Assembly: GCF_001435845.1 (NCBI RefSeq)
Contig: NZ_CM003596.1
Span: forward strand, 186,001-250,000
Direction: 5' to 3'
DNA length: 64,000 nt
From: Psychrobacter sp. P11G3
Lineage (GTDB): Bacteria; Pseudomonadota; Gammaproteobacteria; Pseudomonadales; Moraxellaceae
Positions 1 to 64,000 of this stretch are shown here, in pieces (positions within the stretch are counted from its first letter, which is position 1; each line of letters begins with the position of its first letter). Both the position numbers and the translations under genes were made by a program. Under the pieces are notes generated by a model, which was not told the origin of the DNA, did no database searches, and saw nothing but the letters and a program-made list of their open reading frames with translations.

Positions 1-38
1 AAAAACGATAACTCATATTTAATGATGAGCCGTTTTTA
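1..38 (+). terminator. Terminator-like hairpin at the left edge
   Basis: AAAAACG (1-7) pairs with CGTTTTT (31-37), and CTCAT (12-16) pairs with ATGAG (25-29). A T run ends the structure on the + strand. It probably ends a + strand gene lying to the left of the window. Confidence 0.5.
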
Positions 39-650
39 TTTAAAGGTGTCTGTAAATACTGTATGCAAATTATCAACGATGTAGTTTATATTTCAGTAGC
101 AAACTCATTAAGGTTCTAACAGTTTAATGTTTTCTTGTGACGTTATGAAACTGTCATACTTAAAGTCTAGCTGATGTTTTAGCTTCTAGATTTTTCTAAA
201 ACTCATTGGTAGCAAAGGTTGATTGTGTTATTAAAGCTGTTAATAAATGAGTCTGTTAGTTATAAATATCTACCAATGTCTCTAGTATTCAACATATGAA
301 TATTTGATTGCTTATAGTTGTTATTTAAACTTAGCTGATTGTTATTAATAGTTTTTTTGAGTGTTGTTTGTCAGTATTATAAAGACTTTTATCAGTATTT
401 TTTATTTATAATTTAAAGCCAGTGTTTAGATAGTTCTTAAGTTCTATTATATAAATCCTTTGATAACATATACTTCACTAAACTAATATTTATATATAAT
501 TTTTCTACAATATCTATAAAATGATAGTAGCAATATTGGATTAATGGTTAGTATCATAAAGTATTAAATAATCGGTAAACAGAAACATTGTTCACCAAAA
601 AAATACGTTGTTCTTAATTTAATCTTCGTCTAAATATTTAGAGTAAACCA
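39..650. other. Gene-free AT-rich stretch
   Basis: About 600 bases rich in A and T with stops in all frames. I see no convincing coding region, RNA gene or repeat. It lies between a terminator-like hairpin at the left edge and the terminator of the next gene. Confidence 0.6.
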
Positions 651-682
651 TAAAAAACCGTATCTCGAAACCAAGATACGGT
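651..682 (-). terminator. Rho-independent terminator of the oxidoreductase gene
   Basis: CCGTATCT (658-665) pairs with AGATACGG (674-681). Read on the minus strand the hairpin is followed by six T residues. It lies 37 bases past the stop of the minus-strand gene ending at 719. Confidence 0.85.
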
Positions 683-718
683 CATAAAGACATTGAGCCT
701 TTGTCATTACTCAATAGA

Positions 719-2005
719 TTAACTATCAATCACTTCAAAGCTAAGACCAGAATGCGCCTCTAAGCGTGTTATTAGCTTATCTCCCATCGCAGATGCTGGT
801 GTCCAGAACCCACCGCCAACGTCCTCTTTGCTGATATCTTGTGCCAGACATAATGCCGCCTGCGAAATCATGCGAGAGGTACTGCCATAACCAGGATCTC
901 TATCACCTGTTACTTTAACGGTAATAGTGTCATTTTTAGCCGTTTGGCCAAAGTGACGAATATCAAAGTAGCCATTCTCTTGCTCGTCCTTAGAAGGGCC
1001 TGAGCCAGCTTTTGGTAAGACGTGCTTGGATAGTAACTCGCGACTTGGTTTAATCATCATCGCAGTAGCAAAGCCCAATAAACCTGCGCTCATAGCATAG
1101 CTAGACAGTTTTCCTTTGACGCCATCTTTCATCCACATTGCTTCGTCATATTTGAAATCGCGACCGTACTCATAGCTGAGCAATTGGTTAGTACGATGGA
1201 CAATACGCGTGTTGATGGTGGCCATGACGAACGGTGCTAACCAGCGCTTATGATTGCTGTCATATACTGGTTTGCTGACATTGTCCTGACGTACGTTTGG
1301 TACATCGGTATCATCGTTTAACAGGTAAGGATTGGCCACTTGTTTGCGACGTAATTTGTCTTCGCCAGCTTCTTCAAATATTGATGCCATCGATGCGATA
1401 GTACCGCCTGAGATACCACCTTTCGCTGCTTTGACACGCATATGGATGACATTACAGGTCTCGCCGAACTTCTCTTCTGCCTTAGCTTGGGTAAAGTATG
1501 CGCCCAAATCTGACGGGATAGAGTCAAAACCACAAGAATTAACAATACGGGCACCACTTTGCTTGGCAGTATCTTGGTACTTATCCATCATATCTTTGAT
1601 GAAAATGGCCTCACCAGTAAGATCGACATAATCTGTACCGTTTTCAGCACAAGATTTAATCAGTGGCTCACCATATTTCAGATATGGGCCTACAGTAGAG
1701 ATGATGACTTGAGTTTGCTTTGTCATCTTATCAAGGCTGGCAGCATCGTTACTGTTAGCAATAATAATGTCTACCTTACTCTCAAGTTTGGCCTGCAACT
1801 TATTGAGTTTATCTTCATCACGACCTGCGATTGCCCATGATACATTTGAGCCATCTTCGTTCTTATTATTTAATAAAAAATTGGTTAAATAGTGGGCAGT
1901 GATCTGACCGACGAAGCTTGTCGCACCATATAGAACAACTGCATAAGGGCGTGTGTCGCCGCTGGTTTTTTGTATAGTGGTTTCAGTATCCGTATTGGTA
2001 TCCAT
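719..2005 (-). CDS. Saccharopine dehydrogenase-like NAD(P)-binding oxidoreductase
   Basis: A 428-residue protein of the saccharopine dehydrogenase / trans-acting enoyl reductase family. After a polar N-terminus of about 20 residues there is a Rossmann fold opening with YGATSFVG, a glycine-rich dinucleotide loop. A conserved NSCGFDSIPSD segment lies near the middle, as in enoyl-reductase-like members. The substrate cannot be told from sequence; in bacteria of this group it is probably a lipid or amino-acid derivative rather than saccharopine. The ATG at 2005 is preceded by AAGGA at good spacing. The gene is alone, with its own terminator. Confidence 0.85.
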   Translation of the reverse strand: MDTNTDTETTIQKTSGDTRPYAVVLYGATSFVGQITAHYLTNFLLNNKNEDGSNVSWAIAGRDEDKLNKLQAKLESKVDIIIANSNDAASLDKMTKQTQVIISTVGPYLKYGEPLIKSCAENGTDYVDLTGEAIFIKDMMDKYQDTAKQSGARIVNSCGFDSIPSDLGAYFTQAKAEEKFGETCNVIHMRVKAAKGGISGGTIASMASIFEEAGEDKLRRKQVANPYLLNDDTDVPNVRQDNVSKPVYDSNHKRWLAPFVMATINTRIVHRTNQLLSYEYGRDFKYDEAMWMKDGVKGKLSSYAMSAGLLGFATAMMIKPSRELLSKHVLPKAGSGPSKDEQENGYFDIRHFGQTAKNDTITVKVTGDRDPGYGSTSRMISQAALCLAQDISKEDVGGGFWTPASAMGDKLITRLEAHSGLSFEVIDS

Positions 2006-2507
2006 ATGTATTGTCCTTAATAGATTTGAGAATAAGTGGATAGTAAACTATAAACCAAGTCGTTTGATTAGGTTAGGGGTTTGTGAGGTCGCTACAGTTT
2101 ATAGTTTGCAGCCTACCTCACATACTACTTCACATATAACGTGAGAAATTTAAAATAGTTCTACCTGCAGTTAGGGGAACAGAGTCCAGTAAAAGAGCAT
2201 CTAATAAAAACACGTTCAATTAAAAAGCACTTAGTTTAAGAACGCTCAGTTAAATAACGCTGTATTCAGAAATATAATTCTATTTCGAAAATATCATCTA
2301 TTAAAGAAAAAGAGGTATGAGACATTAACAGTCACTACAAACTTTACATAACCTACCGATATTATTACTAAAATGAACGTTCTTTGGAGACGAACATTGC
2401 TAATCTATAAGCGTAAATAGTAATAACTAGCATTAGATAAAAACAAGTTAAATAGATGCTATATAAATTCTAATATCTGTTTTTTACCATTATTTGAGGA
2501 GAAGATT
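2006..2507. other. Intergenic region between divergent genes
   Basis: About 500 bases separating the minus-strand oxidoreductase from the plus-strand DUF1328 gene. Around 2210-2270 there are loose repeats of AACGCTCAGTTAAATAACGC-like words, too diverged to call a repeat element. Promoters for both genes must lie here, but no strong -35/-10 pair stands out. Confidence 0.5.
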
Positions 2508-2663
2508 ATGTTTCGTTGGGCTATTATTTTTGCAGTAATCGCATTATTAGCGAGTTTCCTAGGTTTTGGTGGTGTCGCAGGCTTGTCTGCTAATTTGGCA
2601 TACATTTTCTTAGCAGTCGCTGTGATTTTGTTTATTGTTGCCTTTGTCAGTCGTAAAATGTAA
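2508..2663 (+). CDS. DUF1328 small membrane protein (YtjA-like)
   Basis: A 51-residue protein starting [20 protein letters not shown], below the size limit of ordinary ORF calling. It has two hydrophobic segments (about 4-20 and 30-47) joined by a GGVAGLSAN turn, the typical build of DUF1328/YtjA inner membrane proteins. A strong GAGGAGA ribosome site (2496-2502) sits six bases before the ATG, and a bidirectional terminator follows at once. The family is often stress-induced but has no settled biochemical role. The overlapping antisense frame (2459-2674) is its shadow. Confidence 0.9.
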
Positions 2664-2693
2664 ACATGACTCACTGTTATAAAGAATTATTAT

Positions 2694-2726
2694 GAAAAAG
2701 ACCCTCAATTGAGGGTCTTTTTTTGT
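2694..2726 (+). terminator. Bidirectional rho-independent terminator
   Basis: GACCCTCAATTGAGGGTC forms a GC-rich stem with AAAAA before and TTTTTTT after. It ends the DUF1328 gene and can also serve the minus-strand phhB-like gene ending at 2797. Confidence 0.9.
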
Positions 2727-2796
2727 CTGCTTCAACTAGGGTAATTTGTACAGAGCAAAGATAATCGGCATAAAGGCATACGTTGTAAACTTGCTA

Positions 2797-3090
2797 CTAC
2801 AACCGTTTGGGCTGAATAATATGCTCCATGCGCTTGGCTAAACGAATATCCAGACTAGATATGCCGCCTGTATCGTGATTGGTTAAACGAACTTCTACGA
2901 TATTGTAGGTGTTACGCCATTCAGGATGGTGCTCAAGCGCTTCAGCATGAAATGCCGCTTGATTCATAAAGCTCATAGCTTCGATAAAATCGCTGAAATG
3001 ATAGGTTTTGACGATACTATTGCCGTCACGCTGCCAGCCAGCAAGCTCTTCTAGCTGTAGATTGATTTGTTTGTCAGATAAACTACTCAT
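2797..3090 (-). CDS. phhB: Pterin-4a-carbinolamine dehydratase
   Basis: A 97-residue cytosolic enzyme that dehydrates 4a-hydroxytetrahydrobiopterin, recycling the pterin cofactor of phenylalanine hydroxylase. The family histidine cluster is visible in [11 protein letters not shown], followed by the typical [12 protein letters not shown] segment. The open frame runs upstream to 3174, but the ATG at 3090 has AAAGG in front and gives the usual family length, so I chose it. No phenylalanine hydroxylase gene lies beside it. The next gene upstream, a GNAT protein on the same strand, is separated by 158 bases. Confidence 0.88.
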
Positions 3091-3248
3091 ATTAATAACC
3101 TTTATTGTTATGTCGAATTGGTTTATTAAAAGTGGTGCTAGGGTATGTCTCCTATGCGAAATAAATATTTGCACATTTTTCCTGCTTTGACCGATATCAT
3201 TTAACTGAACCTAGTTAACGAATTACTTGAGCCTAATTACTTAGCTAG

Positions 3249-3542
3249 CTAAATTAAATCTTGATACTCAGGATGTTTGCTAATGTATGACGCGACAAAT
3301 GAGCATTGCGGTATCACTTTTTTGTTTTGTTCACGCGCATAATTCAATGCGTGCTTTACCAGTGCTGAACCAACGCCTTGACCGCCTAATTGCTGCGGTA
3401 CGATAGTATGATCGTAGACCAACTTGTCAGCACTTTCCTGATAGCTAATATAACCTGTCTGACCATCGATAGAGGTCTCGAAGCGTTTTGCTGCTTGATT
3501 ATGGACAATGTCTAGATTTGGTTTAGAGGTTTGGGTACTCAT
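3249..3542 (-). CDS. Small GNAT-fold acetyltransferase (YjdJ type)
   Basis: A 97-residue protein of the short GNAT class. The acetyl-CoA loop is QQLGGQGVGSALV, and the C-terminal CSFVASYISKHPEY motif is characteristic of this class, including the Cys-Ser pair and the KHPEY end. The substrate is unknown for the whole family. The ATG at 3542 has GGAG ten bases upstream. It is a single-domain protein with no extra segments. Confidence 0.85.
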   Translation of the reverse strand: MSTQTSKPNLDIVHNQAAKRFETSIDGQTGYISYQESADKLVYDHTIVPQQLGGQGVGSALVKHALNYAREQNKKVIPQCSFVASYISKHPEYQDLI

Positions 3543-3740
3543 TAATATACTCCATTTTTTATTGTCGAATTTTTATTATGAATTAAATATTTATTAATTT
3601 GATAGTGCCAGTGTAGTATGTAGTTTTGATACTTAACAGTCTAGACGCTTACCGTAATGGTAGATAGGACGACTGTTAACGTCACCTATGTTTGTTGTCC
3701 TACCTTATCATGGCCGTATCTGGTTGCAAATCTGAATATG

Positions 3741-5189
3741 TCACCATGCATAGGATATGGCTTTACGAACGACTGGAGGTAAAAAGCGAGTGAGACCACC
3801 AGTATTTTCTGTCGATAATTTGTCTTCTAAATTGGCCGCTGACCTATCATCTTTATGAGTAGTACTATCTGCATTTTCCGTTGATTGCATATAGGCTTGC
3901 CATTCTTTTTCACTAGGTTTGCTAAAGTGATAAATACGTCCGAGTACTTGCTTGAGTTGCGTACCAAAGCGGCCAGTGTTATAGCTTAAACCATACTTAC
4001 GGCATATGGCCTGTACCTGCGGTGCAATCTTTGCATAGTGGGCAGCTGGCATATCGGGAAATATATGATGCTCAATTTGATGAGACAAGTTACCTGTCAA
4101 AAGATGGAACCATTTGCTGCCTTTGATATTGCTAGAGCCAAGGATTTGGCGTACATACCAGTCGCCTTTACTTTCATTGGCATCGAGATGGATATAGATA
4201 TGCGCTTGCTCAGTGAAATGCCCGCAAAAAATCACTGCCCACGTCCATAGATTTCGGACAGTGTTGGCAGTCATGTTGCCGCTCAGCGTACTAAAGGCGC
4301 TACGACGACCTAGCGCCATCGCTACCACAGACGGCAGTGCAATATAGTCTTTGCCTATTTGTCGTCCAATTTTGGCAAATAACGCGCGAGACTTTTGCTG
4401 CATGATTTTGTGCAGATCAGGGGAGTCAGCGTATTCATCTGCACTGATTTGGATGTCATGAAAGGCTACCGCCCATTCAAATCCAAATGCCAGTACCGCT
4501 GTACTAAACATATTGTAGCGATCTTCTGGCGTCCAAGGCTGCTCGTCAGTCACTCGAATCAAGTGATAGCCTACGTCATGATCACGGCCAACAATATTGG
4601 TAAAAGTATGATGTAAATAATTATGTGAGTGTTGCCATAATGGAGCAGGGCAGACAATATCCCAGTCGAATTTTTGACTATTAAGGTGCGGGTGTTGCAT
4701 CCAGTCATATTGACCATGCATGACGTTATGACCCAGCTCCATGTTATTTAATATTTTGCTAAAGCTAAGCATTGACGTACCCAATAGCCAAGTAGCGACC
4801 AGACTGCGTTTCGATGGCATACGCCCAGCCGTTGCAAGTAGACCACGGGCAATAATTTCACTATATACCACGGCGGCATATATCCGCTGTATGTAGCGTG
4901 CATCCTCACTACCTAGCGAGTCCATAACGCTTTTATACAGGGCATTGAGCTCTGCAGCTAAAGCATCACTTTGAGGCTTTGATAAGGGTGCATCAGTTAC
5001 TGTTGGGTAGCGAGTCCGTATGGACGTGTCTGGCTGAACGCTATCATTGATTGCTTCATCATTAAGCTGCGAGTACGGCGTTTGCGGCGTAAAAGGCAGA
5101 GGCGCGTTTTTTGCTAGCTGTGCATCGGACAGTGGTGTCAAGATAGGTACAGCAGATTGTGGCGTAGTAACGGGTGGTAATAAGCGCAT
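3741..5189 (-). CDS. Membrane fatty acid desaturase (acyl-lipid/acyl-CoA)
   Basis: A 482-residue integral membrane di-iron desaturase. The three histidine boxes are present: HNVMH (about 154-158), HSHNYLHH (about 186-193) and HQIEHH (about 369-374), the last in the GNLSHQIEHHIFP context of front-end/DesA3-like desaturases. Hydrophobic segments lie around 115-150 and 300-330. The ATG at 5189 has AAGGA in front; the frame extends to 5228 without a better start. The ferredoxin-reductase-like gene just upstream on the same strand should supply its electrons. It probably adds double bonds to membrane fatty acids, which fits a cold-living organism; the position of the bond cannot be read from sequence. 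Confidence 0.9.
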   Translation of the reverse strand: MRLLPPVTTPQSAVPILTPLSDAQLAKNAPLPFTPQTPYSQLNDEAINDSVQPDTSIRTRYPTVTDAPLSKPQSDALAAELNALYKSVMDSLGSEDARYIQRIYAAVVYSEIIARGLLATAGRMPSKRSLVATWLLGTSMLSFSKILNNMELGHNVMHGQYDWMQHPHLNSQKFDWDIVCPAPLWQHSHNYLHHTFTNIVGRDHDVGYHLIRVTDEQPWTPEDRYNMFSTAVLAFGFEWAVAFHDIQISADEYADSPDLHKIMQQKSRALFAKIGRQIGKDYIALPSVVAMALGRRSAFSTLSGNMTANTVRNLWTWAVIFCGHFTEQAHIYIHLDANESKGDWYVRQILGSSNIKGSKWFHLLTGNLSHQIEHHIFPDMPAAHYAKIAPQVQAICRKYGLSYNTGRFGTQLKQVLGRIYHFSKPSEKEWQAYMQSTENADSTTHKDDRSAANLEDKLSTENTGGLTRFLPPVVRKAISYAW

Positions 5190-5330
5190 AAATAAATCCT
5201 TAACCGAAACGGCATGAATAAGCAGCACTGCATCCGGTTTGATAAGTTATCTGAGTTTTAGCCTATAAAGTAACGCTTGTCTTTTATTTCTCATAGGTTG
5301 TTTAGCATATGCTTTCTATTGAGCCAGTCA

Positions 5331-6533
5331 TTAAACATCGAGTACCAAATCAGTCATGGCAATGTTGATACAAGTCTGAATAGACTCGTAACCATCACCA
5401 CTCACTTTCCCTGTTTGAATATTTTTGACTACGCCACTGACTTTATTACAGCGGCACAATTGGCAAATGCCTTGCCGACAACCATATGCTAGCCGTACAT
5501 TTGCATTCTCAGCAGCAACCAGTATGGTCGTGTCACTGCTAAATTGTCGTTGCCGTGACCGCAAATAGACAGTGTGTTCTTCTACAGGTATCGTTTTATT
5601 AAATGTTTGATTACTGCTGATATCAACATTAGCTAGGGCATTACCAAAGTTCTCTACTACGATGTTATCGCGCAGCTGTTTATTTGTAGAGCAAGTTATC
5701 TCTGCAGCGGCTTTATATAAGCCAGTTAATAAAGCTGGTGAACCGCAGGCAAATATTTGCGTATCTGCTAGAGGTAAGTTTAGCGATAGCAGGCTCTCTG
5801 CGCTTAAGTACTTTTTGCCAGCCAAATAGGTAGTCGGATCTTCAGTATGGATTAGATGATAAATAAAGTCTGGATTAGTATCGTTCAGCTGTTGCCACTG
5901 ATGTTGCAGCTTGGATGAAACAGTCCGACTGTAATGCAATAGCGTCACCTGATGTCCATTACTGAGGGCTTGAGTGATAAGTCCGAGCATGGGCGTGATA
6001 CCGCTACCACCAGCGATAAATAGCAAAGGAGAGGGTTGCTTACTATCTGATATTTCATGCCTTAGTATTGAGGTTTGTTCCAAAGTAAATTGACCAAGTG
6101 GCAGACTTGTATCAACGACGCTAGCCAGTGGCATTTGCTTGGTTAAATAGTCAGATACCAATCCTTGCGGTTTAATCGCGATAGTTACCGTATGACGTTG
6201 GTCTGCCGTATGGCTTTCGGTAGTATCGTCGAGCCACCAGAGTGGTTGATGCGCAAAGCCCACTATCGAGTAGCTGCGCTGGTAATAGACCCCATCAATA
6301 CAAACACGCAAATCAAGATATTGACCACCTTGCCAACCATTCTTCACCTCAGAAACCTGCTGTTTAAAGGCTTTATTGGTCTCAAATCGAAGTGCTATCA
6401 AATCATCACTTAATGTATAGCGTGCGATCAGGCGTAACTTAGGCGTCGTCAATGACCAAAACGGATGTAAGCGCGATCCGATAAAATCGACAAACGCACG
6501 TTGAATAATTTCAGGGCGATAGCCGTTGGCCAT
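5331..6533 (-). CDS. Ferredoxin reductase-like flavoprotein with C-terminal 2Fe-2S domain
   Basis: A 400-residue electron-transfer protein. It has an FAD-binding barrel (about 45-160), an NAD(P)-binding domain opening with LLFIAGGSGITPMLG, and a plant-type 2Fe-2S domain near the end with YGCRQGICQLCRC (C-x4-C-x2-C, about 349-358) and a later TC. This arrangement matches reductases that serve fatty acid desaturases, such as the partner of mycobacterial DesA3. The desaturase follows 141 bases downstream on the same strand, so the two are likely co-transcribed. Start is the ATG at 6533; the ribosome site is weak. Confidence 0.9.
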   Translation of the reverse strand: MANGYRPEIIQRAFVDFIGSRLHPFWSLTTPKLRLIARYTLSDDLIALRFETNKAFKQQVSEVKNGWQGGQYLDLRVCIDGVYYQRSYSIVGFAHQPLWWLDDTTESHTADQRHTVTIAIKPQGLVSDYLTKQMPLASVVDTSLPLGQFTLEQTSILRHEISDSKQPSPLLFIAGGSGITPMLGLITQALSNGHQVTLLHYSRTVSSKLQHQWQQLNDTNPDFIYHLIHTEDPTTYLAGKKYLSAESLLSLNLPLADTQIFACGSPALLTGLYKAAAEITCSTNKQLRDNIVVENFGNALANVDISSNQTFNKTIPVEEHTVYLRSRQRQFSSDTTILVAAENANVRLAYGCRQGICQLCRCNKVSGVVKNIQTGKVSGDGYESIQTCINIAMTDLVLDV

Positions 6534-6972
6534 ATTATCAGTACCTGTATGATTGCTATGAAAGTGAGTGTTGAGACAAGCACAAGGTCAGATGATCAAT
6601 CGATTTTGATAATCGAACCATTAGATCTTGTTAAGCCACACTAACATGCTAACGGCTATTGATTAAATTTGCGAAAGTTTTGATGCTATTTTTTGTGGTC
6701 TTTATAAAACGCTAATGAATCAAAATGTTAAGTTAGTTCATTAAGATAAGACTCCTTGAGTTATTTTTTAAAGCGAGTTTTATAGCCAAAAGGCATAGCC
6801 TGCTGTCAAAAACAGTAAAACAACTGGTAAAACAACCTGTCAGCTTGCAGGGTATGCGCCACAATGCGATAATGACCTATAATTTGTAACCCTGATTTTG
6901 AGGTACGGCACGCTTGGCATCATCGCTGAGTTGCATTTGCTGTTCTCTTCTATGCAGTCTATCGGAGTGTTA
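6534..6972. other. Divergent promoter region, desaturase operon / ettA
   Basis: About 440 bases between the minus-strand desaturase operon and ettA. A TATAAT at 6878-6883 in the context CCTATAAT is a good -10 for ettA, but I see no well-spaced -35 element. Around 6560-6620 there are several short inverted words; I cannot assign an operator. Confidence 0.45.
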
Positions 6973-8634
6973 ATGGCTCAATATATCTACACGATGAACA
7001 ACGTGTCAAAACTTGTTCCCCCTAAGCGTGAAATCCTAAAAAATATCAACCTATCGTTTTTCCCTGGTGCCAAAATCGGTGTTTTGGGTATCAACGGTTC
7101 AGGTAAATCAACCTTGCTACGTATCATGGCAGGCGTGGATACTGAGTTTAGTGGTGAAGCACGCGCGCAAGCAGGTACCAAAGTTGGCTATTTGCCACAG
7201 GAACCACAGCTTGATGACAGCAAAGATGTACGCGGCAATGTCGAAGACGGTATGCGCGAAGCGTTAGATGCGCTAGCACGTCTAGATGCTATCTATGCTG
7301 AATACGCAGAGCCTGATGCTGATTTTGATAAGCTTGCTGAAGAGCAAGGCAAGATGGAAGATATCATCCAGTCTTGGGATGCGCACAACTTAAATAACCA
7401 GCTAGAAAAAGCAGCCGACGCGCTCCGTCTGCCACCATGGGATGCTGACGTTAGCAAACTGTCAGGTGGTGAGAAACGCCGTGTGGCACTATGCCGTCTG
7501 CTATTGTCGCGCCCTGACATGCTATTACTTGACGAACCGACCAACCATTTGGACGCCGAGTCTGTTGCATGGCTAGAGCAGTTCTTGCAGAACTACAGTG
7601 GTACGATCGTTGCCATCACCCATGATCGCTATTTCTTGGATAATGTTGCTCAGTGGATCTTGGAGCTTGACCGTGGCCATGGCTATCCGTATGAAGGTAA
7701 CTATACTGAGTGGCTAGAGCAAAAGAACACGCGTCTAGAGCAGCAGAACAAGCAAGAAGAATCATTTGCTAAAGCGCTAAAAAAAGAGCTTGAGTGGATT
7801 CGCAAAAACCAAAAAGGCCAACAGGCCAAGTCTAAATCTCGTGTACAGCGTTTCGAAGAGTTGAACTCAACTGAGTTCCAGAAACGTAATGAGACTTCTG
7901 AGATTTATATTCCACCTGGTCCACGTTTGGGTAACAAGGTTATTGAGATTAATGACATCTCTAAATCATTCGGCGATCGTCTGCTGTATGAAAACCTAAG
8001 CTTTAACGTACCAGCTGGTGGTATCGTTGGTATTATCGGTCCAAATGGTGCAGGTAAAACCACGCTGTTTAACATGATTACTGAGCGCGATACCCCAGAT
8101 ACTGGTTCAGTTGATTTGGGTGAAAGTGTTAAAGTTGCCTATGTCGGTCAGGTACGTGATCATCTAGACGACAACAAAACCGTATGGGAAGAAGTCTCTG
8201 ATGGCCTTGATATCATTACGGTTGGTGACTACACCACGCCAAGCCGTGCCTATATCGGACGTTTTAACTTTAAAGGTTCAGATCAGCAAAAGCACGTTGG
8301 TCAATTATCAGGTGGTGAGCGTAACCGTTTGCAGTTAGCGAAAACGCTAAAGCAAGGCGCCAACGTATTGCTCCTCGATGAACCATCAAACGATTTGGAT
8401 ATCGAAACCTTACGTGCACTAGAGGATGCGATTCAAGTATTCCCAGGTACAGTAATGGTTGTATCACATGATCGCTGGTTCCTTGACCGTATCGCCACTC
8501 ATATCTTGGCATTCGAAGAAGAAGGCCCAGTTTGGTTCGACGGTAACTATACTGAGTTTGAAGCATATCGTAAAAAGACAATGGGTGATGACGCCAGTCC
8601 TAAGCGTGCCAAGTATAAGAAAATTACTAACTAA
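6973..8634 (+). CDS. ettA: Energy-dependent translational throttle protein EttA (ABC-F)
   Basis: A 553-residue soluble ABC-F ATPase that binds the ribosomal E site and gates the first peptide bond according to ADP/ATP level. There are two ABC domains: Walker A GINGSGKS (39-46) and GPNGAGKT, two LSGGE signatures, and Walker B regions LLLDEPTNHLD and LLLDEPSNDLD. Between them is the basic linker (about 240-320, LKKELEWIRKNQKGQQAKSKSR) that contacts P-site tRNA. The frame opens at a TTG at 6898, but MAQYIYTMNNVSK at 6973 matches the family N-terminus and has GGAG upstream. A strong terminator follows. Confidence 0.96.
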   Translation: MAQYIYTMNNVSKLVPPKREILKNINLSFFPGAKIGVLGINGSGKSTLLRIMAGVDTEFSGEARAQAGTKVGYLPQEPQLDDSKDVRGNVEDGMREALDALARLDAIYAEYAEPDADFDKLAEEQGKMEDIIQSWDAHNLNNQLEKAADALRLPPWDADVSKLSGGEKRRVALCRLLLSRPDMLLLDEPTNHLDAESVAWLEQFLQNYSGTIVAITHDRYFLDNVAQWILELDRGHGYPYEGNYTEWLEQKNTRLEQQNKQEESFAKALKKELEWIRKNQKGQQAKSKSRVQRFEELNSTEFQKRNETSEIYIPPGPRLGNKVIEINDISKSFGDRLLYENLSFNVPAGGIVGIIGPNGAGKTTLFNMITERDTPDTGSVDLGESVKVAYVGQVRDHLDDNKTVWEEVSDGLDIITVGDYTTPSRAYIGRFNFKGSDQQKHVGQLSGGERNRLQLAKTLKQGANVLLLDEPSNDLDIETLRALEDAIQVFPGTVMVVSHDRWFLDRIATHILAFEEEGPVWFDGNYTEFEAYRKKTMGDDASPKRAKYKKITN

Positions 8635-8660
8635 TACGGCTGTTTAATATAGTCCAATCC

Positions 8661-8697
8661 AAAAAAAGACCGCTAATCGTTAGCGGTCTTTTTTTGT
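8661..8697 (+). terminator. Bidirectional rho-independent terminator
   Basis: GACCGCTAA and TTAGCGGTC form a nine-base stem around TCG, flanked by A7 and T7. It serves ettA on the plus strand and plsB (ending at 8737) on the minus strand. Confidence 0.93.
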
Positions 8698-8736
8698 TTA
8701 GCGTAAAATTCTAAAGGGTATGGCTAGTTGTTAAAA

Positions 8737-11526
8737 TTAACGCTTGCGCCCAAACTTGCGCTGTTTTTTATTACTAATCTCAGTAATAGCGTGAGTGATT
8801 TCTTCTTCGTCTAAACTAGCGACTTGTTGCAAGATTTGCATCATATCAGGCGTTAGTACGTACTTAGCATGATGAGCAATGTCATTAATACGATGATCGA
8901 AAGTCAGTATGCCAGTTTCATCGTCTTTTTGTAGATAGTCAAGACGAGTCAATGCACTAATGAAACTGGTAAACAAGGCGCGATCAAAGAAATCGGGAAT
9001 ATCATCTGCATAGAGCACAGACAAACGCTGCCCAAGCAGATGACACAGGTCCACAACTTCGTTTTCAGTTAAATTACCAGAGCCTTGCTGAGCGAGTAGG
9101 GCAAGCGTCATAAAGTAACGCTCAAGGCTTTGACCAACTGGAGTTGCCAGTACTTGCAGCTGCTGATAGTGCTTACTATTAGACTCAGGCACGCTGAGCG
9201 TATCATCGCCCAAGTCAACGATGAGCCCATGAGACAGCAGGTTGTCAACTTTCTTATTGAGCGTATCGGCTAAGCCGTGTGCTGGATAATATAAGAATAG
9301 CTCACTTTGTAAGAACGGATATAGCTGCTCAGCGATACTATCGAGACGGCTGCGTTTAATACGTCCGTTGCGTGCGACTAGTGCAGACAGGAACGACAGC
9401 AAAATAAAGACATGCAAAATGTTGTTACGGAAGTAGCTGAGCAACGCTGCTTGCTTACCTGCGACCTGAATGATATCGCCCAAGATATGCGGCGTACGCT
9501 CAATAAGTTTTAGCTTAATACCATAATCAATGATTTGCTGCGGTGTCATATCAGTGATAACTGTATCCTCTGAGTAAACCAGCTGCTGAGCCAGACCTTG
9601 GTACAGTGCGATTTGCTCACGGCAAATATTTTCATCCAATGCAGCTTTCGGTGCCGATAGTAAAACCAATGATAATAGCGATACAGGGGTGACGACTGCA
9701 GCTTTATTGATATGCTGCATGACTTTCACACCGATGTTATCAACCATAGCGCTGGTCTTTTCATCAAGCGGTGAGTCAGTACGATCGGATGGCAAGCTAT
9801 TGGCTGGCACATCGAATTTCGTCATAAAGTCGCTAAGGTGCAACGGCGTACCAAAGCTTAAGTGCACATTACCAAAGATACGTTCGATTTTGCGGCCAAC
9901 TTTGAGTAATCCAATCAAAGACTCTGATTCTTTTGGTTTACCTTTTAGCTCACCGACATAAGTGCCACCTTCCATAATACGCTCGTAACCAATATAAGTC
10001 GGTATAAATACTACAGGCTTATTGGTTTGGCGTAGTTGGCTATGGACGGTCATCGCTAGCATACCCATTTTCGGCGGTAGCAAGCGACCTGAACGTGAGC
10101 GACCACCTTCAATAAAGTATTCAATCGGGGTGTTGCGCGTGATAAGGGTATGCATATATTCGCGCAGTACAGCAGTATATAGTGCGTTACCACGGAAGCT
10201 ACGACGAATATAAAAGGCAACGGCACCGCGTAATAGTGGGCCTAATACAGGTACATCTAAGTTGTCACCTGCCGCAACATAAGGGATACTCAGGCCACGT
10301 TTGTAGATGACATAAGACAGTAATAGATAGTCAACATGGCTGCGATGACAAGGCACATAAATCAGCTCGTAATCGGTCGCAAGGTCACGTACTCGCTCGA
10401 AGTGATGAACTTCTACGCCGTCATACAACTGCGTCCACAACCATGTCAGAAATTTATAAAAACCACGGATGATAGAATGAGAGTAGTCATTGACCATCTC
10501 ATTAGCATAACCTCTAGCCTGACTGCGAGCTTCTCGAACGCTAGTCCCCTTTTCAGCCGCTTCCATCTCAATTGCATGCTTAATAGCTGGCGAGTACACC
10601 AGTTTATCCACTAAGTTACGTCTATCTGATAGATCTGGGCCGAGCATGCTAGCGCGCTGTTTATCTAAATAAATTGACAATTGCTGCTGCAACATACGAA
10701 CCAGTTCACGATTACTATCAGCTGATGCGACTAGGGCATAACTTGGTGTCTGCTCAGCGTCAGCTGCGGCATCACTGTTAGTAGCCGTTGACTCTGTATC
10801 GACTGAATCCGCCGCTGTTAAACTTGCTTTAAGAGCATCTGTAGCGACTGAGTCAAAGGTAGCAGGTCCTTCCACATCGCCTTTAAGATTGTCACTGATA
10901 ATGGTACGTAAGTCTTGCGGTGGATGGAACTGTACGAAAGTATCGCGACCCATCACCCCGATATTAAATAATTGTTTAGTGATACTAGGATCTTGCCAGT
11001 TGTCAGCAGTCAGTAGCTTAAATAGAGAATCTTCTTTCTCAGGTGCGCGTCCCCATAAGATAGACACCGGCACGAGGCGGACCTTTAGTTCTGGATGTTG
11101 CAAGACCGCAGACACCAAGCGCGAAAGACGAGGGGATAAGGGATTATCTTTGGCATGTGGGTGGTTCAAAAATATAATAGCAGCGTTTTCTTTAATGCCG
11201 TGGGCCGTATCATTTACCCCAACCAGTGCTGGCGGTAAGTTGTGCTCTTGCGTCTGCAAGTCAATCAGAATACTGTTTGAACGAGAATAGTCCTGTAGTA
11301 CATAAAACCGTAGCGTCTGATCATCATTGTCGAACTCAGGTAGCTCGCCTAATAACTTAGGTTTTACGGCGATATCGAGCATCTGACCTGACAGCTTACG
11401 ATACAGCTGATTGATCGGTGCATTAGAATAAGGCTTAGTAGCGATTGCATTGCCAACAGTTTTAGCAGTGCCATCAGTCGCGACTGGCGCTTTAAAAATC
11501 CGTTTTTTTAAGAACTTCGGTATCAT
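8737..11526 (-). CDS. plsB: Glycerol-3-phosphate 1-O-acyltransferase PlsB
   Basis: A 929-residue membrane-associated enzyme that puts the first acyl chain on glycerol-3-phosphate in phospholipid synthesis. The acyltransferase blocks are clear: VPCHRSHVDYLL (HX4D, about residue 394), FIEGGRSRSGRLLPPKMGML (block III) and VFIPTYIGYERI (block IV). It is longer than the E. coli enzyme (807), partly through a low-complexity insert at about 225-270 rich in Ala, Thr, Ser and Asp. I placed the start at the ATG at 11526 (MIPKFLKKRIFK); the frame also offers a TTG at 11538. No clear ribosome site is seen. Confidence 0.94.
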   Translation of the reverse strand: MIPKFLKKRIFKAPVATDGTAKTVGNAIATKPYSNAPINQLYRKLSGQMLDIAVKPKLLGELPEFDNDDQTLRFYVLQDYSRSNSILIDLQTQEHNLPPALVGVNDTAHGIKENAAIIFLNHPHAKDNPLSPRLSRLVSAVLQHPELKVRLVPVSILWGRAPEKEDSLFKLLTADNWQDPSITKQLFNIGVMGRDTFVQFHPPQDLRTIISDNLKGDVEGPATFDSVATDALKASLTAADSVDTESTATNSDAAADAEQTPSYALVASADSNRELVRMLQQQLSIYLDKQRASMLGPDLSDRRNLVDKLVYSPAIKHAIEMEAAEKGTSVREARSQARGYANEMVNDYSHSIIRGFYKFLTWLWTQLYDGVEVHHFERVRDLATDYELIYVPCHRSHVDYLLLSYVIYKRGLSIPYVAAGDNLDVPVLGPLLRGAVAFYIRRSFRGNALYTAVLREYMHTLITRNTPIEYFIEGGRSRSGRLLPPKMGMLAMTVHSQLRQTNKPVVFIPTYIGYERIMEGGTYVGELKGKPKESESLIGLLKVGRKIERIFGNVHLSFGTPLHLSDFMTKFDVPANSLPSDRTDSPLDEKTSAMVDNIGVKVMQHINKAAVVTPVSLLSLVLLSAPKAALDENICREQIALYQGLAQQLVYSEDTVITDMTPQQIIDYGIKLKLIERTPHILGDIIQVAGKQAALLSYFRNNILHVFILLSFLSALVARNGRIKRSRLDSIAEQLYPFLQSELFLYYPAHGLADTLNKKVDNLLSHGLIVDLGDDTLSVPESNSKHYQQLQVLATPVGQSLERYFMTLALLAQQGSGNLTENEVVDLCHLLGQRLSVLYADDIPDFFDRALFTSFISALTRLDYLQKDDETGILTFDHRINDIAHHAKYVLTPDMMQILQQVASLDEEEITHAITEISNKKQRKFGRKR

Positions 11527-11773
11527 AATCAGTATCAAAAATAGTCAAATATGTTGCGCTTATGATGCCATAAAAGCCACCAAAGCGATATATAGTGTCT
11601 GTATATACTACCAATATTAATACGGTTTGGTTACGCTGTAGTGAGTGACCAATTATACAAAATGTTCAAACATTTGAAAGTTAACATGTTTAGGGTAATA
11701 ATATATTTTTATCACCGATGACTCATAAATATAGCATCCACTTTCCGATTTCATTTTACTAAGCCTAAAACTT

Positions 11774-12262
11774 ATGACTCCAGCTATCGATCTTGCCAAA
11801 AAACGTAACCTTGATTACCAAGTACACGAATATACTCACGACAGCAATGCCGCATCGTTTGGTTTAGAAGCCGCAGAAAAACTTGGCGTAGCAGTAACAC
11901 AGGTGTTTAAAACTTTAGTAGTGATCACCGATACTGGCGTGCTCGCTGTGGCGATATTACCAGTTGATAAAACACTTAATTTTAAAAAAATGGCGAAGGC
12001 GCTATCTTCTAATAAATTGCTATCTTGCAAAAAAGTACAGATGGCTGACCCCAAACAAGTAGAACGAAGTACAGGCTATGTGTTGGGTGGCGTCAGTCCA
12101 CTGGGTCAAAAAAAACGACTAAAAACCGTGATAGATAGCACAGCTCAAGACCAGGCCACAGTTTATGTGAGTGGTGGCCGCCGCGGTCTAGAGATTGAAT
12201 TGCCGCCTACACAATTGGCAGCAACGCTTGATGCTTGTTTTGACGCTATTACAGATGAGTAA
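11774..12262 (+). CDS. ybaK: Cys-tRNA(Pro) deacylase YbaK
   Basis: A 162-residue YbaK/EbsC-type editing protein that hydrolyses Cys-tRNA(Pro) made in error by prolyl-tRNA synthetase. The family features are VFKTLVV with the conserved lysine (about residue 46) and YVLGGVSPLGQKK with the GG-x-SP loop, then the closing SGGRRGLEIELPP segment. Length matches the E. coli protein (159). Start is the ATG at 11774; the preceding bases show no strong ribosome site. It is transcribed away from plsB, with about 250 bases between them for both promoters. Confidence 0.93.
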   Translation: MTPAIDLAKKRNLDYQVHEYTHDSNAASFGLEAAEKLGVAVTQVFKTLVVITDTGVLAVAILPVDKTLNFKKMAKALSSNKLLSCKKVQMADPKQVERSTGYVLGGVSPLGQKKRLKTVIDSTAQDQATVYVSGGRRGLEIELPPTQLAATLDACFDAITDE

Positions 12263-12466
12263 AAGATTATACGGTGACTATAATCTGCCTAGTACAAAAT
12301 GGACATGTCGACAATTTCGCTAAGCATATTTATGAGTAATCTATACTGGGCTCGCTTGTATTGAAGATATTTGAGCGCAAGATTATTGTGGATTGACCAT
12401 AGCGATAAGGCGTAGACTTATACGCCAGCTTATCTATTATTTTTATCTACATTTAAGGACATGCTC

Positions 12467-12841
12467 ATGCCACATTTAACCATTCAAGTAACACCCAACG
12501 TCAGTATCGCTCACGAAGAATCATTGCTCAAATCGCTAAACAAAGTGTTATGGGATAGTGGTCAGTTTAAGCAACCTGCTGATATAAAAGCACGCATTGT
12601 ACCTATTGATTCATTTCTAGTAGGTGTTGAAGACGATGAACAAGCCAATGGATTTATTTATGCTCACCTAAAGCTCATGAGCGGACGTGATATGGCCACT
12701 CGTGACCAGTTGGCTGAGCTGCTGGTTGCTACTATCGAGGAAAAAATAGGCGCAGAGCAGTCAGGACGTGCAGCATTGCAGATATGTGTAGAAGTTGAAG
12801 AGATAAGTGCGGTCTATCATAAGAAAATGCTTGGTAGTTAA
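12467..12841 (+). CDS. 5-carboxymethyl-2-hydroxymuconate isomerase-like tautomerase (CHMI)
   Basis: A 124-residue member of the CHMI branch of the tautomerase superfamily. The frame has two ATGs, at 12461 and 12467. The second is chosen because it places proline directly after Met (MPHLTIQVTPNV); this family uses that N-terminal proline as the catalytic base after Met removal. AAGGA stands about seven bases before it. In E. coli-type homoprotocatechuate degradation the enzyme sits with other hpa genes, but none are near here, so the true substrate is open. Confidence 0.85.
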   Translation: MPHLTIQVTPNVSIAHEESLLKSLNKVLWDSGQFKQPADIKARIVPIDSFLVGVEDDEQANGFIYAHLKLMSGRDMATRDQLAELLVATIEEKIGAEQSGRAALQICVEVEEISAVYHKKMLGS

Positions 12842-12966
12842 CAGCGCCTGCCTTTTTACAAACTGTATTTTGAAAACCATCTTCTCAAAAACTGTTTGAT
12901 TAAAAAGCGACTACTTAAAAAAGTGACTGCTCGCAGGCTAAAGTTACCAACCTTAAATGACGACAA

Positions 12967-13437
12967 TCAATTGCATAAAAGCTGACTGGCATACGTTGGT
13001 AGTATCATTACTTCAACCTTGTAGCCCGCAATTTTGCCTTCGGTAGCCATAAAATTGCGGGCGATACGCAATCGATATGTGCCCGTCGCAGGTAAGCAGC
13101 CTTGATAGACGATACCGCCTTTGCCGCCATCTTGCGTACCATTTGGCATATGTAATACGCCGACATTGGCAGTCTCAGATGTTCCAGCAAGTAGGGTAAT
13201 ATTAATCACGGCATACTGTCCACTGGTAGCGTCAAAACGATACCAACGTTCATTGTCATTAGGATTTAATTTACCAGTGATGACGCTACTAATAGCACTT
13301 TTCGAAAAATGAAGAGGGGTGTCGCTATTTTTTGCAATCGCACTATTTGCAGCGATACTTGCTAGTACAGTGCTAATTACCAATGTTTGCATACAGCGTG
13401 TGGCTAACGCGGCAGCTTTGTAATAGGGTATTGGCAT
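12967..13437 (-). CDS. Exported hypothetical protein, PPC-like beta-sandwich
   Basis: A 156-residue protein with a signal peptide (about 1-35, cleavage probably after ANSAIA). The mature part has the pattern of bacterial pre-peptidase C-terminal (PPC)-like domains: ITGKLNPNDNERWYRFDATSGQYAVINI followed by a TGTYRLRIARN strand. Two cysteines (in YQGCLP and the C-terminal LLCN) could form a disulfide in the periplasm. No catalytic motif is visible and I do not recognise a function. AGGAG stands upstream of the ATG at 13437. It lies downstream of the acyl-CoA dehydrogenase gene on the same strand but behind a terminator. Confidence 0.8.
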   Translation of the reverse strand: MPIPYYKAAALATRCMQTLVISTVLASIAANSAIAKNSDTPLHFSKSAISSVITGKLNPNDNERWYRFDATSGQYAVINITLLAGTSETANVGVLHMPNGTQDGGKGGIVYQGCLPATGTYRLRIARNFMATEGKIAGYKVEVMILPTYASQLLCN

Positions 13438-13498
13438 AGCTTTCTCCTAAAATTGCTCGTTACTTTATATTCTGTATAAGCATATTTTCAGTTAAGCG

Positions 13499-13532
13499 TA
13501 AAAAAGCGCCCAAATGATAGGCGCTTTTTTAT
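13499..13532 (-). terminator. Rho-independent terminator of the acyl-CoA dehydrogenase gene
   Basis: AAAAAAGCGCC and GGCGCTTTTTT pair around a nine-base loop. It lies 28 bases past the stop of the minus-strand acyl-CoA dehydrogenase gene. Confidence 0.9.
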
Positions 13533-13559
13533 TGATTATCGATGCAGTTTTAGTCAATT

Positions 13560-15380
13560 TTAATCTAAGAAAGCAAAGTGATCGATTTCCATTGATGTCA
13601 TGCTTTCGCTTGGAGCAACCATCGCTTCTGCGTGACCAGAAGTGCGTGGTAGCAACTTATCAAAGTAGAATTCAGCAGTCTGAATTTTTGCTTTGTAGAA
13701 TTCTGGTGCTTCTGTGCCGCCGGTTTCTAGCTTTTCGTAAGCGACCGCTGCCATACGAGCCCAATGATAGCCCATCATCACATAGCCTGAGTACATGAGG
13801 AAGTCCTCTGACGCTGCTGAGATGATTTCACGATCTTTACGTGCCATCAGCATCAAACGTACAGTCAAGGTGTTCCACTCAGCACATAGTTTGGTCAGTG
13901 CCCAAACAAATTTACGCATTTCTTTATCAAGTGCATACTCGCCACACCATTTCATGATGCTAGAGGTATAATCACGGATAATCTTACCTTTAGACTGTAA
14001 GATAACCTTACGACCTAGTAGATCAAGTGCCTGTACGCCAGTAGTACCTTCGTACATCGTCGCAATACGAGCATCACGAGCGATCATCTCCATGCCCCAT
14101 TCTTTGATGTAGCCGTGACCACCATAGACTTGCTGACCGTGTTTAGCAGCTTCGATGCCTAGCTCAGTTAAGAAGCCTTTTAGGATTGGCGTGTAGAAGC
14201 CTAGCTTGTCGTCCCATTTTTCGAACTCTTCGTCATCGCCATTGACAATACCTTGTGCCATTTTGTCGGCATAACGTGCTGAATGATAAATCATTGAGCG
14301 ACCACCTTCAGCAAAGGCTTTTTGCGTCAGTAGCATACGGCGTACGTCGGCATGATGGATAATAGCATCAGCTACTTTTTCAGGATCTTTAGTACCAGAT
14401 AGTGTGCGCATAGAACGACGCTCTTTGGCATATGGTAAGGCGTTTTGGAAAGACAATTCAGTATGCGCCAGACCTTGGATACCAGTACCGATACGAGCCG
14501 TGTTCATGAATGTGAACATGGCTTTTAGGCCTTTATGTGGTTCGCCGATTAGGTAGCCGACTGCGCCATCAAAGTTCAATACACACGTCGAAGATGCGCT
14601 AATGCCCATTTTGTGCTCAATTGAACCACAAACAACGGCATTGCGCTCGCCAGCTTCACCTTCAGCGTTCGGCGTGAACTTAGGTACGATAAATAGTGAA
14701 ATACCGCGCGTGCCTTCTGGTGCATTTGGTAGACGTGCTAGAACGATATGAACGATATTATCTGTTAAGTCATGCTCACCGCTTGAGATAAAGATTTTGG
14801 TACCGCTGATTTTATAGGTGCCGTCATCTTGTGGAATGGCTTTTGATTTAACTTGACCCAAATCCGTACCACACTGTGGTTCAGTCAGACACATGGTACC
14901 TGCCCATGAGCCTTCGACCAACTTAGGTAAATACAGTGCTTTTTGCTCGTCAGTACCGTACTGAAGCAGCGTGTTGATACAACCTGTTGATAGACCAGGA
15001 TACATTGACCATGACCAGTTAGCAGTACCGATCATCTCAGATTTGATAAGGTTGATTGACGTTGGCAGATTCATACCACCGAATTCTTCAGGGTATGAAA
15101 TACCTTGCCAGCCGCCTTCTACAAACTGGTCATAAGCCTCTTTGAAGCCTTTTGGTGTGGTCACGACGCCATCTTCAAAATGACAGCCTTCTTCACCACC
15201 TGATTGATAGAGTGGGGCAATGACGTTTTCAGCAAAATCAGCCATACCTTGTAGAATCATGTCTACAGTTTCAGGATCAGCGTTTTCGCCGTTGTCTAAG
15301 CTTTTATAATGCGTCTGATAGTCAAATACATCATTGATCAAAAATTTGATATCACGTAAGGGGGCTTTGTAAGTTAACAT
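13560..15380 (-). CDS. Acyl-CoA dehydrogenase, long (about 600-residue) DmdC-like type
   Basis: A 606-residue FAD enzyme. The N-terminus YKAPLRDIKFLINDVF matches the extra N-terminal domain of long bacterial acyl-CoA dehydrogenases, followed by the usual middle domain (CLTEPQCGTDLG; FISSGEHDLTDN) and C-terminal helices. The catalytic glutamate is in MYEGTTGVQALDLLGRK (about residue 443). An extra C-terminal domain follows, as in fatty-acid oxidation enzymes of Pseudomonas and in 3-methylmercaptopropionyl-CoA dehydrogenase DmdC. The chain-length preference cannot be read. AGAGAG precedes the ATG at 15380. Neighbours do not include other beta-oxidation genes. Confidence 0.92.
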   Translation of the reverse strand: MLTYKAPLRDIKFLINDVFDYQTHYKSLDNGENADPETVDMILQGMADFAENVIAPLYQSGGEEGCHFEDGVVTTPKGFKEAYDQFVEGGWQGISYPEEFGGMNLPTSINLIKSEMIGTANWSWSMYPGLSTGCINTLLQYGTDEQKALYLPKLVEGSWAGTMCLTEPQCGTDLGQVKSKAIPQDDGTYKISGTKIFISSGEHDLTDNIVHIVLARLPNAPEGTRGISLFIVPKFTPNAEGEAGERNAVVCGSIEHKMGISASSTCVLNFDGAVGYLIGEPHKGLKAMFTFMNTARIGTGIQGLAHTELSFQNALPYAKERRSMRTLSGTKDPEKVADAIIHHADVRRMLLTQKAFAEGGRSMIYHSARYADKMAQGIVNGDDEEFEKWDDKLGFYTPILKGFLTELGIEAAKHGQQVYGGHGYIKEWGMEMIARDARIATMYEGTTGVQALDLLGRKVILQSKGKIIRDYTSSIMKWCGEYALDKEMRKFVWALTKLCAEWNTLTVRLMLMARKDREIISAASEDFLMYSGYVMMGYHWARMAAVAYEKLETGGTEAPEFYKAKIQTAEFYFDKLLPRTSGHAEAMVAPSESMTSMEIDHFAFLD

Positions 15381-15762
15381 AATCGCTCTCTTTGGTTAGT
15401 TCGCTATCATAGACTTATGGCGCAATATTTGAGTCACAACTTATGTAAGCGATATTTACTTATTTTGGATGAGCTAGACGTTATATTAGTCATCAAGTGA
15501 GTTGTTAGTGGACAGCTTTCCAGTGTATTAGTTATTAGAACGTCTTTAGCGACGGACAGCTGTTATGGCGTTGATATGATTATAAATCTTAAACAGCGAC
15601 AAATATACAACTAATAACTATTATTCATGATTAATTATGTTATTAATTCATTTTAGTTTGTATAGGTAAATTGTATCTTCGCTTGAAATTATTCTATAAA
15701 GGGCTATGTAGACTCATCTAAATTCAAAGAAAAATGGACTTATCAAATAGGAAAAGCCATTT
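15381..15762. other. Divergent intergenic region
   Basis: About 380 AT-rich bases between the minus-strand acyl-CoA dehydrogenase gene and the plus-strand FUSC gene. It must carry both promoters. I see no clear operator or repeat. Confidence 0.45.
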
Positions 15763-16884
15763 ATGAGTACCTCAAAAAAGCAACAGCGAGCTTCTTGGTT
15801 GAGCGCACTATTAACTCGTATGAAGGGGTTAATCGATGGTGAGCTGAATCATTTACTCACAGTCAATCGCAGTCAGCGACCATGGCATATGCCAATCATC
15901 GCGGCGATTGCGATTAGCTTTCCGGTGTTTGTAGGGGCTTATTTTGGTGATTTGTCTTCAGGTATCAAAGCCTCGCTAGGCTCAATGATTATTTTAAACC
16001 TACCATTTTCAGGAGGGCTACCACATCGGCTAGTGACAGTTATGGCTTGGGGGTTTGCGATGATACTCAGCTTTGCACTGGGTCTGATCGCGCAGCTATT
16101 ACCAGTATTTCGGCTACCTGCGTTTATGCTGATTGGCATTAGCGTAGTGATGCTAGGTCGTTACTATCGGCAACCACCACCAGCAGGATTGTTTGTGTTG
16201 ATGGCGGGTGCGATTGCGCTATTTATCCCTGTGCCGATTGATCAAGTGCTCTCAGCCATAGGGCTTGTGATATTGGGTAGTGGCTCCTCGATGTTGCTAG
16301 CGCTACTCTATAGTTTGTTCTTATTGGCGACCCGTCCTGTTGCTTCTGTACCTGTCTATGACTATCAGCCTGATATGATTAGCGATAGTCTGATCGTGGT
16401 AAGCTTCGTCAGTTTAGCATTGGTCGTTGCTGTTCTGTTAGAGCTGCCTTATCCCTACTGGGCAGCGATGAGCTGCTTTATTATCATCCAAGGTATGCAG
16501 CTACGAACCATGTGGATCAAACAGTTGCACCGTTTATTGGGTACGTTGGCTGGCATGGGCGTGGCGGGCTGGATGCTGTCTTGGGGACTATCAGGATGGG
16601 GCATCGCTATCGCGATATTATGTATGATGTTTCTAATTGAGTCATTTGTCGATCGGCATTATGGACTGGCGGTGATATTTATCACGCCGCTGACGATATT
16701 TATCGCTGAGTATGGTAGTACGATGTCGGTGCCACCAGTCGTTGGGGAGGTTATCCAAGCGCGTATGATTGATACGGCACTCGGTTGCATGATTGGATTG
16801 AGTGGTGGTCTAGCGATACACTCTACGCGATTGCGTGTACCGCTGCGCCGTTTTGAAAATTGGCTATTATTACGTTTTAGTTAA
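15763..16884 (+). CDS. FUSC-family (aromatic acid exporter-like) membrane protein
   Basis: A 373-residue integral membrane protein with roughly ten hydrophobic segments in two halves (about 45-165 and 215-345) separated by a short hydrophilic stretch. The second half carries the FUSC signature region (LPYPYWAAMSCFIIIQGMQLRTMWIKQLHRLLGTLAG), related to fusaric acid resistance and AaeB-type efflux proteins. It is about half the length of AaeB, so it may work as a dimer. The substrate is unknown. AGGAAAAG precedes the ATG. Its 3' end converges on aroE with about 30 bases between. Confidence 0.8.
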   Translation: MSTSKKQQRASWLSALLTRMKGLIDGELNHLLTVNRSQRPWHMPIIAAIAISFPVFVGAYFGDLSSGIKASLGSMIILNLPFSGGLPHRLVTVMAWGFAMILSFALGLIAQLLPVFRLPAFMLIGISVVMLGRYYRQPPPAGLFVLMAGAIALFIPVPIDQVLSAIGLVILGSGSSMLLALLYSLFLLATRPVASVPVYDYQPDMISDSLIVVSFVSLALVVAVLLELPYPYWAAMSCFIIIQGMQLRTMWIKQLHRLLGTLAGMGVAGWMLSWGLSGWGIAIAILCMMFLIESFVDRHYGLAVIFITPLTIFIAEYGSTMSVPPVVGEVIQARMIDTALGCMIGLSGGLAIHSTRLRVPLRRFENWLLLRFS

Positions 16885-16916
16885 TAGGGTATAGCTTTGC
16901 AAAGATTTCTCTTTGA

Positions 16917-17780
16917 TTAACTGTCTTTATTTAGCACTGTTGTCGCTTGTGCGACATCGATAGTATGCCCAGTCCAACGCTCAAAGCTTAAAGCAGCCTG
17001 ACCGATAAGCATACCGTAGCCTTCAGAGATCTGTGCACCACGAGCAGCAAAATGCTGCAAAAACGGTAGCGGACGACCATACATCATGTCATAAGCGTAT
17101 TGACAGTTTAGAGCATCATCCAACGGCAACGTATCACCTGACAAGCCAATAGAAGTGGCATTAATGATAATGTCAAAAGCGCCACTGAGTTCATTGGTCG
17201 CACAAACCTCGATATTTTGGTCATCAATCACTGAGCTGGCCGCACTGAGCTCATTTACCAAATCAGCTGCCTTAGACACGGTGCGATTGGCAATCGTGAG
17301 AGAGTTAATACCTGCTTCAAATAATGGCAATATTACGCCACGCGCTGCACCGCCTGCACCTATTAGCGCCACACGAGCATCGGTCAGCGGCCAGTCCATA
17401 CTCATAATGTGATTGATAAGTCCTTGCCCATCCGTATTATCACCGTAGAGTGCCTCTGTGATTGGTGCGCCGCTTTCTAATAGTGCTTTGTTCAACAGTA
17501 ACGTATTGACCGCGCCTGCCGTCTTGGCATGTTCTGATAAACCACCACGCGCCGCGCAGCAGTCATAAGCAACTTGTTTAAAAGGAACCGTCACGTTAGC
17601 GCCCGCACCGCCACCGCAAAAAAACGCCTCAACGACAGCCGTAAAACTGGCGGCATCATCAGGGCAGTACTGACGCTGATAGCTAATATCAATCCCTGCT
17701 TGTATAGCAAACTGCTTATGAATCTCAGGAGATTTACTATGGGCGATTGGATTGCCAATAACGATAAAGTGTTGGGTCAT
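16917..17780 (-). CDS. aroE: Shikimate 5-dehydrogenase AroE
   Basis: A 287-residue NADP-dependent enzyme of the shikimate pathway. The shikimate-binding N-terminus is NPIAHSKSPEIHKQFA (10-25); the catalytic lysine lies in VTVPFKQ and the aspartate in GDNTDGQG. The NADP loop is LIGAGGAARGVILPL. Length is close to the usual 270-290. Start is the ATG at 17780 with only a weak GGAC upstream. Confidence 0.95.
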   Translation of the reverse strand: MTQHFIVIGNPIAHSKSPEIHKQFAIQAGIDISYQRQYCPDDAASFTAVVEAFFCGGGAGANVTVPFKQVAYDCCAARGGLSEHAKTAGAVNTLLLNKALLESGAPITEALYGDNTDGQGLINHIMSMDWPLTDARVALIGAGGAARGVILPLFEAGINSLTIANRTVSKAADLVNELSAASSVIDDQNIEVCATNELSGAFDIIINATSIGLSGDTLPLDDALNCQYAYDMMYGRPLPFLQHFAARGAQISEGYGMLIGQAALSFERWTGHTIDVAQATTVLNKDS

Positions 17781-18270
17781 AAATAGTCCGCTGGCTAGAA
17801 AATAAAAATACTATAAAAGAAGCAATAAGTGGCGCTCAATCATCATAAGGGATAACGCTATGATTGACAAACCAAGACACTATCACCAATCAATGATTAG
17901 AAAGTGACAGCGTTAATCAGAGGCTGCCTTATCGCTTTTGAAAATAAATTGTGACATTGAGGCAAACATACTCAAAACACGCGCAAGCAGTTTTGTACTT
18001 TCTACTAAAGAGAAAGTCGTTTTAGTACGTTATATATTTAACAAATCTGTACTCTCGGGGAGTGCTCCGCGTAACGTAAAAGGTAGTCAAGTGCTGAGCA
18101 GTTGGGTAAACTATAAAATATGGAAACCTATATCAATATGCTGTAATGACTGCTAGATTATAATATTTGTGAAATATGCTCTTTATTGAAAACTATTCGT
18201 TATCAGCGGCGTTTCTGCCAGCTCGTTAATACTATTTCGAGATCAATCTAAAAGTGTGAGTAAATTATCC
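17781..18270. other. Intergenic region between aroE and the lipoprotein gene
   Basis: About 490 bases. A 72-codon open frame (17938-18156) has no ribosome site and no recognisable protein character, and I do not call it. The region should hold the promoters of aroE (minus) and of the lipoprotein-pabC pair (plus). Confidence 0.5.
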
Positions 18271-18933
18271 ATGTGGAATCCTAACCTACAGACCCTTCTA
18301 GTCGGTACGATAATGGCAGTTAGTGTGACGCTCAGTGGCTGTGATAGCACCAAAGAAGATGCTCCAAATCCAGATGCTGAGACCACTGAGCAGGCAACAA
18401 CGAATGAGCCAGTACAGGACAGCGCAAACAATCCTGACCTAGATGGTGCCACTGCTCAGCAAGGCACGCCAGTGAGATACGATGTCGCAGCATGGGGTAC
18501 GGATAAGGTTGAGTCGCTCGCTGTAGATGAGTTAGATAGTATAAAATCCGTGTTTGGTGAAGTGATGAGCACTGACGAAAACAGCCTAGACTATGCCAGT
18601 AATCCAGCGGCAAAATATCGCTTTATGAAAACGGATGCGCCTTATCTAGATATCATCGACTCTGAAAAATATCTAGAGCTAGGCTGGTACTATGCCAATC
18701 CTACTGACACAGACAAAGAAAAAGAGCTGAGCCAAAACCACGCCAAAAAAGCCTATCAACTATCGCGTCAATTGATGGGCGATGATGGCGGAAAAATGGT
18801 TGCTGATATGCTCAATAGTCAAATCATCAAAAATAGAATCGTCGGTGGACAAAAAATAGAGCTGGCAAAATGTGAGTTTTATAGCTGCATGCTGGTTATC
18901 AATAAAGCCGCTGCTCAAACAGACAATAGCTAA
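18271..18933 (+). CDS. Hypothetical lipoprotein upstream of pabC
   Basis: A 220-residue protein with a lipoprotein signal: hydrophobic helix then VTLSGC with the lipid cysteine at residue 24. An acidic, Thr/Gln/Asp-rich linker (about 28-65) follows, then a folded part with YASNPAAKYRFMKTDAPYLDI and a cluster of lysines near KELSQNHAKKAYQLSRQLMG. I do not recognise a known domain. The frame opens with a GTG at 18256; I prefer the ATG at 18271. Its stop is three bases before pabC, so the two are almost certainly translated from one message. Confidence 0.8.
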   Translation: MWNPNLQTLLVGTIMAVSVTLSGCDSTKEDAPNPDAETTEQATTNEPVQDSANNPDLDGATAQQGTPVRYDVAAWGTDKVESLAVDELDSIKSVFGEVMSTDENSLDYASNPAAKYRFMKTDAPYLDIIDSEKYLELGWYYANPTDTDKEKELSQNHAKKAYQLSRQLMGDDGGKMVADMLNSQIIKNRIVGGQKIELAKCEFYSCMLVINKAAAQTDNS

Positions 18934-18936
18934 ATC

Positions 18937-19965
18937 ATGACCGATACGACGTCAGTGCCAAACGGCTGGGTGTGTCTGTACCCACAAGTCAGCAGTGTGA
19001 TCGATAATAGTAGTTTGACCGAAGACAATAGTGCGACCGAAGATAACAGGACAACTAGCCAAACGGTAACGATGTCTTTAGATAATCGCGGGCTGGCATA
19101 TGCTGACGGCTTCTTTACCACTATGGGTGTCATCGATGGGTTGATACTATGGTCAGATTATCATTATCAGCGGCTTGTCTCTCATGCTGAAGCCTTGCAG
19201 CTAAACATAAATAGCGAAGAGTTATTAGCCGTACTGCAACTGTATGCTCAGCAATTAGAGCAGGGTATGCTAAAGTTAGTAGTCACTCGCGCTGCGCAGG
19301 ATGTACGCGGTTATGGTTATACACCTAGTGCAAATGGAAGCGACTGTGAGATATGGTTAAAGGCTACCGCAATGAGAGTTTCCACTGCGCTGCAATTGTC
19401 TTTGCCTAATGGAAACTTGGTACCTATCCAACCTTCTGCTTCGGCAATATGCTTGTCATCTCAGATTGCTTGCTTACCGCCACCGCTGGCAGGTCTCAAA
19501 AGCCTTAATCGTTTAGACAATGTCCTCGCTAGTGTTGAGCTACAACGTATAAAAGCTGAGCCATTGGCATCAAATCTTGCTTCAACACTTGGTGAAGGTC
19601 TGCTACGCGATATGAGTGGGCAGTGGGTTGAGGGTACGATGAGTAATGTTTTCTACCAATTGGCAGAAGAGTCGCTATCGGAATCCAAAACTATCTCTAG
19701 TATTCATAAAGATGATGAAAACTACCTAACCACTGGCCAGTGGTACACCCCTTCTATGGCTCAATCGGGTGTTGCTGGCGTCATGCGTCAAGTAATTATA
19801 GATGCGCTATCCACGACGCAATATCCAGTCAGAATCAGGTCGCTACAAGATGAAGATTTGCCTAAATTAACGCAGTTATTCTTTTGCAATGCACTGCGCG
19901 GTATCATGCCAATGAGCAGTCTGACGTTGTTGTCAGGTGATGTTGTGGATTTTGAATCCGTTTAG
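18937..19965 (+). CDS. pabC: 4-amino-4-deoxychorismate lyase PabC
   Basis: A 342-residue PLP enzyme of fold type IV that releases pyruvate from aminodeoxychorismate to give 4-aminobenzoate for folate. LDNRGLAYADGFFTTM is the family N-terminal motif, and PLAGLKSLNRLDNVLA carries the lysine that binds PLP. It is longer than the usual 270 residues: an N-terminal insert (about 20-45) is built from imperfect copies of TEDN-containing sequence, and a second insert around 245-265 is rich in Ser and Lys. It starts three bases after the lipoprotein stop. In many gammaproteobacteria mltG and tmk follow directly; here about 1.8 kb intervene. Confidence 0.9.
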   Translation: MTDTTSVPNGWVCLYPQVSSVIDNSSLTEDNSATEDNRTTSQTVTMSLDNRGLAYADGFFTTMGVIDGLILWSDYHYQRLVSHAEALQLNINSEELLAVLQLYAQQLEQGMLKLVVTRAAQDVRGYGYTPSANGSDCEIWLKATAMRVSTALQLSLPNGNLVPIQPSASAICLSSQIACLPPPLAGLKSLNRLDNVLASVELQRIKAEPLASNLASTLGEGLLRDMSGQWVEGTMSNVFYQLAEESLSESKTISSIHKDDENYLTTGQWYTPSMAQSGVAGVMRQVIIDALSTTQYPVRIRSLQDEDLPKLTQLFFCNALRGIMPMSSLTLLSGDVVDFESV

Positions 19966-19968
19966 TTG

Positions 19969-20166
19969 TTATTGAAAAACAATAAATTTGGTATCAATAA
20001 AATCATCTGGATATAAAACCACTTGCTCATTTCTATACATCTCTTGCGCTTTCAAAAGCGCACTTTGCTCATCTTCTGCGACAACTTCCACGATAGTGCT
20101 TAATGTTTCGACAATTTCAACTTGAAAGGTTTGTGCTGCCTTTTTATCTTTTCTTATTATATTCAC
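19969..20166 (-). CDS. DpnD/PcfM-like small protein
   Basis: A 65-residue protein matching the DpnD-PcfM family: FQVEIVETLSTIVEVVAEDEQSALLKA, then MYRNEQVVLYPDDFIDTKFIVF. DpnD is the short protein encoded beside the DpnI endonuclease in pneumococcus and has no known activity. The frame begins with GTG at 20166. Its stop lies three bases from the pabC stop, so the genes converge tightly. The matching DpnI-like gene is on the same strand about 700 bases upstream, with an opposite-strand gene between them. Confidence 0.75.
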   Translation of the reverse strand: MNIIRKDKKAAQTFQVEIVETLSTIVEVVAEDEQSALLKAQEMYRNEQVVLYPDDFIDTKFIVFQ

Positions 20167-20309
20167 ACTCGATTCTCATATATCACTTCAGTCATTTATA
20201 GCAAGTAGATTAGCAAAAGCCCTCAAAAGAAGTGATCGTCTTTTGTTACGTGGTCTTGTGTCTTAAAGCAAATCGATCAATGCTGCTTATCTAATAAGGA
20301 GATAAGCCA

Positions 20310-20837
20310 ATGTACGAAGTTTATGAAGATGAAAGTATCCCGCTACAAATCCGTCGTTTGATGGTTTTTGATGAAATCTGTAAATTAGCGAAGAAAGAAC
20401 CTGATGAAATTATTCATTTATCAAAATTTACTCAGTTATCACTTGGAGTTATGTATCTAAAGGATTTTAAGAAATTTATAGCCTTTGGTGGTGTGTTTGA
20501 GTATGCGCATACGCGAGAAGAAGTCATTGAGCAGGGTATCGACGTTATTGCTAATGATGAATTGGTAATGTGTGCCTTGACAGTTAATCTAATTCCTTTT
20601 ACCAAACCTGCACGCAACTCGGTACAGCTGTTATGGCAGTGGAATCGCTATGTGCGTAATCGATTGCATGCTTATATTGACTATCGTGAAGAGCATTTTT
20701 TCAAAATCAATGATGAAATTGATTGGGAGTATCCAGCGCATAAGTTTCATCAGCGTCTTGTGGCTACTGCGCGATTACCATTATGGGATGATAGAGATGA
20801 GCTGATTGCCGATGTGTACCGTGACAAAAAAGGATAG
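20310..20837 (+). CDS. Hypothetical protein in the DpnI/DpnD block
   Basis: A 175-residue soluble-looking protein with a strong AAGGAGAT ribosome site before the ATG. It is rich in charged and aromatic residues and has no signal peptide or membrane segment. The central part (VQLLWQWNRYVRNRLHAYI) looks alpha-helical and basic; the end is LPLWDDRDELIADVYRDKKG. I do not recognise a family and see no catalytic motif. It lies between the DpnD-like and DpnI-like genes, on the opposite strand to both, its stop 30 bases from that of the DpnI-like gene. It may be part of the same acquired block, but this is inference. Confidence 0.75.
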   Translation: MYEVYEDESIPLQIRRLMVFDEICKLAKKEPDEIIHLSKFTQLSLGVMYLKDFKKFIAFGGVFEYAHTREEVIEQGIDVIANDELVMCALTVNLIPFTKPARNSVQLLWQWNRYVRNRLHAYIDYREEHFFKINDEIDWEYPAHKFHQRLVATARLPLWDDRDELIADVYRDKKG

Positions 20838-20867
20838 CCAAGACCTAAGCACTACAACGAGCAGCGA

Positions 20868-21632
20868 CTAGTATAATTTTCGATAGTGACCACGGCTTAC
20901 AAATTCAATGATGCCTTTATCTCGTAATACTTGTAATTGCTGACGGATTTTGTCTTTTACGTGGTTGTTTTCAGGATGTTTGAGCTGCAACTCATTAGCA
21001 AAAGCATAAACTTGATTGAGAGAAAAACTGACATCGAGACGGTCGATACATTGCCAGACATCGAGTGTCCAACCGCGTGAAGCCATAGATTGCTTGCGTA
21101 AAAATAAAGTCTTTTGGAACTGTTGGGTGACATTTTCACGCGGTATAACTTGTTGGTCTTTGACCAAAAATACTTTGCCAGATTCGGGTACTTGGCGTAA
21201 GTCAATATTGCAACCAACCCAACCTGCTCGTTTGGCATTCACTGATAAGGGTTTACGCTTAACAATAATATCGGGCGTAAAGAAATGCTTGGGAATAATC
21301 AGAAAATTATTGACGGTGTATTCTTTTGAGTAGGTCAGAAAGAAGAAACTGGGATTGTCCTTACTATTGATACGCTCAATCATCGTCTTATAAGCGCCAT
21401 CATTGACAACATTGCTTAACTTGGCTTTTTTACTTTTTAGCTCATATTGCTCATTACAATTTTCGCAATAAAAATCAGCAACAGGTTTGTTATTAGCAAA
21501 CTCAGCTAGCGACTGGGCGCTACAATTGGTGCAGTAACTATTTTCTTTTACCTATGCTTCACTGAGTACACGAACTTTTTGAGGTTCAGAGTGATAGTTT
21601 TTAGCAAGACTTTGGTTGAAATGTAGGTTCAT
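20868..21632 (-). pseudogene. DpnI-like methyl-directed restriction endonuclease, interrupted by one amber codon
   Basis: Read from the ATG at 21632 the frame encodes 254 residues, the length of DpnI, except that codon 27 (21552-21554) is TAG. DpnI has tryptophan (TGG) at that place, so a single G-to-A change explains it. After the stop the frame stays open and the expected parts are all there: zinc-binding pairs C34-x2-C37 and C56-x2-C59, catalytic D53 and E64-L-K66 (in VADFYCENC and EQYELKSKK), and a C-terminal winged-helix part ending QLQVLRDKGIIEF. No ATG, GTG or TTG lies in frame between the stop and the catalytic residues, so the first usable ATG (21383) gives a 171-residue product without the active site. 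DpnI cuts adenine-methylated GATC. The gene is probably recently inactivated, unless the stop is read through or is a sequencing error. Confidence 0.9.
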
Positions 21633-21802
21633 AAGATATTTTCATTATTAATAGATAAGCTGAGAATACTGAAAAAAACATCTAAGTATTAAGCCATATA
21701 AACTGCTATCAATAGCAAGATAATTCATAAGCTAAGCAAATACCATTGAAAATCGCACGGTTCAGTGCTAAATTCTAGCAAACATCTGCCTCGCGAGTTG
21801 CC

Positions 21803-23092
21803 ATGAGCAAGCCTACACCCAATATACCACCTGAACGTCCCAATGAGTCGCCGTCAAACAAACAAGATGGCACAGTCGAGGAGCGTGTCGATACCACGCT
21901 GCCGGACGCGCAACCAGTGGTAGATGAGGTGCAAGACACATCAGCAACGCCAGCAACCAACGTCTCGCTCATCAGCGGCAAAAGTAAACCGCGCCAATAT
22001 AAAGTTAATAACCCATCGTTTTTTATGCAACGCGGCTATCAAGTGCTGCTAGTGTTGGGGCTAATTGCTGCGTTTTTCTTGGTCATGGTTTATCAGACGT
22101 TGTTTGGTCGTATCGAGCAGCCGCAGCAAATGGTCACGATTGAACCAGGTCAGACCTATTATGGTCTACTACCGCAGTGGCAGCAGCAGATTCCGCTGTT
22201 TTCGGCAGGCGTGGCCAAGCTGTATATCAAATCGCAAGTCGATGCACCGTTGCATGCTGGTACGTATCAATTACCCGAAAACCCGACTATCGCTGAGGCG
22301 CTACAGATACTAGGTCAAGGCGCAAAAGCGGCTATGGTCAAGGTACAGATCATCGAAGGTAAGACATCTAAAGACCTTTATCAAGCGCTGCGTGATAATG
22401 ACAAAATCGAAAAAGAAGTACTGACCGCAGATAGTGACAATGCCAGTATCGCCCAAGCATTGGATTTGACAGGTGTATTACCAGACAGTGTGGCTAATAG
22501 CAGTGACCCGATTGTTAACTATAATCTTGAAGGTTGGTTCGCGCCTGATACCTACTATTACGGTGAAGGAACCAGCGATAAAAAAGTACTGACTGACTTG
22601 TATAAGCGTCAGCAGCAGGTACTGACTGATGCGTGGGAAAATCGTGCGCCGAATCTGCCTTATAAGAGTCCATATGAAGCGCTAGTCATGGCGTCTATTA
22701 TCGAAAAAGAGACCAGCGTTGCTGATGAACGTCCTTTAGTCTCTGCCGTGTTTAGAAACCGTTTGAATAAAAACATGCGTATGCAGACGGACCCGACCAT
22801 CATCTATGGTATGGGCAGTCGTTATGATGGCAATATCCGCCGCAAAGACATCAATGAAAAAACGTCTTATAACACCTACCAAATTGATGGTTTACCGCCA
22901 ACGCCAATTGCGCTACCATCAGCGGCTTCTATCGAAGCGACCTTACATCCTGCCGATAGTGAAGCGTTGTATTTTGTGGCAACGGGCAATGGCGGGCACA
23001 AATTTACCAATAGCTTGGCTGAGCACAATCAAGCGGTAAAAGACTATCTCAGTGTCATGCGTGAGAAAAAATCTCAAACACCGCCGCAGTAA
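21803..23092 (+). CDS. mltG: Endolytic murein transglycosylase MltG
   Basis: A 429-residue membrane-anchored protein that cleaves nascent peptidoglycan and helps set glycan length. A cytoplasmic tail of about 78 polar residues precedes one membrane helix (about 80-98). The catalytic domain follows; the catalytic glutamate is E301 in VMASIIEKET, and the RNRL...MQTDPTIIYG segment is the YceG family signature. The N-terminal tail is longer than in E. coli. Start is the ATG at 21803. With tmk about 90 bases downstream it keeps the usual mltG-tmk order. Confidence 0.94.
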   Translation: MSKPTPNIPPERPNESPSNKQDGTVEERVDTTLPDAQPVVDEVQDTSATPATNVSLISGKSKPRQYKVNNPSFFMQRGYQVLLVLGLIAAFFLVMVYQTLFGRIEQPQQMVTIEPGQTYYGLLPQWQQQIPLFSAGVAKLYIKSQVDAPLHAGTYQLPENPTIAEALQILGQGAKAAMVKVQIIEGKTSKDLYQALRDNDKIEKEVLTADSDNASIAQALDLTGVLPDSVANSSDPIVNYNLEGWFAPDTYYYGEGTSDKKVLTDLYKRQQQVLTDAWENRAPNLPYKSPYEALVMASIIEKETSVADERPLVSAVFRNRLNKNMRMQTDPTIIYGMGSRYDGNIRRKDINEKTSYNTYQIDGLPPTPIALPSAASIEATLHPADSEALYFVATGNGGHKFTNSLAEHNQAVKDYLSVMREKKSQTPPQ

Positions 23093-23180
23093 TATTCCTT
23101 CTTAATCTTCTTAAAAAACTTATCGTTTATTGAGTGCTACAAAGTAGAGGTAGTGCTCATCAATGACATAAGGTCATATC

Positions 23181-23912
23181 ATGTCAGTATCTATGCACAC
23201 CAGCGCAACACCATCACATAACAGCATACCATCATCTAATTTACCTGAAACAAGTGCTTCAAATACGGAGACGGCACCTACGTTAGGCCGCTTTATTAGT
23301 TTTGAAGGGACTGAGGGCGTGGGCAAAACTACCGCGATTGAACAGTTATGCTTGCGGTTAGAAGCTAATGGCATCTCGTATCTACGTACTCGTGAGCCGG
23401 GTGGTAGCCCATTTGCCGAGCAGTTACGTGAGATATTATTGGACCCAGCGACTGATATCGAAGACGATACTGAGCTGCTACTATTGTTTGCGGCGCGCTG
23501 TGATCATATGCAGCAAGTCATCTTACCAGCGCTCCAAAATGGTACTTGGATAATATGTGATAGGTTTACCGATTCTACTATTGCGTATCAGGGCTTTGGG
23601 CGTGCGTATGGCGACGAGTTGGTACGCGGCAAAATAGATATGCTGATCAAACAATTTGTGACGCAGCTTCCTGAGCTGACATTGTGGTTGGATTTGCCAG
23701 TAGCAGAAGGCATGAAGCGTGCCAATAAGCGCAGTGCGGCAGATCGTTTTGAGCAGCAGGCTACCGAGTTTTTTACTTGGGTGCATACTGGTTTTAGCCA
23801 GCTAGCGAGCGAGTATCCTGAGCGTATACAGCGTATTGATGCATCGGGTAGTACGGATGATGTGAGTGCGCGTATATGGCAGACAGTTATAGATAGATTC
23901 GATATCAAATAA
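23181..23912 (+). CDS. tmk: Thymidylate kinase
   Basis: A 243-residue enzyme that phosphorylates dTMP to dTDP. The P-loop is FEGTEGVGKTT (41-51), followed by the DRX-type TREPGGSPFAEQLREILLD and by CDRFTDSTIAYQGFGR, the thymidine-binding part. About 35 extra residues rich in Ser and Thr precede the P-loop; the usual enzyme is 205-215 residues. The ATG at 23181 is the only early start, though an internal start cannot be excluded. A strong terminator follows at 23987. Confidence 0.94.
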   Translation: MSVSMHTSATPSHNSIPSSNLPETSASNTETAPTLGRFISFEGTEGVGKTTAIEQLCLRLEANGISYLRTREPGGSPFAEQLREILLDPATDIEDDTELLLLFAARCDHMQQVILPALQNGTWIICDRFTDSTIAYQGFGRAYGDELVRGKIDMLIKQFVTQLPELTLWLDLPVAEGMKRANKRSAADRFEQQATEFFTWVHTGFSQLASEYPERIQRIDASGSTDDVSARIWQTVIDRFDIK

Positions 23913-23986
23913 TTAAATTTTGCCAAGTAGGTTTATACGGCAGTTAGAAGTATCGATAGTTAGTTAAACAGTCAGTTAGCACAAAT

Positions 23987-24018
23987 AAAAAGCCCCAGCA
24001 CATTGCTGGGGCTTTTTA
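23987..24018 (+). terminator. Bidirectional rho-independent terminator
   Basis: AAAAAGCCCCAGCA pairs with TGCTGGGGCTTTTT around a four-base loop. It ends tmk on the plus strand and the antiporter gene (stop at 24069) on the minus strand. Confidence 0.93.
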
Positions 24019-24068
24019 TTGAGGTAAATATTTTATCTTTAAGTCAATAAAGCAGATAACAACACATA

Positions 24069-26342
24069 TTATTTGTCGTCTGACTTATCTACTTTTATAT
24101 CCTCAGTAGGATCGATAGAGGCGTCGTTATCTTGAGCAGAGTCAGGTAGACGATTTGGGTCAAGCGCCCCTTTTTTGTTTTTAGGCGCACTACCATTGCC
24201 ATTACTGTTCGTAGAGGTTTTGGTTTTCGAAGTCGCTGTCGAGTTTGCAGACATAACGCCTTTATTATCCCCATTAGTAGCAGACGTTTTTGGCTCTTCT
24301 ACTGGCTCACTTTTCTCTACAGTAGTGCTAGAAGGTGACTTAGTCTCGGTGCTACTGCTTTGGGTGGTTGATGACTGATTGGCAGTGTTTTGCTCATCAC
24401 TTTTGTCACTATCTACCGAAGGCTCTGGCGCTGCTGTCTGACTGTCATCAGGGTTAGGCTCCTGCTCTTTGCGCTTTTCAGGGGCTTTTGAGTTAGACTC
24501 AAAGTTAGCATCCGCTGCCATGCGAGCCTGCTCTTGCTTAGGCGTTACATCGACTGGTTTCGGCTGTACTTCATCGTCTACCACTAGCGATATAAGCTTA
24601 CGGTCACGAGGGACAGTACCGTCAAACTTATCTGTGATGACGTGCAGTTTGCCTTCTTTGTCTACGGTATATAGCGGTACGAATTGCTTATTATCCGCTT
24701 TATACTGCTCAAAGCTATAGCTATCCGTGATGTTGGTAATCTTAATTCGAGCTTTTTTGGACAGCATACTGGCAAGCTTGGTATAGGTCACATCTTTGCC
24801 AAACAACCACTGTGAATGGAAGTTCGATTGCTTGTCATCACGTTCGCTTTTAACTTTTTCATCACTGAATTTAAGACGGTACAGCTTACGCTCACCAAAT
24901 TCATGACGATAGTGAATCTCGGACAACGTATTCATTTCTTTGTCCATACTCATCGCAAACAAGCGACCAATGCCGATCAGATCCAAATGATGATCTGCGT
25001 GATCAGAGATGGGGTTACCGAAGTAAGTACGCAGACCGCTCATGCGTGCGCGTGCAATGTTGGTGTAGTTATTGTGCGCAACAATAACGTCAAAACCTTG
25101 GTCTTTGAGAGAGGTAGCAATCAATAACGCAATTGGGTTTGAGCCAACGATAAGGATACCGTTGGTCTCAGGCTCACGTACGCCTAGTAGATTACCGACG
25201 ACTTTTGCACCTAGACCCTGAATCATGACCGTACCGATAATGACCATAAATACGAGAGGTACAAGCAGCTCAACGCCTTGGATATCATACTCTTGCAAAC
25301 GAATCGCAAACAGTGATGAGATTGCAGCAGCGACGATACCACGTGGGCCAATCCAGCTAATCATCAGCTTTTCATTGGTCTTAAGGTTAGAGCCGATAGC
25401 GGATGCCCAGACTGATAATGGACGTGCGATAAACATCACAATCGCGAGCAGCACTAGCCCTGCAAAACCAACGCTGAGCAAGCTTGCCAGCTCTACGCGC
25501 GCCGCCAGAATAATGAACAGCACTGAAATCAGCAAAATGGTCAACGATTCATTGAACTCTAAAATCGTCTCACGTGGGAATTTTGGCCAGTTTGCCAGTG
25601 CTACGCCCAGTACTGTGACGGTCAATAGACCTGACTCATGCTCTAGATGATTCGATATCGAAAATAACACCAGTACAAATGCTAGGGTAAAAACATTACG
25701 CAAGAACTCAGGAATCATATGACGACGCATAAGGAACGCAAGTAGCCAAGCGCCCGCCATACCCATTGCAGTTGCCAATACGACAATCTTAGCAAACAGT
25801 AGAATACTACTGGCTTCGCCGCCTGAGATAATGTACTCATAGACCAATACCACAGCGATAGCGCCGATTGGGTCAATGATAATACCTTCCCACTTTAGGA
25901 TGTTGGAAATGGTTTTGTTGGGGCGTACACTACGCAGCAGCGGCATAATGACTGTCGGACCCGTCACACAGACTAACGCACCGAAGAGTAGAGCAATCAA
26001 TGGATCGACATCGAATAGTAAATAAGTCGATAGGGCCACGATCGCAATGGTAATCAGTACACCGACCGATACCAGCATCTGTACCACGGTACCATGTTGC
26101 TTAATCTCATCGAACTCTAGCGTTAGCGATCCTTCAAATAGGATAATCGCTACGCCCAAAGAGATGAAAGGGAACATCAGCTCGCCCAACACCAAGTCTG
26201 GGTCAAATACACCCAGCACTGGGCCGACGATAATACCAATCAGTAATAAAAATAAAATGGATGGTTGCTTTAAATACCAAGCCAACCATTGGGCGGCAAT
26301 GCCAATCCCAACCACGCCGGATAGCAAAAGGGCGGTATCCAT
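24069..26342 (-). CDS. CPA1-type cation:proton antiporter with TrkA-like domain and polar tail
   Basis: A 757-residue inner membrane transporter. About twelve membrane helices fill residues 1-385; WEGIIIDPIGA (D157-P158) is the ion-binding helix of CPA1 Na+/H+ antiporters. A Rossmann-like TrkA-N domain follows (about 394-500, NGILIVGSNPIALLIA), able in relatives to bind nucleotide. From about 590 the chain is low-complexity, rich in Ser, Thr, Glu, Lys and Asn, and probably disordered. It likely serves pH and sodium homeostasis. AAGGA precedes the ATG at 26342. Confidence 0.9.
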   Translation of the reverse strand: MDTALLLSGVVGIGIAAQWLAWYLKQPSILFLLLIGIIVGPVLGVFDPDLVLGELMFPFISLGVAIILFEGSLTLEFDEIKQHGTVVQMLVSVGVLITIAIVALSTYLLFDVDPLIALLFGALVCVTGPTVIMPLLRSVRPNKTISNILKWEGIIIDPIGAIAVVLVYEYIISGGEASSILLFAKIVVLATAMGMAGAWLLAFLMRRHMIPEFLRNVFTLAFVLVLFSISNHLEHESGLLTVTVLGVALANWPKFPRETILEFNESLTILLISVLFIILAARVELASLLSVGFAGLVLLAIVMFIARPLSVWASAIGSNLKTNEKLMISWIGPRGIVAAAISSLFAIRLQEYDIQGVELLVPLVFMVIIGTVMIQGLGAKVVGNLLGVREPETNGILIVGSNPIALLIATSLKDQGFDVIVAHNNYTNIARARMSGLRTYFGNPISDHADHHLDLIGIGRLFAMSMDKEMNTLSEIHYRHEFGERKLYRLKFSDEKVKSERDDKQSNFHSQWLFGKDVTYTKLASMLSKKARIKITNITDSYSFEQYKADNKQFVPLYTVDKEGKLHVITDKFDGTVPRDRKLISLVVDDEVQPKPVDVTPKQEQARMAADANFESNSKAPEKRKEQEPNPDDSQTAAPEPSVDSDKSDEQNTANQSSTTQSSSTETKSPSSTTVEKSEPVEEPKTSATNGDNKGVMSANSTATSKTKTSTNSNGNGSAPKNKKGALDPNRLPDSAQDNDASIDPTEDIKVDKSDDK

Positions 26343-27221
26343 AAATTAATCCTTTTATAATCTTGTCATATTTTATATCTATCGATAGCTGTTATAAGAT
26401 AGTCGCTACCGTTTATTTAACATTAAGTTGTTATCCGTTTTTGTTGTAGCCAAGCCATCGCACTGATAGCCATCATGAATCACAACATAAGCTAGATATG
26501 ATATAACTACTATAAAGTAGCAAAGACAAAAGCGCTTCTAGATAAATCACAATATGCTAGAAATGCAAAAGATGGAAAACAAGAGTGATGATAGCCAGTT
26601 CATAAGCCTGCAATAAACAGCCTCATATACAAGCTAACTTTTGTTTGTTTAGTAAAATATTTGGTTTGACATCATACCATGATTTTATTTCAAGCTGATG
26701 TAAGCCGTACCTGCTAAAAAGCTATCTCAAGGCCATAAAAGTATACGAAGCCCATATGAAATAACGCTGCCTTAGGTTATCCTGCACTATGCAAAAGGCA
26801 TCAGCACAATACTTCAAGTTTTTATTTATCATACAGTAGCTGCGTGGGGCATGCACGTCGCGCGCACAGGATAATAGGGTTGGCGCTATGAAATGTCATA
26901 TACTGAACGTTGAAAGTATTTATTTTTATAAGACGCTATTAATCATGTTCTACACTATTAACCATCTTCTAAAGACAAGCGCTCTATAAGTATTCAAGTA
27001 GTGAGTAGTGATAAAAATAAGCGTAAAGTAACGGCTAAATAGCTATGACCATAAGTTCGAATAAAAGTGCTGTGCCGCATAAATAGACAAGATAAATAGA
27101 TAAAAGAATATAGTTTCACCAAATAGTAACGAATAGGGGCATGCCGCTTGGTGTAGTCGCTATCGCTGACAATCATAACGTGGCTGTTAATAACAGCGAT
27201 TACTCATATGGAGGACACAAA
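26343..27221. other. Long gene-free region upstream of the DegP/MucD gene
   Basis: About 880 bases between divergent genes. I find no frame with coding character, no tRNA-like fold and no clear repeat. A GC-richer island near 26838-26890 (GCATGCACGTCGCGCGCAC) stands out from AT-rich surroundings. Promoters of both neighbours must be here; I could not recognise a sigma-E-type promoter with confidence. Confidence 0.5.
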
Positions 27222-28676
27222 ATGCCTATCAATATGTTCAAAGGACAGACCACTGCTAATATGCAGCGCTGGTTACAACGTAGTGCGCTGGCACTTGCTG
27301 TTAGTACCGCGATGTTTGCTAGTATTAATGTCACGACGATAAACAGTGCTCAGGCTGCAGTCACGACGGCTGATTTCTCTGGTTTGGTGCAACAAGTCAC
27401 GCCAGCAGTGGCACGTGTCAATGTTACCAAAACGATTAGTGAAGCCGAGCTTGCTAAGGCTCAGACTGCTGAAGTGTTGCGTCAGTTCTTTGGTGATCGT
27501 CTGCGTATACCGGATCGAGTCGCGACGCCAGCGATTGAACATGCTTATGGTACGGCCTTTTTTATTACCTCCAATGGATATATGCTGACCAACCATCATG
27601 TCATCGCAGGTGCGGACAAAATCACTGTGACGCTCAATGATAGAACTGAGCTTGATGCAACCTTAGTCGGTAGTGACGAGCGCTCAGATGTGGCCGTGCT
27701 AAAAGTTGAGGGAAATCAATTTCCAGCCCTGCCTATTGGCGACTCCAGTGGTCTAAAAGTAGGGGAGCCAGTATTAGCAATCGGTTCGCCATTTGGTTTT
27801 GACTACTCAGCCTCTGCCGGTATTGTCAGTGCCAAGTCGCGTAGCTTCTCGCGTGAGACCAGTGTGCCATTTATCCAAACAGATGTAGCATTAAACCCTG
27901 GTAACTCTGGCGGGCCACTATTTAACCAACGCGGCGAAGTGATTGGTATCAATTCGCGCATTTTTAGTGGTACTGGCGGTTATATGGGTCTGTCATTCTC
28001 TATCCCTATTGACGCTGCTATGGATATTTATGAGCAGCTGAAAAACGACGGTGAGGTGGCGCGTGCTTATTTAGGAATCTATCCACAAGATATCGATCGC
28101 AATCTGGCCGAGGCTTACAATTTAGAGCGTCCTCAAGGTGCCTTACTGACTCGTGTATCACCAGATTCACCGGCACAAAAATCAGGCCTAAAACCTGGTG
28201 ACATCATTTTGCAATACAATGATGTACAAATCATGGAGGCATCAGACTTGCTGAACTTGCTCAATCGAGCGCGTCCAAGCGACCTCTTCCGTGCGCGGGT
28301 TCAGCGTAACGGTAAGCAGATGGTGATTAACGGTAAGCTCGCTTATGCGCCCAATGATGTAAGAGCACAGAGTGGTGATGAGCAAAATGACGATGTACAG
28401 TTGGGCTTGCGTTTACGCGATTTGACGGCAGATGAACAGGCAGAAATCGCTGTCGATAATAAAACGGGCATATTGGTTACCACAGTGGATCCTACTGGAT
28501 TGGCCGCACGCTCAGGTATTCTAGCAGGCGATGTCATCACTAACTTTCATCAAAAGCCGATTAAAACAGTGGCAGACTTTTCAGGTGCTATCTCTTCTCT
28601 TCCTAAAAAAGGCGTGGTCACTATAGAAGTTATACGCCAAGGCATTCCTGCTATTATTGGTCTACGTATTGAGTAG
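27222..28676 (+). CDS. mucD: Periplasmic serine endoprotease, DegP/MucD family
   Basis: A 484-residue exported protease/chaperone that degrades misfolded envelope proteins. A long signal peptide ends near INSAQA-AV. The trypsin-like triad is H126 (in TNHHVIAG), D156 (in RSDVAVLK) and S229 (in NPGNSGGPLF). Two PDZ domains follow (about 290-385 and 405-484). The frame opens at 27141, but the ATG at 27222 has a perfect GGAGGA six bases upstream, so I start there. It stands alone here, not with algU-mucAB. Confidence 0.93.
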   Translation: MPINMFKGQTTANMQRWLQRSALALAVSTAMFASINVTTINSAQAAVTTADFSGLVQQVTPAVARVNVTKTISEAELAKAQTAEVLRQFFGDRLRIPDRVATPAIEHAYGTAFFITSNGYMLTNHHVIAGADKITVTLNDRTELDATLVGSDERSDVAVLKVEGNQFPALPIGDSSGLKVGEPVLAIGSPFGFDYSASAGIVSAKSRSFSRETSVPFIQTDVALNPGNSGGPLFNQRGEVIGINSRIFSGTGGYMGLSFSIPIDAAMDIYEQLKNDGEVARAYLGIYPQDIDRNLAEAYNLERPQGALLTRVSPDSPAQKSGLKPGDIILQYNDVQIMEASDLLNLLNRARPSDLFRARVQRNGKQMVINGKLAYAPNDVRAQSGDEQNDDVQLGLRLRDLTADEQAEIAVDNKTGILVTTVDPTGLAARSGILAGDVITNFHQKPIKTVADFSGAISSLPKKGVVTIEVIRQGIPAIIGLRIE

Positions 28677-28953
28677 GTGTCATGATTAAAGCGTGGCTGT
28701 GAATGTTACTGTTAATGTGACTAATAACGTAACTCAGATTACGGTACAGAGTATAAAGGCAGCGCGCACGTCAATAATTGTGCTTGTCTATCATGGAGGT
28801 CGACCTCTATAATGTTTGGTTTTTTATCAAACAGCTAAGAGTAAGACCTCAATAGCAATCCATTCGTTAAGTGAGTTATTGATCAATCAATACGCTCTAA
28901 GGTGGGCCGAGTCGCTTAGTAGGCTCGTACCATTATGCAACCGCTAGGTAATT

Positions 28954-30162
28954 ATGACTGACCCCGCTCTACATACGCTTATTACAACGACGTCAGCAGC
29001 ACTGCTAGCGTACATTGCACTGTGGTCAGGGCTACAAACGTTTAATGCCAATCCTACCAAGCGCTTTATACGTATTTGGGTGAAGCTTGCATTATATTAT
29101 GCCGCTTATACGATGCCTGTTTGGGCGATATTGCTTATCATGGTTTGGTCACAGGACCTGATGCCGATGTTAGCGCAGCTATCACTACCTGCCGTACTGA
29201 TGGCAATATTAATGATGGGTTTATACTTTTATACTGTCATTGTACAGCCCAACCGCTTACGACTAGAGCATCATTCTATTGACTTAGACTTATCTACACC
29301 GCTCAAGGTCGCCGTATTGGCAGATTTACGTATAGGGATATACGGTGGTAAGCCGCGTCATATTCGCAAGTTGGTCTCTACTATTAATGCCTTGTCAGCA
29401 GACGCCGTACTGATTACGGGCGACTGGCTATACTATCCAAGTGCAGATTTAGTGGGTCAGTTAATGCTATTTAAAGGGGTCAATAAACCTGTTTATACAG
29501 TCATGAGCACCTCGGACTTGCGTTATCAATCTATGAATACGACCAAACAAGGTCAGCCACTATTAGAAGATACATTGGCCAGTACTTTTGATGTACTCGA
29601 TATTAACTATATCGGTCAGCAATGTACGTCGCTGCCACTCAAATATGCAAGAGCAACAAATAAGCAGTCAGTCGTTAACCAGTCTGCTCATCAAACTAAT
29701 AATCAAAATATTGTTGATCAAGAAAATTCAAATATAAATTCATTAGTAGCGGTGCTTTGCGGCTGGCAAGATGTACCCAAGCAATCTACAGATATCGAAA
29801 CGTCAGAGGCGACTGATAAAGCAGTGCTTGGATCAGAGATTGCCAATGCCACCAGTCCAGTGATTATCTTGGCATCACGATTTGATAGTATCAGTGATCT
29901 GCCAAAATCTTTACAACCACGCCCTTTGTTGATAACCGGTGCTGCAAAAGCTATTCAAAAGAATATCCTGCTTGCTCAAAAACAAAACGACATTCGACGC
30001 AGTAGTGAGCAGTCAGCATTGCTATATAACAGTCGCATGGGTAAGCAGCGCGGCCTATATCAACATGCAAGTGCACAGATATTTGTCAGTAGTGGCATCG
30101 GTACGAGAGGGTTGCCTTTTCGATTCTATCGACCTACTATCGATGTGTTGACGATTCGTTAA
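28954..30162 (+). CDS. Membrane-anchored metallophosphoesterase-like protein lacking metal ligands
   Basis: A 402-residue protein with about three N-terminal membrane helices (about 8-28, 45-68, 74-96) and then a YkuE-like metallophosphoesterase fold. The scaffold is recognisable: VAVLADLRIGIYGG, LITGDWLYYP, and the C-terminal SSGIGTRGLPFRF that ends the family. The metal site is not: the DxH motif reads DLR, the GNH(D/E) motif reads STSD, and the GHxH motif is replaced by TGAAKA. A polar insert lies at about 228-270. It is therefore likely a non-catalytic relative; the role is unknown. Confidence 0.75.
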   Translation: MTDPALHTLITTTSAALLAYIALWSGLQTFNANPTKRFIRIWVKLALYYAAYTMPVWAILLIMVWSQDLMPMLAQLSLPAVLMAILMMGLYFYTVIVQPNRLRLEHHSIDLDLSTPLKVAVLADLRIGIYGGKPRHIRKLVSTINALSADAVLITGDWLYYPSADLVGQLMLFKGVNKPVYTVMSTSDLRYQSMNTTKQGQPLLEDTLASTFDVLDINYIGQQCTSLPLKYARATNKQSVVNQSAHQTNNQNIVDQENSNINSLVAVLCGWQDVPKQSTDIETSEATDKAVLGSEIANATSPVIILASRFDSISDLPKSLQPRPLLITGAAKAIQKNILLAQKQNDIRRSSEQSALLYNSRMGKQRGLYQHASAQIFVSSGIGTRGLPFRFYRPTIDVLTIR

Positions 30163-30611
30163 TATTACATAAGAGACTTATCAGCGCACGTTGATTACGC
30201 TAAACTGCTCCTGTAGTAGTGCGATTATTTATTTGGAAGGTTTTAGGCCAAGCTTTATATATATAAGCAAAAAATAATTCCCGTTTTTTGGTACTAAAAT
30301 TATGTGCTGACTGCCAATTGATTGATAGCGGTCAAATCAAAATATGCTACACTAACGAGCACTCTTATTATTATATTTCTGTCGGTTAGTAAGCAGGCCT
30401 TTACTCTTGGTAAATTGCCATCACGACACTGATATCGTAGATATAATCATCTAGGATAAAAACGCCATTATAGTAATTAGAGACGCAGCATTAACATCAA
30501 GTAAGTTACGCCATCAGCGTTTATCAACGCATATAAAGCAATGGCCACTTGCAAACGACCTATCATGTGACAGCTTTAATAAAAGCTAGGATAATACAGT
30601 AAGGCACGGTT
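30163..30611. other. Intergenic region upstream of dapA
   Basis: About 450 bases. TTGATA (30322-30327) followed by TACACT (30348-30353) is a possible but poorly spaced promoter. No lysine riboswitch-like structure or leader peptide is visible. Confidence 0.4.
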
Positions 30612-31517
30612 ATGAGCACAGCATACGACGAGATCAAAACCCGACTACAAGGCTCAATGGTAGCTTTGGTAACGCCCATGCACCCTGACGGTAAGGTCGA
30701 TTATAAACGTCTCGCAGATCTCATAGATTGGCAGATCGAGCAGGGCACGCACTGCCTTGTGGCTGTTGGTACTACTGGTGAATCAGCGACTCTATCTATG
30801 CAAGAGCATAGCGATGTCATTCGCTATTTTGTCCAGCATGTCAAAGGTCGTGTACCGGTTATCGCGGGTACTGGTGCCAACAACACGATGGAAGCCATCA
30901 AGCTGACTCAGGATGCTGCCGATGCAGGCGCAGACTGTGCGTTGCTCGTTGCTCCTTACTACAATAAGCCGCCACAAGAAGGCTTATTTCAGCATTATCA
31001 AGCCATTGCCAAAGCCGTAAATATACCGCAAATGCTGTATAACGTGCCTGGACGTACAGTGGTTGATATCGCTCAAGACACGGTCGAGCGTTTGTGTGAC
31101 ATCGATAATATCGTTGCTATCAAAGATGCGACAGGATCTGTCGATCGCGGTGAGCAATTGATCAAAGCTGTTGGTGACAGAATGGTTGTGCTATCTGGTG
31201 ATGACGGCACTGCACTTGATCTAATGAAAGTAGGCGGCAAAGGCAATATCTCAGTCACTGCTAACGTGGCGCCAAAAGCCATGAGTGAGACTTTTTCTGC
31301 AGGTTTGCGTGGCGATTTTGAAGCGGCTGGTAAAATCCATGACGTGGTCAAGCATCTGCACCGTGATCTATTTATCGAATCAAGCCCTATCCCAGCGAAG
31401 TACGCCTTGCATAAAATGGGCATTATCGATAAAGGTATCCGTCTGCCATTGGTTTGGCTCGCCGAGCAGCATCATGCGACTATCGATGAAGCATTGGTTC
31501 GAGCAAACATACGATAA
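30612..31517 (+). CDS. dapA: 4-hydroxy-tetrahydrodipicolinate synthase DapA
   Basis: A 301-residue TIM-barrel aldolase that condenses pyruvate with aspartate semialdehyde, the first step of the lysine/diaminopimelate branch. The Schiff-base lysine is K171 in IVAIKDATGS, and Y143 lies in YNVPGRT. The GTTGES loop at 53-58 binds pyruvate. About eight extra residues precede the usual N-terminus. It heads a dapA-lipoprotein-purC run, the same order as dapA-bamC-purC of E. coli. Confidence 0.96.
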   Translation: MSTAYDEIKTRLQGSMVALVTPMHPDGKVDYKRLADLIDWQIEQGTHCLVAVGTTGESATLSMQEHSDVIRYFVQHVKGRVPVIAGTGANNTMEAIKLTQDAADAGADCALLVAPYYNKPPQEGLFQHYQAIAKAVNIPQMLYNVPGRTVVDIAQDTVERLCDIDNIVAIKDATGSVDRGEQLIKAVGDRMVVLSGDDGTALDLMKVGGKGNISVTANVAPKAMSETFSAGLRGDFEAAGKIHDVVKHLHRDLFIESSPIPAKYALHKMGIIDKGIRLPLVWLAEQHHATIDEALVRANIR

Positions 31518-31658
31518 ATTGATATTTAGCCAATTGATATTCGGCGATTTAAGACTTGCTGCACATTAGATGAGTGCCATTCGAGCTAGCAGCAAGTCAA
31601 CTTATCACGATAAGTCAATCGCCTACATGAGCAATAACTGCTAACTCAGAGAGACAAC

Positions 31659-31985
31659 ATGATGACAGTAACATCAAAGACAGCATCATCAACGAAAAAA
31701 TTATTTCCAGCAATGCTGACCTTGGTTTTGGGTAGCACTTTGGTATTAGGCGGCTGTCAAGCGACCAAAAACCTGCTTGGTAAACGTGATAACGGCAGCT
31801 TAGATTATCAGCAAAGCAAAAAGCTTGCACCGATAGAGCTACCTGCCGCACAAGAAACGGCACCCTTTGTACCTTTGTATTCAACACCTAATGCTGGGGC
31901 AAACACGCTCCAACTACAAAATGAGTCAGGCAATCAGTATCAGCTGCCAAAACCTCAGCGTGCTGTTAGTAACACTTCGAACTAA
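31659..31985 (+). CDS. Short BamC-like lipoprotein
   Basis: A 108-residue lipoprotein with lipobox LVLGGC (cysteine at 33). The rest resembles only the unstructured N-terminal part of BamC, the segment that lies along BamD: KRDNGSLDYQQSKKLAPIELPA followed by a stretch ending YQLPKPQRAV. E. coli BamC has about 340 residues with two helix-grip domains; none of that is present here. The call rests on this resemblance plus position between dapA and purC, where bamC sits in E. coli. It would act at the inner face of the outer membrane with the BAM complex; that is inference. Confidence 0.7.
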   Translation: MMTVTSKTASSTKKLFPAMLTLVLGSTLVLGGCQATKNLLGKRDNGSLDYQQSKKLAPIELPAAQETAPFVPLYSTPNAGANTLQLQNESGNQYQLPKPQRAVSNTSN

Positions 31986-32112
31986 ACTTATTCCCTTATC
32001 TATATCGCTGACTTTTGCGTTTTTATCATAGCCGCAAACCATGTATCTTACATCAGTCAGCGGTAGCTGCGCGTTTTTACCACATAAGCTTGAACGAACA
32101 GGAACCCCCATA

Positions 32113-32826
32113 ATGCAAAAGCAACAACTGCTGTATAAAGGTAAAGCCAAATCTGTCTATGAAACAGAAGATAATGATCTTCTGATTTTGCACTTCCGTG
32201 ATGATACCTCAGCGCTTGATGGTAAGCGTATCGAACAATTAGCACGTAAAGGTGTGGTTAATAACCGCTTTAATGCTTTTATCATGCAAAAATTGTCTGA
32301 TGCTGGTATCGAAACACATTTCGAGAAGCAATTGTCTGATGACGAAGTGTTGGTTAAACGCTTGGACATGATTCCTGTAGAGTGCGTGGTGCGTAACTTT
32401 GCAGCTGGTAGTTTGGTGCGTCGTTTAGGCTTAGAAGAAGGTCAAGCGTTGACGCCGCCAACTTATGAGCTTTTTTATAAAGATGATGCGCTAGGTGATC
32501 CGATGGTTAACGAATCACTTTCTGTATCTCTTGGCTGGGCGACCAAAGAGCAATTGGCTAAGATGGAAGAGCTCACCTATCAAGTCAACGATGTACTAAA
32601 GGCATTGTTTGATGCGGGTGATTTAATCCTAGTTGATTTCAAACTAGAGTTTGGCGTATTCCATGACCGTATCGTATTAGGTGACGAGTTCTCACCAGAT
32701 GGCTGCCGTATCTGGGACAAGAACACTAAAAAGAAACTTGATAAAGACCGTTTCCGTCAATCATTAGGCGATGTGATTGAAGCTTATGAAGAAGTGGCTG
32801 ACCGTATCGGTGTACCATTAAAATAA
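32113..32826 (+). CDS. purC: Phosphoribosylaminoimidazole-succinocarboxamide synthase PurC
   Basis: A 237-residue purine biosynthesis enzyme that joins aspartate to CAIR using ATP. It begins [13 protein letters not shown], the family N-terminal ATP loop, and carries [15 protein letters not shown] and DFKLEFG-x-F. The frame opens at 32041, but the ATG at 32113 has AGGAA upstream and gives exactly the usual length. A strong terminator follows. Confidence 0.96.
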
Positions 32827-32846
32827 GTATCTGATACTTAGCATAA

Positions 32847-32880
32847 AATAAAAAACTGAGCCATGTGCTCAGTTTTTTTA
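32847..32880 (+). terminator. Rho-independent terminator of purC
   Basis: AAAAACTGAGC and GCTCAGTTTTT pair around a short loop and end in seven T residues, 20 bases after the purC stop. Confidence 0.92.
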
Positions 32881-33125
32881 TGGCATTATATTTATGATGG
32901 TTCCTTAGTGAGGACTTGAACATAAGGCTGTGAGCTAATGGTATCAACGTTTTAACTTTCTGAGATAGTCGCAATGTACTTCATAGCATACTTAGCATAC
33001 ATATTATATCTATGGTCAGCGTGCTATACATGTCTTGTACTTAATACGTCTATGTAAACTAATCACACTGGAATCTGGCATATTAACAATACATTCAACA
33101 AGCTGCTACTTGGAAAAATCAGTAA

Positions 33126-33686
33126 ATGAACTTAAATTTTCGTGATTTATCTACCCTTGGAAAGCTATACATTATTTTTTTAACCTTTATGGTTGTAGTA
33201 GGCACTATCTACATGCTTATTGTGATGGATGTAGATAGAAAATCTGATGAATATCCGGTTGATAAATCAAGTATCTATAGCAGTAAAGGCGTTTTAACAC
33301 TAAGAGAAACTTATAGTAATGAGTATTGGCTAAACCTAAATAGCAATGGAAGCGATACGATTATTAATTGTTATTTGGGTGCGCGAATGCCTAATGGGAA
33401 TGGCGGTTGTCGCATACCTTTTGAAAAGATAACTCTTATTCAAGGTAAGGAAGTTACTGTTCATTGGTATAAAATCCCTAAATTATATTGGTATCATAAC
33501 CCTTATAAGCAACTGATAAGTATTAGCGTTGATGATGAAATTATTTATCAGACACCAAAAGGTAAGAATCAACTTCTGGTAAATGTTGGTCATGCCTACT
33601 TAATGCTTGTGTTATTTATGGGAAATATCTTAATGTTTTTCGTCATTAGATATCTTATTAAGTCCAATTTTAGTGAGTTTAAATAA
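33126..33686 (+). CDS. Hypothetical two-helix membrane protein
   Basis: A 186-residue protein with a membrane helix near each end (about 11-33 and 152-175) and an extracytoplasmic-looking domain of about 115 residues between them. That domain holds two cysteines (in IINCYLG and NGGCRIPF) that could pair. I do not recognise the family. It is more AT-rich than its neighbours and isolated from both by about 280-300 bases, which suggests an accessory gene. The ATG at 33126 has only a weak purine stretch before it. Confidence 0.7.
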   Translation: MNLNFRDLSTLGKLYIIFLTFMVVVGTIYMLIVMDVDRKSDEYPVDKSSIYSSKGVLTLRETYSNEYWLNLNSNGSDTIINCYLGARMPNGNGGCRIPFEKITLIQGKEVTVHWYKIPKLYWYHNPYKQLISISVDDEIIYQTPKGKNQLLVNVGHAYLMLVLFMGNILMFFVIRYLIKSNFSEFK

Positions 33687-33968
33687 TTTAAATTAGAAGA
33701 TCTTTATAGCGTATACGATAAGAGAACCATTTATCTCACTCTTAAAACCTATTAACAAACCACCATAATGGAACCACTTATAACAGACTGCAATTCCTAT
33801 CTATTTATCAAGCAGTATTACTCTTTAGGCACAGGCTTGTAGTTTAGCTCGTATAGAAAATCAAACATAGCGCCAACACTGTCCCCGATACCTTATCTTA
33901 CTTTTATGCTAATTTACTAGTGCTTACTCATATTGATTAAACCATAAAAATAAGAAAAGGTTTCGCTG

Positions 33969-34601
33969 ATGTCTACTGCCTCATCAACCGTTTTAGAGCC
34001 TGACTGGTTCACTCGTCCGACCTGTGTGGTCGCTGCTGACCTGATTGGTAAAGTATTATGTCGACAGCTAACCGATAGTGATGGACAGCAAAAAACGCTA
34101 CGTATGCGTATCTCTGAGACCGAAGCCTATATTGGTCAAGATGATCCCGCTTGCCATTCACATGCAGGCACTCGAACGTCGCGCACAGAGATTATGTATG
34201 AGCAAGGTGGCGTGTTCTATGTCTATTTGACATACGGTGTGCATCATATGCTAAATTTGATTAGCGGCTCTGTAGAGTCGCCTGAATCTGTATTGATTCG
34301 CGCTGGGTTTTTGGCCGATGATAGTGACCGTCTGATTGAAGAGCAACAACTCAGTCCAGATAAGCAGTTTACACATCTTAAGCAGTTCGCAGGCCCTGGC
34401 AAATTGACCAAACGCTTGCAGATTGATCGCGATTTATATGGCAAATCTATCTCGCCGACATCAGAAGTTTGGATAGAAGAGGATGGTTGCCAACCACCTG
34501 TATCACTACGCCCACGTATTGGTATTGATTATGCAGGTGATGCCAAAGACTGGCTGCTACGTTATATATGGACCGATCACCCTTCTTTATCTAAGAACTA
34601 G
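33969..34601 (+). CDS. Alkyladenine (3-methyladenine) DNA glycosylase, AAG/Mpg family
   Basis: A 210-residue base-excision repair enzyme of the mammalian AAG type. The signature RISETEAYIGQDDPACHSHAG holds the catalytic glutamate, and GVFYVYLTYGVHHMLN includes the intercalating tyrosine region. AGPGKLTKRLQID closes the active site. It removes alkylated purines from DNA. AAAGG precedes the ATG. The following small gene starts 37 bases later and may share the message. Confidence 0.93.
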   Translation: MSTASSTVLEPDWFTRPTCVVAADLIGKVLCRQLTDSDGQQKTLRMRISETEAYIGQDDPACHSHAGTRTSRTEIMYEQGGVFYVYLTYGVHHMLNLISGSVESPESVLIRAGFLADDSDRLIEEQQLSPDKQFTHLKQFAGPGKLTKRLQIDRDLYGKSISPTSEVWIEEDGCQPPVSLRPRIGIDYAGDAKDWLLRYIWTDHPSLSKN

Positions 34602-34638
34602 CAAATTGAGACTAAAAACCATTCTATGAGGTAAACCT

Positions 34639-34950
34639 ATGTATAAGTTGACCGTTTTTATTCCTGATGCAGCGTTAGAACAAGTGAAATCTGCTCTGTT
34701 TACTGCTGGCGCTGGGAAGATTGGAAACTATGAGCAATGTTGTTGGCAGGTACGAGGAGCCGGTCAGTTTATGCCATTATCAGGCAGTATGCCGCATATT
34801 GGTATACAGGATAGTTTAGAAACGGTCGATGAGTGGCGAGTGGAAATGGTAGTGGATGAAGTATTTATCGATGCTGCTATTACTGCGTTAAAAGAAGCGC
34901 ATCCCTATGAAACGCCAGCTTATGATGTGATAGAAGTTTTAGATTTTTAG
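34639..34950 (+). CDS. YqfO/NIF3 insert-like (CutA-fold) protein
   Basis: A 103-residue protein like the CutA-fold domain found inserted in NIF3-type proteins and also alone. Key features are YKLTVFIPDAALEQVKSALFTAGAGKIGNY at the start and AHPYETPAYDVI at the end. The family trimerises and may bind small ligands; no enzyme activity is settled. GAGGTAA precedes the ATG. It follows the glycosylase gene by 37 bases. Confidence 0.85.
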   Translation: MYKLTVFIPDAALEQVKSALFTAGAGKIGNYEQCCWQVRGAGQFMPLSGSMPHIGIQDSLETVDEWRVEMVVDEVFIDAAITALKEAHPYETPAYDVIEVLDF

Positions 34951-34992
34951 TTTTATATAGAAAAATACCAGATTCTTGAGTGTAAGAATTCT

Positions 34993-35034
34993 CATAAAAA
35001 AACCAAATAAATCATTTGATGACTTATTTGGTTA
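34993..35034 (-). terminator. Rho-independent terminator, stronger on the minus strand
   Basis: AACCAAATAA (35001-35010) pairs with TTATTTGGTT (35024-35033). On the minus strand it is followed by a T run. It ends the lipoprotein gene stopping at 35093; on the plus strand the tail is weaker. Confidence 0.8.
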
Positions 35035-35092
35035 TAGAGTTTTTGTTGTTTCAACTGAGTATCAACAGCGAATATCAGACCCTAACAACTGA

Positions 35093-35467
35093 TTAATCTT
35101 TTTTAAGTTTAATCACGTTGTAGCTTGGATAGCCTAGCTCGATTTTATAATCGTCGCGTCCACGTTCAGCCTTTATCTTAATCTTACGATCACCGTTTTT
35201 ATACTTAACGTCTTTGACACGATATCCCATGCTACGGACTTTACTAGCAGCTCGTTGCTCGACAACGGAGACATAGCTGTTTTTATCGTTCTTTTTGTCT
35301 TTGTGTTTTTTATGGCCTTTATTGTCCTTATGAGTATGCTCGTATAGGTCGTCATAGCCATTGTAGCCATTCGGCGCAGTCACACAGCCTGTGGTCACTG
35401 CCAATAAAGCTGCGACTATGCTGCCAGTCGCTACCGTTTTTAATGTTGCAAATGATAGAGTCTTCAT
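35093..35467 (-). CDS. Small lipoprotein with one GYRV repeat domain
   Basis: A 124-residue lipoprotein (cysteine at 28 after VTTG). A Lys/His/Asp-rich linker (about 40-65) leads to one domain with the pattern RAASKVRSMGYRVKDVKYKNGDRKIKIKAERG ... YKIELGYPSYNVIKLKKD, similar to PepSY-like folds. It is clearly related to the C-terminal half of the lipoprotein encoded just upstream, so the pair arose by duplication. GGAGAT precedes the ATG. Function unknown; probably outer-membrane or periplasmic. Confidence 0.8.
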   Translation of the reverse strand: MKTLSFATLKTVATGSIVAALLAVTTGCVTAPNGYNGYDDLYEHTHKDNKGHKKHKDKKNDKNSYVSVVEQRAASKVRSMGYRVKDVKYKNGDRKIKIKAERGRDDYKIELGYPSYNVIKLKKD

Positions 35468-35551
35468 AATGATCTCCTAATAATATATCGTTGCTCAATA
35501 TGGGTAAAAGTTAAATGTACCGAGGTAATTAGCTAAAAATGCTGCAAGTAA

Positions 35552-36214
35552 TCAATCTTTTCTGACTTTGATCACATCTAAATTTGGATAACTTAATAAT
35601 ATTTCGTACTTCTGTGAACCTCGCTTGGCCTCAATCTCAAAGACACCGCGCTTATTTTTTTCTTCAAGATCGATATCTTCAACACGGTAGCCCATAGCCC
35701 TTACTTTGTTGATAGCACGGCGTTTGATAGCTGGGTAACGTGATTCTCTTTTAATAGCGTCTTCGACATCGGCTTTTTTATAGCGCTGACCATTTTGATA
35801 ATTATCTTGATGCTTGTTTTCTTTATAGCGGTCATTATCCTTGTGCGACTTATTATTATTCCAGTTATCTGGCCATGCTTTTTTGCTTGAGCTGATGAGT
35901 CTTAGGGCAGGGTAAGTATATTTTAGCTCGTAGGCTTGGTTGTTCTTTTTAGCATAAGCCGTAAGAGCTCGATCACCACGGTAACTATCAGCTCTGATAT
36001 CTATAACTTGATAGCCTTTGCGGCGCAAGTCTTGTCGAAGCTGCTGACTTACGCGATTAAAATCATTGTTTTGGCTATTATTATCACCACGATAGACAGG
36101 CTGACTGTCATATCCTGAGCCTACAACTGTACAACCCACTGTCGTACCCAATAATGCAATGACAAGACTAGTAGACATAATTGCCTTAATAGAGAAGGAG
36201 TTTATCGTTTTCAT
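35552..36214 (-). CDS. Lipoprotein with two GYRV repeat domains
   Basis: A 220-residue lipoprotein (cysteine at 28 after TTVG). Two related domains are seen: one with LRQDLRRKGYQVIDIRADS and a closing YELKYTYPALRLI, and a second with AINKVRAMGYRVEDIDLEE and a closing YEILLSYPNLDVIKVRKD. An Asn/Lys-rich linker joins them. The frame opens at 36328, but the ATG at 36214 starts directly before the signal peptide and matches the start of the neighbouring paralogue (MKT, cysteine also at 28). Confidence 0.8.
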   Translation of the reverse strand: MKTINSFSIKAIMSTSLVIALLGTTVGCTVVGSGYDSQPVYRGDNNSQNNDFNRVSQQLRQDLRRKGYQVIDIRADSYRGDRALTAYAKKNNQAYELKYTYPALRLISSSKKAWPDNWNNNKSHKDNDRYKENKHQDNYQNGQRYKKADVEDAIKRESRYPAIKRRAINKVRAMGYRVEDIDLEEKNKRGVFEIEAKRGSQKYEILLSYPNLDVIKVRKD

Positions 36215-36450
36215 GGGGCAGTATCCTATAATGGTATGAAGTAGGCGATATATGTTAGAAGTATCTATATTTGCTATAACTATAAGATTTTTAATACATT
36301 TTTGTGCGTTGAATGAGTTCGTAATCAATAAGTATTTTTAGTAGTTTATTTTCCGAAATATTTCCTTACATTATCTATAATAGAGTACAAAACTTTGCGC
36401 TAGGTGTCATTTGCGTTAATAAGTTGTAATAATTGTGGTAAGTAAAATAG

Positions 36451-36480
36451 ATTGCGTGTAAGCATATGCTTACACGCAAT
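36451..36480. repeat. Perfect 30-bp palindrome
   Basis: Half site ATTGCGTGTAAGCAT is followed directly by its exact reverse complement, with no spacer. No T run follows on either strand, so it is not a standard terminator. It could be an operator for a dimeric protein or a cruciform-forming site. Confidence 0.85.
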
Positions 36481-36494
36481 GACGTTTACGCGAC

Positions 36495-36523
36495 TTAACA
36501 TACGAGTGAGAGTTAGGCATTAT
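36495..36523 (+). promoter_or_regulatory. Possible promoter of an unassigned transcript
   Basis: TTAACA (36495-36500) and CATTAT (36518-36523) are spaced by 17 bases. There is no gene downstream on this strand before the hairpin at 36773, so the product would be an untranslated RNA. Weak evidence. Confidence 0.35.
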
Positions 36524-36772
36524 AGTCACACGGCATTAGGGAATGTGACTCAAGGATTGAGTTGACCGCATTAAGGATAATGATTCGATAACTAGCGTCA
36601 GGATGACAATAGCAATTGAAGTAAGGACACAGTCCCTTTGCTGATAGCAGCAAGTAATACTGAAGCTGTAGTGTATTGAAAAGGGCAGGATGCCCAGTAT
36701 CACAATATACTGAATATTTGTGCAAGGATGCATGAAAAGCAGTCGTGATAGGTAACATGGATAGTTAACAAT

Positions 36773-36806
36773 AAAACCGCATAACAATTGATTGCTATGC
36801 GGTTTT
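36773..36806 (+). terminator. Hairpin with AAAACCGCATA stem, first copy
   Basis: AAAACCGCATA and TATGCGGTTTT pair around a twelve-base loop. Only four T residues follow on the plus strand and four on the minus strand. No annotated gene ends here, so its target transcript is unclear. Confidence 0.6.
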
Positions 36807-36869
36807 ATCGTGTCTGGAGAATGGTAATTTATTTCTCCAACAGCTTATCTGTACAGTATAAATCTGCCA

Positions 36870-36903
36870 TAAAAAAACCGCATATATTTCTATGCGGTTT
36901 TTC
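36870..36903 (-). terminator. Rho-independent terminator of the CsbD gene
   Basis: The same stem as the hairpin about 100 bases away: AAAACCGCATA with TATGCGGTTTT, loop six bases. On the minus strand it is followed by seven T residues, 51 bases beyond the CsbD stop. Confidence 0.85.
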
Positions 36904-36953
36904 AGTTTATTTAGTACAGTAATTATGCAGCAAGTATGCATGCAATGAATATA

Positions 36954-37157
36954 TTAGTACTTATTTTCTACACGCCAGTCATCGACTTCACGCTCTGCGT
37001 CTTCTTTGGCATGACCATAGCGCTCTTGTACGCGGCCTACTAGCTTGTCACGGCTACCTTCGATATGGGTAAGGTCGTCGTCTGTTAGCTCAGCCCATTT
37101 TTGTTTAACTGAACCTTTCATTTGGTTCCATTCGCCTTTTAGAGTATGTTCATTCAT
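36954..37157 (-). CDS. CsbD-family stress protein
   Basis: A 67-residue hydrophilic protein of the CsbD/YjbJ family: GEWNQMKGSVKQKWAELTDDDL followed by GSRDKLVGRVQERYGHAKEDAEREVDDW. These are abundant stress-induced proteins of unknown biochemical role. AGGAAG precedes the ATG at 37157. It stands alone with its own terminator. Confidence 0.92.
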   Translation of the reverse strand: MNEHTLKGEWNQMKGSVKQKWAELTDDDLTHIEGSRDKLVGRVQERYGHAKEDAEREVDDWRVENKY

Positions 37158-37594
37158 TGTATTCTTCCTTTTATTGAACTTATTGTGTTTGATTTATTTT
37201 TTAGTAACTATTTTGGTTCTTATTTCACGATATCTATTACTGATACTACTATTTAATTTTTATTCTAATTGTATTGCACAAGAATAAAGGATTTTTTCCA
37301 ATTATCTTGTGAGATCAAATATAGGACTTTTCAATTCAGCTGTCTGTATATGCTATGTTTATAGTGTTACTTAATTATAGTGAGGGTTTACTAAGTGTTA
37401 TCTACAAGGCTGTTGTAGTAGTGCCACGTAAATTGCGTCTATTGTGCGTGATAATAATTTTTTCTATGAACTTGTTTTTTATATGAATATTAAGAAAATA
37501 TATTATTTATTCAAAAATACTTATGTAGATAAAAAAGCAGATACTCAAAAATAGAGTAGCTGCTTTTTTTATTATCTTTAAAATTGATTAAAAA
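37158..37594. other. AT-rich intergenic region
   Basis: About 440 very AT-rich bases between the CsbD gene and the Old Yellow Enzyme gene, both minus strand. Apart from the terminator near 37531 I see nothing to annotate; the CsbD promoter should lie in the first 100 bases. Confidence 0.5.
37531..37571 (-). terminator. Rho-independent terminator of the OYE gene
   Basis: AAAAAAGCAG and CTGCTTTTTT pair outside an inner TACTC/GAGTA stem with one mismatch. On the minus strand a T run follows. It lies 24 bases past the stop at 37595. Confidence 0.88.
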
Positions 37595-38836
37595 CTATCT
37601 CGTTGGATATTTATTCAAATACTGATGATAGCGTTTGGTGAGTTTCTTTATTCGTATACGATCAGAAATCAAGGAGAAAATTGGCGACGCATTTGGTTTG
37701 GGGGATTTTCCTTGCCCCATGCGCTGTAATTGTCGCTTGATGACAGCCATTGTAGCAACCGCACTTAAGGTCTTATCTTTCCAGCGTACCACAGGATTAT
37801 GAGCACTGAGCGTACTGTCACTTTTCCAGTTATTCGGTAGAGCGGGGTTAATGGCTAATGCGGTTCCCATACCAACCATATCAACCCCTTGCGCCAGTAC
37901 ATCTTCTGCGACAGCCAATCGTCTAACGCCACCTGTCGTCATAATAGGCATGGTAGCAATTTGAGCAATCTCTTTTGCGAAGTCTAAAAAGTAAGCTTCT
38001 CGTTGCAACGTGCGACCATCTGCTGTGCTGCCTTGCATGGCTGGGCTTTCATAGCTGCCGCCTGATAGCTCAACTAAATCTACCGCCAATTCATTCATCG
38101 CTGAAATAACCACTTTAGCATCATCTGCATCAAATCCTCCGCGCTGGAAATCGGCCGAGTTTATCTTAACAGCGACTGCGAAGGTAGGCGCAACTTTAGC
38201 ACGAACGGCTTTGACTACTTCGATCAATAGTCGCATACGATTCTCAACCGAACCACCGTATTTATCTTTACGTTTATTGGTAAGCGGTGATAAAAATTGA
38301 GAAATTAGATAGCCGTGGGCGGCATGAATTTGTACACCATCGAAGCCAGCCTGTTCTGCTTTTAGTGCACTATCGGCGAACCGTTGGATCAATTGTTCAA
38401 TATCTTGCTGCGTCATCGCACGCGGTTTACCAAATAAATGAGAGTGCTTGCCCAAGTCAATTGCCACGTCAGAAGGTGATAGCACATCGCCGCCCATGGC
38501 AGCATATACTTGACGGCCAGGATGGTTGAGCTGCATCCAAACATGGGTATCGTTTTGCTTGGCAGCATTTGCCCACGCTCTAAAAGGCGCTATCTCACTG
38601 TGTTTGTCTAATACGACTCCACCAGGCCCTGTCATAGCGCGGCCATCGACCATCACGTTTCCCGTGATTAACAGACCTGTCCCGCCTTCGGCCCAGTTTT
38701 TGTATAGACGGAGCAGAGTAGGGCCAGGGACTTGACCGACATCAGCCATGTTTTCTTCCATGGCAGCTTTTGCTAAGCGGTTGGGTAATGTAGCGCCACA
38801 AGGCAGCACTAAAGGGGAGAATACAGGTGATGTCAT
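37595..38836 (-). CDS. NADH:flavin oxidoreductase, Old Yellow Enzyme family
   Basis: A 413-residue FMN-dependent TIM-barrel reductase. QLNHPGRQ carries the substrate-binding region, HAAHGYLISQFLSP and NKRKDKYGGSVENRMRLL are family signatures, and MTTGGVR ends the FMN phosphate site. There is no C-terminal 4Fe-4S/FAD domain, so it is of the short xenobiotic-reductase type rather than a full 2,4-dienoyl-CoA reductase. The C-terminal 60 residues are basic. It is divergent from a TetR gene, which may regulate it. The substrate is not known. Confidence 0.92.
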   Translation of the reverse strand: MTSPVFSPLVLPCGATLPNRLAKAAMEENMADVGQVPGPTLLRLYKNWAEGGTGLLITGNVMVDGRAMTGPGGVVLDKHSEIAPFRAWANAAKQNDTHVWMQLNHPGRQVYAAMGGDVLSPSDVAIDLGKHSHLFGKPRAMTQQDIEQLIQRFADSALKAEQAGFDGVQIHAAHGYLISQFLSPLTNKRKDKYGGSVENRMRLLIEVVKAVRAKVAPTFAVAVKINSADFQRGGFDADDAKVVISAMNELAVDLVELSGGSYESPAMQGSTADGRTLQREAYFLDFAKEIAQIATMPIMTTGGVRRLAVAEDVLAQGVDMVGMGTALAINPALPNNWKSDSTLSAHNPVVRWKDKTLSAVATMAVIKRQLQRMGQGKSPKPNASPIFSLISDRIRIKKLTKRYHQYLNKYPTR

Positions 38837-39004
38837 GATGGTGGCCTAAAAATAGTTATTTTGTGAAGCATGAGTTCGACTATGGGTTTGGCTATAGACA
38901 TATGGTTTAAATGACTATAACCTTATAGCTAAGATATTCGCTATCGGCAATTGACCATTATCATCACATTTTTTTGGCACAATATCACCTAAGGTAAATT
39001 ACTG

Positions 39005-39745
39005 GTGTGTCGATATAATTATCTATTGAATAGGAAAACTTCTGCATTGAATGTATTAGCGCAAGATTTGACAGGCCCAGTAGAATCTAAACGTGAGCTG
39101 GCGAAAGCTAAGACTCGGCGTGCGTTATTAAAAAGTGCCTTGCGGTTGTATAGTTTGGAAGGTGCTCAGGGCATGAGCATGAATAAAGTTGCCAAAGGTG
39201 CAGGTATCGCCCAGCCCAGTTTTTACAATCATTTTGAGAGTCTAGAGGCGCTACAAAATGAGCTGAGCGCCCAACTAAAAGACAATTATCTATCACCGAT
39301 GCGACTGGCATGGGTCAATATGCTCAAAGATTATGATGTGTTGAGTAAAGATCAGTTTAATCAGCAATGTCGACAATGCCTGATTATGATTTTTGATTCT
39401 GCATTTGAGAATATTGCGCTGTTTCAGCATTTGCTCGAAGACCGTCCTAGATTTAGTGACAGTATAGAAAACCAGTCATCATTGAATAATGGACTGGGCA
39501 ATCTGATTACCGAAATACAAGAAGAATGGACAGAGATATTTATTCAGGGATTGCAGTTATCCAATCGTACTTGCGAGCGTAGTGCTGTCAATCTATGCGT
39601 CGATATGGCGGCGGCACAAGTACATGAGTTGATATTGGGCTGTCATCAGCAGCGTTACTCAAGACAACAAGCGATTGCCACCTTGAGTATCAGCTTTGAT
39701 GCACTGTTCGCCAATTTTTTGCACGGAAGCAATACTAGTCAGTAA
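39005..39745 (+). CDS. TetR-family transcriptional regulator
   Basis: A 246-residue regulator. After about 30 residues comes the helix-turn-helix: TRRALLKSALRLYSLEGAQGMSMNKVAKGAGIAQPSFYNHFESLEAL (about 37-83), typical of TetR. The rest is a helical ligand domain. I use the GTG at 39005, with AAGG about ten bases upstream; other weak starts lie within 15 codons. It is divergent from the OYE gene (about 170 bases between) and 64 bases upstream of a molybdopterin oxidoreductase, so it may control both. Confidence 0.85.
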   Translation: MCRYNYLLNRKTSALNVLAQDLTGPVESKRELAKAKTRRALLKSALRLYSLEGAQGMSMNKVAKGAGIAQPSFYNHFESLEALQNELSAQLKDNYLSPMRLAWVNMLKDYDVLSKDQFNQQCRQCLIMIFDSAFENIALFQHLLEDRPRFSDSIENQSSLNNGLGNLITEIQEEWTEIFIQGLQLSNRTCERSAVNLCVDMAAAQVHELILGCHQQRYSRQQAIATLSISFDALFANFLHGSNTSQ

Positions 39746-39809
39746 TGATAATTAGCAAAAATTATTGTCATGAAATCTAGAACAAAAAAACACAACAGGG
39801 AGAGTGACT

Positions 39810-42008
39810 ATGGCCACAACCACGGCTGCACCAACGTTAGGCGAAGCGCAAACGCATTTTAGAACTTGTACATTGTGCGAGGCAATGTGCGGCGTCGAAA
39901 TAAAGCACGACGGCGAAAAAGTATTATCGATTAAAGGCGATAAAAATGACCCTTTTTCTCAAGGATATATTTGCCCGAAAGCCACGGCTTTGCAAGATTT
40001 GCATGAAGATCCTGACCGTTTACGTCAGCCAGTAGAGAGAACGGTAGACGGTTGGAAATCTATTAGTTGGCCAGAAGCGTTAGATAAAGTTGCTGCAGGT
40101 ATTCAATCCATACAGCAAAAGTATGGTCAAAATGCGTTGGGTGTTTATCTAGGTAATCCTAACGTACATAACATGGGCGGTATGTTGACCATCAAACAAC
40201 TGCTTACCAGTTTAAAGACACGCAGTCGTTTTTCTGCCACTTCTATCGACCAGCTGCCACATCATATTATTAGCATGCATCTGTTTGGTCACATGCTGCG
40301 TATTCCAGTTCCTGACGTCAATCACACGCAATACATGCTGATCATCGGTGGCAATCCACTGGCTTCCAACGGCAGTATCATGACTGCGCCCAACATGCGC
40401 CAAAAGCTAAAAGATATCAAAGCGCGCGATGGCAAGGTAGTAGTGGTTGATCCAAGACGTACCGAAACTGCCGACATCGCTAGTGAGCACCATTTTATTC
40501 GTCCAGCGACGGACGTACTGCTGCTATTAGCTATGTTGAATGAAATCTATACGCAGGGCTATGCAAAGCTCGATACTAGAGTGGCTACCTTGGCACCTGA
40601 GATCGATCGACTTGCTTTGTTTGCTGAACAATACACACCTGAGTCAGTGGCAGATATCACGGGTATTACCGCAGCCGAAATCAAACGTATCGTTAAAGAG
40701 TTTTGTGAAGCGGAAAGCTCAGTTTGTTATGGCCGTATGGGCATCTCAGTGCAAGAGTTTGGTTTGCTCAGCCAATATCTATCTATGGTCATCAATATCG
40801 TCACGGGTCGTTTAGATGAAGTGGGCGGACTCATGTTCCCAAATCCTGCTGTCGATGTTGTGAACAGCTCAGGCCCAGGCTATTTGGGTAAACGTCACAG
40901 CCGCGTCAGTAACTTGCCAGATTTTAATGGTGAGTATCCAGTGGTTGCGATGGCAGATGAGATGTTGGTCGAAGGGGAAGGCCAGTTAAAAGGATTCGTT
41001 ACGGTCGCTGGCAACCCGGTTCTGAGTACGCCAAATGGTGAAAAGTTGGATGAAGCACTATCTCAGTTAGAGTTTATGGTTTCGCTTGATTACTTTGTGA
41101 CTGAGACCAGCCGCCATGCCAATATTATTCTGCCGCCTGTATCGCCATTAGAGCGCGACCACTATGACATTACTTTTAATGGTTTTGCCGTGCACAATGT
41201 CGCCAAATATTCGCCTGCTTTGTTTGATAAAACTGACGATACCAAGCATGATTGGGAGATTTATTTAGGACTGGCAGATCGCTTAGACAAAGATGCGCCA
41301 GAAGCAACGCAAAAAGAACGTGCCGCGACAAAAGCCTTTGGTCCTAAGTTCTTGTTAGAGCAAGGTCTTAAGTATGGACCTCATAAAGAGGTGACATTTG
41401 AAGCACTGGTCGAAAACCCACATGGTATCGATTTGGGTCCACTACATCGTATGTTGCCAGAGGCTATTAAACACGCCGATAAGCAAATTCATCTTCATGT
41501 AGATTTTTATCAGTCAGATTTGGCACGTGTCAAAGAGATGGTACAGCAGTACAATAGTAATGAGATTTTGCTAATCGGTCGTCGTCATGTACGTAGCAAC
41601 AATTCATGGTTGCACAATAGCCATCGATTGGTAAAAGGTAAATCTCGCTGTACATTGATGTTGCATCCGCAAACAGCAGCACAACATGGCATTGTAGACG
41701 GTCAAGATGTCAGAGTAACTTCTCGAGTGAGTAGCGTGGTCATTGCAGCAGAAGTGACGGATGAGCTGATGCCAGGAGTGGTCAGTATTCCACACGGCTT
41801 TGGTCACGGTCGCAAAGGGGTTAAGCAAAAGATTGCGCAAGCGCATGCAGGGGTTAGCGTTAATGATTTGACTGATGAGACGTTGATTGATCAGTTGAGT
41901 GGTAATGCCGCCGTTAATGGTGTGCCTGTGCAACTAGAAGCATTGGATATGGATGTAGATGGTTTATTTGCTGCTACAGAGACTTTAGCGGAAGGCTCAC
42001 TAGCATAA
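39810..42008 (+). CDS. Molybdopterin oxidoreductase (formate dehydrogenase / nitrate reductase-like)
   Basis: A 732-residue catalytic subunit of the MopB/DMSO reductase superfamily. The N-terminal 4Fe-4S site is C20-x2-C23-x3-C27-x27-C55 and is followed by YICPK. The Mo-binding domains contain SSGPGYLGKRHSRVSN and VTVAGNPVLSTPNG, and the C-terminal cap has RVTSRVSSVVIAAEVTDELMPGVVSIPHGFGHG. No twin-arginine signal is present, so it is probably cytoplasmic. The substrate is unclear. CAGGGAGAG precedes the ATG at 39810; a GTG at 39804 is less likely. No partner subunit is adjacent. Confidence 0.88.
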   Translation: MATTTAAPTLGEAQTHFRTCTLCEAMCGVEIKHDGEKVLSIKGDKNDPFSQGYICPKATALQDLHEDPDRLRQPVERTVDGWKSISWPEALDKVAAGIQSIQQKYGQNALGVYLGNPNVHNMGGMLTIKQLLTSLKTRSRFSATSIDQLPHHIISMHLFGHMLRIPVPDVNHTQYMLIIGGNPLASNGSIMTAPNMRQKLKDIKARDGKVVVVDPRRTETADIASEHHFIRPATDVLLLLAMLNEIYTQGYAKLDTRVATLAPEIDRLALFAEQYTPESVADITGITAAEIKRIVKEFCEAESSVCYGRMGISVQEFGLLSQYLSMVINIVTGRLDEVGGLMFPNPAVDVVNSSGPGYLGKRHSRVSNLPDFNGEYPVVAMADEMLVEGEGQLKGFVTVAGNPVLSTPNGEKLDEALSQLEFMVSLDYFVTETSRHANIILPPVSPLERDHYDITFNGFAVHNVAKYSPALFDKTDDTKHDWEIYLGLADRLDKDAPEATQKERAATKAFGPKFLLEQGLKYGPHKEVTFEALVENPHGIDLGPLHRMLPEAIKHADKQIHLHVDFYQSDLARVKEMVQQYNSNEILLIGRRHVRSNNSWLHNSHRLVKGKSRCTLMLHPQTAAQHGIVDGQDVRVTSRVSSVVIAAEVTDELMPGVVSIPHGFGHGRKGVKQKIAQAHAGVSVNDLTDETLIDQLSGNAAVNGVPVQLEALDMDVDGLFAATETLAEGSLA

Positions 42009-42032
42009 AGTTAATCATACCTTTGTAAAAGT

Positions 42033-42072
42033 ATAAAAAAGGCGTTCACGTAAAATGAGCGCCTTTTTTTTG
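42033..42072. terminator. Bidirectional rho-independent terminator
   Basis: AAAAAAGGCG and CGCCTTTTTT pair, with TCA/TGA inside, between two converging genes (MopB plus, dadA minus). Confidence 0.88.
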
Positions 42073-42097
42073 CAATCCGAATACATCACTGAGCTGA

Positions 42098-43423
42098 TTA
42101 AACGCTCATACCGACGAAATCAAAATTGACATTAGGGGTTTCGCCTTGGATTAGCAAACTAAGGGCTTTTGCAGAGCCGCAAGAGTGTGTCCACCCTAAT
42201 GTACCATGTCCTGTATTGAGCCATAAATTGTCAAAAGTTGCTGAAGCATTATGACTACCATGTTTGACTTGACCACAGTGTGCGCGACCAATAAGGGGCA
42301 CGTTCGATGGGGTCATCGGGCGCAGTCCTGTCCAATATTGCACCGAGTTTGCGATGATACCTTTCGGAAATAATTGCTGTACACGCCTAGTGATGGCCTC
42401 ACAGCGCGTGGCATTTAAGTCTAGGTTGTAGCCATTAAATTCTGCGGTGCCAGCCACCCGTAATTTATCACCCAATCGTGAGGTGACCAGCTTAAATTCA
42501 TCATCAATCAAGCTAACAAAAGGCGCTAAATGCGGCGCTCGTGGGTTGACGGTATAAGTAGCCGAATAGCCTTTTGCCGGAAATATTGGCGCGTGTATCC
42601 CCAAAGGTTTTAGCAGAGGTACGCTGTAGCTGCCAAGCGCGACCACATGATTATCAGCCGTGAAGGTCTGCGCATTTTCGCCTTTTGGACGGATAGTAAT
42701 ACTGTGTACATGCGGACGCGCAGAGTCAGTATCAGTATTGAGTGCTAAAATTTCGGTATCATATAAAAACTGTACGCCATCGTCGATACAGCGCTGCGCC
42801 AAACGTTGGGTAAACAGGTGTGCATTGCCAGACTCATCACGACTGGTATAGGTTGCTCCAGTCAGCTTATGAGCAATTGGGTAAAGGGCTGGCTCTAAAT
42901 TGACAGCATTATTAATGTCAATCACGTAGCGCTCACAGCCAAGCGCTTGCATGCGTTCGGTTGGTTCGATGGCAGCATCAAACTCTGCCTGATTGGTATA
43001 AAAATGCATGATACCGCGTTTTTGCTGCTCGTAGTCGATACCAATATCTGCACGCAGCTGCTGCAAAGCGTCTCTAGAATACAGACCCAGACGTACCATT
43101 TGTACGAGATTGGCATCGGCTCTATCGGCGCGGCATTCTTGTAGAAACTGCATGGCCCATTTGAGTTGGGCTTTGTCAGCCCGCAAACGATACAGTAGCG
43201 GGGCATCCTCCTTAAACAACCACTTGAGTGCTTTCATCGGGGTCGCAGGATTGGCCCAAGGCGTGGCATGTGAGACAGATATTTGACCACCATTGGCGAA
43301 CGAGGTTTGCATACCTGCTGCTGATTCGCGCTCAATCACAGTCACATCATAGCCTGCTTGACGAAGATACCAGGCGGTGGTGATGCCCACCACGCCTGCT
43401 CCGAGTACCGCAATATGTGTCAT
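42098..43423 (-). CDS. dadA: D-amino acid dehydrogenase small subunit DadA
   Basis: A 441-residue FAD enzyme that deaminates D-amino acids, mainly D-alanine, at the inner membrane. It begins ITHIAVLGAGVVGITTAWYL, the FAD-binding loop, and carries TSFANGGQIS and the C-terminal LNTGHGTLGWTHSCGSAK typical of DadA. The frame extends to 43480 with three further Met codons; MTHIAVLG at 43423 best matches the family start. ygfZ lies upstream on the same strand. Confidence 0.92.
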   Translation of the reverse strand: MTHIAVLGAGVVGITTAWYLRQAGYDVTVIERESAAGMQTSFANGGQISVSHATPWANPATPMKALKWLFKEDAPLLYRLRADKAQLKWAMQFLQECRADRADANLVQMVRLGLYSRDALQQLRADIGIDYEQQKRGIMHFYTNQAEFDAAIEPTERMQALGCERYVIDINNAVNLEPALYPIAHKLTGATYTSRDESGNAHLFTQRLAQRCIDDGVQFLYDTEILALNTDTDSARPHVHSITIRPKGENAQTFTADNHVVALGSYSVPLLKPLGIHAPIFPAKGYSATYTVNPRAPHLAPFVSLIDDEFKLVTSRLGDKLRVAGTAEFNGYNLDLNATRCEAITRRVQQLFPKGIIANSVQYWTGLRPMTPSNVPLIGRAHCGQVKHGSHNASATFDNLWLNTGHGTLGWTHSCGSAKALSLLIQGETPNVNFDFVGMSV

Positions 43424-43514
43424 AGGATTCTCTATGCTCATGTTAATCATGATGGTAGCGCTGTATTGATCTACCATCACCTTTGCTGCGTCGCTTGCTT
43501 AATCCGATTTACTT

Positions 43515-44267
43515 TTATTTTGGACGTGCAACATCTACCTGTAGAGCAGCTGGCAAGTCCAATATGCTCAAATCGCTTTCTACTAACTGTTCAGGGCGAG
43601 CAACGACAAGAGCTATAAAACCCTCGTCATTTTTCATGGCATTGACCACTTGGATTTTATCAAGTTTGTCACCTGCGCTTGGTGCTTCACCGGTGCCTTG
43701 TACATAGTGCAAAAATGCTTTGGGTGCAGATTTAAAATAAATACGAGCGATGACTTCTTGACCCAGATAGCAGCCTTTGTCGTAATCCATGCCGCCGCGC
43801 TGATGCAGACGCAGCTCTTGCGGTTGGAACTCGCCTTGAGTGGCGGCTACGATCCAATAGTTACCAGTGGCAATACTGCATTGCATCCAAGCTTGTGTAT
43901 CCTCAGTCGTATCATGGTCATCTTTATGGCTAAAAGTTGGTACATTATCAAGGACACAAGGATAAATAGCGACTGGTGCACTGGTCTCAAACTTTGAAAA
44001 TGCACCATATTTCTTAAGGTGTGCTTGCAATGACTCAGCGCAGTCGCTACTTATGACTACATCATACTGCTTTTCGGCTTGTTTCTTAATCCAAATACCA
44101 AATTCAATACGGCCTTTTAAGTTACCGATGGCGGCTGCCTGATAGCTAAGCCCAAGTTTGGTAACATCACAGGTCAATTGTCCTTGAAAGAATTTTTCGG
44201 CGTCTTCGCCTTGAATAGTCAATTGTGAAAACTGCGGCAGTGCTGATGTGTCTGGAGACTGAGTCAT
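43515..44267 (-). CDS. ygfZ: tRNA-modifying / Fe-S maintenance protein YgfZ
   Basis: A 250-residue GcvT-like folate-binding protein. The signature KGCYLGQEVIAR (with the conserved cysteine) identifies YgfZ, needed in E. coli for MiaB-type tRNA modification and Fe-S enzyme activity. AEKFFQGQLTCDVTKL near the start is also typical. The protein is shorter than the E. coli one (326). AGGAT precedes the ATG. It is followed by dadA after 92 bases. Confidence 0.9.
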   Translation of the reverse strand: MTQSPDTSALPQFSQLTIQGEDAEKFFQGQLTCDVTKLGLSYQAAAIGNLKGRIEFGIWIKKQAEKQYDVVISSDCAESLQAHLKKYGAFSKFETSAPVAIYPCVLDNVPTFSHKDDHDTTEDTQAWMQCSIATGNYWIVAATQGEFQPQELRLHQRGGMDYDKGCYLGQEVIARIYFKSAPKAFLHYVQGTGEAPSAGDKLDKIQVVNAMKNDEGFIALVVARPEQLVESDLSILDLPAALQVDVARPK

Positions 44268-44564
44268 TGTTATTATCCTTCTGATGAGAGCTTACTTAGT
44301 AATAATATAGATGAAATCGAAGTGATAAAAAATTATATGAGCGCTTTTATCATTGACAGTATTTGTGCACATAAATCTAAATGAGGCTAAGAAGAGTACC
44401 ACAAAAAACCCTATCATAAAAAACGTCATCAGTAAGCGATGAGTTAAGTGTTAAATTGGGCATAGCGTTTGATTTTCAAGCGTACCAATTGGTTAAAGAT
44501 GGTGAGTTACGGTACAATATCAGCTCTACAATTAACTTAATGTACGATGGCTGCCGAGGAAATA

Positions 44565-44918
44565 ATGAGCTTACCAAATTGCCCTAAATGTGATGCTGAA
44601 TATACGTATGAAGATGGTGCGTTACTGGTATGTCCTATGTGTGCTCATGAATGGACGGCGGCTGAGACTGATGCAGCACAAGCTGAAGACCAAGACGCAG
44701 TCATACGTGATGCTGTCGGCAATGAGCTACAGGACGGCGATGCGGTGACGGTCATTAAAGACCTAAAAGTCAAAGGCTCTTCAATCGTGATTAAAGTAGG
44801 AACGAAAGCGAAAAGCATACGTCTGTTGCCAGATGCTACTGACGGTCATGATATCGACTGTAAACTTGATGGCTACGGACCAATGAAGCTTAAGTCTTCT
44901 GTGGTCAAAAAAGCTTAA
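44565..44918 (+). CDS. yjdM: PhnA/YjdM-like zinc-ribbon protein
   Basis: A 117-residue protein with an N-terminal zinc ribbon ([13 protein letters not shown] ... [12 protein letters not shown]-x2-C and C-x2-C) and a C-terminal SH3-like domain ([21 protein letters not shown]). The family is called alkylphosphonate utilisation protein PhnA, but its role in that pathway is doubtful. The frame opens at 44547; I start at the ATG at 44565, which has GAGGAAA right before it. hemL follows 103 bases later. Confidence 0.92.
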
Positions 44919-45021
44919 ATTGTAAAAACTTCTTGAAAGATACGATAATAAACAAATATAAAGCAGACGTTTAATCACAAAACATTGTCGTTATAAATGT
45001 CGCTATAAGTAGAGAATAATT

Positions 45022-46323
45022 ATGAGTACTAAAAACGAACAGCTTTTTGCGCAAGCACGTAAACATATCCCAGGTGGTGTTAACTCACCAGTTCGCGCCT
45101 TTGCAGGGGTCGGTGGTACGCCAATCTTTATGCACCGTGCCAATGGCAGCAAAATTTATGATACCGAAGACAACGCCTATATTGACTATGTTGGCTCGTG
45201 GGGCCCAATGATTTTGGGTCATGCGCACCCCAAAGTCATCGATGCGGTGAAAAAAGCGGCTGATGACGGTTTGAGCTTTGGTACACCAACGCCGTTTGAA
45301 ACCACCGTTGCTGACAAGATTTGCGACATTGTGCCGAGCGTTGAAATGATTCGTATGACCAGCTCTGGTACCGAAGCGACCATGAGTGCGATTCGCTTAG
45401 CACGTGGTTATACCCAGCGTGACAAAATCGTTAAATTTGAAGGCTGCTACCATGGGCATTCAGATAGCCTATTAGTAAAAGCAGGCTCTGGCATGCTTGA
45501 TATTGGTGAGCCAACGTCGAAAGGCGTGCCAGCAGACTTTGCTAAGCATACGATTACGATTCCTTATAATGATCCGCAAGCGATTAAAGACTGTTTTGAG
45601 AAATGGGGCGAAGAAATTGCCTGCGTTATCTTAGAGCCTATCGCTGGCAACATGAACATGGTTATCCCAACACAAGAGTTTCATGATACGCTGCGCGCAG
45701 AATGTACAGCTAATGGCGCAGTATTGATTTTTGATGAAGTGATGACTGGCTTCCGCGTTGGTCTTGGCGGTGCACAAGCACACTTCGGTATCGACCCTGA
45801 TTTAACTTGCTTTGGTAAAATCATCGGTGCAGGTCTGCCAGTAGGCGCTTTCGGTGGTAAAGAAGAAGTCATGTCTTGCATAGCACCACTTGGCGGTGTC
45901 TATCAAGCTGGTACATTATCAGGCAATCCACTAGCGATGCGCGCTGGTATCGCTATGTTTGAAGATTTAACCGCAGAAGGTTTCTACGACGAGTTAGCAG
46001 CGAAAGTTGATCACCTAGTGGATGGTTTCCAAGCAGCAGCTGACAAACATGGTATTCATCTACGTACCAATAAGCTTGGCGGTATGTTTGGCATGTTCTT
46101 TGTCAAAGACAGCACAACCGAAACACCAAAGAACTTCGATGACGTGACAGAGTGCGATATGGACGTATTTAATACTTTCTTCCACGGTATGCTAGATCGC
46201 GGTATTTACTTGGCACCGTCAGCTTATGAAGCAGGATTTATGTCTATCAAACATAGCGATGAAGACATTGATGCATCAATCAAAGCGGCTGATGAGATAT
46301 TTGCAGAAATGGCGAAGGCATAG
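45022..46323 (+). CDS. hemL: Glutamate-1-semialdehyde 2,1-aminomutase HemL
   Basis: A 433-residue PLP enzyme making 5-aminolevulinate in the C5 haem pathway. Family blocks: [48 protein letters not shown] and [17 protein letters not shown], where the lysine holds PLP. Length is standard. The ATG follows AGTAGAGAATA, an ordinary site. A strong bidirectional terminator follows. Confidence 0.97.
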
Positions 46324-46363
46324 TTTAGCCATTTAAGCTATTAGCTCGTTAAAAAGTTGCAGT

Positions 46364-46409
46364 TTAAAAAACCAGCAAGATCGTCCTGTGATCTCTGCTG
46401 GTTTTTTTG
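46364..46409. terminator. Bidirectional rho-independent terminator
   Basis: AAAAAACCAGCA pairs with TGCTGGTTTTTT, extended by AGATC/GATCT inside. It ends hemL and can also serve the converging Mpo1-like gene. Confidence 0.9.
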
Positions 46410-46484
46410 TTTATCGATATCTTATTTATAATCGTATTGGGAAGAATATAAAGTTTGTCACTTAATTTATATGGCGACTAAACT

Positions 46485-46889
46485 TTATCGTGCTTTATCA
46501 AACTTACGATCTCTCAAGCTCAGATTGCCTCGTAGCACATCGCTATACATACGAAAATCACTGACAAAGCTTTTCAATGGAAACTTAAAAGAAGCGGGCT
46601 TGTTCTTTTCAAAGAAAAAGTGTCCAACCCATGCACAAGCATATCCAGCGGCAATGCCCTTTACCAAAGGTTTGGCTGAGCCAGTTTTGACAGACTTTGC
46701 CAGTCCTAATAAGCCAAAGCTACTGCCTGCGAAATGTAGACGGCGACAGGCCATGTTTTGATGCTCATCTAAGTAAAAATCATAAAATGCCTGTTTAGGC
46801 GAACTTTCAGTTTTTACCATGTCTTTTTTAGCGCTGCTGATAGGGGTCTCAGTAGTTTGGGTAGCGTCTTTTGTAGTGGTCTGATTCAT
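46485..46889 (-). CDS. Mpo1/DUF962-like membrane-associated protein
   Basis: A 134-residue protein related to Mpo1, the yeast dioxygenase of 2-hydroxy fatty acids. Features: FYDFYLDEHQNMACRRLHFAGS, two hydrophobic stretches (about 55-70 and 82-95), and ACAWVGHFFFEKNKPASFKFPLKSFVSDFRM, with the histidines (DEH, RLH, VGH) that bind iron in the family. About 30 polar residues precede the domain. AAGGAAG stands before the ATG at 46889. It may act on membrane fatty acids, but this is by homology only. Confidence 0.8.
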   Translation of the reverse strand: MNQTTTKDATQTTETPISSAKKDMVKTESSPKQAFYDFYLDEHQNMACRRLHFAGSSFGLLGLAKSVKTGSAKPLVKGIAAGYACAWVGHFFFEKNKPASFKFPLKSFVSDFRMYSDVLRGNLSLRDRKFDKAR

Positions 46890-47280
46890 GTGACTAGCTT
46901 CCTTGCTGGTGGGTTTGATAACTATTAATTGCAGATGATTTTTAACCGATTAGTTGGTGGCTTTTGAAGTAAATTATACGGATAAAAATTCTGTAAATAA
47001 CGGTTTTTTATCATGATATTGATAGCTTTCAATGTAGCAAACCGATATGAGTAACACAAGCGCTAGATGCTGAGCCGATACCTGTCAGCTTATAGGGTGG
47101 TTTTTTATGTTCCCACTACAGTTTTGCATCGCTTGCGAGTGTTTGGCATAAATGCTTTAATAATAAAATTGCCCTGATTTTTGTGGTTACTACTTTTTTC
47201 TATACATGTGATTTTATAACTATATAGCACGTGATTTTGGTAAACTATCCACTCTTTCTAACACGGTGACGACTTGTCCT
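46890..47280. other. Divergent intergenic region
   Basis: About 390 bases between the Mpo1-like gene and ppx. Promoters for both must lie here. I see no repeat or RNA-like structure. Confidence 0.45.
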
Positions 47281-48846
47281 ATGCCTATTGACTACCTTAC
47301 GAATCCGCCAATTGGCGATGATGAAATGATGGCAGCCATCGATATTGGTTCCAACAGTTTCCATTTAGCTATTGCTCGTCTTGACCATGGGGAAGTGCGA
47401 AAAGTAGTCTCGATGTCTGAAAAGGTACAGCTCGCTGCTGGATTGGATGAGAATAATATTCTAAGCGCAGCAGCCGAACAGCGTGGTCTCGATTGTTTGA
47501 GTCGGTTCGTGGCGCGCTTGGATTCAGTACCCCCAGAGCGTATTCGTGTGGTTGCGACCAACGCCTTGCGTCAAGCCAAAAACGCCAACGACTTTATTTC
47601 CCGTGCTAATAAAATCCTGCCAAAACCTATTGAGATTATCGCGGGCCGCGAAGAGGCACGATTGATTTATTTGGGCGTCTCACATACCAATGAGAGTAGT
47701 GATAAGCGCTTGGTTATGGATATTGGCGGCGGTTCGACAGAGTTTATTATTGGTCAAAATTTCGATCCATTATTGACTGAAAGTTTACAAATGGGCTGTG
47801 TTTCTTTTACCCAAAAATTCTTTGCTGACGGCCTGATTACTAAAGAAGCCTTCAATAGTGCAATTTCAGGTGCACGTAAAGAAGTCTTAGCGATTAATGG
47901 TCGTTATCAAAAGACAGGCTGGAGTAGCGTAGTCGGCTCAAGCGGTACAATCAAAGCGGTGCGTAATGTCCTAGTATCAAAAGGTTGGGCCGATGAGCAA
48001 GAACGCATCACTTATAGAGGCGTCAAAAAATTAGAGAAATTGCTGATTAAGATTGGCAATATTGATGATATCGAGTTAGAAGGCGTCAAAGAACATCGTA
48101 AAGCCGTATTTCCTGCTGGTGTGGCAGTATTGCGCGCGGTGATGAAAGTGCTGGGCGTTGAGACCATTACCTACTCAGATGGTGCGTTACGTGAAGGTGT
48201 TATGTACGATATGCTCGGACGCTTTGCTAGTGAAGATGTGCGTGACCGCAGTGTCTTGGCATTAATCAAGCGTTATTCAGGAGACAAAAAGCAAGCCAAG
48301 CAAGTGGTGAAAACCAGCCGTCATTTATTTGAACAAGTAAAAGACAAGCTTGCGCTGTCCAATGATGATTGCGACTTGCTCAGACGTGCTGCATTCTTGC
48401 ATGAGATAGGACTGGCAATCAGTCACAGTAGCTATCACAAGCACAGCGCGTATTTGCTGGAGTACTCGGATATTCCAGGATTCTCGCAAGTCGATCAGAA
48501 ACGCATGGCGCAGCTGATGCTGAACCATCGCCGCAAGCTCAAAGCCGATATGCTAGAGCAGACTTGTCAGATTGGCGGTGATCAGTTGGTTTATCTCTGC
48601 TTATTGTTGCGCCTTGCCGTACTGGCACATCATAGTCGCAGTGATTATGCGCTACCAGAGTTAGAATTAAAGGTAGTCGCTGAAAACAGCTGGCAAATCA
48701 CCTTGGCGGATAGCAGTGAGCATTATGCTTTCTTGCTCGCAGATTTACGTACTGAGATTGACCAGTTTGCTAAGTGGGGCGTACAGCTTAGTGTGATTGA
48801 AGCTCAAGAGGCCGAGACTCCAGAGGTTGAGCAGTTACCATTGTAG
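47281..48846 (+). CDS. ppx: Exopolyphosphatase / pppGpp phosphohydrolase (Ppx/GppA family)
   Basis: A 521-residue ASKHA-fold phosphatase. MAAIDIGSNSFHLAIARL is the first phosphate loop, RVVATNALRQAKN and LVMDIGGGSTEFIIG are further signatures, and EEARLIYLGV holds the catalytic glutamate. The second half is the HD-like C-terminal domain. Whether it acts on polyphosphate or pppGpp cannot be decided, but length and C-domain fit Ppx. The frame opens at a GTG (47266); I use the ATG at 47281 because MPIDY resembles the Ppx start. Confidence 0.9.
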   Translation: MPIDYLTNPPIGDDEMMAAIDIGSNSFHLAIARLDHGEVRKVVSMSEKVQLAAGLDENNILSAAAEQRGLDCLSRFVARLDSVPPERIRVVATNALRQAKNANDFISRANKILPKPIEIIAGREEARLIYLGVSHTNESSDKRLVMDIGGGSTEFIIGQNFDPLLTESLQMGCVSFTQKFFADGLITKEAFNSAISGARKEVLAINGRYQKTGWSSVVGSSGTIKAVRNVLVSKGWADEQERITYRGVKKLEKLLIKIGNIDDIELEGVKEHRKAVFPAGVAVLRAVMKVLGVETITYSDGALREGVMYDMLGRFASEDVRDRSVLALIKRYSGDKKQAKQVVKTSRHLFEQVKDKLALSNDDCDLLRRAAFLHEIGLAISHSSYHKHSAYLLEYSDIPGFSQVDQKRMAQLMLNHRRKLKADMLEQTCQIGGDQLVYLCLLLRLAVLAHHSRSDYALPELELKVVAENSWQITLADSSEHYAFLLADLRTEIDQFAKWGVQLSVIEAQEAETPEVEQLPL

Positions 48847-49023
48847 GTATTGAGTTAAAGATTAACGTAACAAAAGCGGCGTTGTCGATAATGTCATGCT
48901 ATTTAAGATGTGCTACTATAGCTCCTATTGAGTTTACAACTGTACTTTCATTATCTGAATACGGATAACGATATTATTCTTAAACATAAATACATTAAGT
49001 ATAATTATTATAGGGAAGCGTCT

Positions 49024-49827
49024 ATGAGCACTGTCTGGGATAGTGTGCAGCTTGCACGACACGCCAAGCGTCCATTATTTATGGACTATGTTAATCAGCT
49101 TTTTACCGAATTTGACGAGTTGCATGGCGACCGTGCTTTTGCCGATGACAAAGCCATTTTGGGTGGTCTTGCACGTTTTGATGGTCAGCCTGTGATGGTG
49201 ATTGGTCAGCATCGTGGTCGTAGCACCCGTGAGCGTATTGCTCATAATTTTGGTATGGCCAATCCTGAAGGCTATCGCAAAGTGATTCGTTTGGTCAAAA
49301 TGGCCGAGCGCTTTAACATTCCTGTGATGACCTTTGTGGATACCCAAGGTGCTTACCCTGGTATTGGTGCAGAAGAGCGCGGACAAGCGCAAGCGATTGC
49401 AGAAAGCATTGCTGTATTTTCTAGTCTGAAAGTGCCTGTGATTGTGACTATCATTGGTGAAGGCGGCTCAGGTGGCGCATTGGCGATTGGTGTCGGTGAT
49501 AAAGTAAATATGCTACAAAACAGCATTTACTCAGTGATCTCTCCTGAAGGCTGTGCTTCTATCCTATGGAAAACCGCTGAAAAAGCACAAGACGCTAGTG
49601 AAGCGCTAAAGTTAAACGCCATCAACCTGTATCAAATGGGTTTGATTGATGCCGTTATCGAAGAAGGTGAAGGCGCACATATTCAGCCACAGCCGGTGAT
49701 GAATGCCCTTAAAGCATTGATTACTGAACAACTTGATGAGATTAAAGATTTAGATCCTCAAGAGCGTTGTGAGCTACGTTATGAAAAGCTAAAGTCTTTT
49801 AACTCAGAAGTGATGTTACCTGCTTAA
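49024..49827 (+). CDS. accA: Acetyl-CoA carboxylase carboxyltransferase subunit alpha, short form
   Basis: A 267-residue subunit of acetyl-CoA carboxylase, the first step of fatty acid synthesis. It starts [17 protein letters not shown], which lines up with residues around 60 of E. coli AccA (319 residues), so the N-terminal helical arm is missing. Core blocks are intact: [37 protein letters not shown] and [14 protein letters not shown]. The frame runs back to 48928, but those residues do not resemble AccA, and AGGGAAG lies before the ATG at 49024. Confidence 0.94.
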
Positions 49828-49853
49828 TTGGTTAATAGGATTTTTCTGTTATT

Positions 49854-49884
49854 AAGCCGCTATTATTTAATAGCTGGCTTTTCA
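49854..49884 (+). terminator. Terminator of accA
   Basis: AAGCCGCTATTA pairs with TAATAGCTGGCTT with one bulged T, then TTTT. It lies 27 bases after the accA stop. Confidence 0.75.
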
Positions 49885-49913
49885 TATTAGAGTCTGAGTC
49901 TTAGTGCTAAAAT

Positions 49914-49949
49914 AAAAACGTGTCATTTAATGGCGCGTTTTTTTTTGGC
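49914..49949 (+). terminator. Second terminator-like hairpin after accA
   Basis: AAAAACG pairs with CGTTTTT around a weaker inner stem (TGTCAT/ATGGCG), followed by a long T run. A backup to the hairpin at 49854, upstream of tilS. Confidence 0.6.
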
Positions 49950-49994
49950 TGTTAGTATATGAAGCATCTAAAATAACGAAAAATAAGGCTGACT

Positions 49995-51554
49995 ATGACC
50001 AGCAGCGCAATCATCTCACATCCTATTAAATCAATTGCCGATTTGCCAGTTGATAAGACACTAGCAACCGCATTATTGAGCAGTATGTCTGTTTATAGTG
50101 ATCAGTTGCATGGTCGTCGTCTTTGGTTGGCATGTAGTGGTGGGCGTGATTCATTGGCACTTGCGGCGCTGTGTGTGCAGCTCTACCGACAAGGTAAGTT
50201 GCCATGCTTGCCGCAGCTTTTACATGTCGATCATGGCTTACAATCGGATAGTCAGCATTGGGCCAAGCATGTTGCCAATTGGGCGCAAGCGCAGCAGTTG
50301 CCTTGTCGCATTTTACAGGCACAAGTGAATGGGCATGATGAGCAGGCCGCTCGGCAAGCGCGTTATAATATTATGCGTGCTCATATTAACCAAGATGATG
50401 TATTGCTATTAGCGCATCACGCTGATGACCAAGCTGAAACGGTGCTGATGCGATTGATTCAAGGAGCAGGAGTCAACGGTCTGTCTGGTATACAGCCGTG
50501 GAGTGTACGAAGACAAGGCGGGCAGCGCAATGTCCTGTGGCGACCTTGGCTCACCATAAGACGCGCAACTATCAGCGCCTATGCCAAACGCTTAGCGCTG
50601 CCTTACATCGATGACCCTACCAATAAAACTGGAGATAATGTACGTAGTGGGTTACGCCGCGATATCATGCCAGCACTGGCTACGTACAACCCCAACGTCA
50701 TTGATAATATTGCTCGTAGTGCGCAGCTGTTAAGTGATGCACAGGAAACAGTCAATGCTCAAGCTATACAGGACATGCAGCAGACGGAGAGTACAGACCT
50801 GCAACTTTTACCCGCACAGCGTGTATTAAATATTGATGCGTTGCAACAGCTACCCATGTATCGTCAGCGGCAACTACTGCACTATTGGCTGGGTCAAGAT
50901 GAGCCGTTACCACCTGTTAAGCAACTCGTCGATGATGTGTTAACTCTCAGCCAACGTGATGACCAAGATCATCAAACAGAACTGTTTTGGCAAGGTCGTA
51001 AGGCATCTTATACCATTCGCCGCTATCGTCAGCAGCTCTATCGTATGAGCAGCGAATGGATGTCTTGGCTGAAGCTACCACTGACCGAGCAGGTACTGAC
51101 TTTATCTAGTAATTTATTTAGTCATTCAGCTAATAATTTAACATCGCTCACCATACGTAGCAGTGATCGTTATACTTGGCAGTTGCAAGTAAAGGTAGAT
51201 GCGCTGGTACGATTGTTAGAAAATAGTGCGGACGGTATAGCACAACAGATAGTGTTAAAAATAGTGCCATTAAACCGTGAGCAACGGTTAAAGACCGAGA
51301 TGGCTGCGCGCCCACAAGCAGGCAAAAAACTGTATCAAACGCTTGGGATTCCACTATGGCTACGAGACAGCTTAATGGTAGTCAGCATTACCCTTACAAA
51401 AAAATCTGAAGATGGAAGCGACATACAAACTGATATTCCTCTGTTACTAGCATCACCATTTGAGAGTTGGCTTTTGAGTTCTGAGCAGACGGATAGCGAT
51501 GCTAAAAGCAATCAATTGGCTGAGTACATCAGAAGTGAGCTTAGTCTAAAATAA
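49995..51554 (+). CDS. tilS: tRNA(Ile)-lysidine synthase TilS
   Basis: A 519-residue ATP-dependent enzyme that modifies C34 of tRNA-Ile(CAT) to lysidine. The PP-loop is CSGGRDSLALAAL (47-59), followed by LLHVDHGL, LAHHADDQAETVLMRLIQGAG and YIDDPTNKTGDNVRSGLRRDIMP. The C-terminal substrate-binding domain is present (ERRL-like stretch, KKLYQTLGIPLWLRDSLMVV). It is longer than E. coli TilS (432), with extra length in the linker and at the end. AAGG precedes the ATG. Confidence 0.93.
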   Translation: MTSSAIISHPIKSIADLPVDKTLATALLSSMSVYSDQLHGRRLWLACSGGRDSLALAALCVQLYRQGKLPCLPQLLHVDHGLQSDSQHWAKHVANWAQAQQLPCRILQAQVNGHDEQAARQARYNIMRAHINQDDVLLLAHHADDQAETVLMRLIQGAGVNGLSGIQPWSVRRQGGQRNVLWRPWLTIRRATISAYAKRLALPYIDDPTNKTGDNVRSGLRRDIMPALATYNPNVIDNIARSAQLLSDAQETVNAQAIQDMQQTESTDLQLLPAQRVLNIDALQQLPMYRQRQLLHYWLGQDEPLPPVKQLVDDVLTLSQRDDQDHQTELFWQGRKASYTIRRYRQQLYRMSSEWMSWLKLPLTEQVLTLSSNLFSHSANNLTSLTIRSSDRYTWQLQVKVDALVRLLENSADGIAQQIVLKIVPLNREQRLKTEMAARPQAGKKLYQTLGIPLWLRDSLMVVSITLTKKSEDGSDIQTDIPLLLASPFESWLLSSEQTDSDAKSNQLAEYIRSELSLK

Positions 51555-51732
51555 AAAGTGTCAAAAGTTTAATATCTGTTGGCTGACTCGTTGATTTTTA
51601 TCAGGTTGATGTCAGGCGCGACATTTTGAATTTATCAAACGGCGATAGTGGCAGTATGATAAACTGAGTGTCGTTTTACATATCAGTATGTTAAGTTGAA
51701 TACCTTTTGAATTTTGTGACTAGGAGACAAGT

Positions 51733-52566
51733 ATGTCGGTATTAGATAATAAAAAAATCAGTTTTATTGGTGGCGGAAACATGGCACAAGCGCTCATTAG
51801 CGGGCTTGTGGGTTGCGGCATCAAACCAAATCTAATCACGGTCGCCGATCCTAGCAGCGATGCACGTGAGCAATTAGCTGCCAAAGGTCTAAATACTGTT
51901 GATCCAATGGCTGATCCTAAATCTGCTGTGATCGGTGCGGATATCGTAGTGCTAGCAGTCAAACCACAAATGATGAAAGTAGTGGTAAGTGCTTTTGCTG
52001 ATGTACTAGACACTCAATTGGTCATTTCAGTGGCGGCAGGCTTATCGACTGATCTTTTATCAAACATGTTGGGCGGCTATAGCAATATCGTGCGTGCAAT
52101 GCCAAACACGCCTTCTATGATTCAAATGGGTGCGACTGGCCTTTATGGTACAGACAATATCTCAGCAGAACAGAAGCAGCTAGCAACAGCCGTTATGGAA
52201 GCATCAGGTTTGGTCATGTGGGTCGATGACGAAGAGCATATGCATGCCGTTACAGCTGTATCAGGTTCAGCGCCAGCGTATATGTTTTACTTCATCGAAT
52301 CGATGGTCGATGGGGCAGTTGCATTAGGGCTGGATAAAGAACAAGCCTCAGCGCTTGCTATGCAGACCATGTTAGGTGCTGCAAAAATGGCGATGAATAG
52401 TAATGATGCACCAGCTGAGTTACGCCGTAAAGTTACTTCACCGAACGGTACTACTCAGGCAGCGGTCGAGTCAATGCAAGCCAATGAGGTTGGTCGTCAA
52501 ATCAGCGAGGCCATGCAAGCTTGCTATGATCGTAGCCAAGCGTTAAGTGAAGAGATGAGTAAGTAA
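51733..52566 (+). CDS. proC: Pyrroline-5-carboxylate reductase ProC
   Basis: A 277-residue NAD(P)H enzyme for the last step of proline synthesis. It starts ISFIGGGNMAQALISGLV, the dinucleotide loop, and carries VRAMPNTPSMIQMGATGL and the C-terminal VTSPNGTTQAAVESM typical of ProC. AGGAGA stands before the ATG. The YggT gene follows after about 120 bases, a frequent proC-yggT arrangement. Confidence 0.96.
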   Translation: MSVLDNKKISFIGGGNMAQALISGLVGCGIKPNLITVADPSSDAREQLAAKGLNTVDPMADPKSAVIGADIVVLAVKPQMMKVVVSAFADVLDTQLVISVAAGLSTDLLSNMLGGYSNIVRAMPNTPSMIQMGATGLYGTDNISAEQKQLATAVMEASGLVMWVDDEEHMHAVTAVSGSAPAYMFYFIESMVDGAVALGLDKEQASALAMQTMLGAAKMAMNSNDAPAELRRKVTSPNGTTQAAVESMQANEVGRQISEAMQACYDRSQALSEEMSK

Positions 52567-52684
52567 ACACTGACAAGGTGTGCTGTGAGTCACCACTGAC
52601 GACACATTTATGTAATCATCAGCATCTGATAATGACATTTGTCATCTTAGAATCTGTTAATAATGTCACATTGAGTAGCACTTC

Positions 52685-53254
52685 ATGAACAACATGTTAT
52701 TTCAAATTTTTGATTTGGTCACCACATTCGCTATGATGCTGGTGTTTATTCGTTTTATGTTGCAGTTTGCAGGGATGGATGCGAGCAATCCGATGATTGC
52801 ACCTGCTTATAAAGCGACGCATATCGTCGATGTATTCGGGCGTATTTTTCCGACTGTTGCACAGGGTCGTATTAGCATTGCTGCTATCGTCCTGATGTTT
52901 TTGATTCGTCTAATCGATATCTCTGGAAAGGCCGCATTGACGCATAAAGGTATTGCGCCTGTACCGCTATTCTTTACGGGCACGACTAGCTTATTGTTAG
53001 ACTTTTTACGTATGTGTCGCTACCTAGTGATTGGTTCTATTATCGTTAGCTGGGTTGTGGTGTTTACCAGATCTGAGCATCCGATTATTGGCATTATCAT
53101 TAATTTGGCTGAGCCTATTTTAGCCCCGTTTCGTCGTATCACGCCGAATTTAGGTATGCTAGATTTATCGCCAATGGTTGCTTTCTTAGCATTTTATTTG
53201 TTGGAGATATTTATCGGTGGTTTGGCTGCGAGTGTGTTGCCAACCTTGGGTTAA
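52685..53254 (+). CDS. yggT: YggT-family membrane protein
   Basis: A 189-residue inner membrane protein with two YGGT repeats, each a pair of hydrophobic helices with an inter-helix RFMLQFAG / FRRITP motif (RRITPNLGMLDLSPMVAFLAFYLLE in the second). The family is thought to act in osmotic response or, in plastids and cyanobacteria, organisation of membrane complexes; the bacterial role is not firm. No strong ribosome site precedes the ATG at 52685. It follows proC on the same strand. Confidence 0.9.
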   Translation: MNNMLFQIFDLVTTFAMMLVFIRFMLQFAGMDASNPMIAPAYKATHIVDVFGRIFPTVAQGRISIAAIVLMFLIRLIDISGKAALTHKGIAPVPLFFTGTTSLLLDFLRMCRYLVIGSIIVSWVVVFTRSEHPIIGIIINLAEPILAPFRRITPNLGMLDLSPMVAFLAFYLLEIFIGGLAASVLPTLG

Positions 53255-53278
53255 GTCTAATCAAATTTAAAAACTGTC

Positions 53279-53319
53279 ATAAAAAAGGCGTTCTATAAAA
53301 ATATAGAGCGCCTTTTTTG
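53279..53319. terminator. Bidirectional rho-independent terminator
   Basis: AAAAAAGGCG and CGCCTTTTTT enclose an inner CTATA/TATAG stem. It lies between converging yggT and thiD and resembles the hairpin at 42033. Confidence 0.93.
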
Positions 53320-53357
53320 CGTCTGCTACTTGGGGAAGCTATGGCTTGTTAGATATG

Positions 53358-54398
<1,041 letters not shown>

Positions 54399-54426
54399 TT
54401 GCAATTCGTTTTGGCTTTGTTATAAT
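54399..54426 (+). promoter_or_regulatory. tRNA-Ser promoter
   Basis: TTGCAA (54399-54404) and TATAAT (54421-54426) with a 16-base spacer. The GC-rich bases just after (CTCGCCC) are typical of stable RNA promoters under stringent control. Confidence 0.85.
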
Positions 54427-54503
54427 ACTCGCCCACGACATGAGACGTATTGTTAGCATCAATACTATGTTTATAGAAATTTTATAAATGTCTTGAATCG
54501 TTA

Positions 54504-54593
54504 GGTGAAGTGGGTGAGTGGCTGAAACCAGTTCCCTGCTAAGGAACCATACGTGTAAGCGTATCGAGGGTTCGAATCCCTCCTTCACCGCCA
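54504..54593 (+). tRNA. tRNA-Ser (anticodon GCT)
   Basis: A 90-base class II tRNA. The acceptor stem GGTGAAG (54504-54510) pairs with CTTCACC (54583-54589); CCA is encoded (54591-54593). The anticodon stem GTTCC/GGAAC holds loop CTGCTAA with GCT at 54538-54540. A long variable arm follows, then the T arm with GGTTCGAATCC. It reads AGC and AGT serine codons. Confidence 0.96.
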
Positions 54594-54688
54594 TTTATTC
54601 AGTTGTTATTAGAGTAGTAACGCAATATACTGCGTTAAACATTTTAATAATTAATTCAAAAAATAATTTGTTTTAATTAAAAAAGATG

Positions 54689-54716
54689 TTGACACAAGCG
54701 ATATTATCTATATAAT
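54689..54716 (+). promoter_or_regulatory. tRNA-Arg promoter, perfect consensus hexamers
   Basis: TTGACA (54689-54694) and TATAAT (54711-54716), spacer 16 bases. Both hexamers match the sigma-70 consensus exactly. The tRNA starts 59 bases after the -10 element. Confidence 0.9.
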
Positions 54717-54774
54717 GACCAACCTAATTTACTGCAAAAGATATTGTCTTCGCAGTGGATAAAGTGCAAAATAC

Positions 54775-54851
54775 GCGCCTGTAGCTCAGTTGGATAGAGC
54801 ACTTGGCTACGAACTAAGGGGTCGGGAGTTCGAATCTCTCCAGGCGCACCA
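54775..54851 (+). tRNA. tRNA-Arg (anticodon ACG)
   Basis: A 77-base tRNA. GCGCCTG (54775-54781) pairs with CAGGCGC (54841-54847); A then encoded CCA (54849-54851). Anticodon stem CTTGG/CTAAG holds loop CTACGAA with ACG at 54809-54811, which is normally converted to ICG to read CGT, CGC and CGA. The T arm carries GTTCGAATC. Confidence 0.97.
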
Positions 54852-54895
54852 TTTGCATAATAGCTTAATATAAGCTGATAAAACATTAAAATAAT

Positions 54896-54927
54896 CGCCT
54901 GTCTTATGACAATTGGCGGTTTTTTTA
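54896..54927 (+). terminator. Terminator of the tRNA-Arg transcript
   Basis: CGCC and GGCG enclose GTC/GAC, followed by seven T residues, 45 bases past the tRNA end. Confidence 0.7.
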
Positions 54928-55013
54928 TGTCTGTAGCTTTTACCCTTCTACTTATGTATTCTACGACCATCTCTTATATGTAGCATGATTGGATAGCCAA
55001 CTAATAATATTAA

Positions 55014-55098
55014 AGAGCAATCTACGATATTGGAGAGCCATCTACGATGTTAGGCCATCTACGATGTTAGATAGTCATCTAGGATAATGTACGATAGC
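55014..55098. repeat. Short direct repeats upstream of the RDD gene
   Basis: Four or five imperfect copies of CATCTACGATGTTAG(A) in about 80 bases, spaced 17-22 bases apart. The two central copies are almost identical. They lie directly before the RDD gene and could be a regulator-binding array or slipped-strand duplication. Confidence 0.65.
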
Positions 55099-55154
55099 CC
55101 CACCATTTACGGTACAATAGCGTTACTATTCACTGCTTGCTATGAGCTTGTACC

Positions 55155-55817
55155 ATGTCAAAAAGTCCATCTAAACGTCCGTCAAAAACGACTCGAAAAT
55201 CAAAGCCTCAATCGAGTGCGCCTGTACAGCAAGATCCTAACGAAGAGCCAACCATCGCTAAGCCTATGATTCGTGTCGTGGCGATTCTCTATGATGGTAT
55301 GCTGATTTTAGCGTTATTGTTTTTGGTAGGGACGATACTAACCGTCGTCGGTACGCTGTTGACTATGGAGACTGGTACTGAGTCGTCACAAGCTCAGTCA
55401 CTGCCACTCTGGTATCAGAACGCCATTATGACGCCATCATTTGTACTGACACTCGTGGCATTCTATGGGATATTTTGGCGCCGTGGTGGTCAGACATTAG
55501 GTATGCAGACGTGGCGATTAAAAACGATTAATGATGCAGGTCAATGGCTAACGTGGGGTCAGTCGTTTAAGCGTATTTTGGCCGCTTGTATGATGCCGCT
55601 GATTTTCGGCATTATTGGCAGTCTTATTGATGGGTCACGCGCCGCCTTATTGGCCAGCGCGTTTCTTGGTTTGGTATTCAACTATGTGTTCTGTCTGTTT
55701 AACCCTCGAGGTTTGGCAGTACAAGACATGCTGTCCAACACCATCACCCTAAAGATGCCAAAAGTGGCACATGAAGGGCTATGGCGCGGTTTTAAAAATC
55801 GTAAGAAAAAATCGTAG
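55155..55817 (+). CDS. RDD-family membrane protein
   Basis: A 220-residue membrane protein. A basic Ser/Lys-rich tail (1-35) precedes three to four hydrophobic helices: about 40-70, 88-110, 145-165 and 170-185. The RDD pattern is in VVAILYDGMLILA, TLGMQTWRLKTIND and NPRGLAVQDMLSNT, with the conserved Arg and Asp residues (the first Arg-Asp pair being spread as R...YD). Some RDD proteins act in Na+(Li+,K+)/H+ antiport; here the function is not known. The gene stops where an 18-bp tandem repeat begins. Confidence 0.85.
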   Translation: MSKSPSKRPSKTTRKSKPQSSAPVQQDPNEEPTIAKPMIRVVAILYDGMLILALLFLVGTILTVVGTLLTMETGTESSQAQSLPLWYQNAIMTPSFVLTLVAFYGIFWRRGGQTLGMQTWRLKTINDAGQWLTWGQSFKRILAACMMPLIFGIIGSLIDGSRAALLASAFLGLVFNYVFCLFNPRGLAVQDMLSNTITLKMPKVAHEGLWRGFKNRKKKS

Positions 55818-55824
55818 TCTGATT

Positions 55825-55878
55825 TTATTGACGTAATAATTTTTATTGACCTAGTAACTCTTATCGACGTAATAATTT
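55825..55878. repeat. Three tandem 18-bp repeats
   Basis: Units start at 55825, 55843 and 55861, exactly 18 bases apart, consensus TTATTGACGTAATAATTT. The first and third differ at one base; the second differs at five. They fill the gap after the RDD stop, before the converging CaCA gene. Confidence 0.85.
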
Positions 55879-55914
55879 AGTTGTACCAATGCTCAGTTGC
55901 TTTAGCCTAAACAG

Positions 55915-56940
55915 TTACATACTAACGCTTTGAATCAGCCATGCGGTGTAACCCATAAAGAAAAGTACCAACGTAGCGCCCGACGTACGACCGAATTGGC
56001 GTTTTGTTTTAAAGGCAAATACGCATAGTGTCACTAGCAATATCGTCAAGACTCCCATTGCCATAACATCACGCGACAGAATCACTGGGTCGGCGGCTAT
56101 AGGAGCAATGACCGTTGCTAAGCCGACAACTGCCAAAGTATTGAAGATATTAGAGCCAATAATATTACCAAGCGCCATATCATGTTCGCCTTTACGGGCG
56201 GCTGACAGGCTAGATACCAGTTCAGGCAATGAGGTCCCAACGGCGACAATCGTTAGACCAATGATAAGCTCACTAAGACCCCATAGCGTTGCCAACTCGA
56301 CAGCACCCCAAACGATAGCGCGTGAGCTGGCTACGAGCATCAGCATACCGATAATTAAACTCACAAGACCACGCGTTACGCTTGGTTCTAGCTTTTCTAA
56401 GCTCTCTGAGTTATTTAAGTGCTCTAAGTTATTTGAGTGCTCTGAGTCAGCATTAGCCACGACCATATCGTCTTCGTGCTCATGATAGCCTTCGCGTATA
56501 CTCATTATGATCTGTAGCCCTAAAACGGCGACCAACAAAATCAACAATACGATACCATCGGCTTGGCTTAACGTACCATCACGTAGCTGCCAAGCGGCGA
56601 TGACAGTAATTAGCAGCAGTAAGGGCAAGTCGCGCTTTACGATGCCTCTACGGATGATAATAGGGCTAATCAATACGGTTGCACCGAGTACCAATGCGAT
56701 GTTGATGATATTTGAGCCATAAGCGTTCCCTAGAGCCAGCTCAGGGCTGCCTTCTATCGCTGCTAGTACTGATACCACCATCTCAGGCGCTGATGTGCCT
56801 ATACCCAATATTAAGACACCTATTAAGAAGCTAGGCACACTAAATTTCTTGGCTAGTGCTGTCGCCCCATCAATGAAGACATCGGCACTCCAAACTAAAA
56901 TTGCTAACCCAATCAGTATTGCAAGCGCGGCCAACCACAT
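55915..56940 (-). CDS. Calcium/sodium:proton exchanger, CaCA family (YrbG-like)
   Basis: A 341-residue antiporter with two inverted halves of about five helices. The alpha repeats are GTSAPEMVVSVLAA...GNAYGSNIINIALVLG in the first half and GTSLPELVSSLSAA...GNIIGSNIFNTLAVVG in the second. The cytoplasmic loop between them is acidic (about 155-190), made of repeated HSNNLEHLNNSESLEKLE-like words from an 18-bp DNA repeat. It probably expels calcium or exchanges cations. Start is the ATG at 56940. It converges with the RDD gene. Confidence 0.93.
   Translation of the reverse strand: MWLAALAILIGLAILVWSADVFIDGATALAKKFSVPSFLIGVLILGIGTSAPEMVVSVLAAIEGSPELALGNAYGSNIINIALVLGATVLISPIIIRRGIVKRDLPLLLLITVIAAWQLRDGTLSQADGIVLLILLVAVLGLQIIMSIREGYHEHEDDMVVANADSEHSNNLEHLNNSESLEKLEPSVTRGLVSLIIGMLMLVASSRAIVWGAVELATLWGLSELIIGLTIVAVGTSLPELVSSLSAARKGEHDMALGNIIGSNIFNTLAVVGLATVIAPIAADPVILSRDVMAMGVLTILLVTLCVFAFKTKRQFGRTSGATLVLFFMGYTAWLIQSVSM
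56401..56450. repeat. 18-bp repeat inside the exchanger gene
   Basis: Two and a half imperfect copies of GTGCTCTAAGTTATTTGA at 18-base spacing (units begin near 56401, 56419, 56437). It encodes the acidic loop repeat and keeps the frame. Confidence 0.7.
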
Positions 56941-56995
56941 CAGTATGTTTCCTTGTATATGATGAAAAATGTGAATTTGATAAATAAAAATGGCA

Positions 56996-57031
56996 TAAAA
57001 AAAGCCGAATCTTGATTTAGATTCAGCTTTC
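56996..57031 (-). terminator. Rho-independent terminator of panD
   Basis: AAAGC and GCTTT enclose GAATCT/AGATTC, with one mismatch between. On the minus strand a run of seven T residues follows. It lies between the panD stop and the CaCA gene. Confidence 0.85.
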
Positions 57032-57128
57032 CCTTTAGCATCGAGATTTTTAGTAATAATAGCAGCTAATTCAAAGATGTAACTTTGTGTTTATCTTAAA
57101 TTTACCAAAACCTCACCATCCTGTCATA

Positions 57129-57509
57129 TTAAGCAACTTGTACAGGAATGATATTTGCTGTGTCTTTAACTGTGTTGTCTTCGTTGCAATAGACCAGTTT
57201 TGGCTGATACGTTGACGCTTCAACTTCATCAAAATACGCGTAAGCACAAATGATAACGATATCGCCCAAATCTGCCATATGTGCAGCAGCACCATTCAAT
57301 GAGATAATACCAGAGCCTGCTTCAGCACGGATAGCATAGGTGCGAAAGCGCTTACCGTTGGTCACGTTATAGATATCAATAGATTCGTTTTCACGTAGAC
57401 CAGCAAGATCTAATAGATCACCGTCGATACCGCAAGAGCCTTCGTAATGAAGCTCGGCATGGGTAACACGGGCACGGTGTAATTTGCATTTAAGCATATT
57501 AAGTAGCAT
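57129..57509 (-). CDS. panD: Aspartate 1-decarboxylase PanD
   Basis: A 126-residue pyruvoyl enzyme making beta-alanine for pantothenate and CoA. The chain cleaves itself at G24-S25 in HYEGSCGID to create the pyruvoyl group. [13 protein letters not shown] and [19 protein letters not shown] are conserved. Length equals the E. coli protein. AAGGA precedes the ATG at 57509. It is not with panBC here; it has its own terminator and pth lies about 100 bases upstream. Confidence 0.97.
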
Positions 57510-57609
57510 AGGTTGGTTCCTTGGCGTAACTGATATTAATTAACTAAATCAAAAGGTTAATGGGGATAAAACTGCCAAAATAAAAGGTCATTATCATTGA
57601 ACGACTATA

Positions 57610-58191
57610 TTATTCTGTTAATTTAAAGCCATTAATTTGTGAACGTGCTTTTTCGACATCACCATCTAACAACAATGGGAGCGCTTCAAAAGCAGCTGTC
57701 AACGCGCTATCAATCGCAATCTGCTCATCGGGAGATGCTTTAGAGAGAACGTGTCCACTAACTTTAGACTTGTGACCAGGATGGCCGATACCCACACGCA
57801 GGCGATGAAAATCATTGCCAATATGCGGCGTGATATCACGTAGGCCGTTGTGACCACCATGTCCACCGTCTGTTTTGAGTTTGATACTACCAGCTGGAAT
57901 ATCGAGCTCATCATGAGCAATCAACAATTCATCATTTTTGATGCCATAGAAATTTACCATAGGCACCACTGACTGACCAGATTTATTCATAAACGTCAGC
58001 GGCATAAGTAAACGCACATCAGACCCATGAATCTGCCCACGCCCTGTCACTCCATGGAATTTCTTATCAGGGGAGAGCGTGATATTAAACTGCTGAGCCA
58101 AATGATGGACAAACCAAAATCCTGCATTATGACGCGTAAACATATACTGCTGACCAGGATTACCAAGACCGACAATAAGCTTTATGGCCAT
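57610..58191 (-). CDS. pth: Peptidyl-tRNA hydrolase Pth
   Basis: A 193-residue enzyme that frees tRNA from stalled peptidyl-tRNA. LIVGLGNPGQQYMFTRHNAGFWFV holds N11 and the catalytic H21; FMNKSGQSV and IAHDELDIPAG hold the other conserved residues. The frame opens at 58260; the ATG at 58191 has AGGGTG upstream and matches the family length. It follows rplY, as in many gammaproteobacteria, behind a terminator. Confidence 0.96.
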   Translation of the reverse strand: MAIKLIVGLGNPGQQYMFTRHNAGFWFVHHLAQQFNITLSPDKKFHGVTGRGQIHGSDVRLLMPLTFMNKSGQSVVPMVNFYGIKNDELLIAHDELDIPAGSIKLKTDGGHGGHNGLRDITPHIGNDFHRLRVGIGHPGHKSKVSGHVLSKASPDEQIAIDSALTAAFEALPLLLDGDVEKARSQINGFKLTE

Positions 58192-58270
58192 AAAAACACC
58201 CTGCTTGAATTTGATAAATAGGGGTAAGGATTGAAGTACTGATAGCCAGTTTATTTTCAAACCTTACTTA

Positions 58271-58304
58271 CAAAAACAGCAGGAGATTTTAATCACCTGC
58301 TGTC
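58271..58304 (-). terminator. Rho-independent terminator between rplY and pth
   Basis: ACAGCAGG and CCTGCTGT pair outside a GATT/AATC stem. On the minus strand TTTTT follows. It lies 64 bases past the rplY stop, so pth may have its own promoter or depend on readthrough. Confidence 0.85.
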
Positions 58305-58367
58305 TTATTGACTAAACGAATGTATCACTAACCAGCACAAAATAATGTACTAGTTAGAAACAGTACA

Positions 58368-59048
58368 TTACTCGCTGTCTTTGTTTTCTTCAGTACCGTC
58401 GTTTTGCTCAGTTGCTGGTACTTCATCAGCATCAACGTCAGCATCAGCATCAACTTCTTCTACTGTTGGTGGCTGCATGTTAACGATAGTACGGTCATGG
58501 CCGTCTTCTAGCTCAAGCTCATGAATAACAACACCTTCAGGAAGTTTGATGTCTGATAGACGGAACAAATCACCGATTTCCATGCCAGACACATCTACTT
58601 CTAGGTATTCAGGAAGTTGTGATGGTAAGCAGATAACTTCGATATCAGATACTAGCGTAGATAGTACACCAGCAGCAGCAGTACCAGGCGCATCTTCACG
58701 ACCAGTGAAATGAACAGGAACGTTCATGTGGATTTTCTGACCTTTTACAATGCGCTGGAAATCAGCATGCATTGGGAAGCCTTTAGCTGGATGGCGCTGC
58801 AAGTCTTTGATAACTGCTTGATGCTCTTCACCGTCAACGTTGATAGTCAAGATGTGTGAGAAAAACGCTTCGAATTCTAGTGATTTTACTAGTTCGTTAA
58901 GCTTGATAGAGATAGCTGTTGGCTCTTCGTTACCACCATAGATGATAGCAGGAACTAGGTTCTGCTTACGTAGGCGGCGGCTCGCACCTTTACCTTGTAG
59001 TTCAGCAGCACGATCAACGGCGTTTAGTTCAAAATGATTAATGCTCAT
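58368..59048 (-). CDS. rplY: 50S ribosomal protein L25 (general stress protein Ctc form)
   Basis: A 226-residue two-domain L25, binding 5S rRNA. The N-terminal domain has KGASRRLRKQNLVPAIIYGG and the L25 core; the C-terminal TL5 domain runs to about 200, followed by an acidic tail with repeated DAD triplets. The frame opens at 59111; the ATG at 59048 starts MSINHFELNA directly before the L25 fold and has AGGAT upstream. Confidence 0.95.
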   Translation of the reverse strand: MSINHFELNAVDRAAELQGKGASRRLRKQNLVPAIIYGGNEEPTAISIKLNELVKSLEFEAFFSHILTINVDGEEHQAVIKDLQRHPAKGFPMHADFQRIVKGQKIHMNVPVHFTGREDAPGTAAAGVLSTLVSDIEVICLPSQLPEYLEVDVSGMEIGDLFRLSDIKLPEGVVIHELELEDGHDRTIVNMQPPTVEEVDADADVDADEVPATEQNDGTEENKDSE

Positions 59049-59469
59049 GGATATAATCCTATAAAAAAAATGATGAAGTGTCTGGTCATAAAAAAGTGGA
59101 TTTGCGACCAATCCACTAATACGTGATGATAGCTAATATTATCGTTACGAATAAAACTCGTAATGTCTAAGCTTAGCCATTTGCTTATAGCAGCGCTCGC
59201 TACGATAATGACCATAACGATAGTTACTGTTAAGCATGATCAGCACTTTTGATAGTGCTGACCTAATAAAAACAACGAAAAGGTCAGCACAGGCGCGCAT
59301 TATACGTGATTCTGTAGCAATAATAAAGACCTACGCAAAACGCCTACACGAAACAAAGCGTCAAGTAAGGATACTTGACGCTCTGTTTTTTAACTATTTA
59401 AGATGTCTTACTACAATCATTGCTATTCGAGATTACTGCAATAGCTGTTTTAAAAATAACTGTATCAGG
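59049..59469. other. Intergenic region between prs and rplY
   Basis: About 420 bases holding two hairpins: one at 59357-59383 and TCAGCAC/GTGCTGA at about 59240-59261. The word GTCAGCAC is found again just downstream (about 59283). The rplY promoter should be here. An open frame on the plus strand (59236-59520) shows no protein character. Confidence 0.5.
59357..59391. terminator. Hairpin between prs and rplY
   Basis: AGCGTCAAGTA pairs exactly with TACTTGACGCT around a short loop. A T run follows on the plus strand; on the minus strand, the direction of prs, it is TTTGTTTC. It most likely ends prs. Confidence 0.7.
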
Positions 59470-60417
59470 TTAAGCGTCAAACATCGCGCTAATAGATTCT
59501 TCGTTATTGATACGGCGTAAGCTTTCAGCCAGCATCGGTGCAATACTTACCTGACGAATTTTGCTACAAGCTTTGGCTTCAGCAGATAGTGGAATGGTAT
59601 CGGTCACAACCACTTCATCCAATGCAGATTCGCTGATGTTTTTCAGTGCGTTACCTGATAGGACAGGGTGCGTGATATAAGCTAAAACGCGACGAGCACC
59701 ATTTTCTTTCAATGCTTCAGCGGCTTTACACAATGTACCTGCAGTATCGACCATATCATCAACGATAACGCAATCACGGTCACGAACATCACCGATGATA
59801 TGCATTACTTGTGACTCATTGGCACGAGCACGGCGCTTATCAATAATTGCCATGTCGGTATCGCCTAACTGCTTAGCCATCGCACGTGCACGAACCACGC
59901 CGCCTACATCAGGTGAAACAACCATGATATTGTCATAGTCTTGCTTTTGTAGGTCGTTTAGCAATACAGGTGTGCCGTAGATATTGTCTACAGGAATATC
60001 AAAGAAACCCTGAATCTGATCTGAGTGCAAATCAACAGTCATTACGCGATCGATACTGACGATGTTTAGCATGTCAGCGACCACTTTAGCCGAGATAGGT
60101 ACACGAGCTGAGCGTGGACGACGATCCTGACGAGCATAACCAAAGTACGGCATAACAGCTGTGATACGGCCAGCACTAGAGCGACGCAAGGCGTCAGCCA
60201 TCATCATGATTTCCATCAAGTTGTCGTTGGTCGGTGCACAAGTAGGCTGCATGATAAACACATCTTTACCACGTACGTGTTCTTTGATTTCCACGGCAAT
60301 TTCGCCATCAGAAAAACGCGTGATGTCAGCTTTACCAAGAGGTATGTGAAGATGATCGGCTACGGTTTTTGCTAATTCTGGGTGGGCATTACCCGTAAAA
60401 ATCGCCAAATAAGGCAT
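59470..60417 (-). CDS. prs: Ribose-phosphate pyrophosphokinase Prs
   Basis: A 315-residue enzyme making PRPP for nucleotide, histidine and tryptophan synthesis. It contains [52 protein letters not shown] and [20 protein letters not shown], the PRPP-binding loop. Length is standard. It follows the tRNA-Gln pair and ispE on the same strand, the order known from Pseudomonas and Acinetobacter. Confidence 0.98.
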
Positions 60418-60526
60418 GACAGAAGTCCTATTGATTGACTCAAGCAGCGACCGCTAAGCAGTGTCAAACTGCTCAAATTAAGAAAAGAGTGGTGAAGGTG
60501 TTGAAGTATACTATTACAGTAAAAAA

Positions 60527-60602
60527 TGGCAGGGGTAGCTGGACTCGAACCAACGGATGTCAGGATCAAAACCTGATGCCTTACCAACTTGGCTATACCC
60601 CT
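60527..60602 (-). tRNA. tRNA-Gln (anticodon TTG), copy 1
   Basis: A 76-base tRNA with encoded CCA. On the minus strand AGGGGTA (60602-60596) pairs with TACCCCT; the anticodon stem CAGG/CCTG holds loop TTTTGAT with TTG at 60569-60567. The T arm carries GGTTCGAGTCC. The sequence is identical to the second copy 240 bases away. Confidence 0.96.
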
Positions 60603-60631
60603 GTAATGTCTAGGCTATGAACAACCGATAT

Positions 60632-60659
60632 ATAATAGCGACTAAGTAATCGTTCTCAA
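60632..60659 (-). promoter_or_regulatory. Promoter of tRNA-Gln copy 1
   Basis: On the minus strand TTGAGA (60659-60654) and TATTAT (60637-60632), spacer 16 bases. The tRNA starts 30 bases after the -10 element. Confidence 0.7.
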
Positions 60660-60741
60660 TATGGTGTCATGACCTGTCAGTTATCTAAAAAACGGATAAA
60701 CCGTTTAAAACATAACTTTTCCCTAGCGGTGTCCATTGCGA

Positions 60742-60771
60742 ACTATACCGAAACTGGGATAACGTTGTCAA
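60742..60771 (-). promoter_or_regulatory. Further promoter between the tRNA-Gln genes
   Basis: On the minus strand TTGACA (60771-60766) and TATAGT (60747-60742), spacer 18 bases. It points toward tRNA-Gln copy 1 and prs and could drive prs with the tRNA in its leader. Confidence 0.65.
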
Positions 60772-60842
60772 TGACAATAAGATAAGTGGCTGTCTATAAA
60801 CCGCTTATACTCGATGTATCTCTAACGCTTCGTACTAAAAAA

Positions 60843-60918
60843 TGGCAGGGGTAGCTGGACTCGAACCAACGGATGTCAGGATCAAAACCTGATGCCTTAC
60901 CAACTTGGCTATACCCCT
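60843..60918 (-). tRNA. tRNA-Gln (anticodon TTG), copy 2
   Basis: Same 76 bases as copy 1, on the minus strand, with encoded CCA. The 3' flank also shares TTTTTT after the gene. It lies between ispE and copy 1. Confidence 0.96.
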
Positions 60919-60931
60919 ATTGTGGCGACCT

Positions 60932-60959
60932 ATTATAAGTAAATTTTCAGATTTTGCAA
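60932..60959 (-). promoter_or_regulatory. Promoter of tRNA-Gln copy 2
   Basis: On the minus strand TTGCAA (60959-60954) and TATAAT (60937-60932), spacer 16 bases, followed by AGGTCGCC, a GC-rich discriminator. Confidence 0.85.
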
Positions 60960-61049
60960 GTCATTTGCGGCTTTTTCTGGTATTTATTCATCATAGGTTA
61001 CTGCTGGCGCTATTTTAGCAAATTAAAATAGGCAATCCTACCGTTGTCA

Positions 61050-62051
61050 TTATTTAGATGATAGGAAGTCTAAAGGTTGTATGTTCTGTTTTAAGTTTCC
61101 AGCGATATATGCCGTACAAGGCGCATCTGCAATCCACTTCGCCACAAGGTTTTTATTAGTAGCCACGCTCGTATCTAGAGGTAAAAACACGGCACTACCA
61201 GAGCCAGTCATTCGTGCTGTGCTCATTGCTTGCGCTTCTAACCCCTGTAGATAACTTAAGGCATCTGCAACAGCAGGAGCGAGGCTCGTGACCACTGGGG
61301 TAAAGACATTATGATAGGGCGTAGTGAGCGTTTGTACATAGTCAGCGTATTGGTTTTGGATAGTTGCAACCGATAGGAGCGCGATATCTCGCTGTAGTTT
61401 AGGATGCGCAAATAGTTTGGCAGTATTTACATGAGCGTTAGGCATCAGTATTAAATATCTCTGGTCAGGCAGCTCAATCGTAGTCAGTTCTTCACCAATT
61501 CCCATCGCAATAGCGTCTTGCCCAAATATAAATATTGGTACATCTGCACCCACAGTCGCGCCAATCTTTATGAGCTCATCACAAGTAAAATTAAGCTGCC
61601 AAATCTCATTGAGCACCAGCATAGTCGTTGCTGCATTAGATGAGCCACCGCCTAGACCCGCGCCCATTGGCAAGTGCTTATCTAAAGTGATATGCACTTT
61701 TGCTAATTGCTCAGGTAAAGTGTTTGACTGTATGGCAAATGCTAGCAATGCGCGTGCCGCTTTGAAAATTAAATTGTCTTCTATACTAATAGTGATAGCC
61801 TCTGCACCATCTAGTATCAGTAGCTGGTGACAGAGTTGATTAGCACTTAATTCACTAGCTATAGTAGAAATTACGACATTGTTGCTGACCGAAAAATGCA
61901 AGTAATCGCCCCAGTCGAGCAAGCGAAATACCGTTTGCAAATTATGATAGCCGTCGGTACGTTTACCCGTGATATGCAAAAACAGATTGAGTTTTGCAGG
62001 TGATAAACGAGTAATCATAGAAACAGATGGTTCGGCTATATTTTCAGTCAT
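61050..62051 (-). CDS. ispE: 4-diphosphocytidyl-2-C-methyl-D-erythritol kinase IspE
   Basis: A 333-residue GHMP kinase of the MEP isoprenoid pathway. SPAKLNLFLHITGKRTDGYHNLQTVF opens the protein and LPMGAGLGGGSSNAATTMLVLNEIW is the ATP-binding glycine loop; TGSGSAVFLP is the third GHMP motif. It is longer than the E. coli enzyme (283), with an insert after residue 60. It follows lolB by about 90 bases, as in Pseudomonas. Confidence 0.96.
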   Translation of the reverse strand: MTENIAEPSVSMITRLSPAKLNLFLHITGKRTDGYHNLQTVFRLLDWGDYLHFSVSNNVVISTIASELSANQLCHQLLILDGAEAITISIEDNLIFKAARALLAFAIQSNTLPEQLAKVHITLDKHLPMGAGLGGGSSNAATTMLVLNEIWQLNFTCDELIKIGATVGADVPIFIFGQDAIAMGIGEELTTIELPDQRYLILMPNAHVNTAKLFAHPKLQRDIALLSVATIQNQYADYVQTLTTPYHNVFTPVVTSLAPAVADALSYLQGLEAQAMSTARMTGSGSAVFLPLDTSVATNKNLVAKWIADAPCTAYIAGNLKQNIQPLDFLSSK

Positions 62052-62141
62052 ATTTTTTTATCATAAGGTACAGTTATAAACAGCTATCTTAATTAGCAAT
62101 GATGGTTTTTAGCAGGCTTTCTGTTGTTAGTAAAAGATAGA

Positions 62142-62774
62142 TTAATGATTAATCGTCATTACAACTTTGTTGCCTTGTGGCTGTACAGCACTAATTTTAC
62201 TAGGTAGCTTATCCGTACCTTTATAAGTAAAGCTGGCTGTCCACTCACCATTGACTGAACTAACTAAGCGGCTCTGATCATCGATCTGTGGCGCGCTGTC
62301 TGAAGGTGCTGGACGACCAGAAATCCAGTAAGGCATTTGTGAAATTGGTGCTTGCCAACCAGTGGCTTTCTTTAGCAAGGTTTCAGGATCGTCAGCGGTC
62401 AATGTACCTGTCTTTTCGCTAACTAGAGTAGCGGTTTGACCATTGTATTCAATGTTGGTTTTACCAATACCAAGTGCGCCAATCAGCTCAATGGCAAATC
62501 GGTCATTTTGCTGACCCCATGCATAAAATGCACTACCACCTTGAGTACCTGTCGAATCATTCGCAGGCGTCGTTACCCCAATTTTACCGGTGATATTGAA
62601 GCTCTCTAGCTTTTTTGGTTGATCAGCGTTTTGGCCTTGTACAGTCGTCGTCGGTTGGTTAGTTGCATTGGCCGTTTTTAATGACTGACAGCCAGAGGTA
62701 ATGACCATTGCTGCAGTTATAGCAGTAAACAGAGCAAATTTATTTGGTTTATAAGAAGTGATTGATGCTGACAT
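62142..62774 (-). CDS. lolB: Outer-membrane lipoprotein receptor LolB
   Basis: A 210-residue lipoprotein (cysteine at 29 in VITSGCQS) that receives lipoproteins from LolA and inserts them in the outer membrane. FNITGKIGVTTPAND...GGSAFYAWGQQNDRFAIELIGALGIG is the LolB beta-barrel start and MPYWISGRPAPS the conserved middle motif. An Asn/Gln-rich linker follows the cysteine. The ATG at 62774 is preceded by AGAAAC, a weak site. Confidence 0.92.
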   Translation of the reverse strand: MSASITSYKPNKFALFTAITAAMVITSGCQSLKTANATNQPTTTVQGQNADQPKKLESFNITGKIGVTTPANDSTGTQGGSAFYAWGQQNDRFAIELIGALGIGKTNIEYNGQTATLVSEKTGTLTADDPETLLKKATGWQAPISQMPYWISGRPAPSDSAPQIDDQSRLVSSVNGEWTASFTYKGTDKLPSKISAVQPQGNKVVMTINH

Positions 62775-62966
62775 AATAGTTTCTCAAAAATTGAAAGATG
62801 AACAAAGGTATTAGCTTAAGCGTTATTTGTTGCTCGGTTATGCACGGCTGTTAGCTTCTTATAACGACCTTGTAATTTATAAATGCTTCGTTATTTATAA
62901 AAACCTTATCAATTATCATATCTCTGTGACTACAAAGCTCGAATAACATATCCAAAATCAGCGCTA

Positions 62967-64000
62967 TTAATACAGCTGTATGCGGTCATTGATATTATGC
63001 TGTCCAAATGAGAAGCGCTGCTGCAAATCGGCGAGTAATGCCTCAACTTTGTCATTGTTACCTAAGCCTTGATAGGCGCGCAATAACAGCGTGCCTGAGC
63101 GCAGAGTTGGCAGCACATCATAAGGTGTCTGTAGATAGTCGATGACCTGCTGATAGTTTTCTTTGGCCAATGCATTGCCCGCCAAGACATTTAAGGCTTG
63201 CAGATGTAGGTCGTTATCATAACGTGGGTCATCATAGCGAATCTGAATAATTGCGGTAGCTAGTGCCAGACCTTGCTCTGAGCTGCGCTCATTTGCCAGT
63301 AGCAACTGTGCATAGCTCAACTGATAAGATAAGTTACTAGGATCTAAAGCCTGCAAGTGATTCAACAAGGTGCGCTTAACGACATAGTCTTCTTTATCAT
63401 CTAACAGCTGAGCCCGTGCAAAGAGTAGCATCTCATTGTCAGGATATTTACGAGCGGCACGGGTTAGTAAGCGCAGTGCTTCATCCGACTCGTTTTGTTG
63501 CCACAAGATATCGGCTTGCATGACAAAAGTGTCAGGCGCGAATACCGTAAAGTCTTTGCGCAGCTTCTCTAACGTCGCGATGGCCCCATCGACGTCGTTA
63601 TCGAGTAATTCAAACGCCACTACCTTTCTACGCGCTTCTAATACCAAATCCTCTTGCATAACACCATTGAGATAGTATTTGGCTTGATCGAACAACTGCT
63701 GACGCTCAGCACTGATACCCAGATAATAATAGGCTTGATCAAGATAAGCTGGACTCTTAGCAAGCATATTGAGTAGCTCATCGGCGCTAGTATACTCTTC
63801 AATATCTAAGCTCACTAGGGCTGCGAGCAGAGTAATCTCAGAATCATCACTGAAACGGCTATGCGCCTCAAGCAGTAACTTCCACGCTTGTTCGCTTTTC
63901 TTTAAATCTAATAGATAGCGAATCTCATACAGATATAGGCTTTTGCTATCAGGATTGCGTAAACGAGCTTGACTGACATAATTTATAACAGTCTCTGCGG
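62967..64000 (-). CDS. Tetratricopeptide repeat protein, partial (5' end outside the window)
   Basis: At least 344 residues, open to the right edge on the minus strand, so the start is outside. Helical TPR-like repeats are seen throughout: KYYLNGVMQEDLVLEARRKV, ALRLLTRAARKYPDNEMLLFARAQLLDD, ALDPSNLSYQLSYAQLLL. A GTG at 63815 is internal and not the start. Position upstream of lolB and ispE matches the TPR protein PA4667 of Pseudomonas aeruginosa. It probably resides in the envelope, but its signal peptide is not in view. Confidence 0.85.
   Translation of the reverse strand, partial: AETVINYVSQARLRNPDSKSLYLYEIRYLLDLKKSEQAWKLLLEAHSRFSDDSEITLLAALVSLDIEEYTSADELLNMLAKSPAYLDQAYYYLGISAERQQLFDQAKYYLNGVMQEDLVLEARRKVVAFELLDNDVDGAIATLEKLRKDFTVFAPDTFVMQADILWQQNESDEALRLLTRAARKYPDNEMLLFARAQLLDDKEDYVVKRTLLNHLQALDPSNLSYQLSYAQLLLANERSSEQGLALATAIIQIRYDDPRYDNDLHLQALNVLAGNALAKENYQQVIDYLQTPYDVLPTLRSGTLLLRAYQGLGNNDKVEALLADLQQRFSFGQHNINDRIQLY

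Follow-up and report, generated by a model that had tools for sequence, protein, structure and literature searches.

An interrupted DpnI gene and its neighbors

The stretch of DNA analyzed here (the window; 64,000 nucleotides of contig NZ_CM003596.1 from Psychrobacter sp. P11G3) carries a DpnI-type cassette between two genes that we take to be pabC and mltG. The cassette comprises a homologue of dpnC, the gene for the DpnI endonuclease, together with a dpnD-like gene and a companion gene that is convergent with the DpnI gene (Table 1). In the pneumococcal DpnI cassette, dpnC is likewise accompanied by dpnD. The protein encoded by the companion gene matches no family in Pfam, NCBIfam or PADLOC, and its structure model (mean pLDDT 66.8) yielded no fold match at E <= 0.001. 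Homologues occur in 65 of the 105 Psychrobacter genomes surveyed, and among the 91 related proteins found, every one that names an organism names Psychrobacter. Several genomes carry the companion gene as two tandem divergent copies (for example, G058 at locus L137).

Table 1. Coordinates of features in the window and in other Psychrobacter loci (G, genome; L, locus or contig)
Feature	Position	Strand	Basis or remark
Left flanking gene, called pabC	18937..19965	+	Open frame and locus comparison
dpnD-like gene	19969..20166	-	PF14207, 45 bits; GTG start assumed, stop included
Companion gene of DpnI cassette, 175 aa	20310..20837	+	Open frame; no known family
dpnC-like DpnI homologue	20868..21632	-	254 codons plus final stop; TAG at codon 27 breaks the frame
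In-frame TAG, codon 27	21552..21554	-	Frame translation and alignment
Internal open frame, 171 aa, from 21383	20868..21383	-	DpnI_C kept; catalytic residues missing
Right flanking gene, called mltG	21803..23092	+	Matched in 104/105 genomes
Exchanged block	19972..21721 (against G093, to 21737)	.	No DNA match in relatives with the R-M allele (G094, G065, G093)
Plasmid-like contigs	L140 (G063), L141 (G007), L142 (G039), L147 (G073)		
81-89 aa gene and its relatives	L140 4097-4351; L141 2685-2939; L147 6190-6438; L112 6707-6976		
523-aa protein	L131 (G104) 1863-3434		Repeated YAWG-like motifs

As the initial annotation proposed, the interrupted gene is a full-length DpnI homologue. Its conceptual translation matches the Pfam DpnI domain (PF06044) over residues 1-180 with 267 bits (cut-off 26.7) and DpnI_C (PF17726) over residues 185-252 with 116 bits (cut-off 23), and the solved enzyme DpnI (4esj) aligns over residues 1-253 with 326 bits. 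Both domains of the family are present over the full length of the gene, and the frame is broken by the TAG. The residues preceding the stop align without gaps to the N terminus of 4esj, and the stop itself falls on a tryptophan. Among 76 full-length Psychrobacter sequences, this codon specifies tryptophan in 74; the window and G006 have a stop instead. The residues singled out in the annotation, namely C34, C37, C56 and C59, which we take to be zinc cysteines, and D53, E64 and K66, presumably catalytic, are identical in all 76 sequences, including that of the window. The shorter frame opening at 21383 starts past all seven of these positions, as the annotation's reading of it as catalytically incomplete had anticipated. 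The genome contains a single DpnI copy, and the strain would be unable to restrict methylated DNA through it.

Intact copies 95-98% identical to the window gene are present in 11 genomes. The nearest of these, in G048, shares 97.5% DNA identity with it and differs by 13 synonymous and 5 non-synonymous changes, giving a dN/dS of 0.09; the median for intact nearest pairs is 0.107 (n = 64, with four sequences having five or fewer synonymous differences skipped). At codons that are fixed in the 11 close intact copies, the window departs from them only by the stop, its sole unique non-synonymous change, and by one synonymous change at codon 227. Where the close copies themselves vary, it has a synonymous change at codon 99 and an amino-acid change at codon 213. 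Because dN/dS lies near the intact median and so few changes are unique to the window, the gene appears to have been constrained normally until very recently. The loss looks as recent as the annotation had supposed, with no further decay, and the most plausible reading of the window DpnI gene is a null allele of very recent origin.

Apparently opposite restriction cassettes between the same flanks

A DpnI match was found in 84 of the 105 Psychrobacter genomes, and 12 of the 21 genomes without one carry a restriction-modification (R-M) cassette between the same two flanks. DpnI and GATC-type R-M cassettes therefore alternate at a single site (84 versus 12 of 105). Classified by the content of the pabC-mltG gap, 70 genomes have an intact DpnI gene, 11 a broken one and 12 the R-M cassette, while seven have neither allele (G026, G034, G040, G047, G076, G101 and G104). 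Three DpnI genes were set aside as doubtful, two from assemblies that are 84 and 86% complete and in which mltG is also in pieces (G049 and G051) and one split over two contigs (G086); two genomes were left unresolved, one with no mltG match (G080) and one in which the locus is cut by a contig end (G087). The DpnI cassette consists of dpnI, usually dpnD and often the companion gene. The dpnD family (PF14207) is represented in 62 of 70 genomes with intact DpnI, 8 of 11 with broken DpnI, all three doubtful genomes, none of the 12 with the R-M cassette, and one of the seven with neither; the corresponding counts for the companion gene are 54, 7, 3, 0 and 1.

By similarity, each of the 12 R-M cassettes encodes a D12 methylase, a beta-class methylase, a protein of 81-89 aa and a helix-turn-helix (HTH) protein. 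Typing of the methylases and endonucleases relies for the most part on one or two representatives of each kind: two D12 genes score 280 and 315 bits with the dam model (cut-off 115), one D12 gene compared with solved structures is most similar to DpnM (2dpm), and one beta-class gene matches CcrM (6pbd) first and DpnA (5hek) second. The endonuclease slot holds one of four kinds. It is occupied by a MutH-like gene in six cassettes (G020, G027, G045, G071, G074 and G094), with a weak similarity of 25-46 bits against cut-offs of 230-243; by a DUF6997-type gene in three (G044, G079 and G093), one of which was scored as the type II restriction enzyme REase_II by PADLOC; by a PD-(D/E)XK candidate in two (G055 and G065, related to each other), with a match below the cut-off; and by a DpnII-family gene (PF04556) in one (G096). 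Judged from these similarities, the R-M cassette is expected to methylate GATC and to cleave DNA that lacks this methylation. The DpnI cassette would cleave GATC solely where the adenine carries a methyl group.

Some loci show further rearrangement. The R-M allele is itself modular: between L127 (G093) and L128 (G094), the beta-class methylase part is 92% identical in DNA, with no DNA match over the part containing the HTH gene, the D12 methylase and the endonuclease. A second copy in G045 (L139) has a D12 methylase gene that is split in two, with other frames intervening, next to a DpnII-family endonuclease. At L131, the protein with YAWG-like motifs listed in Table 1 occupies the swap site in place of a restriction gene. 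A stretch of three genes (encoding 1020-1030, 228 and 229-249 aa) is found in L119 (G047), L134 (G039) and L135 (G073), where it sits between mltG and either dpnI or the companion gene and represents a further insertion at the pabC-mltG site.

Replacement of one cassette by the other is apparent among very close relatives of the window strain. Three genomes with the R-M allele (G094, G065 and G093) have mltG genes 99% identical to that of the window. Their DNA match to the window ends at 19971 (94% identity) and resumes at 21722 or 21738 (95-96% identity), with none across the cassette, and this pattern of matched flanks around an unmatched middle indicates that the cassette was exchanged as a block. 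Since the flanks are common to both cassettes, homologous recombination through them could replace one by the other.

The distribution of the alleles was examined on a tree of 103 mltG proteins, the gene adjoining the site, obtained by a quick maximum-likelihood search. On this tree, in which 32 of 95 inner branches are open and five rows are long, the R-M allele (12 genomes) needs 12 changes, at least 10 of them forced by starred branches, and breakage of DpnI (11 genomes) needs 11 changes, at least nine of them forced. Neither the R-M nor the broken labels are more clustered than shuffled labels. Among the R-M genomes, identity of the beta-class methylase tracks that of mltG (Spearman 0.84, 66 pairs), and the D12 methylase does so as well (Spearman 0.69, 39 pairs), the pairs being non-independent in both cases. 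The R-M allele thus looks about as old as the genus, unlike one recent import.

A Dam-like methylase (PF02086, E below 1e-50) occurs in 4 of the 84 genomes with a DpnI match and in 12 of the 21 without one (Fisher p 1.9e-7, a value inflated both by counting related species as independent and by replacement at a single site, which makes the exclusion partly automatic). Weaker PF02086 matches of 21-89 bits in six genomes (G010, G056, G069, G083 and G085, with DpnI, and G087, without) were taken as other methylases or chance.

Four genomes combine an intact DpnI frame with a Dam-like methylase and an endonuclease on plasmid-like contigs. In G007 (P. celer DSM 23510), G039 and G063, the endonuclease is of the DpnII family and the contigs measure 5.8, 7.8 and 8.7 kb; in G073, it is of the DUF6997 type, on a contig of 7.0 kb. 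Rep3 replication genes are present on three of the four contigs and a MobA/MobL gene on that of G039, and similar methylase-endonuclease pairs are found on the named plasmids NZ_MN657038.1 and pYP14d. If both systems are active and the contigs belong to these genomes, the combination should be lethal by self-cutting. Possible explanations are that the contigs are foreign, that DpnI is silent in these strains, or that the reading of the two cassettes as opposite defenses is incomplete. A lost promoter was sought as an explanation by aligning the upstream regions of the window gene, its counterparts in ten close relatives (with G095 truncated at a contig end), G007, G083, G085 and G042, and the alignment shows no loss in G063. 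The region upstream of dpnI in G007 is divergent from the aligned rows, and in G039 and G073 the three-gene stretch lies between dpnI and mltG.

The 81-89 aa gene of the R-M cassette has relatives, 68-70% identical, beside Rep3 genes on plasmid-like contigs (Table 1). This resemblance hints that the R-M cassette may derive from such plasmids.

Repeated breakage of DpnI across the genus

The 11 broken DpnI genes include six with a single in-frame stop (at codons 27, 27, 62, 81, 181 and 231), three that are frameshifted (G013, G014 and G021) and two remnants (G037 and G043). Some of these may be errors, for example the stop in G075, whose assembly is 85% complete, and the three frameshifts. For comparison, mltG is a single full-length piece in 98 of 103 loci, with inner stops in G049 and G062; this count omits stops in the last three letters of an alignment, and when all stops internal to a match are counted, the loci affected are G001, G038, G062, G074, G077 and the second piece of G049. 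On the mltG tree, broken alleles are seen only at the tips. Null DpnI alleles arise often.

Several of the other single-stop alleles resemble that of the window in their constraint, with dN/dS values to the nearest intact sequence of 0.15, 0.19 and 0.10 in G066, G041 and G016, respectively. The allele of G006 is too distant from intact sequences to provide a value. That of G075 differs from its nearest intact sequence, in G010, by one synonymous and four non-synonymous changes, and so the evidence for constraint does not extend to every broken copy.

Origin of the stop and comparison with known swap sites

The stop is real in the assembly and is most probably an ordinary, recent null mutation in a defense gene. 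A wrong base call in a gene that is really intact would account for the fact that a single base separates the window sequence from an open frame whose remainder is normally constrained. We consider such an error improbable, as the assembly is nearly complete (5 contigs, completeness 100) and single in-frame DpnI stops occur in five other genomes, against inner stops of mltG in two of 103 loci. The annotation had also raised suppression of the stop, by which some full-length enzyme would still be made. Two of the six single in-frame stops do fall at codon 27 and are TAG in both cases, in the window and in the distant G006 (P. arenosus), and the simulated chance of at least two stops at this codon is 0.004-0.03, depending on the transition bias assumed. 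Six stops would, on the other hand, coincide at some codon or other with a chance of 0.17-0.28. With 150 of the 175 initial candidates scored, the 50 tRNA matches in the genome include none with a CTA anticodon, which leaves suppression without a visible agent and makes read-through very improbable. A special meaning of codon 27 was set aside, since at that chance of coincidence two shared stops among six carry too little weight to call for a special mechanism.

A third possibility is that acquired methylation of GATC adenines forced the loss, as in the annotation's suggestion that the strain had gained Dam methylation. A methylating R-M allele is indeed found at the same site in the very close relatives G094, G065 and G093, and R-M pairs of this sort are carried by plasmids of Psychrobacter. 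Yet the window genome has no match to PF02086, PF01555 or PF05869, the three families searched, so that no resident methylase of those families accounts for the loss, and none of the 11 genomes with broken DpnI is among the 22 of 105 that have a PF02086 match; this account, too, seems unlikely, although a plasmid since lost, a phage or a methylase of some other family might have supplied the methylation. We give least credence, and very little, to the idea that the truncated protein initiated at 21383 recognizes methylated GATC and does not cut it: its frame retains the C-terminal DpnI_C domain, but the breaks in other genomes, at codons 27, 62, 81, 181 and 231 or as frameshifts and remnants, form the pattern of plain loss. 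What stands of the earlier interpretation is the DpnI identity, the recent stop, and the lack of the conserved residues in the short frame; suppression and a gain of Dam methylation are not supported. The annotation had overlooked the adjoining dpnD and companion genes, the R-M cassette that close relatives carry at this site, and the recurrent, independent breakage in the genus.

We thus regard it as highly probable that the window holds a freshly inactivated allele of the DpnI cassette, at a pabC-mltG site where Psychrobacter alternates between two opposite GATC defenses. As DpnI has no partner methylase, its loss would leave the cell itself unharmed. A more speculative extension, which we consider possible though doubtful, is that the site maintains the two defenses as a long-lived trans-species polymorphism in which short-lived DpnI nulls, made repeatedly by single stop codons, act as bridges in the swap. 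Such "off" states might then admit methylated plasmids or the R-M allele into DpnI lineages.

Psychrobacter are mostly environmental bacteria, and the textbook example of a site that can hold either of two opposing restriction systems is the pneumococcal dpn locus. The dpn locus of S. pneumoniae is described as a single chromosomal site for alternative cassettes, with either DpnI, an enzyme that cuts methylated GATC, or two methylases and an endonuclease (PMC3573125; PMC12707154; PMC4263131); the primer names dpnCup and dpnDdo appear in one of these sources (PMC3573125). Like the DpnI/DpnII/DpnIII alternatives at dpn, the Psychrobacter site holds either a DpnI cassette or a methylase pair with an endonuclease; its DpnI allele carries dpnD, and its R-M allele has, by similarity, DpnM/Dam-like and DpnA-like methylases in 12 of 12 cases. 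Unlike dpn, it is flanked by pabC and mltG, includes the extra companion gene, the HTH gene and the 81-89 aa gene, and uses four endonuclease types, a DpnII-family enzyme appearing in just one of 12 R-M alleles.

A second precedent is the drg (dam replacing gene)/dam alternation of Neisseria at leuS, in which one site holds either a DpnI-type gene or a GATC methylase (PMC4269198; PMC516771). In Neisseria meningitidis, drg alleles carrying frameshifts have been described (PMC516771), and so DpnI loss is not in itself new. As at drg/dam, a DpnI-type gene alternates at one site in Psychrobacter and some of its alleles are frameshifted. The Psychrobacter locus differs in lying at pabC-mltG rather than next to leuS, in having a whole R-M cassette as the alternative, and in its single in-frame stops (6 of 84 genomes with a DpnI match). 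Judging by its title, a report on Streptococcus suis describes one locus with variable defense systems, a likeness that extends to the site described here (PMC5398294). Our full-text literature searches returned no report of a dpn-type swap site in Psychrobacter.

Taken alone, the window's one stop codon is unremarkable. The larger observation is that the arrangement known from pneumococcal dpn recurs across a genus: of 105 genomes, 12 have the R-M allele and 11 a broken DpnI gene, and both are dispersed over a single tree. The Psychrobacter site lets one ask about the frequency of cassette exchange, the lifetime of null alleles, and whether the loss of DpnI precedes the gain of methylation. 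It is the locus that is worth keeping, for the replacements and losses mapped onto this tree are numerous enough for a study of the way in which opposite restriction systems swap.
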